This document shows positions 1 through 64,000 of a DNA stretch of 64,000 bases, piece by piece. The DNA lies in the NCBI RefSeq assembly GCF_900108025.1, contig NZ_FNUS01000007.1:124001-188000 (forward strand), in the 5' to 3' direction. Both the position numbers and the translations under genes were made by a program. The first letter of the stretch is position 1, and each line of letters starts with the position of its first letter. This stretch comes from Halpernia humi (GTDB lineage Bacteria; Bacteroidota; Bacteroidia; Flavobacteriales; Weeksellaceae). The notes beneath the pieces are model-generated. The model saw only the letters and a list, made by a program, of their open reading frames with translations. It made no database searches and was not told where the DNA came from.

Positions 1-1666
1 TATCACCCAAAAATCTTACTAATATTTTCTGAATATCAGAAATATTTGCAGTGCCTTTCCAGATGTAAGAATTTTCGTGATTTTGAATATAATCATCAAT
101 ATCTGCATAAATTTCCGCGTAATTTCTTTCCCGATAAGTAGAAATGGTATTAGTGGAAACGAGCAGAAATAAGAAAGCATTTATCAAAATACTCCAGAAA
201 AAAATCTGCGAAATGGACGATAAATAAGGAATATTAAAAAAACTGAAAAAACTGCTATTGTAGAAATTACTCAGTAGAAAATGTTCTGAAAAACTTGGCA
301 AAAACAAACTGAAAAAACAAATGGCAACGCCTGCAATAATCCCAGAAACTGAACCTGCATAAGTACCTCGTCGCCAGAAAATTGCACCAAAAAAAGCGGG
401 CGCTAATTGCGCAATGAGTACGAAAGAAAATAAACCGACACTGTATAAACTTTTACTTAAAATTAAATATTTATAAAAAATAAATGCGGAAATAATCAAT
501 AAAAAAATACTGATTTTTCTAATGTTCACAATGTTTTTGGTATTGTCTTTTTCTGAATGTACTTTAAATTTATTCAGCCAACCATAAGGAATGATAATGT
601 TGTTTGAAAGCATGATGGAAAGCGAAATACTTGAAATGATAATCATGGAAATACAAGCACTTAATCCACCAAAAAAAACCATCACTGAAATGGCAGTATT
701 TTCAAATTTTTGAGGAATTAAAATGGAATATAATTCTGGATTAACGTTTTTTCCAAAAAAGAGTACTTTTCCGCCCCAAGCAATCGGAAAAACGAAAAAA
801 TTAAAAATTAAAAGATAAAGCGGAAAAAGCCAAATGGCAGTTTTGAGGTGTTTTTCTTTCCTATTTTCTACAATTGCGGTGTGAAATTGTCTTGGTAAAA
901 GAAATATCGCAGACATTGAAAGCATAGACATTAGAAACCAATTAAAACCGCCTTCTAAACCATTAATCGTGTTTTTTGAGGCAAAATCTGGAAGTTTTTC
1001 TGCTTGTGTATAAATATCTCCAAAACCATTAAAAACGCCATAAACTACGAACAACCCAAGAATTACGAAAAATATTAATTTTAAGAAACTTTCTAGGGCT
1101 ACTGCAGAAATAATTCCCAATCTTTTTTCGGACGCATCTACATATTTTGTCCCGTAATAGGAAGAAAATAAGGCAATTATGAGCACTACATAAGTTGCAG
1201 AATCAAAAAATATATTGGAAGATTGATGGGTTTCTGTAATCAAATGGAAGGTTTCAGAAATCGCTTTGATTTGCAAACCGATGTACGGAATAATCGCAAT
1301 CATACAAACTATTGCGACCAAAGCACTTAGCGAACGGCTATTTCCGTAGCGTAAAGCAATAAAATCTGCAATACTACTGATTTTATTAACCCGAGAAATT
1401 TTGATGATTTTTGAATTAATAAAAATCCATGATGGAATAATGATGATGGGACCAATATAAATTGCCATATATTCTAAACCTTGGTTTGCGGCAACGCCAA
1501 TGCTTCCATAATACGTCCAAGCGGAACAATAAACCGCCAAAGAAAGAGCATAAACATAAGGATTATTCACCAGAAAATTACTCTTCCTTTTCTCCGCAAA
1601 ATGCGCGATGAAAAACAAAAGTCCCAAATAAATGATGACCAAAACGAAAAGCAGAGAACTATTCAT
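1..1666 (-). CDS. SSS-family symporter domain protein, probably the N-terminal part of a sensor histidine kinase (partial)
   Basis: The start codon at 1664-1666 is visible and the frame stays open to the window edge, giving about 555 residues. They form a multi-spanning sodium:solute symporter fold of roughly 13 hydrophobic segments. Near the N-terminus is the sequence SAWTYYGSIG, which resembles the CbrA-type sensors in which an SSS domain is fused to a histidine kinase. After the last membrane segment the chain becomes hydrophilic, with the motif STYRERNYAEIYADID, as in the linker that precedes the kinase region. A plain acetate/proline-type symporter is the alternative; the C-terminus is outside the window. 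Its start overlaps the stop of the upstream 64-residue protein by 8 nt, so it is the distal gene of the transporter operon. It probably senses or takes up a small carboxylate or amino acid; the substrate cannot be read from the sequence. Confidence 0.75.
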   Translation of the reverse strand, partial: MNSSLLFVLVIIYLGLLFFIAHFAEKRKSNFLVNNPYVYALSLAVYCSAWTYYGSIGVAANQGLEYMAIYIGPIIIIPSWIFINSKIIKISRVNKISSIADFIALRYGNSRSLSALVAIVCMIAIIPYIGLQIKAISETFHLITETHQSSNIFFDSATYVVLIIALFSSYYGTKYVDASEKRLGIISAVALESFLKLIFFVILGLFVVYGVFNGFGDIYTQAEKLPDFASKNTINGLEGGFNWFLMSMLSMSAIFLLPRQFHTAIVENRKEKHLKTAIWLFPLYLLIFNFFVFPIAWGGKVLFFGKNVNPELYSILIPQKFENTAISVMVFFGGLSACISMIIISSISLSIMLSNNIIIPYGWLNKFKVHSEKDNTKNIVNIRKISIFLLIISAFIFYKYLILSKSLYSVGLFSFVLIAQLAPAFFGAIFWRRGTYAGSVSGIIAGVAICFFSLFLPSFSEHFLLSNFYNSSFFSFFNIPYLSSISQIFFWSILINAFLFLLVSTNTISTYRERNYAEIYADIDDYIQNHENSYIWKGTANISDIQKILVRFLGD

Positions 1667-1853
1667 CGAACTTTTTAAATATTACAAATGAACTGATGGA
1701 AGATGCTAACCAAACCGTGAATAAATAGACATAAATCATCGGTAGTCCAATTATTTTCTGTGAACTATTAAACAAAAGCAAAACCGGCGCATTGCATAAC
1801 ACGAATAATGCGATGCTTAATATTACCAGTTTTTGTTGATGTCTTTTTTTCAT
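1659..1853 (-). CDS. small two-helix membrane protein
   Basis: A 64-residue protein with a basic N-terminus (MKKRHQQK) and two hydrophobic segments at about residues 9-29 and 36-58. It sits directly upstream of the SSS-domain gene and overlaps it by 8 nt, so the two are translationally coupled. The position recalls YjcH, the small membrane protein encoded just before the acetate permease ActP in enterobacteria. That comparison rests on gene order, size and topology only. It may be a partner or assembly factor of the SSS protein. I do not recognise a named family. Confidence 0.6.
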   Translation of the reverse strand: MKKRHQQKLVILSIALFVLCNAPVLLLFNSSQKIIGLPMIYVYLFTVWLASSISSFVIFKKFDE

Positions 1854-1915
1854 TTTTTTAATTAAATAAAAACAACGGGAAACGAATTTCCCGTTATTTA
1901 TAGAGATTTATAGTG

Positions 1916-2143
1916 TTAAATTTTTTCGTCAGAATATTCCCCCGACAAAGAATACCATCCAAAAGTTCCTAAACCTCCGACAATAATCGGCATCAAAACC
2001 GTGAGAATTATCCAGCCAAATACATTGTCGTCGGTTTTTTCTGACATTACTTTTGGAATTCCGAAAACGGTAAATCCATAATAAGCCACTACAAGCGCGA
2101 TGATTATCCAGAGAATTCCTAATATTTTTTTTATTGAATCCAT
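1916..2143 (-). CDS. small two-helix membrane protein, DUF6814-like
   Basis: A 75-residue protein with two hydrophobic stretches at about residues 6-28 and 43-66 and a short acidic tail (SGEYSDEKI). It lies between the MHS permease gene (58 nt upstream) and the 64-residue membrane protein (62 nt downstream), on the same strand. Small proteins of this kind occur beside MFS permeases in Bacteroidetes, and I tentatively link it to DUF6814. A role as accessory subunit of the permease is an inference from position. The start follows a short A-rich stretch and the reading frame is tightly bounded. Confidence 0.6.
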   Translation of the reverse strand: MDSIKKILGILWIIIALVVAYYGFTVFGIPKVMSEKTDDNVFGWIILTVLMPIIVGGLGTFGWYSLSGEYSDEKI

Positions 2144-2201
2144 TTTTTTGTTTTTTAAAGTTAGTGTAATTTGAAAAATAATTTAGTTAGACTCTGCAAT
2201 C

Positions 2202-3833
2202 TTATGAATCAGAATTTTCTACGATAATTTCTTCAACAATAGAATCTTCCGCCAAACTTTTATTTTTAGTTTTTAAATAAAGCGTACCAATCACGAGACA
2301 AACTCCAGCGACGACAATCGGGTACCAAAGTCCTTCCAAATACCATTCTGAATGTCCAGCATCTTTTCCAGAAGTTACCAAGTAAGTTGCTACAGCAGGA
2401 AGCAAGCCTCCGAAAACACCATTCCCAATATGATACGGCAATGACATGGAAGTATATCGGATTTTCAAAGGAAACATTTCTACCAAAAATGCCGCAATTG
2501 GTCCATAAACCATAGTTACAAAAACAACTTGAATAAAAATTAGAAAAATTAAAAACCATCGTGTATCAGGGTTTACAGTAATCTGTTCTTTGATGAGTGC
2601 TGCTTCTGGTTTGCCTTCTTTAATGATTGGCCCTGTTGCAGCCCAATGAACAATGCTGTCTTTTTTCATTAAAGTTCCATCCACAAATATTTTTTCTTGA
2701 TGAAAAGTAATCGTGCTATCTGTCGCAATTTTATCATGAACTTTTGCGGTTCTTTTTTCAGTTAAACCATTTTTTGCCAAAACTTTATCTTCAATTTTTA
2801 CAGAATTATACATGGCTTTGTAAATCGGTCGATAAGCCAATATTGCGATCAACATTCCAATCATCATGATTGGTTTTCTACCTACTTTATCAGATAGCCA
2901 ACCGAAAAAGACGAACAAAGGGGTTCCTATAAATAATGCTAAAGCCATCATTGTATCCACTTGCGCAGAGTCTATATTCATTACCTTTTGCAAGAAACTC
3001 ATCGCGTAGAATTGACCCGTGTACCAAATTACGCCTTGCCCCATAACGGCTCCAAATAAAGCCAACAAAACAAATTTGAAGTTAAATTTATTTCCAAAAC
3101 TTTCTTTTAAAGGATTTTTTGAAGTTTTGCCTTCTTTTTTGGCCTGTGCAAAAAGTGGTGATTCTTTCATATTTCTACGAATAACATAAGAAACGCCAAC
3201 CATTAAAATAGAAATCCAGAAAGGAACTCTCCATCCCCAACTATCAAATTCTTCTGCAGAAAGTGAGGTTTTTGTTACCAAAATTACAATCAAAGAAATA
3301 AATAATCCTGCAGTTGCCGTGGTTTGAATCCAAGACGTCCAATAACCTCTTCTGTGTGGTTGCGAATATTCTGCAACATAAGTTGCCGCTCCGCCATATT
3401 CTCCACCTAAAGCCAAACCTTGTAATAATCTTAAAATTAAAACTAAAATAGGTGCTGCATAACCAATACTATCATATCCCGGAATGCAACCGATGAGAAA
3501 AGTAGAGAAACCCATAATTAAAAGAGTCACCAAAAAAGTATATTTTCTACCAATAATATCTCCTAATCTGCCAAAAAATAAAGCACCAAAAGGACGCACA
3601 ACAAAACCTGCTGCAAAAGTTGCCAATGTGGATAAAAATGCAGCAGTTGGATTATCTGAAGGAAAAAATTTCGTTGCAAGAACCACGGCTAAACTTCCGA
3701 AAATATAGAAATCATACCATTCTATGAGGGTTCCCAGTGAGGAAGCCATAATGACGCCCCATATCGTTTTATTCTGCTTTTTTTCTGCAACATAAGCATC
3801 GTGCTCTTGTTGAGAGTTAAATGTTTTAGACAT
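2202..3833 (-). CDS. MFS transporter of the metabolite:H+ symporter (MHS) family
   Basis: A 543-residue inner-membrane permease. The motif GTLIEWYDFYIFGSLA near residues 34-49 and the loop GRLGDIIGRKYTF (about 87-99) are signatures of MHS-type proton symporters such as those for dicarboxylates, citrate or proline/betaine. A second GxxSDKVGRK loop lies in the C-terminal half. Twelve membrane segments can be drawn. The protein is about 100 residues longer than usual family members. The extra length is a hydrophilic block at about residues 335-425, between C-terminal helices, containing TDSTITFHQEKIFVDG. By topology it should face the periplasm. The gene follows the channel gene by 41 nt and precedes two small membrane proteins, so outer- and inner-membrane transport appear co-transcribed. 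Substrate unknown; a small organic acid is the likeliest guess. Confidence 0.88.
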   Translation of the reverse strand: MSKTFNSQQEHDAYVAEKKQNKTIWGVIMASSLGTLIEWYDFYIFGSLAVVLATKFFPSDNPTAAFLSTLATFAAGFVVRPFGALFFGRLGDIIGRKYTFLVTLLIMGFSTFLIGCIPGYDSIGYAAPILVLILRLLQGLALGGEYGGAATYVAEYSQPHRRGYWTSWIQTTATAGLFISLIVILVTKTSLSAEEFDSWGWRVPFWISILMVGVSYVIRRNMKESPLFAQAKKEGKTSKNPLKESFGNKFNFKFVLLALFGAVMGQGVIWYTGQFYAMSFLQKVMNIDSAQVDTMMALALFIGTPLFVFFGWLSDKVGRKPIMMIGMLIAILAYRPIYKAMYNSVKIEDKVLAKNGLTEKRTAKVHDKIATDSTITFHQEKIFVDGTLMKKDSIVHWAATGPIIKEGKPEAALIKEQITVNPDTRWFLIFLIFIQVVFVTMVYGPIAAFLVEMFPLKIRYTSMSLPYHIGNGVFGGLLPAVATYLVTSGKDAGHSEWYLEGLWYPIVVAGVCLVIGTLYLKTKNKSLAEDSIVEEIIVENSDS

Positions 3834-3874
3834 AATTATTTTGTTTTTTTGTTTTTAATGAGAATCTGAAAACT

Positions 3875-5194
3875 TTAAAATGAATACATTACTCTTACCA
3901 TTCCACGGAAATTTCCCACTTCTAGCATATTATTTTGTGCTTTTCCTTCTGCATTGATGTCGCCCCATTTCGCGGTGGTATATTCTATTTCTGGGGAAAT
4001 ATTGAATTTATTTTGTTTAAAATCTACTCTTGCAGAAGCGCGCCAAACTTGGTCTAAAATTCTTGCTCCAGAAATTCCTCTTACATACAGATTTTTGTAA
4101 CCTGCATTTACACCAGAATTTTTAGTATATCCAAAGAAAACGCCGGGTGCAATTTTAGGATTTGCACTCGCAACATCGATCCACATAGAAGAAGTTTTTG
4201 TAGGCCGATAAGATTCTTGTCCGTTCGGTTCAGTATAACCTGCAAATCCACCAATCATTACCAAATGATAAAGATTTCCACCCGTGATTCCGTATGCTTT
4301 TGCAATAATTTTGTCATTGGCATATTTAAAATATCCAAAGTAGGTTTCAGAATTCAATTTTTCGTTGGAAACTAAACCAGCCGACTCAATCACCGGTTTT
4401 AGAGATTGATATTCTGCACCAAATCCCGTAGTAATTGTTTTTGTTTTGTATTGCAATTGCCCATGAAAAGTAGGCGTTACAGAATTAAAAGTGGCACTAT
4501 TTAATGTTGCTCCCGTCGCTGTTGCAGTTTGAAATTCTCGATCTTTGTAGGCAATTAAACTTAATGTTAACTCGGGTGTTAATTTTTGAGCAATTTTTAT
4601 TTGCCCCGCCCATCCGAAAGGATTGAATAAAATACCCGCATTAAAATTAGCAACTCCCGGATAAACTTCCGGAATAAAAGTAGGATACCAAGTTTGCCCA
4701 AAAGTAAGTGCTGTTTTTGGCCAAGTTAAAGTGGCTGTTGCGTGACGAAGTCTTAATAAACCAGTGCTTCCACTTCCAGCGGAAGATTTGTTGAGTTCGG
4801 TATTTCCAAAAAAATCTGCCTCAATATTTCCGGTGGCTTTAGCGCCCCAAACATCCGGTCCTTTAAATTTTACACCAATTCTAGTTGTGATGGCGAGAAA
4901 GTTGCTTGCACTGGCCGCGTTTATGTCTTTTCCATTCGCATCTAACTTTTCATCTAGCGGATACAAATTCAAATTATATTCTCTGGCATAAGCAGATTGG
5001 CGAGAATCAAAACTATATTCAGTACGAACCCAACCATATAAAGCGGCATCCCATTCTTTGGGCTTATTTTTTTCTGCTTCTAATGTTTCTATTCTTTTTA
5101 ATAAATCTGCGTTAGATTGCGTTTCTTGTGCATTTAGAATACTTGAAAAACATAAAAATGAAACAATTCCTAATGAAATAGCATTTTTCTTCAT
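3875..5194 (-). CDS. outer-membrane beta-barrel channel, DcaP-like porin
   Basis: A 439-residue exported protein. Residues 1-22 form a signal peptide ending near LNAQ. They are followed by a short charged coiled-coil-like stretch (SNADLLKRIETLEAEKNK) and then a barrel of alternating strands that ends in an aromatic residue (RGMVRVMYSF), as the outer-membrane assembly machinery requires. The short coiled coil before the barrel is the plan of DcaP-like trimeric porins. It is the first gene of the operon that continues with the MHS permease, so the pair should move one substrate across both membranes. Selectivity cannot be read from the sequence. Confidence 0.8.
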   Translation of the reverse strand: MKKNAISLGIVSFLCFSSILNAQETQSNADLLKRIETLEAEKNKPKEWDAALYGWVRTEYSFDSRQSAYAREYNLNLYPLDEKLDANGKDINAASASNFLAITTRIGVKFKGPDVWGAKATGNIEADFFGNTELNKSSAGSGSTGLLRLRHATATLTWPKTALTFGQTWYPTFIPEVYPGVANFNAGILFNPFGWAGQIKIAQKLTPELTLSLIAYKDREFQTATATGATLNSATFNSVTPTFHGQLQYKTKTITTGFGAEYQSLKPVIESAGLVSNEKLNSETYFGYFKYANDKIIAKAYGITGGNLYHLVMIGGFAGYTEPNGQESYRPTKTSSMWIDVASANPKIAPGVFFGYTKNSGVNAGYKNLYVRGISGARILDQVWRASARVDFKQNKFNISPEIEYTTAKWGDINAEGKAQNNMLEVGNFRGMVRVMYSF

Positions 5195-5373
5195 GGTTTA
5201 ATAAGTTTTAATTTGTTTTTTTATTGAAACGAAATTGAAACTAATATTTTAATTGAAGAAATTTAATATATATTTTTGTATTTTTAATATATACAAGAGA
5301 AAGTGTGAAATCTGCTATTTACAAAATTGATGTTCAGAAAAGAAATCAATTTAGAATAAAACCCCGCAAACTA
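5195..5373. other. intergenic region upstream of the channel/permease operon
   Basis: This 179-nt, very AT-rich stretch must hold the promoter of the minus-strand transport operon and the end of the zinc-ribbon/HTH gene, which is read in the same direction. I found no good TANNTTTG box on the minus strand. Runs such as TTTAATATATA near 5262-5295 could bind a regulator. It has no obvious strong terminator, so read-through from the upstream gene is possible. Confidence 0.4.
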
Positions 5374-5793
5374 TTACTTATCTTTGAATCTTTCCCATTT
5401 AATCATCATATATTTATCCCCAAATTCTGTAATAAGTAAGCCAGAACCTTTGATGTTTTTTTCATTAGCAATATATTCAAGCAGTTCATTTTGTTTAAAA
5501 ACTTTGTAAACGGGATGAAAATCTGAATGCGGCGGACGGGTAATGTTATATTTTTTAATCCAAGAACTTACCGTGTTATGAGAAACACCTATAATTCGTT
5601 CAATTTCACGATAACTCAAACCTTCCAAATAGAGTTGCAAACCTTTTGTAACAAAGTAATCATCAATTTTTTTTCCTAATTTTTTTACTGTGAAATAATA
5701 GTTGCAATCTTTGCATAAAAACCTTTGTCTTTCTTTTATAATTCCACTTTTCACAATATTTTTTTCATTACATTTTGGGCAAGAATTAGGCAT
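5374..5793 (-). CDS. IS1-type zinc ribbon plus helix-turn-helix protein (probable domesticated transposase-derived regulator)
   Basis: A 139-residue protein. Residues 5-33 hold a zinc ribbon (CPKC then CKDC, CxxC-x18-CxxC), as in InsA of IS1/IS1595-type elements. Residues 55-82 hold a helix-turn-helix (LSYREIERIIGVSHNTVSSW). The last 45 residues (YKVFKQNELLEYI, then GLLITEFGDKYMMIKW) form a compact unknown domain with no DDE catalytic triad. No inverted repeats or second transposase frame flank it, so it looks like a regulator rather than an active element. A TANNTTTG box on the minus strand at 5810-5817 gives it its own promoter. It is 179 nt upstream of the channel/permease operon in the same orientation, which suggests it regulates that operon. 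This target is inferred from position only. Confidence 0.7.
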   Translation of the reverse strand: MPNSCPKCNEKNIVKSGIIKERQRFLCKDCNYYFTVKKLGKKIDDYFVTKGLQLYLEGLSYREIERIIGVSHNTVSSWIKKYNITRPPHSDFHPVYKVFKQNELLEYIANEKNIKGSGLLITEFGDKYMMIKWERFKDK

Positions 5794-5809
5794 AACTATA
5801 TTTTTTTAG

Positions 5810-5817
5810 CAAATATA
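5810..5817 (-). promoter_or_regulatory. flavobacterial -7 box for the zinc-ribbon/HTH gene
   Basis: Reads TATATTTG on the minus strand, a match to the TANNTTTG -7 element of Bacteroidetes housekeeping promoters. It lies 17 nt before the start codon and implies a very short 5' leader. Confidence 0.55.
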
Positions 5818-5987
5818 TATTAAATTACCAACAATATAGAGATGAACTTAATATTATTTATAGAAAATCACTTTTAATATAAAATATAATTAAATAAACA
5901 CATAAAGAAGAAATATAATCTGTAAATATTAATATTTTTAGTGTTTATCACTAACATATTTTTTTATTTAGTAATTATTTAGTTCTA

Positions 5988-6022
5988 TTTTGTATTTATA
6001 AAGATTATTTATCTTACATTTG
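5988..6022 (+). promoter_or_regulatory. promoter of the arginine operon
   Basis: A -7 box TACATTTG at 6015-6022 is preceded by TTTTG at 5988-5992 with a 22-nt spacer, fitting the Bacteroidetes TTG/TANNTTTG promoter. The first start codon of the operon is 21 nt downstream. The upstream 170 nt (from 5818) is almost pure A/T and holds no gene. An ArgR-type operator could overlap here, but I could not identify one. Confidence 0.6.
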
Positions 6023-6043
6023 CTGCTTTAAAAGATAAATTAA

Positions 6044-6628
6044 ATGAAAATAGAAGTTTCCTCAGAAAAACATTTAAAATATGCAGAGGAAATCCGATTA
6101 GAAATGGAGGATTCTGCACTAAAAAGAGGAACAGGAATCGCAAAACGTTCCATTGAATATATAAGCGCTAAAATTTTAGAAGCAAAAGCCGTTGTGGCTA
6201 TTGATGAAGATGAAACCTGGATCGGCTTCTGCTACATAGAAACCTGGTCACATGAAAAGTTTGTGGCCAATTCAGGTTTAATTGTTTCTGCTAACTACAG
6301 AAATAAAGGCATCGCAACTTTAATCAAAAAGAAAATTTTTGAATTGTCCCGAGAACGATATCCAAATGCAAAAATATTCGGATTAACGACTGGTTTGCCG
6401 GTTATGAAAATCAATGCGGAAATGGGTTATAAACCGGTGATTTATTCAGAATTAACGCAAGACGAAGAGTTCTGGAACGGTTGCAAAAACTGCGTCAATT
6501 ATGAAATTTTAATGAGCAAAGAACGGAAAAACTGTCTTTGCACCGCAATGTTATATGTCCCAAAAATTGAAGAAAATAAAATTAGTAAAGAGAATAATGA
6601 TGAAGAAAAAAGTAGTATTAGCATTTAG
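6044..6628 (+). CDS. GNAT-family acyltransferase heading the arginine operon, candidate N-acylglutamate synthase
   Basis: A 194-residue GNAT fold. The acyl-CoA-binding motif A is near residues 86-107 (GLIVSANYRNKGIATLIKKK), with the R/Q-x-x-G-x-A core as RNKGIA. A Cys-rich stretch near 146-150 and 167-169 (CKNC and CLC) follows. Being first in an operon that otherwise contains argG, C, D, F', B, E and H but no ArgA or ArgJ, it is the obvious candidate for the first step, acylation of glutamate. The acyl donor may be succinyl-CoA rather than acetyl-CoA, given the transcarbamylase downstream. The function is inferred from fold and context. Its 3' end overlaps argG by 29 nt, implying translational coupling. 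Confidence 0.7.
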   Translation: MKIEVSSEKHLKYAEEIRLEMEDSALKRGTGIAKRSIEYISAKILEAKAVVAIDEDETWIGFCYIETWSHEKFVANSGLIVSANYRNKGIATLIKKKIFELSRERYPNAKIFGLTTGLPVMKINAEMGYKPVIYSELTQDEEFWNGCKNCVNYEILMSKERKNCLCTAMLYVPKIEENKISKENNDEEKSSISI

Positions 6629-7790
6629 TGGCGGTCTAGACACCTCGTATTGTGCAAAATATCTAAGTGAAAATTTGGGTTGCGAAGTTCACGCTTTAAC
6701 CATAAATACAGGTGGATTTTCTCAGGAAGATGCGACTGAATTAAAGTTAAAAGCAGAAAAATTAGGTGTTTTTTCTTATAAATTTATCGACGCAGTTCAC
6801 AACTATTACAACGATTGTGTAAAATATTTAATCTTCGGAAATGTCTTAAAAAACAACACTTATCCACTTTCTGTAAGTGCTGAAAGAACGGTTCAGGCAC
6901 AAAATATCGCAAAATATGCACTTGAAATTGGTGCAAATGCGATTGCGCACGGAAGCACGGGCGCAGGAAATGACCAAGTTCGTTTTGATCTAATTTTTCA
7001 GGTGATGTGTCCGAATATCGAAATTATCACACCAATCCGAGACTTGTCTCTTTCCAGAGAAGAAGAAATTTTATTTTTAAAAAATCACGGTTACGAAATG
7101 GATTTTGAAAAAGCAAAATATTCCATCAACAAAGGACTTTGGGGAACTTCCGTCGGCGGTAAAGAGACTTTAACTTCAAAAAATAATTTACCGGAAAACG
7201 CTTTTCCTTCTCAAGTTGAAAAAACCGAACCTTCAGATTTAGAAATTGAATTTAAAAACGGTGAAATTTTTTCCGTTAATGGCGAACAATTTTCTCATCC
7301 GGTTTCAGCCATTCAGAAAATTGAAAAACTCGCTTCTGTTTACGGAATTGGTCGCGACATTCACGTTGGCGATACGATTGTCGGCATAAAGGGACGTGTT
7401 GGTTTTGAAGCGGCTGCCGCGACAATCATTATCAAAGCGCATCATTTATTAGAGAAACACACGCTTTCGAAATACCAGCAAACCATTAAATCCCAATTGG
7501 CAGATTGGTACGGAAACTGGCTTCACGAAGCACTTTTCTTAGACCCAGTGATGAGAAATATTGAAACTTTTTTAGAAAATTCGCAAAAAACGGTTAATGG
7601 AAAAGTTTTTTTAACGCTTCATCCCTACCGTTTTGTTTTAAATGGAATTGAATCTGAAAATGATTTAATGTCTGCAAAATTCGGAAGTTACGGCGAAGCA
7701 AATCTTGCCTGGACTGGCGAAGATGTGAAAGGATTTACAAAAGTTTTGAGCAATTCATTGTCTATTTATCACCAAATCAATAAATCATGA
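6600..7790 (+). CDS. argG: argininosuccinate synthase
   Basis: Catalyses ATP-dependent condensation of citrulline and aspartate to argininosuccinate in the cytoplasm. The product is 396 residues, the usual size. The ATP-pyrophosphatase loop AFSGGLDTSY is at residues 7-16, GSTGAGNDQVRF follows in the middle, and the C-terminal helix used for tetramer assembly is present. I chose the ATG at 6600: it follows an AAAGAGA stretch and puts the conserved KKVVLAFSGG at the N-terminus. An in-frame upstream ATG at 6555 would add 15 non-conserved residues inside the GNAT gene. It overlaps the GNAT gene upstream, and its stop overlaps the argC start (ATGA). Confidence 0.96.
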   Translation: MKKKVVLAFSGGLDTSYCAKYLSENLGCEVHALTINTGGFSQEDATELKLKAEKLGVFSYKFIDAVHNYYNDCVKYLIFGNVLKNNTYPLSVSAERTVQAQNIAKYALEIGANAIAHGSTGAGNDQVRFDLIFQVMCPNIEIITPIRDLSLSREEEILFLKNHGYEMDFEKAKYSINKGLWGTSVGGKETLTSKNNLPENAFPSQVEKTEPSDLEIEFKNGEIFSVNGEQFSHPVSAIQKIEKLASVYGIGRDIHVGDTIVGIKGRVGFEAAAATIIIKAHHLLEKHTLSKYQQTIKSQLADWYGNWLHEALFLDPVMRNIETFLENSQKTVNGKVFLTLHPYRFVLNGIESENDLMSAKFGSYGEANLAWTGEDVKGFTKVLSNSLSIYHQINKS

Positions 7791-8752
7791 TAAAAACGGT
7801 CGGAATTATTGGCGCAAATGGTTACACAGGAAGCGAACTGATAAGAATTTTAAGTTTTCACCCAAATGTAGAACTACAATTTTTGTACAGCCGTTCAAAT
7901 TCTGGTGTAAAAATTTCTGAAATTTATCCGGATTTGGTTTCCGTTTGTGACATGACTTTAACAAACAAAATTGAAGAAGTAGATATTTTATTTTTGTGTT
8001 TGCCACATCAAGAAAGTAAAAATTTTCTCGCTGAAAACTCAATAAAAGAGAATGTTTTAATCATTGATTTAGGAAATGATTTCCGTTTAGAAAATATTTT
8101 TGAAAATAGAAATTTTGTTTATGGTTTGCCGGAAATTAATAAAAATGAAATAAAAACCGCTAAAAGCATTGCAAATCCGGGTTGTTTTGCCACAGCAATT
8201 CAGTTGGCGATTTTGCCTTTAACAAAATTAAATTTACTTGAAGACATTTACACTACAGGAATCACGGGTTCCACTGGCGCTGGACAATCGCTGCAAGCAA
8301 CCACACATTTTACTTGGCGAAATGATAATATTTCTGCTTACAAAACCCTCACGCACCAACATGTTGATGAAATTTTAAAAACTTTAAATCAGTTTAATGA
8401 AAAAGAAATTAACCTGCATTTTGTGCCGTGGCGCGGCGATTTTGTTCGTGGAATTTTCACAAGTTCAACCTTAAAATGTGACTTGAAACTGGAAGAAATT
8501 CAGAAAATTTATCAGGATTTTTATAAAGATGCTGCTTTCGTAAGCATTTCAGAAAAACCAATCGACATGAAACAAGTCGTGAACACCAACAAATGCGCAA
8601 TTCATATAGAAAAAAACAAGGAAATGATCGTCATTCATTCCGCGATTGATAATTTATTAAAAGGCGCATCCGGACAAGCCGTACAAAATATGAATATTGC
8701 CGAAAATTGGGACGAAAATTTAGGTTTAAACCTAAAAGCAATCGCATTTTAA
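7787..8752 (+). CDS. argC: N-acyl-gamma-glutamyl-phosphate reductase
   Basis: NADPH-dependent reduction of N-acylglutamyl phosphate to the semialdehyde. The 321-residue protein has the Rossmann start VGIIGANGYTGSELIRIL (residues 4-21), the catalytic cysteine in NPGCFATAIQLA (around 129) and a C-terminal GASGQAVQNMNI motif, all standard for ArgC. The start overlaps the argG stop in an ATGA arrangement. If the operon uses succinylated intermediates, the substrate is the N-succinyl analogue; the sequence alone does not separate the two. A 36-nt spacer made largely of heptanucleotide repeats separates it from argD. Confidence 0.95.
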   Translation: MIKTVGIIGANGYTGSELIRILSFHPNVELQFLYSRSNSGVKISEIYPDLVSVCDMTLTNKIEEVDILFLCLPHQESKNFLAENSIKENVLIIDLGNDFRLENIFENRNFVYGLPEINKNEIKTAKSIANPGCFATAIQLAILPLTKLNLLEDIYTTGITGSTGAGQSLQATTHFTWRNDNISAYKTLTHQHVDEILKTLNQFNEKEINLHFVPWRGDFVRGIFTSSTLKCDLKLEEIQKIYQDFYKDAAFVSISEKPIDMKQVVNTNKCAIHIEKNKEMIVIHSAIDNLLKGASGQAVQNMNIAENWDENLGLNLKAIAF

Positions 8753-8757
8753 AAACC

Positions 8758-8785
8758 ATCAACTATCAACCGACAACTATCAACT
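8758..8785 (+). repeat. heptanucleotide tandem array between argC and argD
   Basis: Four 7-nt units in register: ATCAACT, ATCAACC, GACAACT, ATCAACT. They fill nearly all of the 36-nt argC-argD spacer and end just before the argD start codon. The array is A/C-rich on the coding strand and cannot form a hairpin by itself. Confidence 0.75.
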
Positions 8786-8788
8786 AAC

Positions 8789-9928
8789 ATGAATTTATTC
8801 AACGTTTATCCATTATTTAATATTAATCCTGTAAAAGCGGAAGGTTCTTTTCTGTGGGACGAAAATAGCAAAAAATACCTTGATTTTTATGGTGGACACG
8901 CTGTGATTTCCATTGGGCACAATCATCCGTATTATCAAACTAAATTAAAAGAACAGTTAGAAAAAATTTCTTTTTATTCAAATTCTGTTCAAAACCATTT
9001 GCAGACGGAATTAGCAGAAAAATTGGGTGAAATTTCTGGCTACGAAGATTATTCTCTTTTCCTTTGCAATTCTGGCGCAGAAGCCACAGAAAACGCTTTA
9101 AAATTAGCCTCTTTTCATAATGGAAAAAAGAAAGTTGTTTATTTTTCCGGCTCATTTCACGGACGAACTTCTGCCGCAGTTTCGGTGACAGATAATCCTA
9201 AAATTGTTGCACCAGTTAATTTTTCTGAACGGTTTATAAAATGTGAATGGAATAATATCAATCAATTAAATCAAATTTTTCAAGACCATAAAAATGAAAT
9301 TTCCGCAGTAATTATAGAAGGAATTCAGGGTGTTGGTGGCATTATTTTGCCTTCGGAAGAACTGATTTTTTCGTTAAAAAAACTTTGTGCTGAAAACGAA
9401 GTGATTTTAATTATGGATGAAGTTCAGTCTGGTTACGGACGAACTGGTAATTTTTTCGCACATCAGGAATTTGATATTCAACCCGATTTAATTACAATCG
9501 CTAAAGGCATGGGAAATGGTTTTCCGATTGGTGGCATTTTAATTAGCCCGAAATTTAAAGCCAGCAACGGTTTATTGGGAACCACTTTTGGCGGAAATCA
9601 TTTGGCTTGCGCGGCGGGAATTGCAGTTTTAGATGTCATTAAAAATGAAAATTTAATTGATAATGCAGAGAAAATTGGAAGTTATATTGAAAATAAAATC
9701 AAAGGTTTTCCAAACATTAAAGAAATCAGGCGGCGCGGTTTAATGATTGGGATTGAGTTAGATGAACCTTGCGCAGAAATCCGTAAGAAAATCTTAAATG
9801 AACATCATGTTTTCACGGGAAATTCTAGCAATCCAAATGTTTTGAGACTTCTTCCCGCATTGAATATTACAGAAAAAGAAGCCGATTTATTTATCAACGC
9901 TTTAGAATCTGTACTTCAAAATCACTAA
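8789..9928 (+). CDS. argD: N-acylornithine aminotransferase
   Basis: PLP-dependent class III aminotransferase that turns the N-acylglutamate semialdehyde into N-acylornithine. It is 379 residues long. Visible motifs are the phosphate-binding NSGAEATENALKLA (about 92-105), SFHGRTSAAVSVT, the PLP-ring aspartate in IMDEVQSGYGRTG, and the Schiff-base lysine in TIAKGMGNGFPIGG (around 240). Members of this family also act on succinyldiaminopimelate and N-succinylornithine, so it fits either version of the pathway. The start is preceded by the heptanucleotide array rather than a recognisable ribosome-binding site. Confidence 0.93.
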   Translation: MNLFNVYPLFNINPVKAEGSFLWDENSKKYLDFYGGHAVISIGHNHPYYQTKLKEQLEKISFYSNSVQNHLQTELAEKLGEISGYEDYSLFLCNSGAEATENALKLASFHNGKKKVVYFSGSFHGRTSAAVSVTDNPKIVAPVNFSERFIKCEWNNINQLNQIFQDHKNEISAVIIEGIQGVGGIILPSEELIFSLKKLCAENEVILIMDEVQSGYGRTGNFFAHQEFDIQPDLITIAKGMGNGFPIGGILISPKFKASNGLLGTTFGGNHLACAAGIAVLDVIKNENLIDNAEKIGSYIENKIKGFPNIKEIRRRGLMIGIELDEPCAEIRKKILNEHHVFTGNSSNPNVLRLLPALNITEKEADLFINALESVLQNH

Positions 9929-9977
9929 GTTTTTAAAACTTTATCAATGCCCAAAAGGCAAATTTTAATTAAATAAA

Positions 9978-10937
9978 ATGCAAAATTTCACTTCCGTAGA
10001 AGATATTAATGATCTTCAATCCATTATAAAAGAGGCGCTTAAGATTAAAGAAAATCCTTTGGCAGAGCCAGATAAAGGAAAAGGAAAAACAATTGGACTT
10101 GTTTTTCTAAATTCGAGTTTACGAACAAGATTGAGCAGCCAAATTGCCGCACAAAATTTAGGTTTAAATGTTTTGACCTTAAATGCCGCGCAGGAAGCCT
10201 GGAATCTCGAATTTTCTGATGGCGCGATCATGAACGGCGACACCGTTGAACACATAAAAGACGCCATCGAAGTGCTTAACCAATACTGTGATATCATTGC
10301 AGTACGTTGTTTTGCGGGCATGAAAAACAAAGAAGATGATGTGAATGAAAGTATTTTGTCGCAATTTTTAAAACATGCAAAAGTCCCGGTTATTTCCTTA
10401 GAATCTGCCACAAGACATCCTTTGCAAAGCCTTGCAGATTGCATTACGATTACTGAAAACTGGAAAGAAGACCGCAAACCAAAAGTAGTTTTAACTTGGG
10501 CGCCACACATAAAACCCATCGCGCAAGCCGTTGGAAATTCTTTTGCAGAATGGATGCAAGAAATGGATGTTGATTTTGTGATTACAAATCCGGAAGGTTA
10601 TGATTTGGATCCAAAATTTGTGAAAAACTCTACTGTCATTCACAATCAAAATGAAGCGTTAAAAGATGCAGATTTTATTTATGTAAAAAACTGGTCTTCA
10701 TTTGAAAATTACGCTCAAATGCCTGAGGTAAAAGAAAACTGGATGTTAACAAATGAAAAATTAAAATTAACGAATAACGCAAAAGTAATGCATTGTTTGC
10801 CTGTTCGTAGAAATGTAGAATTGAGCGATGAAGTAATGGATAGTGAAAATTCTATTATTTATCAGCAGGCGAAAAACAGAATTTTTTCGGCACAAACAGT
10901 TTTTAGTGAAATTTTAGATGAAATTTCTAAAAGATGA
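9978..10937 (+). CDS. argF': N-acylornithine transcarbamylase, predicted N-succinylornithine type
   Basis: Transfers a carbamoyl group from carbamoyl phosphate to an N-acylornithine, so citrulline is made in acylated form. The 319-residue protein has the phosphate loop SSLRTR (residues 46-51), HPLQSLADC, and HCLPVRRN near the C-terminus. Position 90 in the loop MNGDTVEHI is valine. In the recalled Bacteroides SOTCase sequence the residue at that site is Pro90, and in the Xanthomonas AOTCase the equivalent is Glu92. Replacement of that glutamate by Pro, Ser, Ala or Val is reported to switch specificity to N-succinylornithine, so I predict a succinylornithine enzyme. The last 4 nt overlap the argB start. 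Confidence 0.9.
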   Translation: MQNFTSVEDINDLQSIIKEALKIKENPLAEPDKGKGKTIGLVFLNSSLRTRLSSQIAAQNLGLNVLTLNAAQEAWNLEFSDGAIMNGDTVEHIKDAIEVLNQYCDIIAVRCFAGMKNKEDDVNESILSQFLKHAKVPVISLESATRHPLQSLADCITITENWKEDRKPKVVLTWAPHIKPIAQAVGNSFAEWMQEMDVDFVITNPEGYDLDPKFVKNSTVIHNQNEALKDADFIYVKNWSSFENYAQMPEVKENWMLTNEKLKLTNNAKVMHCLPVRRNVELSDEVMDSENSIIYQQAKNRIFSAQTVFSEILDEISKR

Positions 10938-11740
10938 AATTAATGGAAAAACAGAAATTATACGTCATTAAAATTGGCGGTTCTTTAATCGACAACGAAG
11001 GAAAATTAAACGAATTTTTAGAAAAATTCGCATCTATAAAAGCACCAAAAATTTTAGTTCACGGCGGCGGAAAATTGGCTTCAAATTTAGCAACGAAACT
11101 CAATATTTCTCAGCAAATGGTCGAAGGCAGAAGAGTGACTGACAAAGAAACGCTGGATATTGTTACCATGGTTTACGCCGGAAAAATAAATAAAAATATT
11201 GTGGCGCAACTACAAAATTTTGATTGCAACGCCATCGGATTTTCTGGCGCAGACGGCAATTTAATAAAATCAAAAAAACGTACAAATTCTGAAATTGACT
11301 TTGGTTTTGTAGGCGATGTTGAAAAAGAAAGTGTAAATCAAAATTTATTAAAAGAATTATTAAACCTTAATTTAGTTCCTGTTTTTTCGGCAATAACACA
11401 CGATAAAAAAGGCAATTTATTTAACACCAATGCAGATTCTGTCGCGTCCGTTTTGGCGCAGGCTCTATCTCAAAATTTTGAGGTCGAACTACTCTACTGT
11501 TTTGATAAAAATGGAATTTTAGACGATATAAATAATCCCGATTCTCTTATCAAAACTTTAAATAAAATAGAATATTTAGAATTATTATCTGCTAAAAAAT
11601 TAAATGAAGGCATTTTGCCGAAACTTAAAAATGCTTTTTTAGCCGTAGAAAATAACGTTAAAAAAGTGGTTTTAATCAACGAAACCAAATTAGTAAACCA
11701 AATAAACCACCAAAATGAAGGAACAGAAATTTACTTATAA
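10934..11740 (+). CDS. argB: N-acylglutamate kinase
   Basis: Phosphorylates the gamma-carboxyl of N-acylglutamate. The 268-residue amino-acid-kinase fold shows VIKIGGSLID (about 10-19), the glycine loop LVHGGGKLASNL (about 41-52), EGRRVTD for the substrate carboxylate, and FNTNADSVASVLAQAL for ATP. The ATG at 10934 overlaps the argF' stop (ATGA) and is preferred for coupling; a second in-frame ATG lies 9 nt further on. The 3' end overlaps argE by 26 nt. The substrate may be N-succinylglutamate if the argF' prediction holds. Confidence 0.93.
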   Translation: MKLMEKQKLYVIKIGGSLIDNEGKLNEFLEKFASIKAPKILVHGGGKLASNLATKLNISQQMVEGRRVTDKETLDIVTMVYAGKINKNIVAQLQNFDCNAIGFSGADGNLIKSKKRTNSEIDFGFVGDVEKESVNQNLLKELLNLNLVPVFSAITHDKKGNLFNTNADSVASVLAQALSQNFEVELLYCFDKNGILDDINNPDSLIKTLNKIEYLELLSAKKLNEGILPKLKNAFLAVENNVKKVVLINETKLVNQINHQNEGTEIYL

Positions 11741-12797
11741 TTCGGAAGAATTACTAAAAAACGCGACTGATTTATTAAAAAAACTCATCGCCACACCTTC
11801 TTTAAGCAAAGATGAATATGATGCGTCTTTGGTTATTGAAGGCTATTTTCAGCACAGAGATATTCCTACAAACAGACTGAAAAATAATATTTGGGCGACT
11901 AATAAATACTTTGATGAAAGTAAACCTTCAATTGTTTTAAACACGCACCACGACACGGTAAAACCAAACAAAGCCTACACTTTAGATCCGTTTTTTCCTC
12001 TTGAAAAAGACGGTAAAATTTTTGGCTTGGGAAGCAACGATGCAGGCGCTTCTTTGGTGACGATGGTTCAGGCTTTTCGGTATTTCTATGAAGCAGAAAA
12101 TTTATCTCATAACTTAATTATTGCACTAACTGCCGAAGAAGAAATCTCTGGAAATGACGGAATCGACCTGCTTTTCCCTCAACTTCCAAATGTGGAACTC
12201 GTAATTGTGGGCGAACCGACGCAGATGAATTTAGCGATTGCAGAAAAAGGACTTTTGGTAATCGACGGCGAAATGCAGGGAACGCCTTCTCACGCCGCGC
12301 ACCCAAACGATAATAATTCTATTGTGAAATGCATGGCAGATTTGCAGCATATTTTAAATTTTAAATTTCCCAAAATATCGCCTTATTTGGGTGAAGTGAA
12401 AGTCACACTTTCCATGATTAATGCAGGAACGCAGCATAATGTGGTGCCGGAAAAATGCAACTTTACTTTAGACGTACGTGTAACCGATGAATACAGCAAT
12501 CAGGAAGTTTTTGAAATTATCCAATCTGAAATGAAATCTAAAATATCGGCGAGATCTTTAAGATTAAATTCCTCTAAAATTGATGAAAATCACCCAATTG
12601 TGAAAGCAGGTTTAGAAATCGGAAGAACAACTTACGGCTCGCCAACGTCCTCAGATCAAGCGATAATTCCCTGTACTTCTATAAAAATTGGTCCGGGCGA
12701 CAGCACAAGGTCTCACACTGCAGATGAATATATTTACATCGATGAAATAAAAGAAGGCATCGAAATTTATACTAAAATTTTAGAAAAAATATTGTAA
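11715..12797 (+). CDS. argE: M20-family deacylase, N-acylcitrulline/N-acylornithine hydrolase
   Basis: A 360-residue M20 metallopeptidase-type deacylase. The metal ligands are visible: THHDTVKP (about 76-83), GSNDAGASL, the catalytic TAEEEISG and the GEPT stretch. A dimerisation-type lid domain sits in the middle (GTPSHAAHPNDNNS). In operons with an ArgF'-type enzyme, carbamoylation precedes deacylation, so its substrate should be N-acetyl- or N-succinylcitrulline, releasing citrulline for ArgG. The start lies inside argB (26-nt overlap). DapE-like enzymes are close relatives, which agrees with a succinylated substrate, but similarity alone does not prove it. Confidence 0.9.
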   Translation: MKEQKFTYNSEELLKNATDLLKKLIATPSLSKDEYDASLVIEGYFQHRDIPTNRLKNNIWATNKYFDESKPSIVLNTHHDTVKPNKAYTLDPFFPLEKDGKIFGLGSNDAGASLVTMVQAFRYFYEAENLSHNLIIALTAEEEISGNDGIDLLFPQLPNVELVIVGEPTQMNLAIAEKGLLVIDGEMQGTPSHAAHPNDNNSIVKCMADLQHILNFKFPKISPYLGEVKVTLSMINAGTQHNVVPEKCNFTLDVRVTDEYSNQEVFEIIQSEMKSKISARSLRLNSSKIDENHPIVKAGLEIGRTTYGSPTSSDQAIIPCTSIKIGPGDSTRSHTADEYIYIDEIKEGIEIYTKILEKIL

Positions 12798-12805
12798 AAA
12801 ATCAC

Positions 12806-12868
12806 TCTAAATTTTAGCAAAATTACACCCTTTAGGGTTGGGGAAAATAATTTTGATAAAATTTTAGA
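12806..12868. repeat. imperfect palindromic repeat between argE and argH
   Basis: TCTAAATTTTAGCAAAATTA (12806-12825) is the near-perfect reverse complement of 12848-12868, with one substitution and one inserted T. Between the arms lies CACCCTTTAGGGTTGGGG, itself a small hairpin around CCTTTAGG. It could form a hairpin in the arg transcript and lower argH expression. It fills most of the 110-nt argE-argH gap. Confidence 0.6.
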
Positions 12869-12907
12869 ATACAAAACCATTTTTAGGATTTTTAAAATAA
12901 AAAAATA

Positions 12908-14212
12908 ATGAAAAAAATTTGGCAAAAAGATAAAACATTAACCAACCAACTGGTCAATAAATTTACCGTTGGTAAAGATCTGGATTTCGACGATCGATTG
13001 GCAAAATACGACGTGATCGGGTCTTTGGCACATTGTAAAATGTTAGCAGAAGTTGGTTTAATTTCAGCGGAAGAATCGCAGGAACTTCAATCTGTTCTAA
13101 ACGAAATTTTAAAAGAAATCGAAAATAATTCTTTTAAAATAGATCCGGAAGCAGAAGATATTCACTCACAAATTGAGTCTATTTTAATTGAAAAATTAGG
13201 ATCAACCGGAAAAAAAATCCACACGGCGCGATCCAGAAATGATCAGGTTTTATTGAATATTAAATTGTATTTATTAGATGAAATCAGAGAAATTGGTGAA
13301 TTAACAGATGAATTATTTCAAATTTTAATTCAGTTGGCTTCTCAAAACAAAGATCATTTAATGCCCGGTTACACGCATTTTCAAATCGCGATGCCTTCAT
13401 CTTTTGGCTTGTGGTTTAGCGCTTATGCAGAAGCCTTGGTCGATGATTTGGATCTGCTTTTATCGGTGAAAAATATCATCAATAAAAATCCTTTGGGTTC
13501 CGCCGCCGGTTATGGTTCGTCCTTCCCGATTGATAGAAAAAGCACGAGTTATCATCTTAATTTTAAAACCTTAAATTACAATTCCATTTATGCGCAAATG
13601 ACACGCGGGAAATCAGAAAAATTATTGGCGTCGTCAATGTCAGTTTTGGCAGGAACTTTAAGCCGATTTTCGTACGACGTCTGTTTGTATTTAAGTCAAA
13701 ATTTTAATTTTATTAGTTTTCCGAAAGAATTTACCACCGGAAGCAGCATTATGCCGCACAAGAAAAATCCGGATATTTTTGAATTGGTAAGAGCGCGTTG
13801 CAACAGAATTCAGGCTTTGCCGAATGAACTTATTTTGCTCACGAATAACTTGCCGTCTGGTTATCACCGCGATATGCAGTTGAGTAAAGAAATCCTATTT
13901 CCGGCGATTGATTCACTGAAAGAATGTTTAGAAATCTTAATTTACACCTTACCAAATATTGAGATTAAAGAAGGAATTTTAGACGATGAAAAATACAAAT
14001 ATCTCTTCAGCGTAGAAAAAATAAATGAAGAAGTAAAAAACGGAAATTCCTTTCGTGACGCTTACGTAAAAGTGGGAAATGCTATCGAAAATAATGAATT
14101 TGAATATGATGCAAAAGACCTAAATCATACGCATCAAGGAAGTATTGGAAATCTTTGTTTGGAAGAAATCACGCATCATTTTCATAAAATTTCTTCTAAA
14201 CTTTTGGCTTGA
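12908..14212 (+). CDS. argH: argininosuccinate lyase
   Basis: Splits argininosuccinate into arginine and fumarate, the last step of the operon. The 434-residue fumarase/aspartase-fold protein has HTARSRNDQVLLNIKLYL (about 99-116), the catalytic histidine in MPGYTHFQIAMP, and the fumarase signature GSSIMPHKKNPDIFEL (about 278-293), whose mobile serine loop is the catalytic base region. Length is slightly below the 455-460 residues of many family members but all three signatures are intact. It is separated from argE by 110 nt containing a palindromic repeat, so its expression may be partly uncoupled. Confidence 0.95.
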   Translation: MKKIWQKDKTLTNQLVNKFTVGKDLDFDDRLAKYDVIGSLAHCKMLAEVGLISAEESQELQSVLNEILKEIENNSFKIDPEAEDIHSQIESILIEKLGSTGKKIHTARSRNDQVLLNIKLYLLDEIREIGELTDELFQILIQLASQNKDHLMPGYTHFQIAMPSSFGLWFSAYAEALVDDLDLLLSVKNIINKNPLGSAAGYGSSFPIDRKSTSYHLNFKTLNYNSIYAQMTRGKSEKLLASSMSVLAGTLSRFSYDVCLYLSQNFNFISFPKEFTTGSSIMPHKKNPDIFELVRARCNRIQALPNELILLTNNLPSGYHRDMQLSKEILFPAIDSLKECLEILIYTLPNIEIKEGILDDEKYKYLFSVEKINEEVKNGNSFRDAYVKVGNAIENNEFEYDAKDLNHTHQGSIGNLCLEEITHHFHKISSKLLA

Positions 14213-14231
14213 AAAAATATTTGAAAAAGAT

Positions 14232-14369
14232 AAACGCAAAGGCGTAATAAATTGATTTAAAAGCATTTGCCTTTTTAAGGCGCAAAGTATCAACTTCGTT
14301 AAATTGAAAAATCAAAGATTTTTCTTGCGCCTTAAAACATTATATTAAAATAATTGCTCCTTTGCGTTT
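14232..14369. repeat. double-hairpin palindromic repeat, family B, copy 1
   Basis: The ends AAACGCAAAGG (14232-14242) and CCTTTGCGTTT (14359-14369) are perfect inverted repeats. Nested inside are AAGGCGCAA (14277-14285) and TTGCGCCTT. The interior matches, in reverse complement, the element at 63078-63222. It occupies the convergent gap between argH and the Lrp gene, where it could act as a two-way terminator. No coding potential. Confidence 0.8.
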
Positions 14370-14419
14370 AAACTGATTTATTATACTTTTAAAGGTGAAG
14401 TAAATTGCAAAATTTTAGT

Positions 14420-14875
14420 TTAATCTATTTTATATTTCGTGGTTTTTTTCACCTCAGATAATGCAATTAAACTGTGATATTGCCAGATATTTGGCGAGTT
14501 AGATATGACATTAACAGCGAAGTCGTTATAAGAGTTAATGTCCTTTACGATAATTTTCAACATATAATCATATTCCCCAGAAAGACTGATTATTTCTTGC
14601 ACTTCTTCAAACTTCTGCATGTGTTTTTCAAAATCTTCCAAAGTTTTTTGAGATTGCTCTTTCAGTCGGATGTTGCAATAAACAATGATATTTAAACCAA
14701 TTTTTTCTCGGTTAAGAATGGCAACATACTTTTCAATCACATTGTTTTTCTCAAGTTGCTTGATTCTTTCGTACGTGGGTGTAAATGTAAGACCAATTTT
14801 CTCTGCAACGTCCTTCACCGAAATGGTAGAATCTTCCTGTAGCAAACCGAGAATCATTTTGTCTTTGGCATCCAT
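14420..14875 (-). CDS. Lrp/AsnC-family transcriptional regulator
   Basis: A 151-residue protein. The N-terminal winged helix-turn-helix (residues 5-60) includes ISVKDVAEKIGLTFTPTYERIKQLEKNNVI, and the C-terminal RAM effector-binding domain ends in NSPNIWQYHSLIALSEVKKT. It is convergent with the arginine operon and about 120 nt upstream of, and divergent to, the pyr leader promoter. Lrp/AsnC proteins respond to amino acids, so it may sense an amino acid linked to the flanking operons. This link is positional only. Confidence 0.88.
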   Translation of the reverse strand: MDAKDKMILGLLQEDSTISVKDVAEKIGLTFTPTYERIKQLEKNNVIEKYVAILNREKIGLNIIVYCNIRLKEQSQKTLEDFEKHMQKFEEVQEIISLSGEYDYMLKIIVKDINSYNDFAVNVISNSPNIWQYHSLIALSEVKKTTKYKID

Positions 14876-14982
14876 ATTTTGATTTTGAACAAAAATATTA
14901 AAATTTTAATAGAAAGATGCTTCTTCGAAAGGAATAGTTTCATTTAGTTGAAAAAACAATTTTTAGATTTCGAAAAATATTC

Positions 14983-14990
14983 TATCTTTG
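14983..14990 (+). promoter_or_regulatory. -7 box of the pyr operon
   Basis: TATCTTTG matches TANNTTTG exactly. Transcription should start about 5-8 nt downstream, at or just before the ATG at 14997, which leaves a 115-120 nt leader before pyrB. I could not identify a convincing -33 TTG at the usual distance. Confidence 0.65.
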
Positions 14991-14996
14991 TACCCA

Positions 14997-15062
14997 ATGA
15001 AAATAAAATTTCCATTGAACGATTTTAGAAAAGACGGCTTTGCCGTTTCACAATATTTTTAA
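14997..15062 (+). CDS. possible 21-residue leader peptide of the pyr operon
   Basis: An open frame of 21 codons starts with ATG at 14997, reads MKIKFPLNDFRKDGFAVSQY then F, and stops with TAA at 15060-15062, three nt before the terminator-like stem. The arrangement resembles the pyrL leader peptide of enterobacterial pyrBI operons. The predicted transcription start leaves almost no 5' leader, so translation would be leaderless. Whether it is translated is uncertain; the frame could be fortuitous. Confidence 0.4.
   Translation: MKIKFPLNDFRKDGFAVSQYF
15031..15048 (+). promoter_or_regulatory. leader hairpin (pause or anti-antiterminator) of the pyr operon
   Basis: ACGGC (15034-15038) pairs with GCCGT (15042-15046) across a TTT loop, and flanking bases extend the stem. 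The 3' arm GCCGTT (15042-15047) can instead pair with AACGGC at 15077-15082, inside the terminator stem. So this segment can switch between two structures. Confidence 0.55.
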
Positions 15063-15064
15063 TT

Positions 15065-15095
15065 AAACGAAGTCTTAACGGCTTCGTTTTTTTTT
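15065..15095 (+). terminator. attenuator-type intrinsic terminator before pyrB
   Basis: AAACGAAG (15065-15072) pairs with CTTCGTTT (15082-15089). The stem extends by a G-T and a C-G pair around a TTAAC loop, and nine T residues follow (15087-15095). It lies 16 nt upstream of the pyrB start and downstream of the promoter, so it must be bypassed for the operon to be expressed, which is what an attenuator does. Confidence 0.75.
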
Positions 15096-15111
15096 GTTTA
15101 AAATTTAAAAA

Positions 15112-15999
15112 ATGCACACATTAGAAAACTTAGACAAGGAAAAAATTTTAGCCCTTTTAGCATTGGCGAATGATTTTAAAAATGGTTTAGAAGTAAAACT
15201 TAAATCGAAAATTTTTGCCTCGAATCTGTTTTTTGAAGACAGCACGCGCACGAAAATGAGTTTTGAAATGGCCGAACGAAAACTTGGTTTTGAAGTCATT
15301 CCTTTTGATGCCTCAAAAAGTTCCGTCAATAAAGGTGAAAGTCTTTATGATACGGTGAAAACGCTGGAAAGTATTGGTATAAATTTATTGGTGATTCGGC
15401 ATTCTCAGAATAATTTTTATAATGAATTAAAAAATATTAAAATCCCGATTATCAATGCTGGCGACGGAACGGCAAATCATCCAAGCCAGACCATTTTAGA
15501 CTTAATGACGATTCAGCAGGAATTTGGTGATTTTGAAAATCTAAAAATAGGAATTGTGGGCGATGTAAAACATTCCCGCGTGGCGCATTCACTTTCGGAT
15601 GCCTTAAGAAAAATGGGATCTAAAGTGTTTTTTTCTGGTCCAGAAGAATGGTTTGAAGAAGCCAATTTTATGAATGACACTTATCGGAATTTAGATGAAT
15701 TAGTTCCAGTGGCGGATGTTTTAATTTTCTTAAGAATTCAACACGAAAGACACGGCGAAAAAAAATACAAAGACGAAGATTATTTAAAAAAATATGGTTT
15801 AACAAAAAAACGAGAGCAAAAAATGAAACCAACTTCTATAATTATGCATCCAGCGCCGATCAACAGAAATGTAGAAATAGATTCTGATTTAGTAGAGTGC
15901 AAACGTTCTAGAATTTTTAAACAAATGGAAAACGGCGTTTTTGCGAGAATGGCAATTTTGAGTAATGCTTTGCAATACAGAGCCAAGAGCCAAGATTAA
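15112..15999 (+). CDS. pyrB: aspartate carbamoyltransferase catalytic subunit
   Basis: Joins carbamoyl phosphate and aspartate, the first committed pyrimidine step. The 295-residue protein shows the carbamoyl-phosphate loop FFEDSTRTKMSFE (about 40-52), the partner-subunit SSVNKGES loop, HPSQTILDL, and the C-terminal HPAPINRNVE for aspartate. Family members are usually about 305-310 residues. The last codons, RAKSQD and stop, are written by a heptanucleotide-type repeat (15979-15997), so the natural C-terminus seems to have been replaced. No pyrI regulatory subunit follows. It is separated from carA by a four-helix-bundle gene. Confidence 0.95.
   Translation: MHTLENLDKEKILALLALANDFKNGLEVKLKSKIFASNLFFEDSTRTKMSFEMAERKLGFEVIPFDASKSSVNKGESLYDTVKTLESIGINLLVIRHSQNNFYNELKNIKIPIINAGDGTANHPSQTILDLMTIQQEFGDFENLKIGIVGDVKHSRVAHSLSDALRKMGSKVFFSGPEEWFEEANFMNDTYRNLDELVPVADVLIFLRIQHERHGEKKYKDEDYLKKYGLTKKREQKMKPTSIIMHPAPINRNVEIDSDLVECKRSRIFKQMENGVFARMAILSNALQYRAKSQD
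15979..15997 (+). repeat. left inverted-repeat arm at the pyrB 3' end
   Basis: AGAGCCAAGAGCCAAGATT is, on the other strand, AATC-TTGGCTC-TTGGCTCT, two heptads of TCTTGGC. It matches 16397-16415 in inverse orientation at 18 of 19 positions. It encodes the last PyrB residues, and its final T is the first base of the TAA stop codon. Confidence 0.75.
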
Positions 16000-16022
16000 A
16001 GAACCAATCAGAAAAATAAGAC

Positions 16023-16376
16023 ATGCATAATTTTGAAAATCTGCAATTCTGGAAAAAATCGATTCTTTTAACTAAAAGTGTGTATTTAATCTGTTTAAAA
16101 ATAAATAAAGATGAAAAATTTGGATTAATTTCTCAAATGAAAAGATCTGCAGTTTCAATTCCTTCAAATATTGCAGAAGGTTCCGGACGAAATAGTGATA
16201 AAGAATTTAATCATTTTTTAGCAATTGCTTTAGGTTCTTCATTTGAATTACAAACGCAACTTATTTTAACTAAAGAACTTGAACTTTTAATAGCAGATGA
16301 TGTAGATAATTTAATTTTAGAACTCAAAGAAATTCAAAGAATGATTTACGCCTTCAAAAATAATTTAAATAAATAA
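16023..16376 (+). CDS. four-helix-bundle protein (23S rRNA intervening-sequence protein family)
   Basis: A 117-residue protein of the S23/IVP four-helix-bundle family. The signature RSAVSIPSNIAEGSGR (about 41-56) and the following FNHFLAIALGSSFELQTQL are textbook. Relatives are encoded in intervening sequences of 23S rRNA genes, next to diversity-generating retroelements, or alone. Function is generally unknown. Here it lies between pyrB and carA, where the operon usually has nothing, and is flanked by inverted heptanucleotide arrays (15979-15997 and 16397-16426). Base composition is like its neighbours. It reads as an inserted cassette that keeps the operon orientation. Confidence 0.9.
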   Translation: MHNFENLQFWKKSILLTKSVYLICLKINKDEKFGLISQMKRSAVSIPSNIAEGSGRNSDKEFNHFLAIALGSSFELQTQLILTKELELLIADDVDNLILELKEIQRMIYAFKNNLNK

Positions 16377-16396
16377 AAATTTAATGTGCAATTGTC

Positions 16397-16426
16397 AATC
16401 TTGACTCTTGGCTCTTGCATCTTGAC
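16397..16426 (+). repeat. right heptanucleotide array before carA
   Basis: Four in-register heptads occupy 16399-16426: TCTTGAC, TCTTGGC, TCTTGCA, TCTTGAC. The first 19 nt (16397-16415) are the inverted partner of the arm at the pyrB end. The array stops 10 nt before the carA start codon. Confidence 0.75.
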
Positions 16427-16435
16427 TCTATAACA

Positions 16436-17524
16436 ATGAAAAAAATATTAATATTAGAATCCGGCGAAGTTTTTCACGGTGCAAGTTTTGGAAATCATGA
16501 AAACACTTTTGGCGAAGTGGTTTTCAACACGGCCATGACAGGTTATCAGGAATTAATTTCAGATCCTTCTTATTGCGACCAATTGGTTTGCATGACGTAT
16601 CCTTTAATTGGAAATTATGGGATTAACCGTGACGATTTTGAAAGTATCCAACCTTCCATTAAAGGATTAATCGTAAAAGAACTTTGCGATTTTCCGTCAA
16701 ATTTTCGTTCGCAAATGACTTTGGATGAATTATTTGAAAAGAAAAACATTTCCGGAATTTCTGGAATTGACACCAGAAGGTTAACCAGAGTTCTAAGAAA
16801 TTCCGGCGTTGTGAAAGGTAAAATCATTAATGCAGATTCAGATATCGACGCAGAAATTCAAGTTTTAAAAAATGAAACTTTCATTACAAATGAAGTCGAA
16901 AAAGTTTCCACTAAAACACCTTATGCCAATCCAGGACGTGGTTTAAAAGTCGTTTTGGTAGATTTTGGTTCTAAACTGGGGATTTTAAGAGAATTAGGAA
17001 AACGCGATTGTGACATCACTGTGGTTTCTCACGATGTTTCAGCAGAAGAAATTTTACTGCTAAACCCAGATGGAATAATGCTTTCCAACGGTCCAGGAAA
17101 TCCTGAAGACAATACTTTAGCCATCGAAATGATTCAAAATTTACTTGGAAAAATTCCAATTTTTGGGATTTGTCTTGGTCATCAATTAATTGCTTTGGCG
17201 TGTGGCGCAAAAACTTTTAAATTAAAATTCGGACATCGCGGCGGAAATCATCCGGTTTTAGATTTAAAACAAAATAAAGTCGCAATTACTTCTCAAAATC
17301 ACGGTTACGCCGTTGATCAAGAAAGTTTAAAAAACACGGATTTAGAGGAAACGCACATAGCATTGAATGATAGAACCAACGAAGGTTTAAAACATAAAAA
17401 TTATCCTTGTTTTTCCGTGCAATACCATCCGGAAGCAAGTCCTGGTCCAGAGGACGCTAATTATTTGTTTGATGAATTTATCACTTTAATGGAAGATTTT
17501 AAATCTAAAAAATTATTAAAATAA
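16436..17524 (+). CDS. carA: carbamoyl phosphate synthase small subunit
   Basis: Glutaminase subunit that feeds ammonia to CarB, making carbamoyl phosphate for both PyrB and the ArgF' enzyme encoded upstream. The protein has 362 residues. The CarA-specific N-terminal domain begins [18 protein letters not shown]. The class I amidotransferase domain has its nucleophile in GICLGHQ (about 253) and the His/Glu pair in [12 protein letters not shown] start at 16436 because the upstream in-frame ATG at 16415 is inside the repeat array and would add only seven repeat-encoded residues. carB follows after a 2-nt gap. Confidence 0.95.
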
Positions 17525-17526
17525 AA

Positions 17527-20500
17527 ATGGCAAAAAGAACAGACATAAAAACAATTTTAGTAATAGGAAGCGGCCCAATCATCATCGGTCAAGCCGCAGA
17601 ATTTGATTACGCAGGAACGCAGGCTTGTTTGGCTTTGCGAGAAGAAGGTTACAGCGTAATTTTAATCAATTCAAATCCGGCAACCATAATGACGGATGTG
17701 GAAATTGCCGACAAAGTTTACATCGAACCAATTTCTTTGGAATTTGTCAGTCGCATAATTCGCAAAGAACGTCCAGATGCACTTTTGCCAACTCTTGGCG
17801 GACAAACCGGTTTAAATATGGCGGTAGAATTGCAAAATTCTGGTATTTTAGAAGAATGTAAAGTTGAGATTTTAGGAACAAAATTATCAGCCATAAATAA
17901 AGCCGAAGACCGCGATTTATTTAGGAATTTAATGAAAGAATTGAACGAACCAGTTCCAGATTCTGAAATCGTAAATAATGTAGAGCAAGCCATAGAATTT
18001 GCTAATAAAATTGGTTTTCCTTTGATTGTTCGTCCTGCTTTTACGATGGGCGGAACTGGTGGCGGAATCGCTAATAATTTAGAAGAATTAAAAGAAATTA
18101 CGAGTTTTGGTTTAAAATATAGCCCGGTTCGTCAGTGTTTAATTGAAAGATCAATCGCAGGTTACAAGGAAATTGAATACGAAGTAATGCGCGATAAAAA
18201 CGACAACGCCATCGTGGTTTGTAATATGGAAAACATCGATCCAGTCGGCGTTCATACGGGCGATTCTATCGTGGTTGCGCCTTCACAAACCTTGTCTGAT
18301 AGAGAATATCAAATGCTGCGAAATTGTTCTTTAAAAATTATTCGCGCTTTGGGAATTGAAGGTGGTTGCAATGTTCAATTGGCTTTAGATCCCCATTCTT
18401 TTAAATATTTTATTATTGAAGTGAATCCAAGAGTTTCGCGTTCATCGGCTTTAGCAAGTAAAGCGACAGGTTATCCAATTGCGAAAATTGCTGCGAAAAT
18501 TGCAGTGGGTTTGACTTTAGATGAAATTATGAATCCAGTTACCGGAACTTCTTACGCATGTTTTGAACCGGCTTTAGATTATGTCGTAACAAAATTCCCG
18601 CGTTTTCCTTTTGATAAATTTGAAACTGCTGATAGAAAATTATCAACTCAAATGAAAGCAACTGGCGAAGTAATGGCCATCGGTCGAAATTTCGAAGAAT
18701 CTTTACAAAAAGCCATTCGTTCTTTGGAAACTGGATTAAGACATTTAGGTTTAAAAACCAAAGTGGCCGAAGCAATGTCGGATGAGGAAATTGAAAGAAG
18801 AATTAAAGTTTGTGATGATGAAAGATTATTCATTATTTGCGATGCTTTGAGAAAAGGTTACGATTGGGAAACCATCGTAGAATGGAGCAAAATTGACAAA
18901 TTCTTTATCTGGAAATTAAAAAAACTAATAGATTTTGAAAAAGAAATTTCAGCCCATAAATTAGATTTAAAAACATTAGAAAAAGCCAAAAAACTCGGTT
19001 TTTCTGACATGAATATCGCGCATCTTTGGAACATTTCACAACGCGAAGTTTTTGATTTTAGAAAAGAAAACGACTTGATGCCCGTTTACAAAATGGTCGA
19101 TACTTGTGCGGCAGAATTTAAAAGTGAAACGCCCTATTTCTACGGAACTTACGAAGAAGAAAACGAAAGTGTACCTTCAAATCGGGAAAAAATTATCGTT
19201 CTCGGTTCTGGCCCAATTCGCATCGGTCAAGGTGTAGAGTTTGATTACGCCACGGTTCATGCGGTTTGGGCGATCAAAGAATTGGGTTACGAATCCATTA
19301 TTATCAACAATAATCCGGAAACGGTTTCTACAGATTTTTCCATTTCCGACAAACTTTATTTTGAACCTTTAACGGAAGAAGATGTCATGAACATCATCGA
19401 ACTGGAAAAACCAAAAGGCGTTTTTGTTCAGTTTGGTGGACAAACTGCAATCAATTTAGCAGATAAATTAGCAGCGCACGGCGTTCAGATTTTGGGAACT
19501 TCTTTGGAAGATTTAGACCGCGCCGAAAATAGAAATAAATTTGAAGCCGCACTTCAAGAAATGGGAATTCCGCAACCTTTGGGAAAAACCTGTTTCACGA
19601 AAGAAGATGCTTTAATTATAGCAAATGAAATCGGCTTTCCGGTTTTGGTTCGTCCGAGTTACGTTTTAGGCGGAAGAGCGATGGAAATTGTTTATGATGC
19701 CAAAGAACTCGATTATTATATGAATAACGCGGTGAAAGAAAATTCTGAACATCCTATTTTAATTGATCGTTATTTAACCGGAAAAGAAGTTGAAGTTGAT
19801 GCCATTTCTGATGGTGAAACGGTCATTATTCCGGGAATTATGGAACATATCGAAAGAGCAGGCGTTCATTCCGGTGATTCAATCGCGGTTTATCCGCCAC
19901 AAAATATTAGCGAAAAAAACATTGCAACTTTGGTAGATTACACCGAAAGATTAGCAAAAGGATTGAATATAATTGGTTTAATGAACATTCAATACGTCAT
20001 TTCTGAAGACGAAGTTTACGTTATCGAAGTCAATCCACGTTCCAGTAGAACCGTTCCTTTTTTATCTAAAATCACTGAAATCCCAATGGCAAATTTAGCA
20101 ACCAAAGCCATTTTAGGACAAAAATTAAAAGATTTAGGTTACAAAACCGGTTTAGCGCCAGTTAAAAATGGGGTTTTTGTTAAAGTTCCTGTTTTTTCTT
20201 TTTCTAAATTAACAAGAGTTGATATTTCCCTCGGACCTGAGATGAAATCAACCGGCGAAGTGATGGGCAAAGATTCCACTTTAGAAAAAGCGCTTTATAA
20301 AGGTTTAATCGGATCTGGTAGAAAAGTGCCTTTAAATGGTGCAATTTTATTCACAGTGGCAGATCAACATAAACCAGAAGCCTGCGAATTAGCAAGAAGA
20401 TTTCAGGAAATTGGCTTTAGAATTTGGGCAACTGAAGGAACCGCCAATTATTTTGAAGAACACGGAGTTAGTGCAAAAATCGGTTATAAAATTGAAGAAA

Positions 20501-20712
20501 ATCCGGAAATTAACTTGATTGATTTAATTCAAAACGGAAAAGTACAATACATTGTAAATACCATGACCAAAGGAAAACAATCCGAAAGAGACGGTTTCCA
20601 AATCCGAAGAACTTCGGTTGAAAACGGCGTTCCGTGTTTGACTTCGATGGACACTGTTGAAGCGATTTTAAAAGTCATTGAAAGTATGAGTTTTAAAATG
20701 GAAGTGATGTAA
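17527..20712 (+). CDS. carB: carbamoyl phosphate synthase large subunit
   Basis: Makes carbamoyl phosphate from bicarbonate, ATP and ammonia passed from CarA. It has 1061 residues. The two homologous ATP-grasp halves begin [15 protein letters not shown] (about 8-22) and [15 protein letters not shown] (about 556-570), with the paired [10 protein letters not shown] and [12 protein letters not shown] motifs. The C-terminal allosteric MGS-like domain starts near residue 930 ([15 protein letters not shown]) and ends with an [18 protein letters not shown] stretch, so UMP or ornithine control is possible. It is the last gene of the operon and ends 33 nt before a strong terminator. Confidence 0.97.
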
Positions 20713-20745
20713 AACACTTTATTTTAACTAATAAATATCACATTT

Positions 20746-20777
20746 AAACCTTCAAGATTTCTCTTCTTGAAGGTTTT
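20746..20777 (+). terminator. intrinsic terminator of the pyr operon
   Basis: AAACCTTCAAGA (20746-20757) pairs perfectly with TCTTGAAGGTTT (20765-20776) around a 7-nt loop, and the 3' arm runs into T residues. It lies just after carB. Confidence 0.85.
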
Positions 20778-20813
20778 TTTATACTTAATTTTACAAATAA
20801 TTAAAATAATAAA

Positions 20814-21521
20814 ATGAGTTTCCTTACCGCCGAATGGAATAACCTTGCCATGATTAATTACGAAATTAATCCCAAAATTCTGGAAAAATACGTGCCGCCC
20901 GGAACTGAACTGGATTTATTCGAAGGTAAATGTTTCGTCAGTTTTATTGGATTTTTATTTGAGAATGTAAAAGTTTTAGGTTTAAAAATTCCTTTTCACA
21001 GCGATTTTGAAGAAGTAAATTTAAGATTTTACGTTCGCCGATTTGAAAATGGAATTTGGAAAAGAGGCGCGGTTTTCATCAGTGAAATTGTTCCGAAATT
21101 TGCCATTTCATTTGTTGCAAATACTTTTTATAATGAGCATTATAAGACGTTTCCAATGAAACATACTTTGAAAGTAAACGAGAATTCAAGAGAATTTCAT
21201 TACCAATGGAAAGTAGGAAATAACTGGAATTCCATTCATTTAGAAACCAGGAAAAATCCGATTGATATCGAACCGAATTCAGAAACCGAATTTATTACAG
21301 AACACTATTTCGGATATAATAAATTAAGCGAATCCCAAGCAATTGAATACGAAGTTAGACACCCAAGATGGCAACAATTTGAAGTGATTAAAAACACTTC
21401 TATCATTGATTTTGAAGGCGTTTACGGAAAAGAATTTGCCTTTATAAAAGATTTAAAACCGAGTTCAGTTTTTCTGGCAATCGGCTCAAAAATCACCATC
21501 GAAGCCAAACGAAAATTCTGA
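20814..21521 (+). CDS. DUF2071 (YqjF-like) family protein
   Basis: A 235-residue protein. The start, FLTAEWNNLAMINYEINPKIL, and the central LRFYVRRFENG match the DUF2071/YqjF family, which adopts an acetoacetate-decarboxylase-like fold of unknown activity. It has no signal peptide or membrane segment. It stands alone between the pyr terminator and ada, and its neighbours give no functional hint. The biochemical role is unknown. Confidence 0.8.
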   Translation: MSFLTAEWNNLAMINYEINPKILEKYVPPGTELDLFEGKCFVSFIGFLFENVKVLGLKIPFHSDFEEVNLRFYVRRFENGIWKRGAVFISEIVPKFAISFVANTFYNEHYKTFPMKHTLKVNENSREFHYQWKVGNNWNSIHLETRKNPIDIEPNSETEFITEHYFGYNKLSESQAIEYEVRHPRWQQFEVIKNTSIIDFEGVYGKEFAFIKDLKPSSVFLAIGSKITIEAKRKF

Positions 21522-21754
21522 TTCTATTACGCGAAAAAAAATATTTGCTAAATCTTGCAAAATATTTCATTTTATTTAAATAATTGCTTTTAAAAAGTAG
21601 AACTTAAGTTTTGGAAATATTCATATTTAATTATTTTTTGAATTTTGGGAAGTACAAAATACTTTTTTAACTAAAATATTTCTAAAAAATTACCTGTTCA
21701 TTTTTCGGTTGTGGGATAGTTTTAGTTAAAATAAATTTGTTTTAAATTTAGAAA

Positions 21755-22798
21755 ATGAATCTGACTGACGAAATAATGTACCAAGCGTCTTTGGATAAAA
21801 ATCCAGAATTTCTCGGCGTTTATTGGATGGCTGTGAAAACTACTGGGATTTTTTGTCTTCCAACTTGCACCGCCAGAAAACCGAAAATAGAAAACGTAGA
21901 ATTTTTTCAATCTTCGAAAGAGGCATTGGATAAAGGTTTCAGACCTTGCAAAATTTGTAAACCTTTGGAAAACTCGGATTCTACGCCAACAGAAATTCAA
22001 AATCTATTAAAGGAAATTTCTGAGAATCCAGATTTAAAATTAAAAGATTCGGATTTGGTTGAGCGAAATATAAATCCTACAAGAATCAGACGCTGGTTTT
22101 TAAAAAATCATGGGATGACATTTCATGCTTTTCAAAATCAATTAAATTTAAACAAGGCCTTTAAAAAAATTCAGGAAGGTGAAAATATTATGGAAACGGC
22201 TTACGATAGCGGTTTCGAGAGTTTGAGCGGTTTTAATGAAAGTTTCAAAAAAATATTCGGGAATTCACCGAAAAATTCAAAAACTCAAAATATTGTTGAT
22301 TTAAAAAGAATTGAAACGCCGCTCGGAATTATGTATGCCGCTGCAACAAAAGACGGAATCTGCATGTTGGAATTTGCCGATCGAAAAAGTCTAGAAACCG
22401 AATTTTTAGATTTAGCAAAAACTTTTAACGCAAAAATCACAATCGGTGAAAACGAGCATTTCAACTTATTAGAAAGAGAATTAAAACTTTACTTTGAAGG
22501 AAACTTGAAGAAATTTTTAGTTCCACTTTCGCCTGTAGGAACGGAATTTCAAAAATCGGTTTGGGAAATTTTAAGAAAAATCCCGTTTGGCGAAATTTGG
22601 ACTTATAAAAAACAAGCGGAAACATTGGGCGATCTAAAAAAAGTTCGTGCAGTTGCCAATGCAAACGGTTTAAATAAAATTTCCATCATTATTCCTTGTC
22701 ACAGAGTGATTGGTAGCAATGGAACCTTAACCGGATATGGCGGCGGAATTTGGCGGAAACAAAAATTACTAGAAATTGAGCAAGCAAATAAAATGTAA
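21755..22798 (+). CDS. ada: bifunctional Ada: DNA methylation repair protein and transcriptional activator
   Basis: Repairs O6-alkylguanine and methyl phosphotriesters and switches on the alkylation response. The 347-residue chain has the Ada order. Zinc cysteines C34, C38, C65 and C68 appear as CLPTC and CKIC; C34 matches the phosphotriester acceptor. An AraC-type helix-turn-helix follows (about 85-172). The methyltransferase domain has the acceptor cysteine in IIPCHRVIGSNG near residue 315. Length is close to the enterobacterial protein (354). The preceding 233 nt contain no gene. It is probably single-gene and self-regulated. Confidence 0.92.
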   Translation: MNLTDEIMYQASLDKNPEFLGVYWMAVKTTGIFCLPTCTARKPKIENVEFFQSSKEALDKGFRPCKICKPLENSDSTPTEIQNLLKEISENPDLKLKDSDLVERNINPTRIRRWFLKNHGMTFHAFQNQLNLNKAFKKIQEGENIMETAYDSGFESLSGFNESFKKIFGNSPKNSKTQNIVDLKRIETPLGIMYAAATKDGICMLEFADRKSLETEFLDLAKTFNAKITIGENEHFNLLERELKLYFEGNLKKFLVPLSPVGTEFQKSVWEILRKIPFGEIWTYKKQAETLGDLKKVRAVANANGLNKISIIIPCHRVIGSNGTLTGYGGGIWRKQKLLEIEQANKM

Positions 22799-22918
22799 TT
22801 TGAAATAATTCAATCTTTCTCAAATATTATAGAATGTTATTTTTACAATAATTTACAATTAGTAAAACTTTTTACAAAATAAAGCCCTGCAATAGTTTTC
22901 AAATACATTAGAAATCCT

Positions 22919-22926
22919 TAATTTTG
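22919..22926 (+). promoter_or_regulatory. -7 box upstream of trpB
   Basis: TAATTTTG matches TANNTTTG and lies 47 nt before the trpB start. The trpBA pair therefore seems to have its own promoter rather than read-through from ada. Confidence 0.5.
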
Positions 22927-22972
22927 TGTGATTAAATCAACTTTTTAAGTTAAAAATTATACAAAATAAAAA

Positions 22973-24160
22973 ATGGCAACATTAAATTATAGAAATCCCG
23001 ACCTAAATGGCTACTATGGCGAATTTGGCGGCGCTTTCGTACCTGAAATGCTCTATCCAAATGTAGAAGAATTACAGGAACAATATCTTGAAATAATTGA
23101 ATCTGAAGAATTTCAAAAAGAATTTCAAAATTTATTGAAAGATTATGTAGGTCGCGCTACACCACTCTATTTTGCAAAAAATTTAAGTGAAAAATACAAG
23201 ACTCAAATTTATTTAAAACGTGAAGATTTAAACCATACCGGCGCACATAAAATTAACAATGCGCTTGGGCAGGTTTTATTAGCAAAAAAATTAGGCAAAA
23301 AACGAATTATTGCAGAAACCGGCGCAGGTCAGCACGGCGTTGCAACCGCGACTGCATGCGCGCTACTCGGTTTGGAATGCATCGTTTACATGGGTGAAGT
23401 CGATATCGCCAGACAAGCGCCAAATGTCGGCAGAATGAAACTTTTGGGCGCAACAGTAATTCCTGCAACGTCAGGCAGTAAAACGCTGAAAGATGCCGTA
23501 AATGAAGCTCTTCGCGACTGGATTAATAACGCCACAACAACGCATTATATTATCGGAAGTGTGGTTGGTCCGCATCCATTTCCAGATTTGGTGGCACGTT
23601 TGCAAAGCGTCATTTCTCAAGAAATAAAATGGCAGTTGAAAGAAAAAATTGGTCGCGAAAATCCGGATTATGTGATTGCCTGTGTTGGTGGCGGAAGCAA
23701 TGCAGCAGGCGCTTTCTATCATTTTGCTAATGAAATAGATGTGAAATTAATTGCCGCAGAAGCGGGCGGTTTTGGTTTAGAATCTGGCAAATCTGCAGCC
23801 ACCACTTTCCTCGGAACTTTGGGAATTTTACACGGTAGCAAAAGTATTGTGATGCAAACAAAAGACGGTCAGGTGATCGAGCCACACTCAATTTCCGCGG
23901 GATTAGATTATCCAGGAATTGGGCCATTTCACGCCAATTTATTTACAGAAAACCGTGCAGAATTTTTCAGCATTACGGATGAAGAAGCCTTAAAATCTGC
24001 TTTCGAACTGTCCAAAATCGAGGGCATTATTCCGGCTTTGGAAACGGCACACGCTTTATCGGTTTTTACAAAGAAAAAATTTAATGAAAATGATATCGTG
24101 GTGGTTTGTTTAAGTGGACGTGGTGACAAAGATTTAGATACGTATTTGCAGTATATTTAG
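22973..24160 (+). CDS. trpB: tryptophan synthase beta chain
   Basis: Condenses indole with serine to give tryptophan. The 395-residue PLP enzyme has the start [15 protein letters not shown] (about 13-27) and the Schiff-base lysine in [15 protein letters not shown] (about 81-95). The phosphate-binding loop [10 protein letters not shown] and the C-terminal [11 protein letters not shown] motif are also present. trpA follows after 204 nt that contain a dispersed repeat, an unusual gap for this normally tight pair. No other trp genes are in the window. Confidence 0.97.
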
Positions 24161-24173
24161 ACGACATTTGTAG

Positions 24174-24297
24174 CTTCGAGCCTGTCGAAGACTTTGGGCG
24201 CCAATTTCCGTCTTCCGTTCCCAATCTTTTTGCATCGAAGTTTTTGTTTAAAAGCAAGTTTTCAGATTGCAAAAAGGATTTCCACTCAAGCCGGGGC
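24174..24297 (-). repeat. dispersed imperfect palindrome, family D, between trpB and trpA
   Basis: Read on the minus strand it begins CCCCGGCTTGAGTGGA. It ends with a GGGAACGGAAGACGGAAAT stretch, then GCCCAAAG, and matches the element at 49992-50058. A short hairpin CTTCGAGCCTGTCGAAG lies at 24174-24190. Complementary segments around GCAAAAAG and CTTTTTGC allow a long stem. It separates two genes that are usually adjacent or overlapping. Confidence 0.65.
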
Positions 24298-24364
24298 GCG
24301 GTGATCGCCAATTTTTACCATTATTTTTATAAATTTAAATTTATCGAAAAAACAAAATTAAAAC

Positions 24365-25102
24365 ATGACAAAAAAACTCAATATATATTTCACAGCAGGA
24401 ATTCCAAAACTGGAAGACACCAGCGAAATCATGAAAATAATCCAGGATTCTGGTGCACAAATGATGGAAATTGGGATGCCATATTCTGATCCGGTTGCAG
24501 ATGGACCAATAATTCAACACGCGCACGAACTGGCATTAAAAAACGGAATGTCAATCGAAAAACTTTTTTCACAATTAAAATCTGTTAAAAATGAGATAAA
24601 CATTCCAATAATTTTAATGGGTTACATCAATCCTGTTTTGAGTTTTGGTTTTGAAGAATTTTGTAAGAATTGTGCTGAAGCGGGCGTAACAGGATTAATT
24701 ATTCCAGATTTGCCACCAGTAGAATTTGAAAAAAATTACCAGAAAATTTTAGAAAAATACAATCTAAATTTTACCTTTTTGGTAACACCAGAAACTTCTG
24801 ACAAACGCATAAAATATTTAGATTCTTTAAGTTCTGGGTTTCTTTACGCAGTTTCAAGTTCATCAACAACTGGAAATGAAAACAAAGCCGTAAATAACGA
24901 AGATTATTTACAAAAACTTTCCGAAATCGAATTAAAAAATCCTTTGTTTATCGGTTTTGGTATTAAGGACAAAAATGATTTTGAAGCTGTTACAAAAAAA
25001 TCAGATGGTGGAATTATTGGTACCGCATTCGTTAATATTTTACTAAATGAAAAAGATTGGAAAGAAAAATCAAAGGATTTTATTCATAGCATAGTAAATT
25101 AA
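24365..25102 (+). CDS. trpA: tryptophan synthase alpha chain
   Basis: Cleaves indole-3-glycerol phosphate to indole, which is channelled to TrpB. The 245-residue TIM barrel has the catalytic glutamate and aspartate region MMEIGMPYSDPVADGPIIQ (about 38-56) and GLIIPDLPPVEFE. Its phosphate-binding loop near the C-terminus reads GGIIGTAFVN. It is slightly shorter than enterobacterial TrpA (268), as is common in Bacteroidetes. It should be co-transcribed with trpB across the repeat. Confidence 0.95.
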   Translation: MTKKLNIYFTAGIPKLEDTSEIMKIIQDSGAQMMEIGMPYSDPVADGPIIQHAHELALKNGMSIEKLFSQLKSVKNEINIPIILMGYINPVLSFGFEEFCKNCAEAGVTGLIIPDLPPVEFEKNYQKILEKYNLNFTFLVTPETSDKRIKYLDSLSSGFLYAVSSSSTTGNENKAVNNEDYLQKLSEIELKNPLFIGFGIKDKNDFEAVTKKSDGGIIGTAFVNILLNEKDWKEKSKDFIHSIVN

Positions 25103-25177
25103 TTTTCTTAAATTTGGCTTATGAAAGCCTTGTTTGAGCATAAATTTCTAAATGTGCTAATCAAATAATTTAATGTA

Positions 25178-25900
25178 ATGACTGCTACACAAAATAAAAT
25201 TTTACAATTTGAAGATTTAGGGTTAATGGATTATCAAAAGGCATTTGATTATCAGGAAAATCTAATGCAGTCTATTATTAAACAAAAATTATATAATCGT
25301 GACAGAACCGATGGAAATTTTGAGGAAACTTCAAATTTTTTATTATTTGTAGAACATCCGCATGTTTACACGCTAGGAAAATCTGGTGATGAACATAATA
25401 TGCTTGCAAATGCCGATAAATTAAAGGAAATTGATGCTACATTTGTGAAAACAAATCGTGGCGGTGATATTACCTATCACGGTTTCGGGCAGTTGGTGGG
25501 CTATCCTATTTTAGATTTAGATAATTTTAAATCTGATATTCACCTTTATATGCGAAATCTGGAGGAAGTGATTATCAGAACTATTGCAGAATATGGTTTA
25601 AAAGGCGAACGCTCTGAAGGTGAAACTGGCGTTTGGCTGGATGTTGGAAAACCTTATGCTAGAAAAATTTGCGCTTTGGGTGTAAAAACTTCGAAATGGG
25701 TAACAATGCACGGTTTTGCGCTAAATGTAAATACGAATTTAAAATATTTCGATTACATAATCGCTTGCGGAATAAAGGACAAAGGCGTTACATCGCTCAA
25801 AGCAGAGCGCGAAAAAGAATTTTCTGCCCAAGAAATTGTTGAATTAAAAAATAAAATTAAAAAACATTTTGAGGAAGTGTTTGAAGCAGAAATACTTTAA
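25178..25900 (+). CDS. lipB: lipoyl(octanoyl) transferase
   Basis: Moves octanoyl groups from acyl carrier protein to lipoyl domains. The 240-residue protein shows the family motif RGGDITYHGFGQLVGYPI (about 89-106), the catalytic lysine in KICALGVKTSKWVTMHGFALN, and the cysteine of the Cys/Lys dyad in IIACGIKDKGVTSL. It lies 138 nt upstream of a gene for a lipoylated E2 subunit, so enzyme and substrate are neighbours. E2 has its own promoter box. Confidence 0.95.
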   Translation: MTATQNKILQFEDLGLMDYQKAFDYQENLMQSIIKQKLYNRDRTDGNFEETSNFLLFVEHPHVYTLGKSGDEHNMLANADKLKEIDATFVKTNRGGDITYHGFGQLVGYPILDLDNFKSDIHLYMRNLEEVIIRTIAEYGLKGERSEGETGVWLDVGKPYARKICALGVKTSKWVTMHGFALNVNTNLKYFDYIIACGIKDKGVTSLKAEREKEFSAQEIVELKNKIKKHFEEVFEAEIL

Positions 25901-26011
25901 TTCTGAAAATAATCTCAATATCTATTTTTCTTTTTGAACTTATTTCATAATTATAATATGTTCAAAAATTATATCTAAAAATTATTAATCCAACAATTAA
26001 TATATTTTTTT

Positions 26012-26019
26012 TATCTTTG
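26012..26019 (+). promoter_or_regulatory. -7 box upstream of the E2 gene
   Basis: TATCTTTG is a perfect TANNTTTG match, 20 nt before the E2 start codon. Confidence 0.6.
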
Positions 26020-26038
26020 TATAAATCATAAAATTAAA

Positions 26039-27367
26039 ATGGCAGAATATAAATTATTACTTCCGTCAATGGGAGAAGGCGTAATGGAAGCTACGATTAT
26101 CGACTGGCTTTTCACTGAAGGCGATCAAGTAAATGAAGATGATTCTGTTGTAGAAATTGCGACCGATAAAGTAGATTCTGATGTTCCGACGCCAGTTTCG
26201 GGGAAAATCATCAAAATTCTAAAGCAAAAAGATGATGTTGCTAAAGTCGGTGAAGCGATTGCTATTTTAGAAACAGAAGGTGCAAATTCTGCCGAAAAAC
26301 CTTCTGAAAATACAGTTGATATAAATATTGATGAAAATTCTGATGTCGTAAAAGGCCTAGAAGAAGCAATTAATGCTTCTATGTCGGAAACTGGAAGTAA
26401 TGCGCAAATTACTGAAAACGCTGGTTTTCTTTCACCTTTAGTAAAATCTATAGTCGAGCAAGAAAATATTTCCAATCAAGAGTTAGAAAGCATCAATGGA
26501 ACTGGTTTGGAAGGTAGAATTACTAAAGAAGATATTTTAGATTTTGTCGCCAAGCGTGGAAATTCTAAAGGCGAAAATACAACTCAAGAAAAACCACAAA
26601 CTGTCTCTATACCTGCTCCTACTCCACCAATTCCGTCTGCTCCTGTTAAAGTGAATGCTGGTGATGAAGTGATACAAATGGATCGTGTTCGAAAAATTAT
26701 TGCCGATGCAATGGTCAATAGCAAGCGCATTTCACCGCACGTAACATCGTTTATAGAAAGTGATGTAACCAATGTGGTGCGATGGAGAAATAAACATAAA
26801 GATCTTTTAATGAAACGTGAAGGCGAAAAATTGACGTTTATGCCGATTTTCGTTCATGCTATTGTAAAAGCGATTCAAGATTTCCCGATGATAAATGTGT
26901 CTGTGGACGGTGATAAAATTATCAAGAAAAAAAATATCAACATTGGAATGGCAACGGCGCTTCCTGATGGAAATTTAATAGTTCCGGTTATTAAAAATGC
27001 TGATCAACTTTCACTTTTAGGTTTAACTAAAGCGATTAACGATTTGGCTTATAGAGCGAGAAATAAAAAATTAAAACCAGAAGACACACAAGGCGCAACT
27101 TACACCATTTCTAACGTGGGCGGTTTCGGAAATCTTATGGGAACGCCAATTATTCCGCAGCCACAAGTTGCGATTTTAGCAGTTGGTGCAATTGTGAAAA
27201 AACCAGCGGTTTTAGAAACCAAAGATGGAGACGTGATTGCCATTAGAAGTTTGATGTTTATGTCGCATTCTTACGATCATCGTGTTGTTGATGGTTCTTT
27301 AGGCGGTATGTTTTTAAAACATGTTCACGATTATTTAGAAAATTGGGATTTAGAAACTGAAATTTAA
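26039..27367 (+). CDS. 2-oxoacid dehydrogenase complex dihydrolipoyl acyltransferase (E2)
   Basis: A 442-residue E2 core subunit. The N-terminal lipoyl domain has the modified lysine in EIATDKVDSDVPTP (about 43). A flexible acidic linker follows, then the E1/E3-binding domain (LSPLVKSIVEQ to GRITKEDILDFV, about 125-168). The Pro-rich linker PAPTPPIPSAP precedes the acyltransferase domain, whose catalytic MSHSYDHRVVDGSLGG is near 410. The branched-chain 2-oxoacid or a 2-oxoisovalerate-type complex is the best guess. Pyruvate or 2-oxoglutarate cannot be excluded, as no E1 or E3 gene is adjacent. A terminator follows. Confidence 0.9.
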   Translation: MAEYKLLLPSMGEGVMEATIIDWLFTEGDQVNEDDSVVEIATDKVDSDVPTPVSGKIIKILKQKDDVAKVGEAIAILETEGANSAEKPSENTVDINIDENSDVVKGLEEAINASMSETGSNAQITENAGFLSPLVKSIVEQENISNQELESINGTGLEGRITKEDILDFVAKRGNSKGENTTQEKPQTVSIPAPTPPIPSAPVKVNAGDEVIQMDRVRKIIADAMVNSKRISPHVTSFIESDVTNVVRWRNKHKDLLMKREGEKLTFMPIFVHAIVKAIQDFPMINVSVDGDKIIKKKNINIGMATALPDGNLIVPVIKNADQLSLLGLTKAINDLAYRARNKKLKPEDTQGATYTISNVGGFGNLMGTPIIPQPQVAILAVGAIVKKPAVLETKDGDVIAIRSLMFMSHSYDHRVVDGSLGGMFLKHVHDYLENWDLETEI

Positions 27368-27376
27368 AACTTTAAA

Positions 27377-27404
27377 GCCTTCACAAATTGTGAAGGTTTT
27401 TTTA
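27377..27404 (+). terminator. intrinsic terminator after the E2 gene
   Basis: CCTTCAC (27378-27384) pairs with GTGAAGG (27390-27396) around AAATT and is followed by a run of seven T residues. It isolates the E2 gene from gamma-glutamyltransferase. Confidence 0.8.
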
Positions 27405-27425
27405 TTTTTTTTACATTCAAACTAT

Positions 27426-27433
27426 TATATTTG
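27426..27433 (+). promoter_or_regulatory. -7 box of the gamma-glutamyltransferase gene
   Basis: TATATTTG matches TANNTTTG. It lies 16 nt before the ATG at 27449 and overlaps an upstream in-frame ATG at 27431, which rules that ATG out as the start. Confidence 0.65.
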
Positions 27434-27448
27434 TTAAAAATCTTCATT

Positions 27449-29131
27449 ATGAAAAAATACTTTATTTTTTTAATTGTTTTTAGCCAAATTTTATCTGCAC
27501 AATTCAAAGATTTTAACACTATAAAAGAAGTTGAAGTTCGCAATAAAGGTTTGGTGGTTTCCGCTCATCCTTTGGCAAGTGAAGTCGGCGCACAAATTTT
27601 AAAAAAAGGTGGAAATGCCTTTGATGCTGTAATTGCAACACAATTGGCATTAGCAGTCGTTTATCCGCATGCGGGCAATATTGGCGGTGGTGGATTTTTA
27701 GTAGGCTACAAAAATGGAGAAAAATTTACTTTGGATTATCGGGAAACGGCGCCAGAAAGAGCATCTGCAGATATGTATTTGGACGCAAAAGGCAACGCAA
27801 ATACAGATTTATCACAAAACGGAAGATTAGCAGTTGGCGTTCCAGGCTCGGTTTCGGGTTTTTTTGCAACATTAAAATATGCAAAGTTACCGATGAAAGA
27901 ATTAATTCAACCTGCAATAGATTTAGCCGAAAAAGGCTTTGCAATAACAGCCAAGCAAGCTTCCTTATTAAACGAAACGAAGGCAGATTTTTTGAAGCAT
28001 AATAAAAATAAAATCGCTTTTGTAAACGAAAAACCATGGAAAGCAGGCGATTTATTAATTCAAAAAGAATTGGCAAATACTTTAAAAAGAATACGAGATT
28101 TTGGCGAAAAAGGCTTTTATGAAGGTGAAACTGCAAAAGCAATAGTTGCAGAAATGAAGCGTGGAAATGGCATTATTACTTTAGATGATTTAAAAAACTA
28201 TAAAACAAAAGCAAGAAAACCTATGGTTTTCGACTATAAAGGAAACGAAATAGTTTCAATGGGTTTGCCATCAAGCGGCGGGATTCTTTTAGCACAAATG
28301 CTGAAAATGAGCGGTTACCAAAATCTTGAAAAATTTCAGCAAAATTCTGTGCAAGCCGTTCAACCAATGGTGGAAGCAGAAAGACGTGCTTACGCAGACC
28401 GAGCAGAATATATGGGCGATCCTGATTTTATAAAAGACCAAACTGCTAAATTAATTTCTGATGACTATCTTAAAAATCGTTGGAAATCTTATAATCCTGA
28501 AAGAGCAACGCCGAGTTCTGAAGTAGGAACTATTATTTCTCAACCTGCTGAATCTACAGAGACAACACATATTTGTATCATTGATAAAGACGGAAATGCC
28601 GCTTCTGTAACAACGACTTTAAATGGTTTATATGGAAGTAAAGTTGTGGTTTCTGGCGCAGGCTTTTTCTTAAATAATGAGATGGATGATTTCTCTGTAA
28701 AACCTGGCGTTCCGAATATGTACGGCGCAGTTGGAGGCAAGGCAAACGCCATCCAACCAGGGAAAAGAATGCTGAGTTCTATGACGCCTACTCTAGTTTT
28801 AAAAAATGGAAAAATTTTAATGGTAGTAGGAACGCCTGGTGGAACGACCATTCCAACGTCTGTTTACCAATCTATTGTAGATGTTATTGATTTTAAAATG
28901 GACGCAAACCTTTCTATAAATTCTCCAAAATTCCACCACCAATGGTTGCCAGAAGTAGTTTTTGTTGAAAAAGATTTTCCTGAAAGCACCATTAATTCTT
29001 TAGAAAAAATGAATTATAAAGTTGAAAAAAGAGATAAAATTGGAAGAACAGAAATGATATTATTAAATGCTGATGGCAGCACTTCTGCCGTTGCTGATGG
29101 GCGCGGCGATGATTCTGTGGGTGTTGAGTAG
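27449..29131 (+). CDS. ggt: gamma-glutamyltransferase, exported
   Basis: Cleaves gamma-glutamyl bonds such as that of glutathione, outside the cytoplasm. The product is 560 residues. The signal peptide is MKKYFIFLIVFSQILSAQ. The N-terminal-nucleophile fold has GGNAFDAVIATQLALAVVYP (about 52-71), NIGGGGFLVG and the autoprocessing threonine in ESTETTHICI (about 366-375), where the chain splits into large and small subunits. A GGTTIPTSVYQSIVDV stretch follows in the small subunit. The start at 27449 is set by the promoter box and the signal peptide. A palindromic repeat follows the stop. Confidence 0.95.
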   Translation: MKKYFIFLIVFSQILSAQFKDFNTIKEVEVRNKGLVVSAHPLASEVGAQILKKGGNAFDAVIATQLALAVVYPHAGNIGGGGFLVGYKNGEKFTLDYRETAPERASADMYLDAKGNANTDLSQNGRLAVGVPGSVSGFFATLKYAKLPMKELIQPAIDLAEKGFAITAKQASLLNETKADFLKHNKNKIAFVNEKPWKAGDLLIQKELANTLKRIRDFGEKGFYEGETAKAIVAEMKRGNGIITLDDLKNYKTKARKPMVFDYKGNEIVSMGLPSSGGILLAQMLKMSGYQNLEKFQQNSVQAVQPMVEAERRAYADRAEYMGDPDFIKDQTAKLISDDYLKNRWKSYNPERATPSSEVGTIISQPAESTETTHICIIDKDGNAASVTTTLNGLYGSKVVVSGAGFFLNNEMDDFSVKPGVPNMYGAVGGKANAIQPGKRMLSSMTPTLVLKNGKILMVVGTPGGTTIPTSVYQSIVDVIDFKMDANLSINSPKFHHQWLPEVVFVEKDFPESTINSLEKMNYKVEKRDKIGRTEMILLNADGSTSAVADGRGDDSVGVE

Positions 29132-29150
29132 GATAATTTAAGTAAAAAAG

Positions 29151-29222
29151 TCTCGCAGATTTATTAGATTTCGCAGATTTCATTTTTATTGAAAACCTTT
29201 TGAACCTTATAAATCTGCGAGA
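29151..29222. repeat. palindromic repeat between ggt and the carotenoid cluster
   Basis: TCTCGCAGATTTAT (29151-29164) and ATAAATCTGCGAGA (29209-29222) are perfect 14-nt inverted repeats with an inner half-copy TTTCGCAGATTT at 29169-29180. It lies between two convergent genes (ggt ends at 29131, the SRPBCC gene at 29230) and can act as a bidirectional terminator. Confidence 0.75.
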
Positions 29223-29229
29223 AATAATT

Positions 29230-29718
29230 TTAAGGCTTAGAAAAATAGGCTTCCAAAATATTAAACCGACTTTCAAAAATAAACTTCACTTTATTTAAAA
29301 CTATTTTTCCAGCGATTAAGTCTCCAATAGTGCCCAACGGCATTTTAAAGTTAAGTAAGTCTATCATTAAAGTTTCAGTTTCTGATATTTTTTTGAAATG
29401 ATGCTCGTGGTGCCACATTGCGTAAGGCCCGAAACGTTGTTCATCTACAAAAAACTCTTTGTCTTTTAATTGTGTAATTTCCGTCACCCAATTAGATTTT
29501 ACAAAGGGTAAAATGCCAATTTTATAGGTAATAATTTGCCCTGGATACGTTTTATCTGGAGGATTATTGGTGATGTTAAATTTCATTTCGGCGGGTGTAA
29601 TTTTGTCTAAATTTTTTGGTGTAGAGAAAAAATCCCAAGCTTGATCCAAACCGATTGGCAAAACCTGCTCCGAGGTAAGCGTGTAAATTCCTGATTGTTT
29701 TTTGATATCTAATTTCAT
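29230..29718 (-). CDS. SRPBCC-fold ligand-binding protein
   Basis: A 162-residue cytoplasmic START/SRPBCC-type protein: LPIGLDQAWDFFSTPKNLDKITPAEMKFNI at the N-terminal half, RFGPYAMWHHEHHF in the middle, and a C-terminal helix. It lies at the distal end of the carotenoid genes, 93 nt beyond the cyclase gene. It has its own -7 box (TAATTTTG on the minus strand, 29746-29753). I start at 29718 because the more upstream ATG at 29748 lies inside that box. Proteins of this type recur in flavobacterial light-stress loci; the ligand is unknown. Confidence 0.8.
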   Translation of the reverse strand: MKLDIKKQSGIYTLTSEQVLPIGLDQAWDFFSTPKNLDKITPAEMKFNITNNPPDKTYPGQIITYKIGILPFVKSNWVTEITQLKDKEFFVDEQRFGPYAMWHHEHHFKKISETETLMIDLLNFKMPLGTIGDLIAGKIVLNKVKFIFESRFNILEAYFSKP

Positions 29719-29745
29719 TTTTTGAATTCTATTTTTTTTTGTGGT

Positions 29746-29753
29746 CAAAATTA
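29746..29753 (-). promoter_or_regulatory. -7 box of the SRPBCC gene
   Basis: Minus-strand TAATTTTG, 27 nt before the chosen start at 29718. It excludes the upstream alternative start. Confidence 0.5.
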
Positions 29754-29811
29754 ATCGCCGAATATTCTAAATATTTATCGAGGATTTTCTTAAGGCCTTT
29801 TTTATTTATTT

Positions 29812-30507
29812 TTAAGTGATGTTCCACTTCTTTTTCAAATATTCAAAGACCAGCAAAATACCGTACATTAAAGAAAAACAGTAAAAGGAATCTTCTAAAG
29901 GCATCGTTCCTACTCTATAGCCTAAAATTTCTGCGCTATTGTAATACACAACCGGATTTTCTGAATAAGCGCCCGTCAAAGCATTATTAACAAAGAAAAA
30001 CGGAATATAAATGATAACAAAACTTAAGTAAAAACGCTGTGCATATTTAAATTTAAAAATCAATTGCATTAGCATTAACAATGAAAATAAACCAAAACTG
30101 CAAAAAGTGTAAATTTTATCTGTGTGAGAAACTGCGATAAAAAGTGAGAAACCAAATAAAATTGAGGTAATAATATAGGTGGCTTTTCGAGATAATTCGG
30201 GCTTTGGAAAAAAATATAATAGTGAATAATGAATAAAAAGGCTTGAATAGGGAATTAATAAAAAGAATAACCATTCTTCTAAAGGCAATTTAAAAATGTA
30301 AATGCCAAGTAAATATTGCGCACTAAAACCCCAAACATTCTGATAAGTGAAATAAATATCCCACGCGAGAAAAAACAAGCCTACTAAAATAATTGCGCTG
30401 AAAAATGGCTTCCAAAAGCGAATGAAATGCATCATTTTTCGCTCAAAACTGAACGCAAAAGGGATTAAAAAAGAAAAAATATCCAGAAGAATGTAGTAAT
30501 AGTTCAT
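29812..30507 (-). CDS. crtY: lycopene beta-cyclase, CrtYcd-type integral membrane protein
   Basis: Closes the ends of lycopene to beta-rings. The 231-residue protein is two tandem lycopene-cyclase domains, each with about three helices and a conserved acidic motif: PLEEWLFFLLIPY (about 75-87) and PLEDSFYCF (about 204-212). This matches the fused c/d type known in Bacteroidetes and archaea and is unrelated to FAD-dependent CrtY. It follows crtZ by 2 nt. Confidence 0.88.
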   Translation of the reverse strand: MNYYYILLDIFSFLIPFAFSFERKMMHFIRFWKPFFSAIILVGLFFLAWDIYFTYQNVWGFSAQYLLGIYIFKLPLEEWLFFLLIPYSSLFIHYSLLYFFPKPELSRKATYIITSILFGFSLFIAVSHTDKIYTFCSFGLFSLLMLMQLIFKFKYAQRFYLSFVIIYIPFFFVNNALTGAYSENPVVYYNSAEILGYRVGTMPLEDSFYCFSLMYGILLVFEYLKKKWNIT

Positions 30508-30509
30508 TG

Positions 30510-30959
30510 CTACATTTTAAAATATTTTAGGGGCACATAAAGCATTCCGAAACATTCGCCGTCTTCTTTGCCAAGATGTTTATGGTGAATTTTATGTGCT
30601 TTTCGCAAGCCTCGCAAATAATAATTATTGGTTTTATCAAACCATTTGAAACGGCGATGAATCAATACATCGTGTACTAAAAAATATGCAATTCCGTAAA
30701 AAAGTATGCCTAAACCGATAAAAAATAAATAATTTATTCCTCCTCGCGTTCCGAACCAGAAGAGCAAAATACTGGGAATTGCACCAACCACAAAGAAAAA
30801 ATCATTTTTCTCAAAAACATGGGGATAGCCGGGTTGATGATGATCTTCGTGAAAATACCATCCAAAACCATGCATCACATATTTATGGGTAAGCCAAGTT
30901 GCTACTTCCATCAATGCAAAAACTGCAATCGTAAGTAAAATATAAAATATAATCTGCAT
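30510..30959 (-). CDS. crtZ: beta-carotene hydroxylase
   Basis: A di-iron membrane hydroxylase that adds 3-hydroxyls to beta-carotene, giving zeaxanthin. The 149 residues carry the histidine clusters HKYVMH (25-30), HEDHH (37-41), H-x4-H (HDVLIH near 115) and HKIHHKH near 132, plus about four membrane segments. It sits 4 nt downstream of the small exported protein gene and 2 nt upstream of the cyclase gene. With crtI, crtB and the cyclase, the predicted end product is zeaxanthin unless other tailoring genes lie elsewhere. Confidence 0.93.
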   Translation of the reverse strand: MQIIFYILLTIAVFALMEVATWLTHKYVMHGFGWYFHEDHHQPGYPHVFEKNDFFFVVGAIPSILLFWFGTRGGINYLFFIGLGILFYGIAYFLVHDVLIHRRFKWFDKTNNYYLRGLRKAHKIHHKHLGKEDGECFGMLYVPLKYFKM

Positions 30960-30963
30960 TTTT

Positions 30964-31422
30964 TTAATTTTTTAAAAAGCCATCAATTTGCTTCACTAAA
31001 GTCAAATCTTTAGAATTCTTATAATTTTCTTCAATAAATTTCTTGTCCTCTACAATATTTTTGTTGTAGCCTAAAAAACTTGGCATTTCAACTTGGCAAG
31101 TGTAGCGCATAAACCGAATCTCTAGATTATTGGGTGCTTTTGCAACAGCAGACTCCAAATATTTTTTACCTTTCTTAAAATAAGACATTTTCGAGAAAGG
31201 ATTGATGGCATGTTTTGCCATAAAAAAGTTGCCCACACCAATATAAGATTCATAAACTGGAGATTTCGTTTCTTGGAAATCGTGTTTTGCTTTTGCCAAA
31301 AATTGCTTTGTAGCGAGTTCTGATTTCTCTGATTTTAGCATGAGATCTGTGTACTCTGTCCTACTATTTTGCGCTTCCATGAGGCCTATTACAAATATTA
31401 GTAAAAAACATATTTTTTTCAT
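30964..31422 (-). CDS. exported helical protein of unknown function in the carotenoid operon
   Basis: A 152-residue protein with a signal peptide (MKKICFLLIFVIGLMEAQ) and a mature part rich in alpha helix with TPR-like spacing (YFKKGKKYLESAVAKAPNNLEIRFMRY). The start overlaps the crtB stop by one base (TAATG), and crtZ follows by 4 nt, so it is built into the operon. It is not a known carotenoid enzyme. An accessory or scaffold role at the periplasmic face of the membrane is possible but not shown. Confidence 0.75.
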   Translation of the reverse strand: MKKICFLLIFVIGLMEAQNSRTEYTDLMLKSEKSELATKQFLAKAKHDFQETKSPVYESYIGVGNFFMAKHAINPFSKMSYFKKGKKYLESAVAKAPNNLEIRFMRYTCQVEMPSFLGYNKNIVEDKKFIEENYKNSKDLTLVKQIDGFLKN

Positions 31423-32264
31423 TAGAGCAAATTTAAGTTTTTTGTAACTAAAAGTTCACACATTAAGTACGCTTTTCTAGCATTACTCACACGTATTCTT
31501 TTGGTTAACAAAACTTTGGGCTCTGTATTTTTTATTTTTCTGAATAAATTCATATAATAGCGATAAGCCATAAAAACTGCTAATTTACTAGAAATTGGCA
31601 GCATTTTTATTCCAATTAAGGCTTGTTCGAAATCAATTGCGATATCTTTTTCTATGGTTTTTTTATCTTCTAGCGTAAAATTATTAAAATCTACACCTGG
31701 GAAATACATTCTATTTAAAACTAAAAAATCGGCTTGAATATCGCGTAAAAAATTAATTTTTTGAAAAGCGGCGCCCAAACTTTTAGCAAAAGGTTCTAGT
31801 TTTTTAAACTCATTTTTGTCTCCATTCACAAATACTGTAAGACACATAAGGCCGACTACTTCTGCGCTGCCATAAATGTAAGCATCATATTCTGCTCGAT
31901 CTTGGTAATTAATTTCACCCAAATCTTTGTACATAGAATCTATAAAAGCGTCTATTAAACTTTGATCTATTTTGTATTTTTTTACGGTTTTAGTGAAGGA
32001 GTGCAAAATAGGATTTAGAGAAATCCCTTTATTCATCGCGTCTTCATACTGATTCATAAAATCGTCCATCAATTCACGTTTCGGAAAATCGTGAAAAGTA
32101 TCTACAATTTCATCTGCAAATCTCACGAAACCATAGATATTGTAAATTGCCTCGCGAATGTCTTCCGGAAACAGCAAAATTGCCCGCGAAAATGAACTGC
32201 TGTAAGATTTCGTAACTAATTTGCTACAATTAAAACTCACTTGGTCGTGTAAATTCTGTGTCAT
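31422..32264 (-). CDS. crtB: phytoene synthase
   Basis: Head-to-head condensation of two geranylgeranyl diphosphates to phytoene. The 280-residue trans-prenyltransferase has the first Asp-rich motif in VRFADEIVDTFHD (about 47-59) and the second in LGAAFQKINFLRDIQAD (about 162-178). YSSSFSRAILLFP at the N-terminus is also typical. It lies 153 nt downstream of crtI in the same orientation and overlaps the next gene by one base. Confidence 0.94.
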   Translation of the reverse strand: MTQNLHDQVSFNCSKLVTKSYSSSFSRAILLFPEDIREAIYNIYGFVRFADEIVDTFHDFPKRELMDDFMNQYEDAMNKGISLNPILHSFTKTVKKYKIDQSLIDAFIDSMYKDLGEINYQDRAEYDAYIYGSAEVVGLMCLTVFVNGDKNEFKKLEPFAKSLGAAFQKINFLRDIQADFLVLNRMYFPGVDFNNFTLEDKKTIEKDIAIDFEQALIGIKMLPISSKLAVFMAYRYYMNLFRKIKNTEPKVLLTKRIRVSNARKAYLMCELLVTKNLNLL

Positions 32265-32417
32265 TTATTATTTATTTTCGTCATTGCAAATTATGCGAAG
32301 CGATTTTTTGCACTTTTTATTCTTAAAACTGTAAAACTTTCAAAAAACAAAGCCATTCAACTTATAAATTTTCCAACTTATATTTCAAAAATAGTCAATT
32401 CTTTTTATTATATGAAA

Positions 32418-33887
32418 TTAATTATTTTTTTCTATTCTCTTTAAAATATAATCTGTTACAACTTTACCGGAAATCAACGCTGGCGGCACACCAGGCCCAG
32501 GAACAGTTAATTGACCAGTATAAAATAGATTTTTTAACTTTTTATTGTCTATCTGGGGTCTTAAAATAGAAGTTTGCATCAGTGTGTTTGCTAATCCATA
32601 AGCATTTCCACGACAAGAATGATACCTTTCTTTAAAATCTTGTACGCCAAAACTTCTTTTAAATAAAACGTGTGGTTTTAGATCTTCACCCGTATTTTCT
32701 TTAATTCTATCTAATATTAAATTAAAGTAATGCTCATGAATTTCTTCAGATTCTTCCAAATCTACAGCGACGGGAATTAAAAAAAACCCAACTTCTTTTC
32801 CATCTGGTGCCAAATCTAAATCGGTTATACTAGAAAAGTTTGCATAAAACAGAGGTTTCACCGGCAATTTTGGTTCATCGTAAATATCTTCCGAATGTTT
32901 TTCAAAATCAGTATCAAAAAATAAATTATGATGTTGCAAACTATCTACTTTCTTATCGAAAGCGACATAATATAAAAAGGAAGAGGGCGCAAATACTTTC
33001 TTTTGCCAATAATTTTCTGAATAATTTCTAAACTCCTTGTCGAGCAGTGTTTCTGTGTGTGCGTAATCTGCGCCAGAAATCATGATATCTGCGGTATAAT
33101 TTCCTTTATTTGTTCTTACATTTTTTACTTTATTTTCAGTAGTTTCTATTTTCGAAACCTCTTCATTTAAGTGAAATTCAACACCTAATTCTGTCGCTAA
33201 TTTTGCCATTCCCTTTGCAACGGCATTAAAACCGCCTTTCGGATACCAAGTTCCTAAGCCAAAATCTGCATGATTCATAAAATTATAAAAAGCAGGCGTT
33301 GCACTAGGTTTCGCGCCAAGAAATAAAACTGGAAATTCCAAAATACTTCGCAATTTGGGATTTTTAATATTTTTGCGAACGGTTTGCGATATATTTTGCA
33401 CAAAAAGTGGCAAGCGCTTCGCTGTTTCTAAACCCACCAATTCTAAAATCGATTTTCCCGGATTATAAACCAAATCTTGCATTGCAATTTCATAGTTTTT
33501 CTTGGCATCTGTCATAAATTTTCGAAGATGTTTCCCACTACCAGGCTCTATTTCTTCAAATTTTGCAATAATTTTTTCTGGCTCATCAGAAATATCTATA
33601 AAATCATCTTTACCAAAATAAACGCGATAGCTGGGTGATAATTTTTCAAGTGTGTAGTAATCTGACACCTTTTTACCGAAATCTGCAAAAAATCTTTCAA
33701 AAATATCTGGCATCCAATACCAACTCGGCCCCATATCAAATTTGAAATTTTCTTTCTCCCAAATGGAAGCACGGCCTCCTATTTGCTCATTCTTTTCTAA
33801 AACAGACACTTCAAAGCCCGCTTTGGCCATATAACAAGCTGATGCAAGAGCAGAAAAACCGGAGCCAATGATGAGTGTTTTTTTCAT
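32418..33887 (-). CDS. crtI: phytoene desaturase
   Basis: FAD-dependent conversion of phytoene to lycopene. The 489 residues open with the dinucleotide-binding motif IIGSGFSALASACYMAKAGFEV (about 5-26). They include GGRASIWEKENFKFDMGPSW, and end with the carotenoid-desaturase signature FYTGQLTVPGPGVPPALISGKV (about 455-476). It is the first gene of the carotenoid operon. A -7 box on the minus strand at 33905-33912 lies 18 nt upstream, within an inverted repeat shared with the divergent TetR gene. Confidence 0.95.
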   Translation of the reverse strand: MKKTLIIGSGFSALASACYMAKAGFEVSVLEKNEQIGGRASIWEKENFKFDMGPSWYWMPDIFERFFADFGKKVSDYYTLEKLSPSYRVYFGKDDFIDISDEPEKIIAKFEEIEPGSGKHLRKFMTDAKKNYEIAMQDLVYNPGKSILELVGLETAKRLPLFVQNISQTVRKNIKNPKLRSILEFPVLFLGAKPSATPAFYNFMNHADFGLGTWYPKGGFNAVAKGMAKLATELGVEFHLNEEVSKIETTENKVKNVRTNKGNYTADIMISGADYAHTETLLDKEFRNYSENYWQKKVFAPSSFLYYVAFDKKVDSLQHHNLFFDTDFEKHSEDIYDEPKLPVKPLFYANFSSITDLDLAPDGKEVGFFLIPVAVDLEESEEIHEHYFNLILDRIKENTGEDLKPHVLFKRSFGVQDFKERYHSCRGNAYGLANTLMQTSILRPQIDNKKLKNLFYTGQLTVPGPGVPPALISGKVVTDYILKRIEKNN

Positions 33888-33901
33888 ATAACAAATGTTT
33901 G

Positions 33902-33956
33902 GTACAAAAATATACTATTTTTAATACTTTAGAAAATATTTTTACTATTTTTGTAC
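33902..33956. promoter_or_regulatory. divergent promoter region with an 11-bp inverted repeat between crtI and tetR
   Basis: GTACAAAAATA (33902-33912) and TATTTTTGTAC (33946-33956) are perfect inverted repeats. Each contains a TANNTTTG -7 box: minus strand at 33905-33912 towards crtI, plus strand at 33946-33953 towards the TetR gene. The regulator could bind between or over them and control both sides. Confidence 0.6.
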
Positions 33957-33982
33957 TTTAATTAATTAAAAAAATTATTAAA

Positions 33983-34645
33983 ATGGAACATATAACAGTA
34001 GATAAAAAAACAATTCTTAAAATATATAGCGATTTTGTTTTAAGAAACAACCATGCACCAAAAAACGTTTATTCATTTTGTGAAGATAATAAAATTGCTG
34101 AAAATGATTTCTATATTTTCTTTGCAAATTTTGAACAAATCGAAAAAGAATATTTGATTTATTTCTTCGAAGAAAGTCTTTTACTTTTGGCAGATGATGA
34201 CCAATTCGCAGAAATGAATAGCAAAACAAAGTTGCTAAGTTTGTACTATACTTATTTTGAGCAATTAACGATGAATAGAAGTTTAATATCCTATCTTTTA
34301 CATCATAAAAAACCGTTAGAAAATTTAAAAAAAATATCCAAGTTGCGAACTTTGTTTATAGATTTTGTGAAATCTTTGGATATCGCTGCAACCAATTTAG
34401 ATTTAGAAAATACCAGTTTGGAAAAAATTAAAAAATTGAAAAACAAAGGTATAGAAGAACTATTTTGGAATAATTTCTTGCTAACGCTTAAATTTTGGAT
34501 GGATGATACAAGTTCATCTTTCGAGAAAACGGATATTTTTATTGAAAAATCTGTAGAAGCAAGTTTCGAATTGGTCAATACAAAACCATTGGAGAAATTA
34601 TTAGATTTCGGAAAATTTATTTGGAAAGAAAAAGTGAGAAACTAG
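33983..34645 (+). CDS. TetR-like transcriptional regulator
   Basis: A 220-residue, all-helical protein. The N-terminal 60 residues contain a degenerate TetR helix-turn-helix (KKTILKIYSDFVLRNNHAPKNVYSFCEDNKIAENDFYIFF), and the rest forms a ligand-binding/dimerisation domain. Its position divergent from crtI across a shared palindromic promoter and 4 nt upstream of the ABC1 kinase gene suggests it represses the carotenoid and light-response genes. The effector is not known. Confidence 0.7.
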   Translation: MEHITVDKKTILKIYSDFVLRNNHAPKNVYSFCEDNKIAENDFYIFFANFEQIEKEYLIYFFEESLLLLADDDQFAEMNSKTKLLSLYYTYFEQLTMNRSLISYLLHHKKPLENLKKISKLRTLFIDFVKSLDIAATNLDLENTSLEKIKKLKNKGIEELFWNNFLLTLKFWMDDTSSSFEKTDIFIEKSVEASFELVNTKPLEKLLDFGKFIWKEKVRN

Positions 34646-34649
34646 CAAT

Positions 34650-35981
34650 ATGAATACCTTAAATAAAATTCCGACCTCGAAGATACAGAGGGCATCTAAG
34701 TTGATTTCGACAGGTGCAAAAGTAGGTGTAAATTACCTTAAATATTACGGTGATAAATTCACCAAAACTGAAGAAGAAGCCAAAAAAACTTTAGATAAAA
34801 ATAATGCAGAAGACATTTATGATAGTCTAAAAGAACTGAAAGGAAGTGCTTTAAAAGTGGCTCAAATGCTGAGTATGGAGAAAAATATTCTGCCAGAAGC
34901 TTATACTGAAAAATTCTCTTTAAGCCAGTTTTCAGTACCACCACTTTCCGCGCCATTAGTGTCGAAAACATTTAGAAAATATTTTGGTAAAAATCCATCG
35001 GAAATTTTCGATAAGTTTAGTTTAGATTCTGTGAATGCTGCAAGTATTGGCCAAGTTCATAAGGCTGAGAAAGATGGTAAAAAATTAGCAGTAAAAATAC
35101 AATATCCCGGCGTTTCTGAAAGTATTTCGACGGATTTGGCGATGGTAAAACCTATTGCCATGAAGATGTTTAACATTAAAGGAAAAGACTCCGACCAATA
35201 TTTTAAAGAAGTTGAAAATAAACTGTTAGAAGAGACCGATTACATCTTAGAAATGAAACAAAGCCAAGAAGTGGCAGAAAATTGTAAAAATATCGAAAAT
35301 CTGCTATTTCCAAATTATTATCCTGAATATTCTACAGAGCGCATCATCACGATGGATTGGATGGAAGGTGTTCCCTTATCAACCTTTTCTAAAGGCAGCA
35401 AAAGCGATGACACAAGAAACAAAGTAGGGCAAACATTTTGGGATTTTTATATGTACCAATTGCATTATTTGAGAAAAGTACACGCAGACCCGCACCCTGG
35501 AAATTTCTTGGTAAATGAAAATAACCAATTAATTGCGATTGATTTTGGTTGCATGAAGGAAGTTCCAGAAGATTTTTACAAACCTTATTTTGAACTTGCG
35601 ATAAAAGAAAATATCAACAATCCTGAATTTTTTGAACAAAAATTGCTTCAATTAGAAATTATTCGCGATGATGATTCGCCTGAAGAGCGCACGTTCTTTA
35701 AAGACATTTTTAAAGAATTATTAGTACTTTTTACCAAACCCTTACAAAATGAAACCTTTGATTTTTCTGATGATAAATTTTTCACAGATATTTCAGATTT
35801 AGGCCAAAAATATGCGAAAAACACCCAATTGAAAAACATGAATGCCAATCGGGGTTCAAAACATTTCATCTATATCAACCGTACTTTTTTCGGACTTTAT
35901 AGTTTGATGCACGAAATTGGAGCTAAAAATGTGAAAATAAATAATTATCTTTCGGTTCCAAAAAATGATAAAAACAATTAA
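34650..35981 (+). CDS. ABC1/UbiB-family atypical kinase-like ATPase
   Basis: A 443-residue protein of the ABC1/AarF/UbiB family. It shows the family nucleotide loop NAASIGQVHKAEKDGKKLAVKIQYPG (about 128-153), KGSALKVAQMLSM as the KxGQ-like N-terminal motif, and the catalytic HADPHPGNFLV (about 278-288) and AIDFGCMKE. Family members support quinone and prenyl-lipid metabolism and oxidative or light-stress tolerance. Here the gene sits between TetR and MarR regulators in a locus with carotenoid and photolyase genes. It has no C-terminal membrane helices, unlike canonical UbiB. Confidence 0.88.
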   Translation: MNTLNKIPTSKIQRASKLISTGAKVGVNYLKYYGDKFTKTEEEAKKTLDKNNAEDIYDSLKELKGSALKVAQMLSMEKNILPEAYTEKFSLSQFSVPPLSAPLVSKTFRKYFGKNPSEIFDKFSLDSVNAASIGQVHKAEKDGKKLAVKIQYPGVSESISTDLAMVKPIAMKMFNIKGKDSDQYFKEVENKLLEETDYILEMKQSQEVAENCKNIENLLFPNYYPEYSTERIITMDWMEGVPLSTFSKGSKSDDTRNKVGQTFWDFYMYQLHYLRKVHADPHPGNFLVNENNQLIAIDFGCMKEVPEDFYKPYFELAIKENINNPEFFEQKLLQLEIIRDDDSPEERTFFKDIFKELLVLFTKPLQNETFDFSDDKFFTDISDLGQKYAKNTQLKNMNANRGSKHFIYINRTFFGLYSLMHEIGAKNVKINNYLSVPKNDKNN

Positions 35982-35993
35982 AAACAAACACAT

Positions 35994-36635
35994 ATGAGTT
36001 TAAACCTAGTAATTGACCTACTTGAAGAGGTTAAAGATTTTGAAGAAAAAAATCATAAAAGAAGTATAACTGTCGAAGATTTTAGAAATTTTTTAAACGA
36101 AAAAGCGTATCAGCAAGAAAACCCAGTACGTTTAGCAGGAAAATTTGACATGGAAGTTAATAATTGCGAAAATGAAATCGCAAAACAAGTAATTCTACTT
36201 GGTCGATACGCAAAGCAATTGCTCCGAAAAGGATTAGAAAGCCACGAGCACTTGGCGAATGAAGATTTTACCTATCTCTATCGTTTGATGGATTATGACT
36301 CTCTCACAAAAACGCAATTAATCGAAAAAAATGGCCACGAAAAACAGAGCGGTATTGAAATTATAAAAAGACTCACCAAACATGAATTAATCTCTGAAAC
36401 ACCCGATTCTGAAGATAAAAGAAGTGTAAGAATTTCCGTTACCGAAAAAGGAAAAACCGTTTTCAAAAACTCTATGCAGGACATCACCAGAGTTTCTAAA
36501 TTATTGTGTGGAACACTCACAAATGAAGAAAAACTTCAATTTTTGGAAAGTTTAAAGAAATTAAACATTTTCCATAACACCATTTACATGAACAAAAAAG
36601 AAGAAAGTTTAGAAGAATTGGAAATGATGCTATGA
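35994..36635 (+). CDS. MarR-family transcriptional regulator
   Basis: A 213-residue winged-helix protein. The DNA-binding core spans about residues 100-150 with LTKTQLIEKNGHEKQSGIEIIKRL as the recognition helix region, and the wing reads ISETPDSEDKRSVRISVTEKG. It is longer than standard MarR proteins (about 145) because of an N-terminal helical extension. It starts 12 nt after the ABC1 gene and overlaps the photolyase start (ATGA), so it is in one transcript and probably regulates it. Confidence 0.82.
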   Translation: MSLNLVIDLLEEVKDFEEKNHKRSITVEDFRNFLNEKAYQQENPVRLAGKFDMEVNNCENEIAKQVILLGRYAKQLLRKGLESHEHLANEDFTYLYRLMDYDSLTKTQLIEKNGHEKQSGIEIIKRLTKHELISETPDSEDKRSVRISVTEKGKTVFKNSMQDITRVSKLLCGTLTNEEKLQFLESLKKLNIFHNTIYMNKKEESLEELEMML

Positions 36636-37936
36636 GCGAAAAAATAAATATTTTTTGGTTCCGAAGAGATTTAAGATTAGATGACAACCACGGTTTATTT
36701 GTGGCGCTGCAATCTGATTTAAAAGTTTTACCCATTTTTATTTTTGATGAAGAGATTCTCTCTAAACTGCCGAGCAAAAAAGACGCTCGTGTTGAATTTA
36801 TCCATAATTCTTTAGAAAAATTGAACGAAAGTTTAAAATCTATCGGCAAAGGAATTCAATACTATCACGGTAATGTTTTAAATATTTTTAAAGAATTAGT
36901 TTCAAAATACAAAATTGAAAAAGTCTTTACAAATGAAGATTATGAGCCACAAGCAATAGCGAGAGATTATGACATTGAAAAATTATTAATCTCTCAAAAT
37001 ATTGGTTTTGAAAGTTTTAAAGACCAAGTCATTTTTCACAAAGATGAAGTCTTGAAAGCCGATCAATCGCCTTACACTATTTACACACCCTATTCTAAAG
37101 TTTGGCTAGAAAATTTTAAAAAGGAACCACCAAAAAATTATCCTTCAGAAAAGCATTTAAAAAATTTAATTGATATTTCACCAAAAAATTTTGGTTTAAA
37201 AGACTTTGGTTTTGAAGAAACTGAAATTGATTTTCCATCGCAAAAAATAGATGAAAAACTCATTAAAGATTATGATATAAATCGCAATGATCCCTTTGCT
37301 GATAAGACTTCTCGCCTAAGTATTCATTTAAGATTTGGAACAAAAAGTGTTAGAAAAATTGTGGAAGAAACTAAAAATCTGAACGAAATATTTTTAAAAG
37401 AACTTATTTGGAGAGAGTTTTTTATGCAAATTTTGTATCATTTTCCAAAAGTTGTAAATCAAAATTTTAAGCCGAAATACGATGGGATTAAATGGTTGAA
37501 TAATGGCGAAGATCTCAAAAAATGGTGTGAAGGAAAAACCGGCTTTCCTATTGTGGATGCGGGAATGCGACAATTGAACGAAACTGGTTTTATGCACAAC
37601 CGCGTTCGAATGATTGCAGCAAGTTTTTTAGTAAAAGATTTATTGATTGATTGGCGAATTGGCGAGGCCTATTTTGCGGAGAAATTGCTAGATTATGAAC
37701 TATCTTCTAACAACGGCAATTGGCAATGGGCAGCCGGAACTGGCTGTGACGCGGCGCCTTATTTTAGAATTTTTAATCCCACTTCCCAGCAAGAAAAATT
37801 TGATAAAGATTTTAAATACATCAAAAAATGGGTACCAGAATTTGGAACAAAAGATTATCCACAACCAATGATAGAGCATAAATTTGCACGAGAACAAACT
37901 TTGGAAGCCTATAAACTTGCTCTTGATGAAAAATAA
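36632..37936 (+). CDS. phrB: deoxyribodipyrimidine photolyase
   Basis: Light-driven repair of UV-induced pyrimidine dimers using FAD. The 434-residue protein has INIFWFRRDLRLDDNHGL (about 4-21) for the antenna domain. The FAD-binding domain includes GMRQLNETGFMHNRVRMIAASF (about 311-332) and NNGNWQWAAGTGCDAAPYFRIFNP (about 362-385), where the electron-transfer tryptophans lie. It overlaps the MarR gene by 4 nt. Together with the carotenoid operon it points to a light-damage response. Confidence 0.94.
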   Translation: MSEKINIFWFRRDLRLDDNHGLFVALQSDLKVLPIFIFDEEILSKLPSKKDARVEFIHNSLEKLNESLKSIGKGIQYYHGNVLNIFKELVSKYKIEKVFTNEDYEPQAIARDYDIEKLLISQNIGFESFKDQVIFHKDEVLKADQSPYTIYTPYSKVWLENFKKEPPKNYPSEKHLKNLIDISPKNFGLKDFGFEETEIDFPSQKIDEKLIKDYDINRNDPFADKTSRLSIHLRFGTKSVRKIVEETKNLNEIFLKELIWREFFMQILYHFPKVVNQNFKPKYDGIKWLNNGEDLKKWCEGKTGFPIVDAGMRQLNETGFMHNRVRMIAASFLVKDLLIDWRIGEAYFAEKLLDYELSSNNGNWQWAAGTGCDAAPYFRIFNPTSQQEKFDKDFKYIKKWVPEFGTKDYPQPMIEHKFAREQTLEAYKLALDEK

Positions 37937-37976
37937 AATTTATATAATTTTGTCATTAGAAGTACTTTAAAAGATT

Positions 37977-38048
37977 GAACTCCTTCGGAGTTCTTTCTCA
38001 ATATTGTTCATTTTTTCTACAAAGATATTGCTCCTACGGAGCATTTTT
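37977..38048 (+). terminator. two hairpins after the photolyase gene
   Basis: GAACTCC (37977-37983) and GGAGTTC (37987-37993) form a perfect hairpin with loop TTC. TGCTCC (38029-38034) and GGAGCA (38038-38043) form another, followed by TTTTTATTTTT. The second is a good intrinsic terminator on the plus strand. The first resembles the small hairpins dispersed in flavobacterial genomes. Confidence 0.65.
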
Positions 38049-38079
38049 ATTTTTCGGAAAATTCAAAGACAAAATGGTA

Positions 38080-38928
38080 TTAGACCAAAATTTTTAAACT
38101 TTTAGGAAAAACTTTTACATCAATCGGAGATTCAATTTCCATATATTCGCCGTCTAAATGCCAAGTTTTTGTCTCTACAGAAAACTGAATTTGGGCGGTA
38201 GAAATATAATGAACGAATTTGCTGGTTTTTAATTTTCCTGCAAACATACGATAGGCAAAAATTGGTGAATAATAAAATGGAAATTTTTTCACTAAAGCAA
38301 TCTCAACCAAACCATCGCAATAATCAGAATTTGGCGAAATAAAAGCATTATTTCCAAACTGACGCGTATTGGCAAGATTTATCATTAAATATTTCCCATT
38401 ATGCTTGGCTAATTGACCGTCAAATTTTATTTCTACAGGTTTATATTTAAAAAATGTCTTTAAAGTTACTTTAATATAATTGCTAAAACCCCGGCTCGTT
38501 TTCTCGAATCTCTTTACGACTTCGCCATCAAAACCTGTCCCGGAAACATTGATGGATAAATGATTGTTGATGGTAAAAGTATCAATTTCTAAAAATTTTT
38601 TATTTTTAATTTTACTTAAAAGTTCATTAATATTTTTACTAAAATTAACTTCTGTGGAGAAACCGTTTCCCGAGCCAGCGGGAAATCCGCCCAAAATTTT
38701 ATCGGTATTCAATAATTTCTTTGCAACGCTTGAGAGTGTGCCATCGCCACCAATCGCGATGAAAATATCGACTGTTTTGAAATGATCATCAATAAATTTT
38801 TCGGTTCCTGTGGTAGATTTAGATATGTAAACCAAAGGGTTTTCAACAGTAGATTTTAAATTTTCTAAAAAACTATGATAATTTTTCTTTGCCGAAAAAG
38901 GGTTGATAATAAAGGCGACATTTTGCAT
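38080..38928 (-). CDS. diacylglycerol kinase family lipid kinase (YegS/BmrU-like)
   Basis: Phosphorylates a lipid such as diacylglycerol, with ATP. The 282-residue protein has FIINPFSAKKN at the N-terminus and the nucleotide-binding IAIGGDGTLSSVAKKLL (about 56-72). GFPAGSGNGFSTEV (about 80-93) and the C-terminal catalytic LDGEY follow. Two ATGs are possible, 38934 and 38928; I used the second because it puts the conserved NVAFIINP at the end. It is monocistronic on the minus strand. Confidence 0.88.
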   Translation of the reverse strand: MQNVAFIINPFSAKKNYHSFLENLKSTVENPLVYISKSTTGTEKFIDDHFKTVDIFIAIGGDGTLSSVAKKLLNTDKILGGFPAGSGNGFSTEVNFSKNINELLSKIKNKKFLEIDTFTINNHLSINVSGTGFDGEVVKRFEKTSRGFSNYIKVTLKTFFKYKPVEIKFDGQLAKHNGKYLMINLANTRQFGNNAFISPNSDYCDGLVEIALVKKFPFYYSPIFAYRMFAGKLKTSKFVHYISTAQIQFSVETKTWHLDGEYMEIESPIDVKVFPKSLKILV

Positions 38929-38954
38929 CCTCAAAAATAGAAAATATTTAGCAT

Positions 38955-38981
38955 AAAAAAACAGTCTTAAGAATAAGACTG
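38955..38981 (-). terminator. intrinsic terminator after the DUF5684 gene
   Basis: CAGTCTTA (38962-38969) pairs with TAAGACTG (38974-38981) around AGAA. On the minus strand it is followed by a run of T residues. Confidence 0.7.
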
Positions 38982-39005
38982 CTTTAAAAAAAATAAAATT
39001 TTTTA

Positions 39006-39449
39006 TTATTTATTTCTTAAATCTGGCAATGCATCTGGATTATATTTAGAATCATCAAATGCTAAAATTGGCAGAAAGATGAAACTTAAGAAAAATAAAC
39101 CTACTGTGAAACCTTCACTCTTTCCAAAAAATTTTGAAAGCCTGTTCAAATCAACTATCATGAGGTAAAACCCATAAAAAGGAATCCAATACATAAAAAA
39201 TTCCCACCACGGTCTTTTAATGATATCAATTTGAATAAAACTGGAATAAATTGGTATAAAAGCGCCCCAAGCATCTTCTCTCCCTGCTTTTTTAAAGATT
39301 TTAAACATACAAAAAAGAAAGAAAAATAGAAATGCGAAAAAAAACAGTACCATTCCTACACCTAAACCTGCAACGGCAGCGGTTTCACCAGAACTCATCC
39401 CGGAATAAGGATCAGTTTGTAATAATGTGATCAAAAATAATGTCGTCAT
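39006..39449 (-). CDS. DUF5684 membrane protein
   Basis: A 147-residue integral membrane protein with about four hydrophobic segments. The motif AGREDAWGAFIPIYSSFIQIDIIKRPWWEF (about 56-85) is typical of the DUF5684 group, sometimes annotated as a signal-peptidase-linked membrane protein. No catalytic residues are evident. It is transcribed away from gyrB with an intervening terminator, so it is probably independent. Function unknown. Confidence 0.75.
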   Translation of the reverse strand: MTTLFLITLLQTDPYSGMSSGETAAVAGLGVGMVLFFFAFLFFFLFCMFKIFKKAGREDAWGAFIPIYSSFIQIDIIKRPWWEFFMYWIPFYGFYLMIVDLNRLSKFFGKSEGFTVGLFFLSFIFLPILAFDDSKYNPDALPDLRNK

Positions 39450-39484
39450 AATTTTAGTTTTTAATGTTTATCAAATATAAAAAA

Positions 39485-39514
39485 AAGTCTTTAATAAATT
39501 AATACTAAAGACTT
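39485..39514 (-). terminator. intrinsic terminator of gyrB
   Basis: On the minus strand AAGTCTTTA (39514-39506) pairs with TAAAGACTT (39493-39485) around a 12-nt loop and runs into eight T residues. It lies just after the gyrB stop. Confidence 0.75.
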
Positions 39515-39538
39515 ATTTTTATAATGATATATTTATAA

Positions 39539-41821
<2,283 letters not shown>

Positions 41822-43114
41822 ATGAAAAGACTATTTGTATTATCTTTCCTTTCCGCGGGCTATTTTTTACACGCGCAAAGCATTGGTAATTCTCCTTACG
41901 CTTCCTTCGGCATTGGTGATGTTAAATATGATAACACAGTGGATATCAATTCTATGGGCGGAGTTTCTACTGCCTATGTTTCAGATTTTAACAATTCTTT
42001 TAATTTTGCAAATCCAGCAGCTAATCTTAATTTAGAACTAACTTCTATTAAGGTTGAAGGCACAAACGAGAACAATTTTTATAAAACCAACGTTGATAAT
42101 ACGAAAGTTACTAAGCATTCCACCTATCTTTCTAATATTTCTATTGCATTTCCACTTTCTCCGAAAGTGAAATTTGGCTTGGGATTTCAACCTTATAGCA
42201 GCAAAAATTATAATTTCATTAATACAACCGTTAACAATAACAACACAGTAGATACTTCTGATGATTACACAACGGTTAATAGATTCACCGGCACAGGAAC
42301 CATAAGCACAGTGCAAGGCGGTTTATCTTACGAAATTACACCTGGTTTCGCTTTAGGGCTGCGCGGAAATTTTTATTTTGGAAATCTCTACAATACCGAA
42401 GAAATTACCAATTCTGCCGCCACTTTGATAAATGGCTACCAAACAAAAAACAGAATTGAAACCTATGATTTCACTCTAGGAACTGTGTATCAAAAAAAGT
42501 TGGCGAATGATCGGAAACTGACTTTGGGTGCAACTTATACTTTTGGCGCTACAGGTAAAACAGAAACATATTATAAAAATAGCACCTATTATTACGGCGT
42601 TGCAGGTAACTTGGTGGATGAATTTATTATAGATGAAAATCTACAAAAAGACAACAATCTTTTCCCAATGAAAGCGTCTTTTGGCGCAGGTATAGGCAAA
42701 GATTTGAATTGGTTTTTAGGTGCGCAAGCAGATTACAAACAAGGTCAATCGGTATTATTTTTAGGAAAAGATTTTCAATATAAAGATTCATACAAAGCCT
42801 CAATTGGTGGCTGGTATCTGCCAAACGCAAATAATTTTAGAAGTTATTTGCAACGTGTTGTTTACAGATATGGCGCGTATTATGAAAAAGGAAGTCTCTT
42901 TTTAAATGGAAAAAATATTAATGAATTTGCACTTACTGGCGGTGTTACTCTTCCATTTACTGGTAAAACAAATGCCGCAAGCGCGCTAGAAATTGGTATT
43001 GAAGTTGGTAAAAGAGGAACTTTAAAAAATAATTTAATTAATCAAAATTTTATTAATTTAAAAATAGGTATTAATTTTGCCGATAAATGGTTTAGAAAAT
43101 CCCTATACGATTAA
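41822..43114 (+). CDS. outer-membrane beta-barrel protein next to lptC
   Basis: A 430-residue protein with a signal peptide (MKRLFVLSFLSAGYFLHAQ). The N-terminus SPYASFGIGDVKYDNTVDINSMGGVSTA recurs in Bacteroidetes barrels of the FadL-like type. Alternating strands continue to the end, and the last residues, FRKSLYD, follow an aromatic strand. It precedes lptC by 5 nt, so it is probably co-transcribed with an LPS-transport gene. Its substrate or role is unknown. Confidence 0.75.
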   Translation: MKRLFVLSFLSAGYFLHAQSIGNSPYASFGIGDVKYDNTVDINSMGGVSTAYVSDFNNSFNFANPAANLNLELTSIKVEGTNENNFYKTNVDNTKVTKHSTYLSNISIAFPLSPKVKFGLGFQPYSSKNYNFINTTVNNNNTVDTSDDYTTVNRFTGTGTISTVQGGLSYEITPGFALGLRGNFYFGNLYNTEEITNSAATLINGYQTKNRIETYDFTLGTVYQKKLANDRKLTLGATYTFGATGKTETYYKNSTYYYGVAGNLVDEFIIDENLQKDNNLFPMKASFGAGIGKDLNWFLGAQADYKQGQSVLFLGKDFQYKDSYKASIGGWYLPNANNFRSYLQRVVYRYGAYYEKGSLFLNGKNINEFALTGGVTLPFTGKTNAASALEIGIEVGKRGTLKNNLINQNFINLKIGINFADKWFRKSLYD

Positions 43115-43119
43115 TGTAA

Positions 43120-43713
43120 ATGACTATTTTTTTTAAATATATCTCCTATAAAAATATAGCGGCTTTCGTAAGTGTCGCTATATTTTTTTCTTTGCTTTCT
43201 TGTGAAGAAGATATGGCAAAAGCCAGAGGTACAAAAAAAATTGATTTTCCTTCGAAAATTATAAACGGAGCGCACATCATACAACGCGATTCTGGTTTTG
43301 TGAAAATCCGCGCTACAGCACCATTAATAGAAGAATACGAATTAATAGACACTCCATATATAGAAGCCAGAAAAGGAATTTACATACAATTCTACGACAA
43401 AAAGAAACCCAAAAAACCCGGAACTATAAAAGCAAAATATGCTAAAATTATCGAGAAAAAACAGTTTTACGAAGCCAAAGGAGATGTAAAAATTGTAACC
43501 AATGACGGCCAAATTTTTGTGACACAATCTATTTTTTGGGATAAAAATAATAGAAAAATGTACACCAATGATACGGTTTTTGTAACAGATAAAGATGGCT
43601 CTACGCTGGTGGGCGCAAACGGAATGACGGCGAAAGATGATTTTTCTGATTACACGTTCTTCAATAATTCGGGTGATATTAATGCAAAAAAAATCCCAGA
43701 AACAAAAAGATAA
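43120..43713 (+). CDS. lptC: LPS export ABC transporter periplasmic protein LptC
   Basis: A 197-residue protein anchored by an N-terminal hydrophobic segment ending FFSLLSC, where the cysteine fits a lipoprotein-like anchor. The periplasmic part is a beta-jellyroll with repeated LptC strands (GTIKAKYAKIIEKKQFYEAKGDVKIVTNDGQIF, about 101-133). It carries lipopolysaccharide from LptBFG towards LptA/LptD. The start lies 5 nt after the barrel gene and anmK follows by 17 nt, so the three are an operon. Confidence 0.85.
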   Translation: MTIFFKYISYKNIAAFVSVAIFFSLLSCEEDMAKARGTKKIDFPSKIINGAHIIQRDSGFVKIRATAPLIEEYELIDTPYIEARKGIYIQFYDKKKPKKPGTIKAKYAKIIEKKQFYEAKGDVKIVTNDGQIFVTQSIFWDKNNRKMYTNDTVFVTDKDGSTLVGANGMTAKDDFSDYTFFNNSGDINAKKIPETKR

Positions 43714-43730
43714 ACTTTCTAAAAATAACG

Positions 43731-44780
43731 ATGAACTCCTACTTTGCCATAGGCTTAATGTCCGGAACCAGTTTAGACGGTTTGGATATTTGCTACGCAA
43801 AGTTTTCTCTTAAAAATAATCATTGGGATTTCGACCTTTTAAAAACGGTAACTATCCCCTATTCAGAGGTTTGGAATAAAAAATTGTCCTCCGCTATTGA
43901 TCTTTCTGCTTCAAATTTATTAGCATTAAATGCAGAATACGGTTTCTATTTAGGCGATAAAATTCAAGATTTTATTAGTAAAAATAATATTGCAAAAATT
44001 GATTTAATTGCCTCTCATGGCCATACGGTGCATCATCAACCACAAAAAAAATTCACCTACCAAATTGGAGATGGCAGAGCCATAAAAACTAAAAATAATT
44101 TCCCAATTGTGTACGATTTTCGCAGCCAAGATGTCTTACTGGGCGGCAACGGCGCACCTTTAGTACCAATTGGTGACGAACTGCTTTTTTCGGAATTTGA
44201 TGCATGTCTGAATTTAGGCGGATTTTCTAATATCTCACTAAAACGACACGGAAAAAGATTGGCTTTTGATATTTGCCCTGTGAATATTGTTTTAAATTAT
44301 TTCGCCGAAAAATTTAATCAAAAATTTGATGACAAAGGCAACATTGCCAGAAATGGAATAATTAATAAAGAAATCCTATTTCAACTAAATCAAATAGAAT
44401 TTTATAAAAAAACCGAAGCCAAATCTTTAGGTTTTGAATTTGTACAAAAAGAAATTTTCCCTTTCTTGAAAGAAGATTCCGCAGAAAATATTCTAACCAC
44501 TTTCACAGAACACGCTGCCGAAAAAATAGCAGAAATTCTCCATCAATTTAAAATAAAAAACATACTTGTAACTGGTGGTGGCGCTTATAACCAGTTTCTT
44601 TTAGAAAAAATCGAAGAAAAAACGAATACAAAAATTGTGATTCCTAAAAATGAAATCATCGAATATAAAGAAGCTTTAATCTTTGCATTAATGGGTGTTT
44701 TACGACTTCGAGGTGAAAATAATATTTTAAGTTCTGCAACTGGAAGTTTACAAGACCATTGCAGCGGAATTTTAATTTAA
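43731..44780 (+). CDS. anmK: anhydro-N-acetylmuramic acid kinase
   Basis: Phosphorylates anhydroMurNAc released from the cell wall so it can be recycled. The 349-residue sugar-kinase fold opens AIGLMSGTSLDGLDICYAKF (about 6-25), with SHGHTVHHQP, GDGRAI, YDFRSQDVLLGGNGAPLVPIGD and the C-terminal LVTGGGAYNQFLLEKI all typical of AnmK. It is in an apparent operon with lptC. Downstream are two tandem palindromic repeats. Confidence 0.93.
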   Translation: MNSYFAIGLMSGTSLDGLDICYAKFSLKNNHWDFDLLKTVTIPYSEVWNKKLSSAIDLSASNLLALNAEYGFYLGDKIQDFISKNNIAKIDLIASHGHTVHHQPQKKFTYQIGDGRAIKTKNNFPIVYDFRSQDVLLGGNGAPLVPIGDELLFSEFDACLNLGGFSNISLKRHGKRLAFDICPVNIVLNYFAEKFNQKFDDKGNIARNGIINKEILFQLNQIEFYKKTEAKSLGFEFVQKEIFPFLKEDSAENILTTFTEHAAEKIAEILHQFKIKNILVTGGGAYNQFLLEKIEEKTNTKIVIPKNEIIEYKEALIFALMGVLRLRGENNILSSATGSLQDHCSGILI

Positions 44781-44877
44781 AAAGGACCAAGGAAATACTT
44801 TTTAAAAAATTACAAATCAATTTAGTAGAAATAATAAAAAAAATCTTTCTAAAAGTAGCGACTATTATAATAAAAAA

Positions 44878-44984
44878 ACTTTGTCAAAGCACAATTACAA
44901 TTCGTGAAACTTTGACAAAGTGGAATGTAAAATAAAAAACTTTGTCAAAGCACAATTACAATTCGTGAAGCTTTGACAAAGTGG
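44878..44984. repeat. two tandem palindromic repeats of family C (CTTTGTCAAAG type)
   Basis: Unit 1 is 44878-44923 and unit 2 is 44939-44984. Each has arms ACTTTGTCAAAG and CTTTGACAAAGTGG around a 20-nt loop that is nearly identical in the two copies (CACAATTACAATTCGTGAA then A or G). The units are 61 nt apart. They lie in the convergent gap between anmK and the SRPBCC gene and may serve as terminators. The same arms with a different loop occur at 58431-58581 and 59107-59257. Confidence 0.8.
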
Positions 44985-45002
44985 AGAATGCGTAGTTTAA
45001 AT

Positions 45003-45389
45003 CTACAATTTTTCCAAATTATCCGTTAATGCATTAATAAAATTTTGAAGCGGTTTTTCTACCATCATTTTTATAAACGGATTAAAATCGCCTTCAAACA
45101 ACAACTGAACTTGTGTTTTTCCTTCTTCGGCATCTTCCATATTTCCCGTTAAAGAAAAATCTAAACTAGAACTAGCAGATTTTAAAACCACCTGATTGGC
45201 CAAAACTTCATCTATTTTCAGGGCAATTTCTGGCATTCCTTTTAAACTAAATTTAAAACCATCTTCTCGTGCTTCAAAATTCTGGAGAGATTCTGGCATC
45301 AAATGTCTATAATCTTCCGGATTTTTCAACATTGCTACCAAATCTTCGCGAGATTTATTTACTAATATTTTCCTTCCTTCTAAATTCAT
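45003..45389 (-). CDS. SRPBCC-fold protein
   Basis: A 128-residue protein with a START-like (SRPBCC) pattern: VNKSREDLVAMLKNPEDYRHLMPESLQNFEAREDGFKFSLKG in the first half, and a C-terminal helix FIKMMVEKPLQNFINALTDNLEKL. No signal peptide. It is divergent from the NUDIX gene with only 35 nt between start codons, so the two share a promoter region. Ligand and role are unknown. Confidence 0.7.
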   Translation of the reverse strand: MNLEGRKILVNKSREDLVAMLKNPEDYRHLMPESLQNFEAREDGFKFSLKGMPEIALKIDEVLANQVVLKSASSSLDFSLTGNMEDAEEGKTQVQLLFEGDFNPFIKMMVEKPLQNFINALTDNLEKL

Positions 45390-45395
45390 TTTTTA

Positions 45396-45403
45396 TATTT
45401 TTG
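45396..45403 (+). promoter_or_regulatory. -7 box upstream of the NUDIX gene
   Basis: TATTTTTG matches TANNTTTG, 21 nt before the start codon, in the 35-nt gap to the divergent SRPBCC gene. Confidence 0.5.
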
Positions 45404-45424
45404 TATTAAATTAAAGCCTTACAA

Positions 45425-46036
45425 ATGTATAAAGTTTTTGTGAATGAAAAAAAATTAAGTTTAACACAAACGCCCGAATTAAACGTAAAGCATATTAAAT
45501 TTGATGGCTCACACAGTTTAGAAATGGCGACCGAATTTTTAGAAAATACGGCCTTAAAAACCGTGAACATTTATGGTGAAAATTTAGATGAAATTTGGTT
45601 GCATTTCAAAAAATTATTTCGCGAAATAGAAGCGTCTGGAGGAATAGTTTACAACCCAAAAAATGAAATATTATTTATCCATCGGCTCGGAAAATGGGAT
45701 TTGCCTAAAGGAAAATTAGAAGAAGGGGAATCTATTGCAGAAAACGCCATACGTGAAGTGGAAGAAGAAACAGGCTTAACAGGCTTGATTTTAGACCAAT
45801 TCATCAACCAAACTTATCATGTTTACACGGAGCGAAATGGCGAAAAAATTTTAAAAAAAACAAATTGGTTTAAAATGTTTTATAATGGAAATGAAATGCC
45901 AATGCCACAAATTGAAGAAGGCATAAACGAAGTTTCTTGGAAAAATACTGCTCAAATAAGCCAAGACGTTTTACCAAAAACTTTTCAAAATATTAAATTA
46001 ATTTTACAGGAAGTAGAAAAATTAAAGCACTTCTAG
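45425..46036 (+). CDS. NUDIX hydrolase
   Basis: A 203-residue pyrophosphohydrolase with an intact Nudix box: GKLEEGESIAENAIREVEEE, followed by TGL, near residues 98-120 (Gx5Ex7REVxEExG). About 75 N-terminal residues precede the domain and may help substrate choice; the natural substrate is unknown. Its end overlaps the convergent murF end by 15 nt, which might produce antisense effects. Nudix proteins of this shape in Bacteroidetes are often listed as ADP-ribose-type hydrolases, but I cannot assign that here. Confidence 0.85.
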   Translation: MYKVFVNEKKLSLTQTPELNVKHIKFDGSHSLEMATEFLENTALKTVNIYGENLDEIWLHFKKLFREIEASGGIVYNPKNEILFIHRLGKWDLPKGKLEEGESIAENAIREVEEETGLTGLILDQFINQTYHVYTERNGEKILKKTNWFKMFYNGNEMPMPQIEEGINEVSWKNTAQISQDVLPKTFQNIKLILQEVEKLKHF

Positions 46037-47290
46037 CACTTTTTCCAAAGCAATGCCGCGCGACGCTTTAAGTAAAATATTTTTAGTTTCTATAGGATTT
46101 TTTAGAAGTTCTGCCATTAAATCTTGCGTGGAAGCGAAACTATTTTCTGGTGAAACTGCCATAAAATGAGAGCCTACACAAATTATTTTATCAAAATTTA
46201 GACTTTTTGCTAATTTTAGCAATTCCCAATGTTCAATTTCACTTTCGGTTCCCAACTCTAGCATATCGCCAATTATTATGGTTTTTGAACCTTCAAACTG
46301 GCTGAAATTTTTCAATGATTCTGCCATAGAACTTGGGTTTGCGTTGTAAGTATCCAAAACCAAAGTTTTACCATTTCGCTCCATAATTTGGCTGCGCATA
46401 TTGGTTGGTTTGTAATTTTCGAGCGCAAGTTTAATTGCATCAATCGGAACGCCAAATTCTAAGCCCAAAGTAACGGCTGCGGAAAGATTGGTGAAATTAT
46501 AATCACCGGTTAGATTAGACAGGATTTCTTGATTTTTATATTTTAGACCAACTAAAGTATTTTTTCTCAGCAAATCAAAATAATACTTACTTTGATCGGT
46601 TCCAAAGGTAATTTTCGACGGATAATTTTTGGTTTTTTCTACTTGAATTGGATCATTTTCATTAACCAAAATAGTTTGATTATTTTCAATTAAAAAATTA
46701 TAAAGTTCAGATTTACCTTTAATAACACCTTGCACACCACCAAAACCTTCTAAATGCGCTTTTCCAAAATTTGTGATATAGCCAATATTTGGTTGAGAAA
46801 TAGTACAGAGAAATTCTATTTCTTTTTGATGATTTGCGCCCATTTCTATAACGGCTAATTCGTGAAAATCCTTTATTGAAAGAATACTAAGTGGAACACC
46901 AATGTGATTATTTAGATTTCCAAAGGTATATTGCACTTTAAATTTTTGCGATAAAACGGCGTGTATTAATTCTTTAGAAGTGGTTTTGCCATTGCTTCCA
47001 GTTAAGCCAATTATTGGAATCTTTAGTTGTGCTCTGTGATGGATGGCGAGTTGTTGCAAAAATACCAAAGTAGAAGGCACGTAAAAAATGTTGTTTCCTT
47101 CATTCTCAAAAGATTTATCTTCTACAATAACAGCCGATGCGCCCATTTCTATTGCAGTTTCAGCTTGTTTTGCAGCATTGAAACTTTCACCTGAAAAGGC
47201 GAAAAATATATCATTTTTTTCAATTTTTCGGCTGTCTATTGAGATTTTGTTTGACTTTAAAAAAAATTCGTAAAATTGTTTAATATTCAT
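46022..47290 (-). CDS. murF: UDP-N-acetylmuramoyl-tripeptide--D-alanyl-D-alanine ligase
   Basis: Adds D-Ala-D-Ala to the peptidoglycan precursor. The 422-residue Mur ligase has the substrate-binding start SRKIEKNDIFFAFSGE (about 20-35) and the ATP loop IGLTGSNGKTTSKELIHAVL (about 95-114). The magnesium site GNLNNHIGVPLSIL and the C-terminal VLDTYNANPSSMAESLKNF complete the family plan. Slightly shorter than the enterobacterial protein (452). It ends in a 15-nt convergent overlap with the NUDIX gene. Confidence 0.93.
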   Translation of the reverse strand: MNIKQFYEFFLKSNKISIDSRKIEKNDIFFAFSGESFNAAKQAETAIEMGASAVIVEDKSFENEGNNIFYVPSTLVFLQQLAIHHRAQLKIPIIGLTGSNGKTTSKELIHAVLSQKFKVQYTFGNLNNHIGVPLSILSIKDFHELAVIEMGANHQKEIEFLCTISQPNIGYITNFGKAHLEGFGGVQGVIKGKSELYNFLIENNQTILVNENDPIQVEKTKNYPSKITFGTDQSKYYFDLLRKNTLVGLKYKNQEILSNLTGDYNFTNLSAAVTLGLEFGVPIDAIKLALENYKPTNMRSQIMERNGKTLVLDTYNANPSSMAESLKNFSQFEGSKTIIIGDMLELGTESEIEHWELLKLAKSLNFDKIICVGSHFMAVSPENSFASTQDLMAELLKNPIETKNILLKASRGIALEKVLEVL

Positions 47291-47325
47291 AAAAAATTAT
47301 TTCTAAAAAAATACTGCTTAAAAAT

Positions 47326-47364
47326 AAAAAAACTTAAGCAAAATTTTTACTTAAGTTTTTAAAA
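47326..47364 (-). terminator. terminator after the outer-membrane barrel gene
   Basis: AACTTAAG (47331-47338) and CTTAAGTT (47350-47357) pair. The flanks are poly-A and poly-T, so the hairpin can stop transcription in either direction; here it follows the minus-strand barrel gene. Confidence 0.65.
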
Positions 47365-47392
47365 TTAAATATTTAAAATCTTGGCTTAAAAA

Positions 47393-48058
47393 CTATTGGA
47401 AAATATAACTCAAACCAACACTTAAGATCTGCTGAGATTTTTTCTTACTACCACCAGCAAGACCGTTGGCAATATCTATTGGTGAATTTTTTAGATCTGG
47501 GTAAGCATTAGATAAACCAATGTCATATTTAACTGATAATTCTAATTGTCTTTTGTAGCTGTATCCTAAACCAACTCCCAAGTTAAAATTAAACGAACCC
47601 GCCTTGCCATAAGTATCTTTTTCATAATCTGGGTTCACAGCATTTTTTACATTTTGCGCAATTAAAAAATCAAATCTCGGACCTCCAAAAGCGAAAAATT
47701 CACTTTCAGCTTCGGAGAAATAGCCTTTAAAATTTATAGGAACACTAATATAGTTACAGATATACATCGCATCATACCCTTTACTTGGTTTATCTTTATA
47801 ATATTTATCCTTTCCAGACTCTCCTGCAGCAACGTATAGCACTTCTGGTTGAATATAAAATTGATTATTATCGTCCACAGGAATTAGGGCTAAAACTCCA
47901 GCATAAAAAGCATAACGGGGTCCTGAAGGATTATGCGCATTTTGCACGCGAGAATAATTGGGACCTGCTGTAATACCGTATCTCGTGCTGCTAAAATCAA
48001 TCTGCGCTGATAAAAGTGTTGCAGCAAGAATAGCGCTTAAAGTTAATAATTTTTTCAT
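47393..48058 (-). CDS. outer-membrane beta-barrel protein (porin family)
   Basis: A 221-residue exported barrel with a signal peptide (MKKLLTLSAILAATLLSAQ) and repeating amphipathic strands. It starts RYGITAGPNYSRVQ and ends QQILSVGLSYIFQ, with the C-terminal aromatic typical of barrels. It follows sucD by 16 nt and is probably in the same transcript, although the functional link is unclear. The PorT-like or OmpX-like class is plausible. Function unknown. Confidence 0.78.
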   Translation of the reverse strand: MKKLLTLSAILAATLLSAQIDFSSTRYGITAGPNYSRVQNAHNPSGPRYAFYAGVLALIPVDDNNQFYIQPEVLYVAAGESGKDKYYKDKPSKGYDAMYICNYISVPINFKGYFSEAESEFFAFGGPRFDFLIAQNVKNAVNPDYEKDTYGKAGSFNFNLGVGLGYSYKRQLELSVKYDIGLSNAYPDLKNSPIDIANGLAGGSKKKSQQILSVGLSYIFQ

Positions 48059-48074
48059 ATTTGTGATTTTAATG

Positions 48075-48947
48075 TTATGCTAAAACTTTGGCAACTGTTT
48101 TACCGATATCTGCAGGAGAATCTACCACATGAATTCCATTTTTTCTCATAATTTCCATTTTGGCTTGCGCAGTATCATCTTCACCGCCAACGATTGCACC
48201 TGCGTGCCCCATCGTTCTACCTTTTGGTGCGGTTTGGCCAGCAATAAAACCAACTACTGGTTTTTTAGAACCGCTTGCTGAATACCATTTTGCAGCTTCT
48301 GCTTCTAAGTTTCCGCCAATTTCGCCAATCATAACAACGGCTTCAGTTTCTGGATCGTTGATAAACATTTCTATCGCTTCTTTTGTAGTTGTTCCGATAA
48401 TTGGATCGCCGCCAATTCCGATTGCTGTAGAAACACCAAAACCTGCTTTCACCACTTGATCTGCAGCTTCATAAGTTAACGTTCCAGATTTTGAAACGAT
48501 ACCCACTTTTCCTTTTTTGAAAACGAAACCTGGCATAATACCAATTTTTGCTTCGTCAGAGGTAATAATTCCTGGGCAATTTGGCCCGATTAAACGGCAA
48601 TCTTTATTAGAAATATAATTTTTTACTTTCACCATATCTTCCACCGGGATTCCTTCAGTGATGCAAACAATTACTTTAATTCCTGCTTCTGCTGCTTCCA
48701 TTATGGCATCTGCTGCAAATGCTGGCGGAACAAAAATTATACTTACATTAGCGTGTGCTTTTTCTACGGCTTCAGCTACGGTATTAAAAACTGGTTTTCC
48801 CAAATGTTCGGATCCGCCTTTTCCGGGCGTAACGCCGCCAACGACGTTGGTGCCATAATCAATCATTTGTCCGGCATGAAATGTTCCTTCATTTCCCGTG
48901 AAACCTTGCACAATTACTTTAGAATCTTTGTTTACTAATATTGACAT
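48075..48947 (-). CDS. sucD: succinyl-CoA ligase subunit alpha
   Basis: Phosphohistidine-bearing subunit of succinyl-CoA synthetase, tricarboxylic acid cycle. The 290 residues include the CoA-binding loop [23 protein letters not shown] (about 9-31), GPNCPGIIT, and the active-site histidine in [13 protein letters not shown] near residue 248. It has a -7 box at 48989-48996 on the minus strand (TAAATTTG). The partner beta subunit is not in the window. Confidence 0.96.
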
Positions 48948-48988
48948 TTTTTAATTTTTATATTTTTTAGTTTTAAAATCAATTTTCA

Positions 48989-48996
48989 CAAATTTA
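48989..48996 (-). promoter_or_regulatory. -7 box of sucD
   Basis: TAAATTTG on the minus strand, 42 nt upstream of the start codon. Confidence 0.5.
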
Positions 48997-49031
48997 ATTA
49001 ATAATAACCGAAAGTAAAATATTAGAAGGTT

Positions 49032-49937
49032 TTATTTTAAATTCTTTAGTTTTATTTCTTTTTTTAAATAATCTCGAAATTCTTCCGCCAATTGGCCGAA
49101 ATAGGTTTTGCCACCTTCTAAATCTTTATTCACGCCTGTTTTCCCTAAAATTATTGCGCCTTTGCCTACTCTTTTCCCCGAAGCCATCGCGACTTGCCCC
49201 CAAATGGTGACATCTTCTTCAATAGTGCAGCAACCTGCAATGAGAACTCCTGAAGCCACTAAAGTTCTTTCGCCGAGCACAGTATCGTGCCCAATTTGAA
49301 TTAGGTTATCGAGTTTTGAACCTTTTTTTATAATGGTAGAATCTGTTACGCCACGATCGATGCAGCAATTATTTCCAATTTCGACGTTGTCTTCTAAAAT
49401 AACGTTTCCAACAGAAATCATCCTATCATATTCTCCGTTTAATTTTCTATAATAAAAGGCATCTCCACCCAAAACTGTGTTGGATTGAATGATGCAATTG
49501 TCGCCAATTTGCGTTCTATCTCCCAAAACTACGTTTGGATAAATAGTGCAGTTATTTCCGATTTTTACATCATTACCGATTACTACGCTTTTGTGGATGT
49601 GTGTATTTTCGCCGACTTCAAAATTATGAAGTTCTTTTAAGAAAGGATTTGGCGAGGTGAAATGGGTATTTATTAAATTAAAATCCCGAAACGGATCATC
49701 CGATATTAAAAGTGCTTTTCCTTCGGGCGCTTCAACTTTTTTATCTATTAAAATGATAGTTGCGTCTGAATTTAACGCTTTATCGTAATATTTTGGGTGG
49801 TTTACAAATACAATTTCGCCGGCTTTTACTCGGTGAATTTCATTAGAACCAAAAACAGGAAAATCTTCTGCGCCGACAAATTCTGCGTGAATTAATTCTG
49901 CAATGGATTTTAAAGTTTGAGGTTTGTTGAAAGTCAT
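49032..49937 (-). CDS. LpxD-like acyltransferase paralogue with left-handed beta-helix
   Basis: A 301-residue protein with an N-terminal ligand domain (residues 1-100) and a hexapeptide-repeat beta-helix (about 105-280) with IGNNCTIYPNVVLGDRTQIGDN. The catalytic-type histidine is kept in NLIQIGHDTVLGERT, as in LpxD. It is the second LpxD-type gene in the window, shorter than the canonical copy at 52893-53924 by about 40 residues. It may acylate a different sugar nucleotide or lipid A intermediate. A repeat-containing gap separates it from efp. Confidence 0.8.
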   Translation of the reverse strand: MTFNKPQTLKSIAELIHAEFVGAEDFPVFGSNEIHRVKAGEIVFVNHPKYYDKALNSDATIILIDKKVEAPEGKALLISDDPFRDFNLINTHFTSPNPFLKELHNFEVGENTHIHKSVVIGNDVKIGNNCTIYPNVVLGDRTQIGDNCIIQSNTVLGGDAFYYRKLNGEYDRMISVGNVILEDNVEIGNNCCIDRGVTDSTIIKKGSKLDNLIQIGHDTVLGERTLVASGVLIAGCCTIEEDVTIWGQVAMASGKRVGKGAIILGKTGVNKDLEGGKTYFGQLAEEFRDYLKKEIKLKNLK

Positions 49938-49991
49938 TTTTTGCAGTATAAGATTAAACTTACGATAAATTTTGTTTTTTGTAGTATTTGC

Positions 49992-50058
49992 AGCCCGACT
50001 TGAGTGGAGCTCTCCGCCGCGGCGAAAGCGGGAACGGAAGGCGGAAATGTCTGCCCAA
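49992..50058 (+). repeat. dispersed imperfect palindrome, family D, upstream of the LpxD paralogue
   Basis: Starts GCCCGACTTGAGTGGAGC and contains CGCCGCGGCG at 50015-50024. It then reads AAAGCGGGAACGGAAGGCGG and ends GCCCAAAAG. It is the same family as the repeat between trpB and trpA. It sits in the 172-nt gap between efp and the LpxD paralogue, whose minus-strand promoter must lie on the other side. Confidence 0.65.
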
Positions 50059-50109
50059 AAGAGTTTAGACTACTTCCAACAAATTGTTTCTGTTCTCTCG
50101 CAATGACTT

Positions 50110-50673
50110 TTATTTTACACGTTCCAAGTAACTACCATCTTCCGTATTTACTTTTATTTTGTCGCCTGGCTCTATAAATAAGGGTACATTTACCGTTGCA
50201 CCAGTTTCTAATACGGCTCTTTTCAAAGCGTTGGTTGCGGTATTTCCTTTAATGCCTGGGTCGGCTTCTGTTACTTCTAAATATACAGTTGGCGGGATTT
50301 CAGCGGAAAGTGGAGACTCATCTGCTTCTTTTAAAATGATGGTTACTTCTTCCCCGGCTTTCATAAACTGAGAATTTTCGATCATGGATTTATCAATATA
50401 AATCTGCGAATAATCGTCATTATTCATAAAGTGAAAACCGTTTTCGTCATCATAGAGATATTGAAATTTTCTGGTGATTACTTTTACCTCATCAATTTTA
50501 TTGCCTGCAGAAAATGTATTTTCAAGAACTTTTCCGTTGGTTACACTTTTTAATTTTGTGCGCACAAATGCTGGACCTTTACCTGGTTTTACGTGCAAAA
50601 ATTCTATTACTTTGAATATGTCATTGTTAAATTCAATGCAAAGACCTTTTCTAATATCGCCGCTTGTTGCCAT
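50110..50673 (-). CDS. efp: elongation factor P
   Basis: Rescues ribosomes stalled at polyproline. The 187-residue three-domain protein has the tRNA-contacting loop VKPGKGPAFVRTKLK (about 28-42) with the lysine that may be modified (K32), and the C-terminal GAEVNVPLF-like strand (GATVNVPLFIEPGDKIKVNT). It follows lpxA by 34 nt on the minus strand, in the usual Bacteroidetes cluster with lipid A genes. Confidence 0.95.
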   Translation of the reverse strand: MATSGDIRKGLCIEFNNDIFKVIEFLHVKPGKGPAFVRTKLKSVTNGKVLENTFSAGNKIDEVKVITRKFQYLYDDENGFHFMNNDDYSQIYIDKSMIENSQFMKAGEEVTIILKEADESPLSAEIPPTVYLEVTEADPGIKGNTATNALKRAVLETGATVNVPLFIEPGDKIKVNTEDGSYLERVK

Positions 50674-50707
50674 TTATTTTTTTTAATATTTTATTTAATT
50701 TTTCAAT

Positions 50708-51496
50708 TTATTCTTTACCGCTTCCGTATCCTTTTACAATTCCGCGAGGTGAATTTTGTATAAATGTTAGAATTTCATCGCGTTCCAAAGTTGGAAGCAT
50801 TTCTTTTTCTATATAACTCACGGCTTGTGAAACATTAAGTTTCATTTGGAATATGGCGCGATAAATTTTTTGAATCTCGAAGATTTTCTCGTTGCTATAG
50901 CCTCTTCTTCTTAGGCCGACAGAATTAATTCCTGCGTAAGAAATTGGAACTCTTCCAACTTTTACGTAAGGTGGAATATCTTTTCTAATGAGTGAGCCAC
51001 CAGAAATCATGGCATGTTTACCTATTTTGCCGAATTGTTGTATTGCAGAAAGTCCTCCCATAATTACAAAATCACCAATTTCTACGTGTCCTGCTATTCC
51101 ACAGCCATTTGCAATAATAACGTTATCACCAATTAGACAATCGTGCGCAACATGAGAAGTAGCCATTATAAGGCAATTTTTTCCTAGTTTGGTGTAGCCC
51201 AAGGCTTTGGTACCGCGGTTTACGGTTACACATTCTCTTAATGTAGTTCCATCACCAATTATGACTTGTGTGATTTCACCATCAAATTTTAGATCTTGTG
51301 GAACTGCAGAAATAACAGTTCCGGGAAAAATTTTGCAATTTTTGCCAATTCTAGCACCATCCATTATGGTGACATTCGGCCCTATCCAAGTACCATCACC
51401 AATTTCTACATCTGGCGCAATGCTTGTGAAAGGTTCTACTACAACATTTTTACCAATTTTTGCTCTTTTATCTACAACTGCTAATTGATGGATCAT
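50708..51496 (-). CDS. lpxA: UDP-N-acetylglucosamine acyltransferase
   Basis: First step of lipid A synthesis, transferring a 3-hydroxyacyl chain to UDP-GlcNAc. The 262-residue protein starts IHQLAVVDKRAKIGKNVVVEPF with hexapeptide repeats through about residue 180. The catalytic histidine is in MATSHVAHDCLIGDNV (near 122), and the C-terminus is a helical domain. It starts 6 nt after the LpxC/FabZ gene. Confidence 0.95.
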   Translation of the reverse strand: MIHQLAVVDKRAKIGKNVVVEPFTSIAPDVEIGDGTWIGPNVTIMDGARIGKNCKIFPGTVISAVPQDLKFDGEITQVIIGDGTTLRECVTVNRGTKALGYTKLGKNCLIMATSHVAHDCLIGDNVIIANGCGIAGHVEIGDFVIMGGLSAIQQFGKIGKHAMISGGSLIRKDIPPYVKVGRVPISYAGINSVGLRRRGYSNEKIFEIQKIYRAIFQMKLNVSQAVSYIEKEMLPTLERDEILTFIQNSPRGIVKGYGSGKE

Positions 51497-51502
51497 AGGC
51501 TT

Positions 51503-52900
51503 TTAATCTTGTTTCATTTTGGCAACTTGCGCCATTAGTTCTGCTTCTACAACTACGCTGTCTCCTACATACCCATAACCTTGCATGTGAACAATGCCGC
51601 GTCTAATAGGTTCTAACAATTCGATTTTAAAAATAATAGTGTCACCTGGAACTACTTTTTTCTTAAATTTTACTTTATCAATTTTAATAAAATAAGTAGA
51701 ATAATTTTCGGGGTCTGGCACGCTCGCTAAAACTAAAATCCCTGCTGCTTGCGCCATTGCTTCTACTTGCAGAACACCTGGCATAACTGGTTCTTTTGGA
51801 AAATGCCCTTGAAAGAAAGGTTCATTCATGGAGACATTTTTCAAACCAACAACATGATTATCCGATAACTCTAAAATTTTATCAATTAATAAGAATGGCG
51901 GCCTGTGCGGCAATAAGCGCATAATTCCGTTAATATCAAAAACAGGAGGTTTCGTTAAATCAAAATCTGGAACGTTCTTCTTTTTTTGAAGTCTCCATTG
52001 CCTAAAAAGTTTTCTTGCAAACTGAGTATTAACGTGATGCCCTGGCTTATTGGCAATTACTTTTCCTTTAATTTTAACACCAACTAAAGCTAAATCTCCC
52101 ACAACATCTAAAAGTTTGTGTCTTGCGGCTTCATTTGGGTGATTTAATGTTAAATTATCTAAAATTCCATTTGGTCGGATGGCAATTTTATCTTTTCCAA
52201 ATGCTTTTTTAAGTTTTTCTGTGGTTTCTGGCGTTAATTCTTTATCAACATAAACAATTGCATTGCTGATGTCTCCGCCTTTAATTAAACCGTTATCTAA
52301 AAGCATTTCTAATTCGTGCAAAAAGCTGAAAGTCCTTGCATTTGCGACTTCATCTTTAAATTCAGAAATATCCTTTATTGAAGCATTTTGAGTTCCTAAA
52401 ACTTTGGTACCAAAATCCACCATTGTTGTAACTTCATAATGATCGGATGGAATAATTGTAATTTCGGAGCCAGTTTGCGCATCTACATAACTCAAAACTT
52501 CTTTTACCACCAAGTATTCTCGATCCACACTTTGCTCTACTACGCCTACTTTTTCTATGGCTTCCACAAAAAACTTTGAGGAGCCATCCATAATTGGTGG
52601 TTCGGCATTGTTCATTTCTATATAGCAGTTGTCTACATCCATACCGACTAAAGCAGCAAGTATATGTTCACAAGTATGAATTTTAACGCCCAATTTCTCT
52701 AAAGTGGTGCCTCTATCAGTTGTGGTAACATAAGTAACATCGGCCTCAACTTGTGGGTTGCCTTCCAAATCTGTACGGACAAAGACAAAACCTGTGTTTT
52801 CTTTGGCAGGTTTTAGATTAACGTTCACTTCTTTTCCTGTATGCAAACCAATGCCAGAAAGTGTAACTTCTTCGTTTATGGTTTTTTGCTTATCACTCAT
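51503..52900 (-). CDS. lpxC-fabZ: bifunctional LpxC deacetylase / FabZ dehydratase
   Basis: A fusion of two lipid enzymes, 465 residues, standard in Bacteroidetes. The N-terminal half (1-300) is the LpxC zinc deacetylase: [11 protein letters not shown], the metal-binding [10 protein letters not shown] (about 77-86), and [15 protein letters not shown]. The C-terminal half (about 315-465) is a hot-dog-fold beta-hydroxyacyl-ACP dehydratase with [12 protein letters not shown] and the catalytic [23 protein letters not shown]. Its start overlaps the lpxD end by 8 nt, and lpxA follows by 6 nt. Confidence 0.96.
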
Positions 52901-53924
52901 TCGTACTATCTTTTGAGTTTTTTTCTAATTTATTTATTCTTTCTACAATATCTGCAAAATTTCTAAAATGCACATAATTTCTTCTGTATTCTCCGGCGTT
53001 CATTGAAGGTGATCCGTATAAAACTTCACCATCTTTCACATTGCTAATAATTCCGCTTTGTGCTTGTATTTTTACTTGATTGCCTATTTTTACATGTCCT
53101 ACAATTCCAACTTGTCCGCCAATCATATTCCAATCCCCGACTGTAGAAGAGCCAGCAATGCCCGTTTGCGAAGCAATCACATTATGCTTTCCAATTTTCA
53201 CATTATGTGCAATCTGAATTAAATTATCAATTTTTGTTCCTTCACCAATAAGCGTAGGACCAATTGTTCCGCGATCTATACTGCAATTTGAACCAATTTC
53301 TACATTATTTTCAATAATAACATTTCCCAGTTGTGGTATTTTCTCAAAACCTTTTTCTGTAGGCTGAAAACCAAATCCATCGGAACCAATTACTGTATTG
53401 GAATGAACGATACAATTGTCGCCAAGCACGCAATAATCATAAATTCTTGCACCACTATATATTTTACAATTTTTACCAATTTTAACATTTTTACCTACAA
53501 AAACTTGCGGATAAATTTGTGTAGAATCGCCAATAATTGCTTTTTCTGAAATGTAGGTATGAGCACCAATAAAAATATCGCTGCCCAATTTTACAGTTTG
53601 ATGAATGGTTGATCCTTCTTCGATGCCAGATTTTTTAGATTGCATTTCTTGGTACAAATTCATTAAAATTTGAAATGAAAGATAGGCGTTTTCAACTGAA
53701 ATTATCGTGGGTTTGTATGATTGTTCTTTCAGTAAATGTTCTGATACAATTAGTACAGAACATAGTGAATTTTGTAAATAATCGGAAAATTTTTCTTGTG
53801 CCACAAAAGATAGATGTCCTTCTACCCCATTTTCTATAGGTGAGACACCATTTATACCGGCGTTTTCATCTCCTATAATTTTGCCGCCAATAATGCCTGC
53901 GATTTGCGCTGCTGTAAATTCCAT
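52893..53924 (-). CDS. lpxD: UDP-3-O-acylglucosamine N-acyltransferase
   Basis: Adds the second acyl chain in lipid A assembly. The 343-residue protein has the N-terminal uridine-binding domain (1-100) and a beta-helix of hexapeptide repeats. The catalytic histidine is in [15 protein letters not shown] near residue 238, and a C-terminal helix completes the fold. I prefer the ATG at 53924 ([14 protein letters not shown]) over one 9 nt upstream. The end overlaps LpxC/FabZ. Confidence 0.94.
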
Positions 53925-53981
53925 ATCCTGCAAAGATAATAAAAAACTCTTTTATTGAAATATTTAATGAATCCAAAATTA

Positions 53982-55196
53982 TTATCCAATTTCTCGTGGG
54001 AAATATAGAATATATTTGGTCTTCGCTTGTGAGATTGATGAAGACAAAATTTGATTTTCAGATTCTTCTAATTTTACTTTTTTTCCATCTTTATTAAGCA
54101 AATAAATAGACTGATTTTCAGCATCATAAGGCAATAAAATTCTTTTTATTGTACCTAGCATTTCGTGGCCATTTTCTATTTTAAAATATTGATTTGCTTT
54201 TCTAATTTTTTCATTAATAAATTCTTCTGAAAACGGTTTGGAAGAAATTATTGTTTTAGGAAAATTTCTCTCGATAATAGATTTACAATAGTAAGACAAT
54301 AAAAAATCTGGAGATTTGGTCCAAATTTTTATACTTAAAAAAACGTCATAGTCATCAAGTTCGGTGAATCTTGCAATGTCATCCTTACTTGTTTTTGAAA
54401 GTGGATTTCTATTCAGAAAATATTTTAAATTTTCTGAAGCTGGTAAATCGATGCCTTCGGAAGATAAATATTTTGCCCGCTCTAGAATTTTAACTAAAAA
54501 ATGTTCTGCCAAAGAAGCCGTTTTATGAAAATAAACCTGCCAATACATAAACATTCTGGCCGTGAGATAATTTTCAACAGAATAGATACCTTTTGCGTCT
54601 ATCACCAATTCATCCTCAGAAACATTCATCATAGAAATAATGCGCTGTGTATTTATATTTCCTTCAGATACGCCAGAAAAAAAACTATCTCTTTTTAAAT
54701 AGTCTAGCCGATCAACGTCAATCTGCGAAGAAATTAATTGATTAAAAAATTTACGTGGATATTTCCCTTGAAACATTTCAATTGCAGTAGTCAGTTCGCC
54801 ATTAAACTCTTCATTCAACTGTTGCATAAGTAACAAAGACAATTTCTCGTGGTGCCAATCTTCAATTAAAATATTTTCTAACGCGTGAGAAAACGGCCCG
54901 TGACCAATATCGTGTAATAAAATCGCTAAAAGTGCAGATTTTTCTTCCTCCTTGGAAATTTTAACACCTTTAAGTTTTAAATTTTCGAGCGCTGTAAACA
55001 TCAAATGCATCGCACCTAAAGCGTGGTGAAATCTCGTATGTGTAGCGCCGGGAAAAATTAAATTTAATAAACCAGTTTGCGAAATTCGCCTTAAGCGCTG
55101 AAAAATAAGATGTTCGATTACATCAAATAAAATCTCGTATGGAATTTTTATAAAACCATGAACCGGATCATTTATTATTTTTAATTTATTGGTCAT
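53982..55196 (-). CDS. HD-domain phosphohydrolase
   Basis: A 404-residue metal-dependent phosphohydrolase of the dNTP triphosphohydrolase-like HD group. The HD metal residues are in TRFHHALGAMHL, ILLHDIGHGPFSHALE and DVDRLDYLKRDSF, the last typical of SAMHD1-like relatives. Predicted to hydrolyse a nucleotide, the exact substrate unknown. I start at 55196 because a TAAATTTG box (minus strand, 55214-55221) puts the transcription start near the alternative ATG at 55208. It heads the run of genes lpxD, lpxC/fabZ, lpxA, efp. Confidence 0.87.
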   Translation of the reverse strand: MTNKLKIINDPVHGFIKIPYEILFDVIEHLIFQRLRRISQTGLLNLIFPGATHTRFHHALGAMHLMFTALENLKLKGVKISKEEEKSALLAILLHDIGHGPFSHALENILIEDWHHEKLSLLLMQQLNEEFNGELTTAIEMFQGKYPRKFFNQLISSQIDVDRLDYLKRDSFFSGVSEGNINTQRIISMMNVSEDELVIDAKGIYSVENYLTARMFMYWQVYFHKTASLAEHFLVKILERAKYLSSEGIDLPASENLKYFLNRNPLSKTSKDDIARFTELDDYDVFLSIKIWTKSPDFLLSYYCKSIIERNFPKTIISSKPFSEEFINEKIRKANQYFKIENGHEMLGTIKRILLPYDAENQSIYLLNKDGKKVKLEESENQILSSSISQAKTKYILYFPREIG

Positions 55197-55213
55197 TTCA
55201 ATTTTCATTAAGG

Positions 55214-55221
55214 CAAATTTA
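55214..55221 (-). promoter_or_regulatory. -7 box of the HD phosphohydrolase and downstream lipid A genes
   Basis: TAAATTTG on the minus strand, 18 nt before the chosen start. It may serve the whole HD-lpxD-lpxC/fabZ-lpxA-efp run. Confidence 0.5.
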
Positions 55222-55426
55222 AAGTTAAAAAAAGAAATCGATTTACATTAATTATAAAAAACAAAGGAAAAATAAAAAAACTTTAAATTTATTGTCTTTC
55301 AAAGATTTTGAAAATGATTCCAAATAATTCTATAAATTTTATAAAAATAGATTTAGATCTGAAGAATTAACTAATATTTAACTTTAAAATAGCATATTTT
55401 GGGTATTTCAAACGAAGAAATTCTTG

Positions 55427-55434
55427 TAATTTTG
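55427..55434 (+). promoter_or_regulatory. -7 box of porX
   Basis: TAATTTTG matches TANNTTTG and lies 24 nt before the porX start. Confidence 0.55.
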
Positions 55435-55457
55435 AGGAAATAATTTAAAATAAATAG

Positions 55458-57002
55458 ATGGCAAACAAAATATTATGGATTGATGATGAAGTGGATCTTT
55501 TAAAACCACATATAGTTTTTTTAGAAAACAAAGGCTACGAGGTGAAACCCATTAATAATGTAAATGAAGCGCTTGAAATTTTAGCAAAAGAAAAATTTCA
55601 GTTGGTACTTTTAGATGAAAACATGCCAGGAATTTCTGGCTTGGAAGCCATTCCTTTAATTAAAGATAAAGATTCTTCCTTAAAAATTGTGATGGTTACC
55701 AAAAATGAGGAAGAAAATATTATGGAACAAGCCATTGGCTCGCAAATCGCAGATTATTTGCTTAAACCCATTAATCCCAACCAAGTTTTATTGTCTTTGA
55801 AGAAAAATTTACAAAGCGAAACTTTAGTAGAACAGCAAACCATTTCCGAGTATCAGCAAGAATTCCGAAATCTTTCGATGGAACTGTCTTATTTAAAAAC
55901 CTATAAAGATTGGGCAGAATATTATAAAAAAATCCTTGCTTGGGAAATAAAATTTGACAAAGTTTTCGATAATGATTTTGCAGATTTACTACAAAGTCAA
56001 AAAGAAGAAGCCAATATCCAGTTTTCAAAATTTATAGAAAATAATTATGAAGATTGGTTAAATACAAATGACAAACCATTAATGAGCCACACACTTTTTA
56101 AAGAAAAAGTAAAACCTGTGGTAGAAAAAAGTAAAACTTTACTCTTGATGGTAGATAATTTGCGCTACGACCAATGGAAAATGATAGAGCCACTTTTTAC
56201 AAAATACTACAACAAAACCTCAGAAGATTACTATTACAGTATTCTGCCGACAGCCACACAATATGCTAGAAACTCTTTCTTCGCAGGACTTTTGCCCTCC
56301 GAAATAGAAAAAAGATTCCCCGATAAATGGTTTAATGATAATGAAGAAGGCAATAAAAATGAGTTTGAAAAAGAATTTTTAGAAGACCAAATGAAACGAC
56401 TCGGGCTTTCTGCAAAGACGATCAAATATTTAAAAATCTTAAATTCTGACTTTGAAAAGAAAATATTAGATGATTTTAACCAATACAAAAGCAATGATTT
56501 ATTGGTAATTGTTTACAATTTTATAGATATTCTATCACATGCAAAGACCGACAATACCATTGTAAATCAATTAATTAGAGACGATAAAACCTTTCGCGCA
56601 CTTACGCAACATTGGTTTGAAAACTCATCATTAATTAAAATTATAAAACTAGCCGCAGAAAACGGTTTCAAGTTGGTGCTTACAACAGACCACGGAACTA
56701 TTTATGTAAAAAAACCAAGCAAAGTAGTTGGCGATCGAGAAACATCAACAAATATCCGCTACAAAACAGGGCGAAGTTTAACTTATGAAAAAAGCGACGT
56801 TTGGGCAGTTGAGAATCCCGAAAAATTATTTTTACCAAAAGGAAACCTTAGTTCAAAATACATATTCGCAAAAACAAATTATTTTTTAGCATACCCGAAA
56901 AACTACAACCATTTTGTAAATTATTATAAAGAAACCTACCAACACGGCGGCATTTCTTTAGAAGAATGCATCATACCAATTAGTATTTTCGAACCCAAAT
57001 AG
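55458..57002 (+). CDS. porX: type IX secretion system response regulator PorX
   Basis: A 514-residue two-domain regulator. Residues 1-120 are a CheY-like receiver with the acceptor aspartate D53 (VLLDENMPG), acidic pair D9-D10 and the lysine in YLLKPINP. From about 200 to the end is a PglZ/alkaline-phosphatase-fold domain, with LLMVDNLRYDQWKMIEP near 230 and the metal-binding VLTTDHGTIYV near 413. This plan is unique to PorX, which with the kinase PorY controls type IX secretion in Bacteroidetes. The partner kinase gene is not in the window. Two strong hairpins follow. Confidence 0.93.
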   Translation: MANKILWIDDEVDLLKPHIVFLENKGYEVKPINNVNEALEILAKEKFQLVLLDENMPGISGLEAIPLIKDKDSSLKIVMVTKNEEENIMEQAIGSQIADYLLKPINPNQVLLSLKKNLQSETLVEQQTISEYQQEFRNLSMELSYLKTYKDWAEYYKKILAWEIKFDKVFDNDFADLLQSQKEEANIQFSKFIENNYEDWLNTNDKPLMSHTLFKEKVKPVVEKSKTLLLMVDNLRYDQWKMIEPLFTKYYNKTSEDYYYSILPTATQYARNSFFAGLLPSEIEKRFPDKWFNDNEEGNKNEFEKEFLEDQMKRLGLSAKTIKYLKILNSDFEKKILDDFNQYKSNDLLVIVYNFIDILSHAKTDNTIVNQLIRDDKTFRALTQHWFENSSLIKIIKLAAENGFKLVLTTDHGTIYVKKPSKVVGDRETSTNIRYKTGRSLTYEKSDVWAVENPEKLFLPKGNLSSKYIFAKTNYFLAYPKNYNHFVNYYKETYQHGGISLEECIIPISIFEPK

Positions 57003-57036
57003 TTTTTTTTTCATAGTTTATTTTCTTTGGGTTTAG

Positions 57037-57064
57037 GCGCGAAAAATCAGAAGATTTTTCGCGC
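57037..57064 (+). terminator. terminator hairpin after porX
   Basis: GCGCGAAAAATC (57037-57048) pairs perfectly with GATTTTTCGCGC (57053-57064) around AGAA, followed by TTTT. Confidence 0.8.
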
Positions 57065-57077
57065 TTTTAGAATAATC

Positions 57078-57103
57078 CCTCTCCATTGGAGAGGTTTTTT
57101 TTT
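57078..57103 (+). terminator. second intrinsic terminator downstream of porX
   Basis: CCTCTCC (57078-57084) pairs with GGAGAGG (57088-57094) around ATT, followed by nine T residues. Confidence 0.85.
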
Positions 57104-57124
57104 CGAAAATAAGGAGCAACACAA

Positions 57125-57240
57125 TTCTGCCTTTTCTGAAAATCCGTCCCGTCTTCCACTCTATCTTTTTTGGCGCATCTCCACCTCTGGCGGATCGCGC
57201 CAAAAAAGGATGCCGTTTCAGCCGCGGCTATTGAAGAAAG
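57125..57240 (-). repeat. dispersed imperfect palindrome, family D, downstream of porX
   Basis: On the minus strand it begins GCCGCGGCTGAAACGG and ends AGATAGAGTGGAAGACGGG. TTTTTTGGCGC (57166-57176) and GCGCCAAAAAA (57197-57207) form a perfect 11-bp stem. Short open frames through here (57027-57293 and 57170-57373) are not credible genes. Confidence 0.65.
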
Positions 57241-57628
57241 ATTTTCTCACTTTCCGAAGGGAAGATTACAACGAAATAAACATGCACAATTGACCTCGAA
57301 AACTGAACCTTTAAGAAAATTTGATATTAATTCATTAAAAAATTCCTCTGTTTGCTTCAATATTTTATTTTAATCTAATGAATCAGAGAAATACCATTTG
57401 ATTGTCGGCAAAAAAATAACAACTCAGAAAATAAGCAAAATTTACACCCGAGTTTTGGAAACCCAACAAAGTGGTTCGGCGACTTGTAAGGAGTCAAATT
57501 TTGGGCAAAAATTTATTTTTTAGTTGAGTTTCCAGTCATAATTTTTTGGTTATTTTTTATCAAGAAAAAAGAACAAATTAATTTGTACAAAAGATATTCG
57601 TAAATTTGAAATCATATAAAATAGAAAA
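57241..57628 (+). other. non-coding stretch before xth
   Basis: After the family D repeat this AT-rich stretch holds no credible gene. It ends with the xth promoter: TAAATTTG at 57601-57608, 21 nt before the start codon. Confidence 0.55.
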
Positions 57629-58387
57629 ATGAAAATAATATCCTACAACGTCAACGGCATTCGAGCCGCCTTCACAAAAAATTTTTTAGGCTGGCTGCAA
57701 ATTGAAAACCCAGATGTAATTTGCATTCAAGAAAGCAAAGCCGGAACCGACCAAATTGATATTGAAAGTTTAGAAAAAGCTGGCTATTTCAGTTATTGGC
57801 ATTCTGCGCAAAAAAAAGGTTACAGCGGCGTAGGAATTGCCAGTAAAACTGCACCAAAACATATTGAAATCGGTTGTGGAATTGAAAGTTACGACAATGA
57901 AGGCCGCATTATGCGCGCCGATTTTGAAGATTTTTCGGTAATCTCGGTCTATGTTCCTTCCGCTACAAATATCGACAGATTAGATTTTAAGATGCAATTT
58001 TGCGAAGATTTTTTAGACTATATTAAAGAATTGGAGAAAAAAATCCCAAATCTGATTATTTGTGGAGATTTTAATATTTGTCACGAAGAAATAGACATTC
58101 ACAATCCAAAAGGTTTGAAAAACACGTCTGGTTTTCTACCGATGGAAAGAGAATGGATGACCAAATTTTTAGCAGAATGTAATCTCACAGACAGTTTCCG
58201 ATACGTTCATCCAGAAACACAAAAATTTTCTTGGTGGAGTTACCGCGCCGGTTCTCGTGGTAAAAACCTTGGTTGGCGCTTGGATTATCATTTTTTAACG
58301 AAACCTTTAATTAAAAAATTAAAATCCGCAGAAATTTTAACTGAAGTCGTGCATTCTGATCATTGCCCGATTTTGGTGGAGATTTAA
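57629..58387 (+). CDS. xth: exodeoxyribonuclease III / AP endonuclease
   Basis: DNA repair nuclease that cleaves at abasic sites and trims 3' ends. The 252-residue protein shows ISYNVNGIRAAFTKNF (about 3-18), CIQESKAG, the acidic ICGDFNICHEEID (about 146-158), and the C-terminal VVHSDHCPILVEI carrying the catalytic His. It has its own promoter and is followed by the first copy of the 151-bp direct repeat. Confidence 0.95.
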   Translation: MKIISYNVNGIRAAFTKNFLGWLQIENPDVICIQESKAGTDQIDIESLEKAGYFSYWHSAQKKGYSGVGIASKTAPKHIEIGCGIESYDNEGRIMRADFEDFSVISVYVPSATNIDRLDFKMQFCEDFLDYIKELEKKIPNLIICGDFNICHEEIDIHNPKGLKNTSGFLPMEREWMTKFLAECNLTDSFRYVHPETQKFSWWSYRAGSRGKNLGWRLDYHFLTKPLIKKLKSAEILTEVVHSDHCPILVEI

Positions 58388-58430
58388 GGAGAATTTTAAT
58401 TTAGATTTTGGATGGAAATAACAATATTTC

Positions 58431-58581
58431 AAAAAACTTTGTCAAAGTTACTATTGCGACGCTTTAAAACTTTGACAAAGTGAGAGATAGCAAGAAATTT
58501 AAGTAAAAAATAAAATTATAATTAATTTAAAACTTTGTCAAAGTTACTATTGCGACGCTTTAAAACTTTGACAAAGTGGAA
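58431..58581 (+). repeat. 151-bp direct repeat, left copy, with two family C palindromes
   Basis: Identical to 59107-59257 except for one base (A here, G there, in the first right arm). It contains two palindromes with arms ACTTTGTCAAAG and CTTTGACAAAGTG around the loop TTACTATTGCGACGCTTTAA. The copies are 676 nt apart and bracket the small lipoprotein gene. Confidence 0.88.
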
Positions 58582-58613
58582 ATCCAATGAATATTGACAA
58601 GGATGAAATAAAA

Positions 58614-59060
58614 ATGAAATATATCGTTTTAATATTACTTTTAGGAATTTGTTGGAATTGTAAAGATTCCACAAAAAATACAAGTCAAAAAAATCAGATT
58701 CAAAATTCTGTAGAAAATCTTTCTGAAAAGGATTATGAAGTAATACTTCAAAAAATTTTAAATCTCAAAAACATTAATCAGTACTTTCATAAACGCGAAT
58801 TTTATATTTATTCGGAAAATAAGAATATTAATTCTAAACTGAATTTAAAATATAGAAATAAGAAAATAATTATATTAAATCAAAAGAATCTCCTTTCTGT
58901 AAATCAACGTGATATTTTTGAAATTACTAAAATAGAACTAAAAGGAAATGTGGTTAAAGTTTCATTACATTATAGTTTTCAAGGCATGTCTTCAGAAATT
59001 TCATTAACAAAAGTGAATAATATGTGGGAAATTATTGATGAACATACTTATGAAACCTAA
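58614..59060 (+). CDS. small lipoprotein of unknown function
   Basis: A 148-residue protein beginning MKYIVLILLLGICWNCKDST. The hydrophobic segment and cysteine at residue 16 suggest a lipoprotein signal, although ICWNC is not a perfect lipobox. The mature part is hydrophilic, Lys/Asn-rich and beta-prone (VKVSLHYSFQGMSSEISLTKV). I chose the ATG at 58614 over one at 58587, as the latter would add nine charged residues before the signal sequence. It is bounded on both sides by 151-bp direct repeats. No family recognised. Confidence 0.6.
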   Translation: MKYIVLILLLGICWNCKDSTKNTSQKNQIQNSVENLSEKDYEVILQKILNLKNINQYFHKREFYIYSENKNINSKLNLKYRNKKIIILNQKNLLSVNQRDIFEITKIELKGNVVKVSLHYSFQGMSSEISLTKVNNMWEIIDEHTYET

Positions 59061-59106
59061 AAGAAAAAAAATGAATACAAATGTTTCAAAGTTTTAATAT
59101 GTATCT

Positions 59107-59257
59107 AAAAAACTTTGTCAAAGTTACTATTGCGACGCTTTAAAACTTTGGCAAAGTGAGAGATAGCAAGAAATTTAAGTAAAAAATAAAATTATAATTA
59201 ATTTAAAACTTTGTCAAAGTTACTATTGCGACGCTTTAAAACTTTGACAAAGTGGAA
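59107..59257 (+). repeat. 151-bp direct repeat, right copy
   Basis: See the left copy at 58431-58581; 150 of 151 positions agree. The match continues imperfectly for a few bases on both copies. The right copy is followed at 59268 by a further palindrome. Confidence 0.88.
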
Positions 59258-59514
59258 GCCCAATAAACCTTGTCAAGGTTTTGAACCTTGACAAGGATGA
59301 CAAAATTAAAGTTACTACCTCTTCGCTAAAAAACTTTGGCAAAATAACCGAACCTTCAAGGTTTTTAAAACCTTGAAAGTTAAAAATAAGGAAAATGTAA
59401 ACTTTTAAAAAATCCTGTGATGGTTTTAATCCTTAACAAATGAAAATTACTAGGAAAGAAAACTAGGTTTTTTAAAGTTTAAAATTCTGTGGAAAACATA
59501 AACTATTTTAAAAT
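59258..59514 (+). repeat. palindrome-rich non-coding stretch before kdsA end
   Basis: CCTTGTCAAGGTT (59268-59280) and AACCTTGACAAGG (59284-59296) are a perfect inverted repeat with loop TTG, a variant of the family C arms. Near 59350-59385, AAGGTTTT and AAAACCTT make another hairpin that could terminate transcription. No gene is seen. Confidence 0.6.
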
Positions 59515-60324
59515 CTAAATAATCGCCTCTCTAACTCGAGTAAGTTTTTGCAATAAATCTTCCAACAAATCCAATCGCAACATATTTGCGCCATCGGAAA
59601 GGGCAACTGCCGGATTTGGGTGCGTTTCTATGAATAATCCATCTGCGCCAACTGCAATACCTGCTTTTGCGATGGTTTCAATTAAATCTGGTCTTCCGCC
59701 AGTTACACCAGAAGATTGATTGGGTTGTTGCAAAGAATGCGTCACATCAAGAATAACGGGTGCAAAATTTTTCATTGTGGGAATTCCTCGGAAATCGACA
59801 ACTAAATCTGTATATCCAAAAGAATTTCCACGCTCGATAATGGCGGTTTTTTTATTACCTGAATCGGTCATTTTTTCGACTGCAAATTTCATAGATTCGG
59901 GCGAAAGAAATTGCCCTTTTTTCAACGTAACACATTTTCCCGTTTTAGCGGCTGCAATTAAAAGATCTGTTTGCCGAACCAAAAATGCAGGAATTTGCAA
60001 CACATCAACATATTGCGCCGCCAAAGCGGCGTGCTCATTTTCATGAATATCTGTGGTAGTCGGAATATTGAAAGTTTCACCTACTTTTTTTAATATTTCT
60101 AAAGATTTTTCTTCGCCAATAGTCGTAAAACTATCCACTCTAGAGCGATTTGCTTTTTTAAAACTGCCTTTAAAAATATATGGAATTTCATACTTATTGG
60201 TAATTTCAATCACTTTTTCTGCAATTCTTAAAGCCATATCTTCACCTTCGATGATGCAAGGTCCGGCAATAAGGAAAAAATTTTTTGACTTTTTATGCTG
60301 AATATTCTCTAAATATTGAATCAT
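59515..60324 (-). CDS. kdsA: 3-deoxy-D-manno-octulosonate 8-phosphate synthase
   Basis: Joins arabinose 5-phosphate and phosphoenolpyruvate to give Kdo-8-phosphate for LPS. The 269-residue barrel has IAGPCIIEGEDMALRI (about 19-34), FKGSFKKANRSRVDSF (about 51-66), and the C-terminal DVTHSLQQP, FIETHPNP and ALSDGANML. The cysteine in AGPC (C23) with the His, Glu and Asp motifs marks the metal-dependent class; enterobacterial KdsA has Asn there. It stands alone on the minus strand. No promoter box was obvious. Confidence 0.94.
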   Translation of the reverse strand: MIQYLENIQHKKSKNFFLIAGPCIIEGEDMALRIAEKVIEITNKYEIPYIFKGSFKKANRSRVDSFTTIGEEKSLEILKKVGETFNIPTTTDIHENEHAALAAQYVDVLQIPAFLVRQTDLLIAAAKTGKCVTLKKGQFLSPESMKFAVEKMTDSGNKKTAIIERGNSFGYTDLVVDFRGIPTMKNFAPVILDVTHSLQQPNQSSGVTGGRPDLIETIAKAGIAVGADGLFIETHPNPAVALSDGANMLRLDLLEDLLQKLTRVREAII

Positions 60325-60435
60325 TTTTATTAAAATTTGGTTTGGTAAAAATAATTAAAGTTTATTTAAAAATTCCCGAATCTGAAAATAGATTTTTTTT
60401 TAATCAATTTGCTCCTTTTCAATCGCAATAGATAA

Positions 60436-60653
60436 GAGCCTGTTTAAATTTATAATTTATTTTTACCATTAAGGAATTAAGCCATTTTCGCTTAAAAAAC
60501 TTAATAAAAATCAATTTATTGATTGCTTAATCAGAATAAACTTAACTCACTGAAATTCTTAATGTTAAATTTAAGAATAAACAGATTTTATTTTAATTTA
60601 GAAAATTAAGAAAAGCCTATAAAAAATTTATTGAATGAAATTTAAACAGGCTC
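60436..60653. mobile_element. 218-bp MITE with IS5-type ends, directly upstream of idi
   Basis: Terminal inverted repeats GAGCCTGTTTAAATTT (60436-60451) and AAATTTAAACAGGCTC (60638-60653) match perfectly over 16 bp. They are flanked by the 3-bp repeat TAA (60433-60435 and 60654-60656), a likely target duplication. Internal sequence is AT-rich with no transposase frame. TAA fits the TNA target duplication of the IS1031 group of IS5 elements, so a transposase from elsewhere could mobilise it. Confidence 0.75.
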
Positions 60654-60678
60654 TAAGTCTTTTATCAATTAAAATTAT

Positions 60679-60686
60679 TAAATTTG
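60679..60686 (+). promoter_or_regulatory. -7 box of idi
   Basis: TAAATTTG matches TANNTTTG, 14 nt before the start codon and 26 nt beyond the MITE end. The element therefore sits where upstream promoter or regulatory sequence would be. Confidence 0.55.
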
Positions 60687-60699
60687 GCGCTAATAAAAT

Positions 60700-61209
60700 A
60701 TGGAAGAATTAGTAGTTTTAGTGACGCCTGAAGACCAAGTTTTGGGGCAAATGGAAAAAATGAAAGCCCACCAAACCGGACTTTTGCATCGGGCGTTTTC
60801 TGTTTTTCTATTTAATGAAAAAGGCGAAATGCTTCTGCAAAAAAGAGCCGCAGAAAAATACCATTCTCCAAAGCAATGGACCAATGCAGTTTGTTCTCAC
60901 CCAAGATTAAATGAAACTTATTTGCAAGCCGCAAATAGAAGATTAGAAGAAGAATTAGGAATTAAATGTGAATTGAAATCTAAATTTAATTTTATTTACA
61001 AAGCAGAAGTAGGCCAAAATCTTTGGGAACACGAGTTAGATCATGTTTTTGTGGGACAATATGAAGGTGATTTTAAATTGAACGAGAAAGAAGTTTCGGA
61101 AGTACGTTACATTTCTATGTCAGAATTAGAGAAAGAAATGGCTGCAAAACCTCAAGATTTCACAGAATGGTTTAAAATTATTCTGGAAGAATATAAAGAA
61201 CACTTATAA
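60700..61209 (+). CDS. idi: isopentenyl-diphosphate delta-isomerase type I
   Basis: Interconverts isopentenyl and dimethylallyl diphosphate, the start of isoprenoid and carotenoid synthesis. The 169-residue Nudix-fold protein has GLLHRAFSVFLFN (about 27-39), WTNAVCSHPRLNE (about 65-77) with the active cysteine, and WEHELDHVFVG (about 109-119) with the catalytic glutamate. A MITE lies immediately upstream and a family D repeat immediately downstream. Confidence 0.95.
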   Translation: MEELVVLVTPEDQVLGQMEKMKAHQTGLLHRAFSVFLFNEKGEMLLQKRAAEKYHSPKQWTNAVCSHPRLNETYLQAANRRLEEELGIKCELKSKFNFIYKAEVGQNLWEHELDHVFVGQYEGDFKLNEKEVSEVRYISMSELEKEMAAKPQDFTEWFKIILEEYKEHL

Positions 61210-61253
61210 ACTGATTTTCTTCCTTTGAAAGAAAAAAATAGTAGCGAAAATTA

Positions 61254-61340
61254 GCCCCGATTGAACGGTTTGTTTGAGCTCTTCCAAAAAAATCGCATTT
61301 GGATTTTTTTTGGAAAGCGAGCCGTGAAAGCGGGAAGATA
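61254..61340 (+). repeat. dispersed imperfect palindrome, family D, between idi and gcvT
   Basis: Starts GCCCCGATTGAACGGTTTG and ends GCCGTGAAAGCGGGAAG. TTCCAAAAAAATC and GATTTTTTTTGGAA (61282-61294 and 61302-61315) form the stem with one extra T. Same family as the repeats at 24192, 49992 and 57125. Confidence 0.65.
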
Positions 61341-61390
61341 AGTGGAAAAATATAAAATTTTCTGCTTCTAAAAAATAAAAATATACAATT

Positions 61391-62470
61391 ATGAGTAAAA
61401 CGGCATTGTACGAAAAACATGTTTCTTTGGGCGCAAAAATGGTAGATTTTGCAGGGTTTGAAATGCCTGTGCAATATTCTGGGATCAATGAAGAGCATTT
61501 TGCAGTGCGCGAAAAAGTGGGGATTTTTGATGTTTCGCACATGGGGCAATTTTATGTAGAAGGCGAAAAAGCAAAGGATTTATTGCAATTTACTTGCAGC
61601 AATAATGTAGAAAATCTGGAAAATGGGAAAGCGCAATACACTTGTTTACCAAACGGAAAAGGCGGAATTGTAGATGATTTAATTATTTATAAAATTAATG
61701 ATACGCAATATTTCGTGGTTGTAAATGCGGCTAATATCGACAAAGATTTTGCTCATTTCCAAAAATATAATGAAAATTTCGGGGCAGAATTAAAAAATGT
61801 GTCTGATGAAATGTCGTTAATTGCTGTGCAAGGGCCGAAAGCGAGCGAAACTTTACAAAAATTAACCGATACAGATTTAGCAAAAATTCCATACTATCAT
61901 TTCGGAATTGGTAATGTTGCTGGTTTTTCGGATGTAATTATTTCAAACACTGGCTATACCGGAAGCGGCGGTTTTGAAATTTATTTTAAAAATGAAAATG
62001 CCGAAAAAATCTGGGATGAATTGACAAAAGCAGGGGAAGAATTTGGACTTTTACCTTGCGGTTTAGCAGCAAGAGATACTTTGCGTTTAGAGAAAGGATT
62101 TTGCCTTTATGGAAATGATATTGATGATTCTACTTCGCCTCTGGAAGCAGGTTTAGGTTGGATTACAAAATTTGAAAAAGATTTTGTGGACAAAGAATTT
62201 CTTGCAAAACAGAAAGCAGAAGGCGTTACAAAAAAATTGGTTGCGTTTGAAATGCAAGAAAAAGCCATCCCAAGGCACGATTATGAAGTGGTAGATTCTG
62301 AAGGAAATATTATCGGAAAAGTGACATCTGGAACGATGAGTCCGATGAAAAAAGTTGGAATTGGTTTGGCTTATGTGGCGAAAGATTTCACAAAAGTGGG
62401 AAGTGAAATTTTTATAAAAATTAGAAATAAAAACATTCCTGCCAAAATTGTAAAATTGCCTTTTGTTTAG
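61391..62470 (+). CDS. gcvT: glycine cleavage system aminomethyltransferase (T protein)
   Basis: Transfers the methylene group from lipoylated H protein to tetrahydrofolate. The 359-residue protein has VDFAGFEMPVQYSGINEEHFAVRE (about 18-41), GIFDVSHMGQF, TGYTGSGGFEIYF (about 192-204), the GLAARDTLRLEKGFCLYG stretch (about 225-242), and the C-terminal SGTMSPMKKVGIGLAYV. Other cleavage-system genes are not in the window; LipB made upstream at 25.2 kb would lipoylate its H protein partner. Confidence 0.95.
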   Translation: MSKTALYEKHVSLGAKMVDFAGFEMPVQYSGINEEHFAVREKVGIFDVSHMGQFYVEGEKAKDLLQFTCSNNVENLENGKAQYTCLPNGKGGIVDDLIIYKINDTQYFVVVNAANIDKDFAHFQKYNENFGAELKNVSDEMSLIAVQGPKASETLQKLTDTDLAKIPYYHFGIGNVAGFSDVIISNTGYTGSGGFEIYFKNENAEKIWDELTKAGEEFGLLPCGLAARDTLRLEKGFCLYGNDIDDSTSPLEAGLGWITKFEKDFVDKEFLAKQKAEGVTKKLVAFEMQEKAIPRHDYEVVDSEGNIIGKVTSGTMSPMKKVGIGLAYVAKDFTKVGSEIFIKIRNKNIPAKIVKLPFV

Positions 62471-62543
62471 GAAATAGCAGCAAAATCACGAATTTTAATT
62501 GTTTACGATATTTTTTATTCATTTAAAATTCGTGATTTGGTTT

Positions 62544-62897
62544 TTAAAATTCATTGAAAAAATCGGTTAAATTTTCAATATTTTTCTTGTCATTTCCAAC
62601 AAATATTTCCTTATCGGTTACGAAAACTGGGCGTTTTAGAAAACTATAATGTTCTAAAATTAATGTTTTAAAATCGGATTCTTTTAAAGTTTTAACATCA
62701 ATATTTCGCGCCTTGATTTGGGTAGATTTTTTACTAAATAATGCTTCATAAGAATTGGTGAATTTGTATAATTCCGCTAGTTCTTCTTCTGAAATATTTT
62801 GAGATTTTAGTTCGCGAAGTTCCCAATCTGAAAGATCGAAAAGGTTCATAATTTTTCTACAAGTGCCGCAGGTTTTTAGATAAAATACTTTTTTCAT
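62544..62897 (-). CDS. ArsC/Spx-like thioredoxin-fold protein
   Basis: A 117-residue protein of the ArsC/Spx/MgsR-like family. The N-terminus KVFYLKTCGTCRKIMNLFDL (about 3-22) has a CxxC motif (CGTC), and the middle LKESDFKTLILEHYSFLKRPVFVTDKEIFVG (about 70-100) has the family's LKRP-x-V segment. It is either a small arsenate-reductase-like enzyme or a transcription-linked Spx-type protein. Arsenate reduction is not assured. Confidence 0.8.
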   Translation of the reverse strand: MKKVFYLKTCGTCRKIMNLFDLSDWELRELKSQNISEEELAELYKFTNSYEALFSKKSTQIKARNIDVKTLKESDFKTLILEHYSFLKRPVFVTDKEIFVGNDKKNIENLTDFFNEF

Positions 62898-63318
62898 ATG
62901 TAGATATTTATTGTTTTTAGGACATATGTTATCGCCTTATCTTCATAGGTGTTGGTTTGCAAATTTTTTAATGGCGATTTCATATTTCTAATTTAGTAAT
63001 ATTTTTTCATTACTTTTAAATTTAATTTAACCTGTTGTGCATTTAGACAAGCTGCATAATTAACCGTAAATCAAGTTAAACGCAAAGGCGCAAGAACTTA
63101 GTTACTATGAAAATAGTTCTAAGGCGCAAGAAAATCAAAGATTTTCAACTTTTAACGAAGTTAAAACTTTGCGCCTTATAAACGTAAATATCTGAAAATA
63201 AATTATTTGCGCCTTTGCGTTTAATATTTTTCAATATGCACAACAGGTTTAATTTAAAAAAATCTAGTAAACTTATATAAAATGGTTTCGGATTTTTTTG
63301 AAGAAAGAATTTTAAATT
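62898..63318. other. 421-nt intergenic region containing a family B repeat
   Basis: The stretch between the divergent ArsC-like and nitroreductase genes is dominated by the repeat at 63078-63222. It is otherwise AT-rich. CTGTTGTGCA at 63032-63041 and TGCACAACAG at 63237-63246 are inverted flanks of the repeat. No credible gene. Confidence 0.5.
63078..63222. repeat. double-hairpin palindromic repeat, family B, copy 2
   Basis: Perfect 16-bp ends: AAACGCAAAGGCGCAA (63078-63093) and TTGCGCCTTTGCGTTT (63207-63222). Nested AAGGCGCAA (63121-63129) and TTGCGCCTT (63169-63177) form an inner stem around AAAATCAAAGATTTT and GTTAAAAC segments. It is inverted relative to the copy at 14232-14369, about 49 kb away. 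Confidence 0.85.
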
Positions 63319-64000
63319 ATGAAAAGCGACAATTACATTCTTATAAACGGTTTCAAACATATTTCGTACAATTCTTCGGCCGATTTTGACGAAAAAACAA
63401 TGCTAGAAAAAAGTGAAGCATTTTTAGAAAAAATAAATACAAGAAGATCCATTCGCACATTTAGCGATAAACCAATTTCTAAAAAAATAATTGAAAATAT
63501 TATACTTTCTGCTTCTACCGCGCCTTCTGGAGCGCACAAGCAACCTTGGACGTTTTGCGCCATTTCTAATGCTAAACTCAAAAAGAAAATAAGAATTGCG
63601 GCGGAAGAGGAAGAAAAAATAAGCTACGAAAGCAGAATGAGCGAGCGTTGGAAAAAAGATTTAGAAAAATTAGGAACGGATATGAATAAGCCGTTTTTAG
63701 AAAATGCGCCATGGCTAATTATCGCTTTTAAAAAAGTTTATGAATTAGACGAAAATAATGAAAAACAAAACAATTATTACGTAAATGAATCTGTGGGAAT
63801 CGCTTGCGGATTTTTGATAGCGGCCATTCACAACGCTGGTTTAGTGACTCTTACGCACACGCCAAGTCCGATGAATTTTTTAGCAAAAATTCTCAATCGT
63901 CCTGCAAATGAACGTGCTTTTATTTTATTTCCGGTTGGCTATGCGCATTCTGACACTTATGTTCCTGATATTGAAAGAAAAACTTTGGACGAAGTCAGCG
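63319..64000 (+). CDS. nitroreductase-family flavoprotein (partial, C-terminus outside the window)
   Basis: An open frame from the ATG at 63319 runs to the window end, giving 227 residues. It contains the FMN-binding nitroreductase core: INTRRSIRTFSDKPISKK (about 39-56), APSGAHKQPWTF (about 68-79) with the FMN-contacting residues, NAPWLIIAFKK, and GFLIAAIHNAGLVTLTHTPSPMNFL (about 166-190). The pattern resembles BluB/iodotyrosine-deiodinase-like members as much as NAD(P)H nitroreductases. Substrate not predictable. Confidence 0.82.
   Translation, partial: MKSDNYILINGFKHISYNSSADFDEKTMLEKSEAFLEKINTRRSIRTFSDKPISKKIIENIILSASTAPSGAHKQPWTFCAISNAKLKKKIRIAAEEEEKISYESRMSERWKKDLEKLGTDMNKPFLENAPWLIIAFKKVYELDENNEKQNNYYVNESVGIACGFLIAAIHNAGLVTLTHTPSPMNFLAKILNRPANERAFILFPVGYAHSDTYVPDIERKTLDEVS

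Follow-up and report, generated by a model that had tools for sequence, protein, structure and literature searches.

A probable translation-coupled, UTP-responsive attenuator upstream of pyrB in Halpernia humi and its relatives

We conclude, with a probability of roughly 0.7, that the leader upstream of pyrB in the 64-kb stretch of Halpernia humi DNA analysed here (the window) attenuates transcription of pyrB, carA, and carB in a manner coupled to translation and responsive to UTP through pausing of RNA polymerase. Judged from sequence, ribosome coupling at this leader is well supported, and UTP would probably be sensed through pausing in a U-rich tract just before the terminator. Ribosome-polymerase coupling controls pyrBI in enteric bacteria, and attenuation of the pyrBI kind appears to be the best reading of the leader. 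Among the leader features that we compared, the strongest signal in these sequences is a reading frame kept open from its ATG to the terminator.

A sequence-only reading had taken this DNA for an attenuator-like leader that encodes a leader peptide. That description is supported: its promoter box, 21-codon frame, hairpin (15034–15046), and terminator (15065–15095) are each present, in a layout comparable with that of E. coli pyrL. On the forward strand, the −7 box TATCTTTG (14983–14990), assigned as a promoter by its agreement with the TAnnTTTG consensus, is followed after 6 nt by the ATG of a frame of 21 codons plus TAA (14997–15062, stop at 15060–15062). Within and beyond this frame lie hairpin 1, a candidate pause hairpin (15032–15048, core 15034–15046; −7.3 kcal/mol) whose place is kept among relatives while its arms vary; the U-rich tract ATATTTTTAATT (15053–15064), by base composition a candidate UTP-sensitive pause region; and an intrinsic terminator, the putative attenuator (−11.0 kcal/mol), formed by a stem at 15065–15089 and a T run to 15095. 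Folding of the 120-nt leader is modestly stronger than that of shuffles (z −2.1). When both strands of the window were scanned for a TAnnTTTG box (104 boxes) with an ATG within 4–9 nt and a terminator 40–120 nt on, two candidates were found, and only in the pyrB leader was the frame open to the terminator. Elsewhere in the window, at 57141–57233 on the minus strand, lies a match to Flavo-1 RNA (RF01705), a family whose matches, according to one study (PMC9723704), give no real clue to its function.

Directly downstream of the terminator are pyrB and carAB. The pyrB gene (15112–15999, +) encodes aspartate carbamoyltransferase (NCBIfam NF002032 and TIGR00670, both over cut-off), and carA (16415–17524, +; TIGR01368 over cut-off, start codon uncertain) and carB (17527–20712, +; TIGR01369 over cut-off) follow. 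Between pyrB and carA is a four-helix-bundle gene (16023–16376; TIGR02436); a similar gene sits between carA and carB in some relatives, and none is labelled in others. With gene labelling by short motifs, both carA and carB were marked downstream of pyrB in 27 of 33 named Bacteroidota loci, the remaining six of which end early or contain genes that the motifs leave unlabelled. Among named relatives, Halpernia frigidisoli is the closest by PyrB (76%).

The leader is a regular companion of pyrB in the host's flavobacterial family. PyrB was found at E≤1e-40 in 113 of 148 family genomes, at 114 listed places; one genome (G012) has two copies, on contigs C11 and C42, each with its own leader, which may be real or reflect a mixed assembly. 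The 35 genomes without a match at this threshold may be unable to make pyrimidines de novo, or may rely on a different enzyme. Upstream DNA was examined at 110 places (G106, G131, G134, and G143 were left out), and at 102 of them a box, an ATG 5–7 nt on, a frame, and an intrinsic terminator precede pyrB, with the outermost G-C pair of the terminator 69–87 nt past the ATG. These 102 places comprise 86 distinct leaders from 25 genera, and the eight exceptions all belong to one genus, g16. A covariance model (R1) trained on 48 of the family's leaders matches 104 of the 148 genomes, a number equal to that of PyrB-bearing genomes minus the nine of genus g16; because of the training set, these family matches arise partly by construction. 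Of 296 genomes sampled across the phylum, seven matched, all from the host's family, and none of the 289 others did, under strict filters that may lose weak matches. Applied to 47 sources, R1 matched ahead of pyrB in the window and in each of the 33 named Bacteroidota loci, and gave no match in four Bacilli loci and nine other loci of the class. Weak matches on the minus strand at window 31361–31435 (E 0.33) and in locus L013 (E 0.72) were taken as chance, as were four extra matches in genus g23 (G045, G061, G073, and G083), of which the three inspected (G045, G061, and G083) proved to be the end of another gene and its terminator. Known Rfam families gave only weak matches to the leader (E 0.4–0.8), far under their gathering scores. 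We found no paper on this leader in the literature searched, and the supplement of PMC9723704, which holds 64 structured 5′ regions, could contain related pyr leaders.

The reading frame gives the clearest indication that a ribosome takes part. Read from the ATG, 85 of the 86 distinct leaders meet no stop codon until they are at most 10 nt from the outermost G-C pair of the terminator or have passed it, as compared with 30 of 86 for frame +2 and 26% of shuffled leader bodies; frame +1, open to the terminator in two of 86, makes a poor control, since ATGA includes a stop codon. Because the leaders are related, the count was also made with one leader per genus, where frame 0 was open in 24 of 25 and frame +2 in five of 25. 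The typical frame has 21–26 codons and ends at the terminator base, and the commonest position of the stop codon is directly against the stem (44 leaders at distance 0). The exception, L130, has its stop 16 nt before the terminator base and counts against the coupled reading. The view of the peptide as a conserved product was rejected, since differences are spread evenly over the three codon positions (621/678/612) and the excess of synonymous changes is weak (of 87 single changes 34 are synonymous, a share of 0.39 where 0.24 is expected). These figures therefore suggest that an open path for the ribosome has been kept more than the peptide itself, and, peptide constraint being weak, it is the openness of the frame that argues for translation.

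The frame would be entered at or very near the 5′ end of the transcript. Positions 1, 2, and 5–8 of the box are invariant in the family alignment, in which leaders were selected for this box, and the gap from box to ATG, for which 4–9 nt was allowed, measures 6 nt in 79 of the 86 distinct leaders, 5 nt in six, and 7 nt in one. Start mapping in Flavobacterium psychrophilum places TAnnTTTG at −12 to −5, and 5.5% of mRNAs in that organism are leaderless (PMC9723704). By this spacing, transcription in the window would start near 14995 (14994–14997), 0–2 nt upstream of the ATG; the constant 6-nt gap agrees with a leaderless or nearly leaderless start. The start codon may itself be paired, in a possible 5′ stem (14995–15017) that joins CAATG (14995–14999) to CATTG (15013–15017). 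Runs of at least six pairs at this stem occur in 46% of leaders and 5.7% of shuffles, the window leader having five; the stem, with its CATTG/CATTAG segment, is lineage-limited, and whole genera are without it.

The terminator is conserved among the leaders. Comparison of related leaders for compensatory changes, which the sequence-only reading had suggested as a check, came out differently for the two hairpins: in the terminator, five of nine consensus pairs carry at least one two-sided compensatory change in the alignment, whereas hairpin 1 is missing from the consensus fold, and the leaders align poorly there. The switch that had been proposed was a competition between these two stems, in which GCCGTT (15042–15047) of hairpin 1 would pair with AACGGC (15077–15082) of the terminator. 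The two segments are indeed complementary in the window, and at −7.6 kcal/mol their pairing is about as stable as hairpin 1, but the terminator is stronger than this cross-pair, and a complement of at least 6 nt is found in only three of 80 leaders, two of them from the host's own genus. Competing stems are thus not supported as the switch, and we regard them as a most improbable one. Nor is there another antiterminator among the family leaders, in which the longest complement to the 5′ arm of the terminator is 5 nt, below that of shuffles. Since no upstream segment pairs with this arm over more than 5 nt, a ribosome that covers the arm would explain the switch better. When window positions 15043–15072 were held unpaired, as they might be by a ribosome at the leader stop, the terminator was gone from the predicted fold, as it must be, because its 5′ arm is then covered.

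Hairpin 1 is kept in place rather than in sequence. In 80 of 86 leaders the best stem ends 18–29 nt short of the terminator base, yet its arms occur in 38 different combinations (one of these being an empty result common to two leaders), among them pairs as unlike as CAACTCA/TGAGTTG, GAAGGGC/GTCCTTC, ATCAGC/GCTGAT, and GGGCG/CGCCC. It scores 12.9, against 8.7 in shuffles; leader by leader against their own shuffles, p≤0.05 is reached in only 27 of 86 and p≤0.2 in 71 of 86, and 49% of leaders reach 0.05 when the minimum free energy of the region is used. This modest showing of single leaders, like the absence of hairpin 1 from the consensus fold, weighs against the coupled reading. Between hairpin 1 and the terminator, U makes up 69% of positions −15 to −6 relative to the terminator base in the 86 leaders, as compared with 36% at 13 terminator-like sites in the window, which presumably include that of the pyrB leader itself.

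From these elements one could envision the following course of events. RNA polymerase would start at or beside the leader AUG, and a ribosome would load on this leaderless or nearly leaderless start. Once past hairpin 1, the polymerase would pause within the U-rich tract that adjoins the terminator. Scarce UTP would make this pause long, and the ribosome, having reached the end of the frame, would cover the 5′ arm of the terminator so that the polymerase reads into pyrB; when UTP is plentiful, the polymerase would outrun the ribosome, the terminator would form, and transcription would stop.

The same anatomy fits a coupled attenuator with a signal other than UTP, such as general translation or growth state, conveyed through initiation at the leaderless AUG, ppGpp, or another nucleotide. 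In about half of the leaders the start codon falls within a possible 5′ stem, which suggests control at initiation and speaks for a signal of this kind. Against it, the U-rich tract just before the terminator, the place of the leader before pyrimidine genes, and a second copy before carB in G051 all favor a pyrimidine signal, and we consider a non-UTP signal unlikely. Against the UTP-responsive reading, no terminator was seen in the 265 nt upstream of pyrE in the host's own genome.

The reading of a UTP-responsive, coupled attenuator owes much to pyrBI of enterobacteria, with which layout alone was compared. Attenuation at pyrBI in E. coli is described in PMC4824070 and PMC5021804, and a title by Donahue and Turnbough on the subject is cited in PMC9291695; in E. 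coli the ribosome suppresses almost completely a terminator that lies a few nt past a stop codon (PMC4824070), and for pyrBI attenuation the boundary is described as sharp (cited in PMC4824070). With the same scripts, E. coli pyrL showed a hairpin, the run TTTTTCTT, and a 44-codon frame that crosses the terminator and ends 46 nt past its base. Like pyrL, the family leader has a frame that reaches or crosses an intrinsic terminator before pyrB, and a hairpin followed by a U run. Features of the pyrBI type found here are the site between a consensus promoter and pyrB, a frame that brings the ribosome to the terminator, and a terminator without an antiterminator. The two differ in that the frame of the family leader usually has 21–26 codons and ends at the terminator base, rather than running 44 codons through it; that it begins 0–2 nt from the predicted start site, behind a promoter of the Bacteroidota TAnnTTTG type; and that, in the window, carAB are in the operon and no pyrI lies beside pyrB. 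A further difference counts against the parallel: the U tract adjoins the terminator in the family, whereas in E. coli pyrL only 20% of positions −15 to −6 are U and the run of U sits farther upstream.

A leader peptide ahead of biosynthetic genes also brings to mind amino-acid-sensing attenuators of the trp/his type; for a car/pyrB operon, arginine or aspartate would be the candidates. Such leaders, with a peptide and a terminator in a flavobacterium, have been reported in F. psychrophilum ahead of operons for amino acids (PMC9723704), and isoleucine occurs in all 75 distinct leader peptides and phenylalanine in 99%, isoleucine twice or more in the last eight codons of 52% of them. This abundance of Ile and Phe may only reflect the U-rich tract. 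Unlike known leader-peptide attenuators of this class, the family leader has no conserved run of sensor codons (the residue most often doubled is Asn, in 36%, followed by Asp in 24%, Phe in 13%, Ile in 7%, and Arg in 1%) and no antiterminator, and arginine is present in only 55% of the 75 distinct peptides, all of which makes amino-acid sensing highly doubtful.

PyrR regulates pyr leaders in Bacillus. If PyrR or another RNA-binding regulator stabilised hairpin 1 or the terminator here, the leader would be a protein-dependent attenuator, and it resembles PyrR attenuators (RF00515) in placing a terminator before pyr genes. The resemblance ends there: no PyrR match at E≤1e-15 was found in the 148 family genomes, and RF00515 gave no match in the window or in any of five family or MAG loci tested, although the same Rfam search finds PyrR sites in five of five Bacilli loci. 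The absence of RF00515 is weak evidence when taken alone, because the model also missed seven of seven loci of the class from PyrR-bearing genomes. The host's own genome has two weak PyrR matches, the better at 27.6 bits, far below the cut-off of 138. Hairpin 1 offers a protein little conserved primary sequence to read across genera, and such regulation would leave the open frame unexplained. PyrR, which the sequence-only reading had kept in play, can accordingly be set aside given the lack of a PyrR match in the 148 genomes and of an RF00515 match, and protein-dependent attenuation in general appears very unlikely.

The family stands apart from its class in this respect. Of 119 genomes drawn from the whole class, 107 have PyrR over its cut-off (the 119 include two family members, both without it), and in many of these genomes it lies close to pyrB. 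The leader had been called a Bacteroidetes counterpart of the enterobacterial system; this is too wide, the leader having been found in the host's family and in a few MAG loci with related PyrB under other labels, while most of the class sample carries PyrR. With the window sequence as query, family PyrB is 56–62% identical to the Bacilli PyrB retrieved and 37–46% identical to those from elsewhere in the class. A 40-row tree places family and Bacilli sequences together, apart from other class sequences (support 98/97 and 100/90), with the caveats that the Bacilli rows were picked by similarity, that E. coli forms a long branch, and that the program warned of long branches meeting. A likely history, as far as these sequences tell, is that pyrR-pyrB was replaced by a foreign pyrB. 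We would put at about even the chance that the PyrR control found across the class and missing from this family gave way, together with the arrival of a Bacillus-like PyrB, to a UTP-sensing attenuator of independent origin, one built on tight transcription-translation coupling and a leaderless start codon in a group without Shine-Dalgarno initiation. In that case the leader would serve as a natural reporter of coupling in Bacteroidota.

If the UTP-responsive, coupled attenuator is real, its conservation in 25 genera would suggest that transcription and translation are tightly coupled in a family of Bacteroidota, and on leaderless or nearly leaderless starts. The leader would also provide a simple assay for coupling, and it would show how a family with no PyrR match controls its pyrimidine synthesis.

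Two variants of the usual leader speak for the coupled reading. In genus g16 (L188–L195), an unrelated terminator precedes pyrB, and in six of the seven leaders that have it, a frame of 64–83 codons crosses it, starting at a TTG that was chosen after looking; in the seventh, it is another frame that stays open, and in the eighth leader of the genus, L189, no terminator was seen. In G051, a further leader, divergent but built alike (match at G051:C1:643182-643283, within locus L234, G051:C1:640500-644000) lies before a detached carB, with a box, an ATG, and a 31-codon frame that runs through the terminator. The peptide of the pyrB leader in this genome is nearly that of the Riemerella locus L013, which marks G051 as Riemerella-like.
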